The notes beneath the pieces are model-generated. The model was not told the origin of the DNA, did not search any database, and was given only the letters and a program-made list of their open reading frames with translations. 9,684 nt of DNA from Candidatus Eiseniibacteriota bacterium (GTDB taxonomy: Bacteria; Arandabacterota; Arandabacteria; JAGLYR01), in contig JAGLYR010000106.1 in assembly GCA_023132135.1 (NCBI GenBank), forward strand, positions 1-9,684, given 5' to 3'. Below, piece after piece: positions 1-9,684 of the stretch (position 1 is the first letter of the stretch; every line of letters starts with the position of its first letter). The position numbers and the translations under genes were made by a program.

Positions 1-701
1 AGGAGAGCACCCAGGAGGAGTTCTTTCACACCTTCAACTCGCTGTATGATGCCCACAAGCAGATTGTCGTCACTTCGGATCGGCCCCCAAAAGAAATTGC
101 TTCCCTCGAGGAACGTCTCGTTTCCCGGTTTGAATGGGGCCTTGTGACAGACATCCAGCGTCCCGATCTGGAGACGCGGATTGCCATTCTTCGCAAGAAG
201 GCTGAACTCGATCGCCTTTCCATTCCCAATGATGTTCTTCTTCTTGTTGCCGACTCCAGCACCTCCAGTATCCGGGAGCTGGAAGGATCGTTGATCAAGC
301 TTCTGGCCTACGCATCCCTTACAGGCAACGAGATCACGGTGGACACAGCGCGTCAGGTCCTCAAGAGTTTCCTCGCAAGAAAGCCTCATCCCGTCACCAT
401 TGACTGTATCCAGAAAGCCGTCGCCGATTTCTTTGATATTCCCCTGGAGGCCATGAAGGCCCGGAAGAGAACCAACAAACTTGCTCGGCCCCGCCAGATT
501 GCCATGTATCTCGCACGCCAGTTGACGGATCTGTCCCTGAGCGAAGTAGGATCTGCTTTCGGCCGCCGCGATCATACGACTGTCATGCACGCTTGTGATC
601 GCATCGCAAGTCGCCTCGAGGCTGAGACTGATTTGCAAGCAGCCATTCACACCCTCAAGGCGCGCCTTCAATCCCCTGCCTCAGTTGGAACCAGACTGTA
701 G
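1..701 (+). CDS. dnaA: Chromosomal replication initiator DnaA, C-terminal part (5' end outside window)
   Basis: DnaA is the AAA+ initiator that binds DnaA boxes in oriC, melts the origin and recruits the helicase. The reading frame enters at base 3 and stops with TAG at 699-701, giving 232 visible residues; the N-terminus and Walker A/B motifs lie upstream. Visible first is the end of the AAA+ domain, with the sensor 1 stretch IVVTSDRPP, the arginine-finger segment LVSRFEWGL and the sensor 2 region SIRELEGSL. The C-terminal DNA-binding domain IV follows, with ARPRQIAMYLARQLTDLSL and the DnaA signature GRRDHTTVMHACDRI. The signature carries Arg where many DnaAs have a second Gly (GGRDHTTV). 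ATG codons such as the one at 144 are internal, because conserved DnaA sequence continues upstream of them. The + strand here has more C than G, opposite to dnaN, which suggests dnaA is copied as a lagging-strand gene by a fork leaving the downstream gap. Confidence 0.97.
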   Translation, partial: ESTQEEFFHTFNSLYDAHKQIVVTSDRPPKEIASLEERLVSRFEWGLVTDIQRPDLETRIAILRKKAELDRLSIPNDVLLLVADSSTSSIRELEGSLIKLLAYASLTGNEITVDTARQVLKSFLARKPHPVTIDCIQKAVADFFDIPLEAMKARKRTNKLARPRQIAMYLARQLTDLSLSEVGSAFGRRDHTTVMHACDRIASRLEAETDLQAAIHTLKARLQSPASVGTRL

Positions 702-739
702 CCTACGTTTCTCACCAGCGGCAAGCCACAAGTCCACGG

Positions 740-748
740 TTTTCCACA
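740..748 (+). promoter_or_regulatory. DnaA box (TTTTCCACA)
   Basis: The 9-mer TTTTCCACA fits the relaxed DnaA-box consensus TTWTNCACA exactly and differs from TTATCCACA at one base. It lies 38 bases after the dnaA stop and faces a second box (755-763) head to head across 6 bases. The two make an inverted repeat, TCCACA-ctactc-TGTGGA. Confidence 0.7.
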
Positions 749-754
749 CTACTC

Positions 755-763
755 TGTGGACAA
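755..763 (-). promoter_or_regulatory. DnaA box (TTGTCCACA on the minus strand)
   Basis: The + strand reads TGTGGACAA, whose reverse complement TTGTCCACA has one mismatch to TTATCCACA. It is the right arm of the inverted pair with the box at 740-748. Confidence 0.6.
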
Positions 764-833
764 TCTCTTGGCATCTCCTCCATCCTGTGCTCTATCCAAT
801 CCTCTATTCACTTCTTCTCCCCACACGCCTGTC

Positions 834-842
834 TTCTCCACA
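834..842 (+). promoter_or_regulatory. Possible DnaA box (TTCTCCACA)
   Basis: TTCTCCACA has one mismatch (third base) to TTATCCACA. It lies within the C/T-rich tract, where CCACA-type strings are likelier by chance, so support is weaker. A further weak candidate, TCTTACACA, lies at 864-872. Confidence 0.4.
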
Positions 843-923
843 CTCTTCTCACCTCAAGTACCTTCTTACACAATCCATCCAAATCTGATCCATTTAAACT
901 CACTGCCACACGTGTCTGTCTGG

Positions 924-932
924 TCATCCACA
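924..932 (+). promoter_or_regulatory. DnaA box next to the trio array (TCATCCACA)
   Basis: TCATCCACA has one mismatch (second base) to TTATCCACA. It is followed by a 12-base C-rich spacer and then the trinucleotide array at 945-959. The order and orientation are those of a DnaA box in a basal unwinding system, which makes this box more credible than its sequence alone would. Confidence 0.6.
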
Positions 933-944
933 TTTCCCCAGCCC

Positions 945-959
945 CTACTTCTACTACTA
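945..959 (-). promoter_or_regulatory. Putative DnaA-trio array (5 trinucleotides)
   Basis: The + strand reads CTACTTCTACTACTA. Read 3' to 5', the minus strand is GAT GAA GAT GAT GAT. DnaA-trios are described as repeated 3'-[G/A]A[T/A]-5' triplets bound by DnaA as single strand, next to a GC-rich patch and a DnaA box. All five triplets fit, and four are the preferred GAT. The array starts 12 bases after the box at 924-932, with a C-rich spacer in between and more AT-rich DNA following. Confidence 0.65.
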
Positions 960-1016
960 GCTTAAAGCTAGCTTAGAACCAGCCAAAATCTAAAGCCTTC
1001 ACTCCCTTAAATCTGA
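957..1016. other. Moderately AT-rich candidate unwinding segment with CTAGCTTA repeats
   Basis: By hand count 36 of 60 bases are A/T, against about 40-45% in the genes. It begins with two copies of CTAGCTTA (957-964 and 968-975, period 11). Overlapping them is a short inverted repeat, TAGCTT-a-AAGCTA (958-970). Its position directly after the trio array suggests it is where the duplex first opens, but its AT content is modest for such an element. Confidence 0.4.
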
Positions 1017-1092
1017 GCCCCTTCTTGTCTGGGCACGTTGTTGTTGAAACCATGTTCCGCGCGCTGAGTATGGAATTCCAGCCATCTTGACG

Positions 1093-1190
1093 GCCTGGTC
1101 TCAGTCTTATTTCAGTGTATTCAGTGTTATGGCTTGGGTCCTGTCCTGCCAGTTGGCGAAAAGCCAAACACTGAACGCACTGAAACAGGC
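1093..1190. repeat. Long imperfect inverted repeat / hairpin
   Basis: The left arm TTTCAGTGTATTCAGTGTT (1110-1128) is complementary to AACACTGAACGCACTGAAA (1167-1185) at 17 of 19 positions. The pairing continues inward with GGCTT (1131-1135) against AAGCC (1161-1165), and outward, after a bulge, with GCCTG (1093-1097) against CAGGC (1186-1190). An alternative small hairpin, TTGGC-GAAAA-GCCAA, occupies 1153-1167. It lacks a following T-run and is not a standard terminator. Its identity is unknown; it could be part of a dispersed palindromic repeat or of a structured RNA. Confidence 0.6.
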
Positions 1191-1207
1191 GATGAAGGCT
1201 GAAAGTC

Positions 1208-1238
1208 CTCGGATCCCCGGCGTTGCCGGAGTTCCGAG
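1208..1238. repeat. Two-tier hairpin
   Basis: CTCGG (1208-1212) pairs with CCGAG (1234-1238), and CCGGC (1217-1221) pairs with GCCGG (1225-1229) around a GTT loop. A symmetric 4/4 internal loop separates the two stems. No T-run follows, so it does not look like an intrinsic terminator. Confidence 0.55.
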
Positions 1239-1264
1239 ATCTTCCAGCCCGGTCATGAAAAGAC

Positions 1265-1314
1265 CCCGTGCTGAGACACAGGGCCGCGCAAGATGCTACC
1301 CAGTAGAAGCTGGG
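1265..1314. repeat. Two short hairpins closing the structured block
   Basis: CCCGTG (1265-1270) pairs with CAC-a-GGG (1277-1283) with one bulged A and a 6-base loop. CCCAG (1299-1303) pairs with CTGGG (1310-1314) around a 6-base loop. They follow the hairpins at 1093-1190 and 1208-1238, so a run of four helices ends exactly where the AT-rich block begins. Each helix alone could arise by chance. Confidence 0.35.
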
Positions 1315-1390
1315 ATTAATATATAAACAGGTAATTATTTAAATATTAAAACCCCTTTTTTATATAACCATTTCGTAATATATATATACA
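1315..1390. other. Strongly AT-rich block
   Basis: By hand count 64 of 76 bases (84%) are A/T, far above the surrounding DNA. It contains the palindrome TATTTAAATA (1336-1345) and a TA-alternating run at 1376-1388. Candidate roles are a duplex-unwinding element, an UP-element or promoter-rich region, or a protein-binding spacer. The sequence does not choose between them. Confidence 0.6.
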
Positions 1391-1449
1391 GACCCACCAG
1401 GAGGAAGAGGTCTTCAACAATGTCCTGATAATCATAAGAGGAGGAAGTG

Positions 1450-1485
1450 ATGGGGTCCGGATTTCGTTGTCGCGCAAGTCGTTAG
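1450..1485 (+). CDS. Possible 11-codon leader peptide ahead of dnaN
   Basis: An ATG at 1450 is preceded by a very strong Shine-Dalgarno, GAGGAGG at 1438-1444, with a 5-base spacer. The frame runs MGSGFRCRASR and stops at TAG (1483-1485). It lies upstream of the predicted dnaN promoter, so a transcript covering it would have to start further left, perhaps in the AT-rich block. The peptide matches nothing I recognise. The purine-rich motif AGGAGGAAG also occurs at 1399-1407 without an ORF, so the SD could be incidental. Confidence 0.2.
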   Translation: MGSGFRCRASR

Positions 1486-1533
1486 CTTCCGTTCAGGATA
1501 CGCCGGGCGCGTGCCAACGGGAGCAAAAAGTCG

Positions 1534-1563
1534 TTGACAGTTGGTGCATTCGGGCGGTAAGAT
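1534..1563 (+). promoter_or_regulatory. Predicted sigma70-type promoter for dnaN
   Basis: A consensus -35 TTGACA (1534-1539) is followed after 18 bases by the -10-like TAAGAT (1558-1563, 4 of 6 matches to TATAAT). Transcription would start near 1570, leaving a leader of about 60 bases before dnaN. A perfect 7-base inverted repeat, TGACAGT (1535-1541) and ACTGTCA (1571-1577), overlaps the -35 and the expected start. Confidence 0.55.
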
Positions 1564-1604
1564 ACGCGAGACTGTCAGATCATAACGTCTTGGGCCAGGT
1601 GGGA

Positions 1605-1627
1605 AACCTCATGAGAGGTTGAGGAGG
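1605..1627 (+). promoter_or_regulatory. Hairpin abutting the dnaN ribosome binding site
   Basis: AACCTC (1605-1610) pairs with GAGGTT (1615-1620) across ATGA, ending one base before the SD GAGGAGG (1621-1627). The CCTC arm could alternatively pair with GAGG in the SD itself, so two mutually exclusive folds that expose or hide the SD are possible. This is inference from base pairing only. Confidence 0.35.
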
Positions 1628-1632
1628 GGCCA

Positions 1633-2745
1633 ATGAAATTCACGTTAGCGCAGAAGGACCTGGTGCAAGCCATAGATACGGTTGTAGCTGTGGTACCGCC
1701 TAAGAGCACTCTCCCGGTGCTTGCCAATGTGCTGGTTCGCGCTGCTGAAAACACCGTGTCATTTCGGGCCAGCGACCTCGACATCTCAGTGGTCAATCAG
1801 GTCAATGCGGATGTGGCGGAAGAGGGAGAGGTAACTATTCCGGCCCGGCGTTTTCATGAGATTGCAAGGGAGTTGCCGGGGCAGAATGTGAATGTGGCGG
1901 TGAGTGCGGAACAGATCGAAATCTCGTGTGGCGCCAGTACGTTCAAACTGATGGGAATGAAGGGGGAGGACTTCCCAAGCCTCCCTTCTCTTGAGGAACC
2001 GCTGGAATTTTCCATCCCTGCGGCAAGTCTCCAAAGACTGATTCGAAAGACAAGCTATGCGGTGTCCTCTGACGAGACGCGGGGAGCACTGAATGGTGTT
2101 TTCTGGGAGATTGAACCGCAACAGATGAGCATGGTAGCAACCGATGGACATCGCCTGGCGCGCCTTGTGGTGAAGGGAAAGTTCGAAACAAGCGATGCAC
2201 TGAATGCCATTATTCCTCCGAAGGCCTTGGGTCAGATAGTGCGGATTCTGGGAGGCTTTGATGGGGACGTGAGTGTCTCCCTTGGAAAAAACTACGTTGC
2301 TTTTCGCATGGCATCGGCGGAAGTCCATGCCCGTATACTCGAAGGACCGTTTCCAAAGTACCAGCAGGTTATTCCCAAAGACAATGACAAGCGGGTGATA
2401 GTTCAGAGAACAGGACTGGTCGCCGCAATGCGGCGCGTGGCAATCCTGTCCGATGCGCTGACGCGTCAGGTGCGGCTGCACCTGGAATCGGGACACATGG
2501 CGTTGGGAGCGAGAGCCGCCGATGTCGGGGAAGCAACAGAGGGAATAGAGGTCGACTACACGGGCGATGAGCTCAAGATAGGCTTCAATGCCTCGTACCT
2601 GCTGGACGCGTTGCGCCACATGGATGGGGAATCCGTTGCTATGTCTCTCAAGGGCCCGGTGGGGGCAGGCGTGATAGAAGAAACTAGCGGACTGGAAAAT
2701 GAAGAATACCTCTGTCTGGTTATGCCTCTCCGGTTGGCTGAGTAG
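1633..2745 (+). CDS. dnaN: DNA polymerase III subunit beta (sliding clamp)
   Basis: DnaN forms the ring-shaped dimer that encircles DNA and tethers DNA polymerase III and other replication and repair proteins. The 370-residue length is normal for the family and accommodates the three repeated clamp domains. Family landmarks include the N-terminus MKFTLAQKDLVQAIDTV, LPVLANVLV with SDLDISV in domain 1, MVATDGHRLARLVV in domain 2 and the C-terminal VMPLRL, which matches the usual VMPMRL ending that lines the peptide-binding pocket. The ATG is preceded by SD GAGGAGG (1621-1627) with a 5-base spacer, so the start is secure. It is probably the first gene of a long unit continuing through DUF721 and the gyrase genes. 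The + strand is strongly G-rich here (25 G against 8 C in 1861-1920), consistent with leading-strand placement. Confidence 0.97.
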   Translation: MKFTLAQKDLVQAIDTVVAVVPPKSTLPVLANVLVRAAENTVSFRASDLDISVVNQVNADVAEEGEVTIPARRFHEIARELPGQNVNVAVSAEQIEISCGASTFKLMGMKGEDFPSLPSLEEPLEFSIPAASLQRLIRKTSYAVSSDETRGALNGVFWEIEPQQMSMVATDGHRLARLVVKGKFETSDALNAIIPPKALGQIVRILGGFDGDVSVSLGKNYVAFRMASAEVHARILEGPFPKYQQVIPKDNDKRVIVQRTGLVAAMRRVAILSDALTRQVRLHLESGHMALGARAADVGEATEGIEVDYTGDELKIGFNASYLLDALRHMDGESVAMSLKGPVGAGVIEETSGLENEEYLCLVMPLRLAE

Positions 2746-2754
2746 GGGTGTTGC

Positions 2755-4975
<2,221 letters not shown>

Positions 4976-4993
4976 AAGGAGGCGTGACCGTTG
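4976..4993 (+). promoter_or_regulatory. Ribosome binding site setting the TTG start of gyrA
   Basis: AAGGAGG (4976-4982) lies 8 bases before TTG at 4991-4993. This strong SD supports the unusual start. The nearer GTG at 4984-4986 is in another frame. Confidence 0.75.
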
Positions 4994-7480
4994 GTCGGAC
5001 CCGCGGATCGCGTAGTGCAGATTGAAATCGAGGACGAAATGAAGTCCTCGTACATAGACTACTCCATGAGTGTGATCGTATCGCGGGCGTTGCCGGATGC
5101 CAGGGACGGGCTCAAGCCCTCACAGCGACGGATCCTGTGCGCCATGAACGACCTCAACCTGCAACCCGACCGACCCCACAGAAAGTGCGCCAAGATAGCA
5201 GGCGACACCTCCGGTAACTACCACCCTCACGGGGAACAGGTGGTTTACCCAACGCTTGTCCGGATGGCTCAGAATTTCAACATGCGGTATGTATTGGTGA
5301 ATGGGCAGGGTAACTTCGGATCCGTAGACGGAGACCCACCGGCGGCGATGCGGTACACGGAAGCTCGCATGGCGCGCCCCGCAGTGAAGCTGCTCGAGGA
5401 CCTCCAGAAGGACACCGTGGACTTTGTTCCCAACTACGATAGCACGCGGCAGATGCCCACAGTCCTGCCCGGAGCATTCCCGAATTTGCTCTGCAACGGC
5501 TCGTCGGGGATTGCGGTGGGAATGGCCACCAACATTCCTCCCAATAATCTGAACGAGGTCATCAGTGCGATCCACAGGGTGATGGATGATCCAGAGGTAG
5601 ATCCGGAGGAGCTTCTGAGTATCGTGAAGGGCCCCGATTTCCCCACGGGCGGATTGATCCTCGGACGGAAGGGAATCAGGGACGCGTACCTGACGGGAAG
5701 AGGCTCCATCCAGGTGCGGGCCCGGGCCAACATCGAAATCCGCCCCAACGGGCGCCAGAGCATTGTAGTGAACGAAATCCCATACCAGGTTTCCAAGAAT
5801 CTCTTGATTGAAAAGATAGCGGATCTGGTGCGCTCGGGGCGGCTCCAGGGAATTTCGGACCTCCGGGACGAGTCAGACCGGGACGGGATGCGCCTGGTCA
5901 TTGATCTGAAGCGCGATGCCGTAGGCAAGGTGGTTCTGAACCAGCTGTTCAAACACACTCCTATGCAGGAAACCTTCGGTGCTATCCTTCTCGCCCTGGA
6001 GGAGGGAACTCAGCCGAAGATCATGGCGCTCAAGGGACTCATCGAGGCATACATCAGGCACCGCAAGAACGTGGTTGTCCGGCGGACGAGGTTTGACCTG
6101 AATGTGGCCGAGCAGAAGGCTCATATGCTGGAAGGTCTCAAGATAGCGTTGGACCATATTGACGCCATCGTGAGCCTCATTCGCAAATCACGGTCGCCCG
6201 AAGAAGCAAGGCGGGGGCTGATAGAGCAGTATGATTTGAGTGAAAAGCAGGCCCAGGCCATTCTTGAGATGCGCCTCCAGCGTCTGACGGGCCTGGAGCG
6301 GAAGAAAATCGAGGAAGACTATCTCGAGACCATCAAGCTGATCGAGTCCCTGAAGTCGATTCTCGCATCGGCGCAGCGGGTTGTGGAGATCATCAAAAAA
6401 GAGTTGGAAGAGATACGCGAGAAGGAGGGGGATGAGCGCCGCACCGAAATCGTTGAGGATAGCGGAGATCTGGATATCGAGGACCTGATCGCCGAGGAAG
6501 ACGTGGTCATTGCCATCACCCACGCCGGGTACATCAAGCGGATGTCAATGAGCCTGTATCGTCGACAACGGCGCGGTGGCCGGGGAGTCACGGGAATAGA
6601 TACCCGCGAGGACGACTTCGTGGAACACCTGTTCATTGCCTCGACGCACGACTACCTCCTTTTCTTTACGGATCGGGGAAAGTGCTACTGGCTTAAGGTT
6701 CATGCCATACCCCAGGGGGGCCGTCTCGCCCGCGGCAAGGCCATTGTGAATCTTCTGGAGATGACGCAGGGAGAAAAGGTCACAGAAACGGTGCCGGTCT
6801 CGGAGTTCCTTGACGATCGCTTCCTGGTCCTGGCTACCCGGGGGGGATGCATCAAGAAGACGCGCCTCTCGGCGTTCCAGCACCCGCGACGTGGCGGCAT
6901 TATCGCCATCGCGCTCGATCCCGGGGATGCCCTGATCGGAGCGGCTATCACGGACGGCACCCGGGATCTGATACTGGGCAACCGCTCGGGTAAAGCCATC
7001 CGCTTCCCGGAGGAAGAGGTGCGGCCCATGGGACGGACCGCCCGAGGCGTGCGCGGGATGAAGCTGGAGGGGGAGAACGAGGTTGTAGGTATGGTGGTCG
7101 TTCGCCAGGAGGGGGGAACAGTTCTCTCGGTGACCGAGAATGGGTACGGGAAACGATCCCAGATGAACGAGTACCGCGTGACCCGGCGCGGCGGAATGGG
7201 AATCATCACTGTTCGGAACACGCCGCGCAACGGGGACCTCGTGGCCATGCGCGAGGTGGTGGACACCGACGAGCTGATGATCATCACCAGCGGGGGTGTC
7301 GTGATTCGCCTCCCCATCAACGGGGTGTCCGTGATCGGGCGGAATACGCAGGGCGTCCGTCTGATCAAGATGAGCCAGAAGGACAAAGTGGTGGACGTCG
7401 CTCGCGTGGCTCTTAAAGAGCCGAACGGGATTCCGGAAGAAGAGGACGGGGGCGAAGAATCCGGCGTTGAAGCAGAATGA
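4991..7480 (+). CDS. gyrA: DNA gyrase subunit A
   Basis: GyrA cleaves and rejoins DNA and wraps it for negative supercoiling. The winged-helix domain carries GNYHPHGE (75-82) and the catalytic Tyr122 in AAMRYTEARMA. SSGIAVGMATNIPP (171-184) includes Ile174, equivalent to the DNA-intercalating isoleucine of E. coli. A coiled-coil stretch follows (about 365-490), then the beta-pinwheel C-terminal domain with a GyrA box, QRRGGRG (526-532). That box separates gyrase from topoisomerase IV ParC. The protein has 829 residues and ends in an acidic tail, GIPEEEDGGEESGVEAE. Numbering runs in register with E. coli through the active site. The quinolone pocket reads GEQVVYP, with Gln83 and Pro87 in place of the usual Ser/Ala83 and Asp/Glu87. 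Translation starts at TTG behind a strong SD, 26 bases after gyrB, so the two subunits are probably co-expressed. The gene's last 14 bases overlap the proposed hflX start. Confidence 0.97.
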   Translation: MVGPADRVVQIEIEDEMKSSYIDYSMSVIVSRALPDARDGLKPSQRRILCAMNDLNLQPDRPHRKCAKIAGDTSGNYHPHGEQVVYPTLVRMAQNFNMRYVLVNGQGNFGSVDGDPPAAMRYTEARMARPAVKLLEDLQKDTVDFVPNYDSTRQMPTVLPGAFPNLLCNGSSGIAVGMATNIPPNNLNEVISAIHRVMDDPEVDPEELLSIVKGPDFPTGGLILGRKGIRDAYLTGRGSIQVRARANIEIRPNGRQSIVVNEIPYQVSKNLLIEKIADLVRSGRLQGISDLRDESDRDGMRLVIDLKRDAVGKVVLNQLFKHTPMQETFGAILLALEEGTQPKIMALKGLIEAYIRHRKNVVVRRTRFDLNVAEQKAHMLEGLKIALDHIDAIVSLIRKSRSPEEARRGLIEQYDLSEKQAQAILEMRLQRLTGLERKKIEEDYLETIKLIESLKSILASAQRVVEIIKKELEEIREKEGDERRTEIVEDSGDLDIEDLIAEEDVVIAITHAGYIKRMSMSLYRRQRRGGRGVTGIDTREDDFVEHLFIASTHDYLLFFTDRGKCYWLKVHAIPQGGRLARGKAIVNLLEMTQGEKVTETVPVSEFLDDRFLVLATRGGCIKKTRLSAFQHPRRGGIIAIALDPGDALIGAAITDGTRDLILGNRSGKAIRFPEEEVRPMGRTARGVRGMKLEGENEVVGMVVVRQEGGTVLSVTENGYGKRSQMNEYRVTRRGGMGIITVRNTPRNGDLVAMREVVDTDELMIITSGGVVIRLPINGVSVIGRNTQGVRLIKMSQKDKVVDVARVALKEPNGIPEEEDGGEESGVEAE

Positions 7481-8759
7481 TACATCAACAGCGCATGCGG
7501 TCGATAGAGCCTGGCTGGTGGGAATTGAGAATCCCCGCGACGGTGGCAGCAGGGCGGGCGAGTCCCTGGAAGAGCTGGCGCGGCTGGCCGATACAGCGGA
7601 TATCGAAATTGCAGGTCGAACGATACAGGTGCGTTCGAGCATTGACAAGCGTACCTACATTGGCTCCGGGAAGGTGCTCGAGGTTGCCGAGCAGGCCAGA
7701 CGCGTCGATGCCAATCTGATTGTTTTTGATGACAGCCTGAGCCCTGCCCAGGGGCGGAACCTGCAGAAGCAACTCGGCATGCGCGTGCTGGATCGAAGCG
7801 AGCTGATACTGGGCATCTTCGCTCTCAGGGCCAGGACGTCCGTTGCGAAGATTCAAGTGGAGCTGGCGCAGCTCCAATACGAACTTCCCCGTCTGGCCCG
7901 CCTGTGGGAACACCTTTCACGTCTCGGCGGCGGAATAGGAACGCGCGGTCCGGGCGAGACCCAGCTGGAAGTGGATCGCCGGCGCGTCCGGGATCGTATC
8001 CGGGCACTGACGGCACGGCTGAAAAAGGTGGAAGAGGACACAAAGATCCAGCGGCGGGGCCGGAAGGGGACTGTTACCGCTTGCATTGTGGGATACACGA
8101 ACACCGGCAAATCGAGTCTTTTTAATCGGCTTACTTCGGCGGGAGTGCTGGAGGAAGACAGGCTGTTCGCAACCCTCGACTCGACCAGCCGCGTGCTGCA
8201 GTTGCCTGATACTCGGGCAATGATTCTCTCCGACACAATCGGTTTCATCCGCAAGATTCCACACCAGCTCATCGCCTCGTTCCATGCAACTCTGGAAGAA
8301 GCGATCGACGCGGACCTCCTGCTGCATGTAGTAGACGTCAGCAATCCCGACGCGGAACGGGACATCGAAGTGGTCGACCGGGTGCTCGAAGACATTGGTG
8401 CTCGGCCGGAGGAGCAGATCATGGTTCTCAACAAAATAGACCTGGCGGAAGATCTGCGCTTGGTGGGGCGATTGAAGGGGGAAGGCCAGGATGCTGTCGT
8501 GACCTCAGCCCTGACGGGAGAGGGCCTGAATGATCTGCGGGAGAGACTCCGCCGGTTCGTCAAGTCCCGCGAGATTGAGGGGGAAGTGCGCTTTCCAATC
8601 TGGAACGAGGAGATCCGGGCGTTCCTGCACCGGGAGGGCGAGGTGAGCGAAGAGAGGTTCGGCCACAAGTGGACGCGGGTGAAGGTGAGAATGAAACCGG
8701 AGTGTTTTGAGAGACTCAGGAAAAAGGGAGTAGAAGTTTCGATCGATGCGACGGGATGA
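7467..8759 (+). CDS. hflX: GTPase HflX, ribosome-splitting/recycling factor
   Basis: HflX is a ribosome-binding GTPase that splits stalled or stressed 70S ribosomes in bacteria where it has been studied. The N-terminal HflX domain shows YIGSGKVLEVAEQ (64-76), VFDDSLSPAQGRNLQ (86-100), VLDRSELILGIFALRA (107-122), VELAQLQYELPRL (131-143) and the glycine-rich GGGIGTRGPGETQLEVDRR (154-172). The G domain has GYTNTGKS (209-216, G1), FATLDST (234-240), DTIGF (256-260, G3), NKID (322-325, G4) and a SALTGEG-type G5. At 430 residues it has the usual family length. TTG at 7467 is the most plausible start because conserved sequence (AWLVG, from residue 15) begins soon after and no better in-frame ATG precedes it. 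No convincing SD is visible, so it may rely on coupling to gyrA, which it overlaps by 14 bases. The N-terminal boundary is less certain than the product. Confidence 0.94.
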   Translation: MKQNDTSTAHAVDRAWLVGIENPRDGGSRAGESLEELARLADTADIEIAGRTIQVRSSIDKRTYIGSGKVLEVAEQARRVDANLIVFDDSLSPAQGRNLQKQLGMRVLDRSELILGIFALRARTSVAKIQVELAQLQYELPRLARLWEHLSRLGGGIGTRGPGETQLEVDRRRVRDRIRALTARLKKVEEDTKIQRRGRKGTVTACIVGYTNTGKSSLFNRLTSAGVLEEDRLFATLDSTSRVLQLPDTRAMILSDTIGFIRKIPHQLIASFHATLEEAIDADLLLHVVDVSNPDAERDIEVVDRVLEDIGARPEEQIMVLNKIDLAEDLRLVGRLKGEGQDAVVTSALTGEGLNDLRERLRRFVKSREIEGEVRFPIWNEEIRAFLHREGEVSEERFGHKWTRVKVRMKPECFERLRKKGVEVSIDATG

Positions 8760-8771
8760 GGAGTTGCCCGC

Positions 8772-9554
8772 ATGATCCGCATTGGAACCTCCGGCTACAG
8801 TTTCGCCGACTGGGTCGGGGAATTCTATCCTTCAGGGACGAATAAGGGCGAAATGCTGGGCCACTACGTCCACCGGTTTGACACGGTCGAGGTCAACTCT
8901 ACCTACTACCGGATTCCTCATCCCACCGTCCTGCGGAACATGGAGCGGAAGACCGGACCGGGCTTCGAGTTCATCATCAAGGCTAACCAGGAGATGACAC
9001 ACAAAGGGTCCCGCGATCCGTCGCTATACCGCCGGTTCAGGGAGGTCTTGGAACCCGTCAAGGAAGCGCGGAAGTTCTCCGGGATCCTGTTCCAGTTTCC
9101 CTGGGGATTCAAGAACACGGCGGACAACCGCGGACACCTGTCTTTCCTGAAGGACACTCTGGGCGATGACCCGCTGTTCGTCGAGTTCCGCCACGATTCG
9201 TGGATCCGGGACGAAGTGTTCGAGTTCCTGAAAGGCCATGGTGTGGGGTACTGCTCCGTCGATGAACCTCAGCTGCCGGGCCTTGTTCCCCCCATCGCCA
9301 GGCTCACGACGGATACCGGATACGTTCGCCTCCACGGACGAAACGCCGAAAACTGGTGGGGGCGCGGGCCCGGCGATCGGTACGACTATCTCTACAACGA
9401 GAAAGAACTCAGCGAGTGGGCCCGGAAAATCCGGGACATGGAAAAGGAAGTCAGGAAGGTGTACGTTTTCTTCAACAACTGCCACGCAGGCCAAGCCGCC
9501 AAGAACGCGCAGCTGATGCAGGAAATGCTGCGCCCCGACAATGAAAACCTGTGA
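8772..9554 (+). CDS. DUF72 (YecE-like) TIM-barrel protein of unknown function
   Basis: This 260-residue protein is a member of the DUF72 family, which adopts a TIM-barrel fold and has no established biochemical role. Landmarks in order are the N-terminal IRIGTSGYSFADW, FDTVEVNSTYYRIP (36-49), FEFIIKANQEMTH (65-77), ILFQFPWGF (105-113), LFVEFRHDSW (134-143), then TGYVRLHGRNAENWW, YDYLYNEKEL and the C-terminal KVYVFFNNCHAGQAAKNA. The conserved Glu-Val-Asn, Glu-Phe-Arg-His and Arg-Leu-His-Gly motifs are intact and the length is full. The ATG is preceded by GAGGAG (8758-8763), overlapping the hflX stop, with an 8-base spacer. It probably lies in the same unit as hflX, but neighbour order does not reveal its function. 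No signal peptide or membrane segment is visible, so it is likely cytoplasmic. Confidence 0.92.
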   Translation: MIRIGTSGYSFADWVGEFYPSGTNKGEMLGHYVHRFDTVEVNSTYYRIPHPTVLRNMERKTGPGFEFIIKANQEMTHKGSRDPSLYRRFREVLEPVKEARKFSGILFQFPWGFKNTADNRGHLSFLKDTLGDDPLFVEFRHDSWIRDEVFEFLKGHGVGYCSVDEPQLPGLVPPIARLTTDTGYVRLHGRNAENWWGRGPGDRYDYLYNEKELSEWARKIRDMEKEVRKVYVFFNNCHAGQAAKNAQLMQEMLRPDNENL

Positions 9555-9658
9555 GAAATACCGCCTACCCCGCATTTGTCACCAGCCTGAGTCAGCGGGA
9601 ACCGCAAGTGATCCGGGCAGTGAAGGTTGTCCATGGTATTGAGGGCCCCGCGGGATGA
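9551..9658 (+). CDS. Possible 35-residue small ORF
   Basis: GTG at 9551 overlaps the DUF72 stop (GTGA), and the frame runs to TGA at 9656-9658. The product begins VRNTAYPAFVTSLSQREP and is basic to neutral, with no domain I recognise. No SD independent of DUF72 translation is visible. It may be a coupled small gene or simply the spacer before the next gene. Confidence 0.2.
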   Translation: MRNTAYPAFVTSLSQREPQVIRAVKVVHGIEGPAG

Positions 9659-9684
9659 ACGATGAACACGGTGTCGGGTGGAAG
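9655..9684 (+). CDS. Possible start of a further gene, cut by the window edge
   Basis: ATG at 9655 opens a frame, MNDEHGVGWK, that stays open to the last base. GAGGG at 9641-9645, 9 bases upstream, could be its SD. Ten codons are too few to identify a product. Confidence 0.3.
   Translation, partial: MNDEHGVGWK

Follow-up and report, generated by a model that had tools for sequence, protein, structure and literature searches.

Our analysis points toward positions 924-959 as the basal unwinding system (BUS) of the chromosome origin (oriC), very probably a known device in a new lineage. The assignment draws on the observed sequence, orientation, phase and conservation of a unit made of DnaA boxes and DnaA-trios (Table 1). 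The window, that is, the whole stretch of 9684 bases that was analyzed, carries the 3' part of dnaA followed by dnaN, the DciA gene, gyrB, gyrA, hflX and a DUF72 gene. From this gene order we infer that the 931-bp gap between dnaA and dnaN (702-1632) is oriC. The gap contains a change in GC skew, as computed within the window. At 702-1010, the plus strand is C/T-rich, with a strong pyrimidine bias ahead of the trios, and the composition turns from C-rich to balanced shortly 3' of them. A search of the gap for known structured RNA families gave no Rfam match at gathering thresholds, and no tRNA or tmRNA was found there. The lineage is a deep one: DnaN is 41 to 50% identical to the nearest DnaNs found, and in a DnaN tree it sits on a long branch close to Eisenbacteria, Zixibacteria, its class-mates and Gemmatimonadota, a placement that is poorly supported. 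Seven other genomes made up the same-class comparison set.

Table 1. Features of the origin region and its flanking genes in the window
Feature	Positions	Strand	Remarks
dnaA, C-terminal 232 codons	3-701	+	5' part lost at contig edge
Distal DnaA box TTTTCCACA	740-748	+	1 mismatch
Distal inverted DnaA box TTGTCCACA	755-763	-	1 mismatch; inverted upstream boxes in relatives too
Weak distal box TTCTCCCCA	815-823	+	2 mismatches
Distal co-oriented DnaA box TTCTCCACA	834-842	+	90 bp upstream of box 1
Predicted BUS DnaA box 1, TCATCCACA	924-932	+	12 bp before trios; 1 mismatch to TTATCCACA
Predicted BUS DnaA box 2, degenerate, ATTTCCCCA	932-940	+	3 mismatches; 4 bp before trios; shares one base with box 1
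GC spacer GCCC	941-944	+	Between box 2 and trios
Five DnaA-trios, CTACTTCTACTACTA on plus strand	945-959	-	Strand predicted to be bound: 3'-GAT GAA GAT GAT GAT-5'
AT-rich tract	1314-1393		Least stable stretch of window; possible second or rival unwinding element
dnaN	1633-2745	+	Sigma-70-like promoter TTGACA-18-TAAGAT at 1534-1563
DciA gene	2755-3060		Directly after dnaN

A preliminary description of this DNA had placed a box at 924-932, a spacer at 933-944 and trios at 945-959, and its letters and coordinates are exact, including the minus-strand reading of the trios (3' to 5', 945-959). Its overall span of 924-975 holds from the box through the trios (924-959); 960-975 lies outside the trio array. 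Box 1 starts 223 bases past the dnaA stop, and the trios start 688 bp ahead of the dnaN start. The published rules for a BUS search ask for a box with up to 2 mismatches, no more than 16 bp from there to the first trio, three or more trios and, for a second box, up to 4 mismatches (PMC8287927). In the window, the box is co-oriented with the trios, has 1 mismatch and lies 12 bp from the first of five consecutive strict trios, whose central adenines are on the strand opposite the box top strand. The tandem second box, which is not required, is present at 932-940 with 3 mismatches and in a conserved position. Order and orientation, which had been likened to those of the Bacillus subtilis origin, agree with these rules, and so does the spacing.

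The same description took the 12 bases between box 1 and the trios (TTTCCCCAGCCC, 933-944) for a C-rich or GC-rich spacer. Only GCCC (941-944) is the true spacer; the rest belongs to a second box that had been missed. This view follows from the two preferred box-to-trio distances in relatives, 12 and 4 bp: among 22 dissimilar loci, boxes with up to 3 mismatches were found at spacer 12 in 12 loci, at spacer 4 in 10, and at any other spacer in 0 to 3. The 12-bp "spacer" is hence mostly a second, degenerate box, followed by GCCC. The Eisenbacteria counterpart of box 2 is ATTTCCACA, and its position is kept in relatives. Tandem boxes are present in 57% of origins, the stronger one upstream, with a box-to-trio distance that peaks at 10 to 13 bp and a GC spacer of 4 bp on average (PMC8287927), and a cryo-EM structure has two DnaA molecules on two tandem boxes from which they proceed onto the trios (PMC10721633).

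Since the plus strand is pyrimidine-rich ahead of the trios, chance was measured locally. The window has a single unit of a box with up to 1 mismatch, a spacer of up to 16 bp and five or more strict trios; neither 8000 dinucleotide shuffles of 702-1632 nor 20000 shuffles of the pyrimidine-rich stretch 702-1060 produced one. Five consecutive trios without the box requirement arose in about 0.15% of shuffles. Chance is no explanation for the box and trio unit. That the trio run arose by chance from the C/T-rich strand at 702-1010, or is a functionless simple (CTA)n repeat, is scarcely credible: the composition speaks for it, but the shuffles of that very stretch speak against it, as do a position, an orientation and a phase that are common to distant relatives despite diverged flanking DNA.

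Conservation of the box-trio geometry in dnaA-dnaN gaps, which had been proposed as a check on the preliminary reading, was indeed found, and over long distances; the relatives compared are all distant, none being from the same genus or family. A recognizable unit is present in all eight Eisenbacteria genomes in which dnaA and dnaN are adjacent (L033-L037, L138, L140 and L141, the last being the most divergent), with TTGTCAACATTTCCACAGCCCCTACTACTACTACTA in Eisenbacteria versus TCATCCACATTTCCCCAGCCCCTACTTCTACTACTA in the window and DnaA proteins that are 53 to 79% identical. Among the four same-class gaps compared (L003, L004, L005 and L006), L003 has TTCTCCACAAATTCACAGTGTCTATTTCTACTTCTACTA and L006 has TGATCCACAATTCCACCGCCCCTACTACTATTACTA, L005 also has the geometry, and L004 has a weaker array, CTACTGCTA, behind its boxes. 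The geometry recurs across Gemmatimonadota. In some other Eisenbacteria (L031, L032, L129 and L131-L134), no dnaN occurs within 1.5 kb of dnaA; for L031 and L032, the two genes are more than 2 kb apart, with a BUS-like unit on the dnaA side.

A test independent of the boxes was done on 98 gaps that were anchored on trio runs alone. At the strict setting, 33 of the 98 gaps gave an anchor, all 33 on the plus strand, and about two thirds gave none; at a looser setting, the tandem geometry fits only 45 of 98. In the 22 dissimilar loci, with the window left out, conservation upstream of the anchor is concentrated at -21 to -13 and -13 to -5, which correspond to a pair of DnaA boxes that overlap. 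From the 25 positions that precede the trios, a profile was trained with the window excluded and then scored on both window strands (~19,000 positions); its top-scoring match among all 9684 bases was 920-944, with 16.1 bits compared to 12.8 for the next. These results support the 12/4 box-to-trio geometry as an old and strongly kept feature.

In our model, DnaA would assemble on the tandem boxes at 924-940, with assistance from the distal boxes (740-842), and would be handed over the GCCC spacer to the minus strand at 945-959. The filament may then extend toward dnaN, capturing two bases (mostly G-A) per trio, and the duplex opened at the trios could serve for helicase loading. DnaA binding, melting and helicase loading at 924-959 are modeled on B. 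subtilis and other species. In B. subtilis DnaA, the trio bases or the strand are reported to be held by Glu183, Asn187, Ile190, Ile193, Arg202, Lys222 and Glu228 (PMC10721633). An alignment against these residues revealed that DnaA of the relative L034 keeps every one of them. The DnaA fragment in the window starts at the equivalent of Glu223 and retains Glu228 and the helix-turn-helix; the N-terminal part with the initiator-specific motif was sought in the genome's own assembly and is absent from it. The DciA protein encoded immediately downstream of dnaN may plausibly act as a partner in helicase loading.

In B. subtilis, an additional box located 44 bp or more upstream is required (PMC6669920). 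A co-oriented distal box is located 110 to 113 bp upstream in five Eisenbacteria gaps (L033-L037) and 76 to 96 bp upstream in class-mates, and inverted boxes lie farther upstream of it. DnaA boxes close to dnaA can also be regulatory, and the boxes and trios might mainly control expression of dnaA or dnaN by DnaA binding and not open DNA at all. We consider this most improbable: the boxes sit after dnaA and ~600 bp ahead of the dnaN promoter, and we are not aware of any role of trios in the control of transcription.

The preliminary description had also called the unit a specific opening site. Order, orientation, spacing and conservation support this, but the unit was taken as the sole site despite the less stable DNA at 1314-1393. 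No other 80-bp stretch of the window comes close to the instability of this AT-rich tract (z about 6), and the cumulative GC skew, computed within the window, reaches its minimum at 1398; hence, melting might spread to the tract or even begin there. The duplex at and just 3' of the trios has only mild instability, and 355 bp separate the trios from the tract. Between the two, at about 1099-1310, is a dispersed repeat of ~210 bp with four copies in the genome (in the window and in L112, L113 and L114) that are 89 to 90% identical and differ in their ends. It is absent from the seven class-mates, has a strong RNA fold (z = -6) around a long hairpin at 1110-1185 and gave no Rfam match. We regard it as a mobile or repeat element within the origin region.

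Taken together, instability, skew minimum and the intervening repeat would fit an origin that opens first at the AT tract, as in an Escherichia coli-like DNA unwinding element (DUE), with 924-959 as a mere DnaA binding site or a relic left after insertion of the repeat. However, an E. coli-type DUE is an unstable AT element flanked by DnaA boxes, and no box with up to 2 mismatches is present near 1314-1393. Moreover, the trios and boxes of the window are intact, and the Eisenbacteria gaps examined have no far AT tract; their AT core directly follows the trios. First opening at the tract thus appears improbable, and since the tract has no strong DnaA box nearby, we keep the BUS at 924-959 as the main site. 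It is also conceivable, although we think it rather unlikely, that the origin has been split: the repeat may have landed in oriC and left the trio site and the AT melting tract 355 bp apart, whereas relatives are compact, often with trios that face each other on both strands. If so, either the trio site alone suffices or two separate melting sites are in use.

A perfect inverted repeat following the trios, at 957-971 (CTAGCTT-A-AAGCTAG), was considered as a general BUS element and rejected: over 36 loci, the mean score was 5.3 compared to 4.6 in shuffled sequences, p was ≤ 0.05 in only 3 of the 36, and the window itself gave a p of 0.11. A few Gemmatimonadota (L089, L096 and L078) have longer palindromes at this place, with no general enrichment.

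Trios facing those of the BUS were observed in related phyla. Of 26 dissimilar loci with BUS geometry, 9 had opposite-strand trio runs in the 60 bp past the array at p ≤ 0.05 by shuffling, where ~1.3 were expected. In five Eisenbacteria gaps, the mirrored run is accompanied by an inverted DnaA box 70 to 71 bp from box 1, and both are conserved about as well as the BUS. Mirrored runs were seen in L034, in the gaps of L033 and L035-L037 and also in L031, L032, L081 and L084. Downstream of the array in the window, neither mirrored trios (score of 0) nor a box was detected, the nearest box on the minus strand having 3 mismatches. Both helicases could be loaded at such face-to-face trios, which would bear on loading of the second helicase where the DnaD route of B. 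subtilis is absent. We found no description of mirrored trios in the open-access papers searched.

A BUS has been predicted in 1755 of 2070 bacterial origins (PMC8287927), and our data extend the predicted BUS to a lineage without a studied origin and provide concrete coordinates at which this origin can be tested. The accessible part of that paper does not name the lineage. The window conforms to its search rules, has the stronger box upstream and, with 12 bp, a box-to-trio distance inside the peak of 10 to 13 bp; it differs in its boxes, which overlap by a single base, compared to a gap of 0 to 3 bp there.

The BUS of B. subtilis (DnaA boxes 6 and 7 and the trios; PMC6669920, PMC10721633) shares with the window the co-oriented tandem boxes, the short GC spacer, trios that are mostly GAT with one GAA, the upstream distal box and the location in the dnaA-dnaN gap. 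B. subtilis has six trios (CTACTATTACTTCTACTA, PMC10201434) compared to five strict ones in the window, whose boxes overlap by one base (an 8-bp step; the box sequences were compared by description) and whose trios are not directly followed by an AT-rich run. The Eisenbacteria gaps have the same box pair, spacer and trios, and a distal co-oriented box in all five that were scanned (L033-L037), but their array is immediately followed by an AT core and, often, by mirrored trios with an inverted box, neither of which the window has. In oriC of Thermotoga maritima (PMC10316083), TAG trio repeats are likewise present and are bound by DnaA as a single strand, although its DnaA box is a different one (AAACCTACCACC, PMC6669920) and its TAG module is spaced (eTrio).
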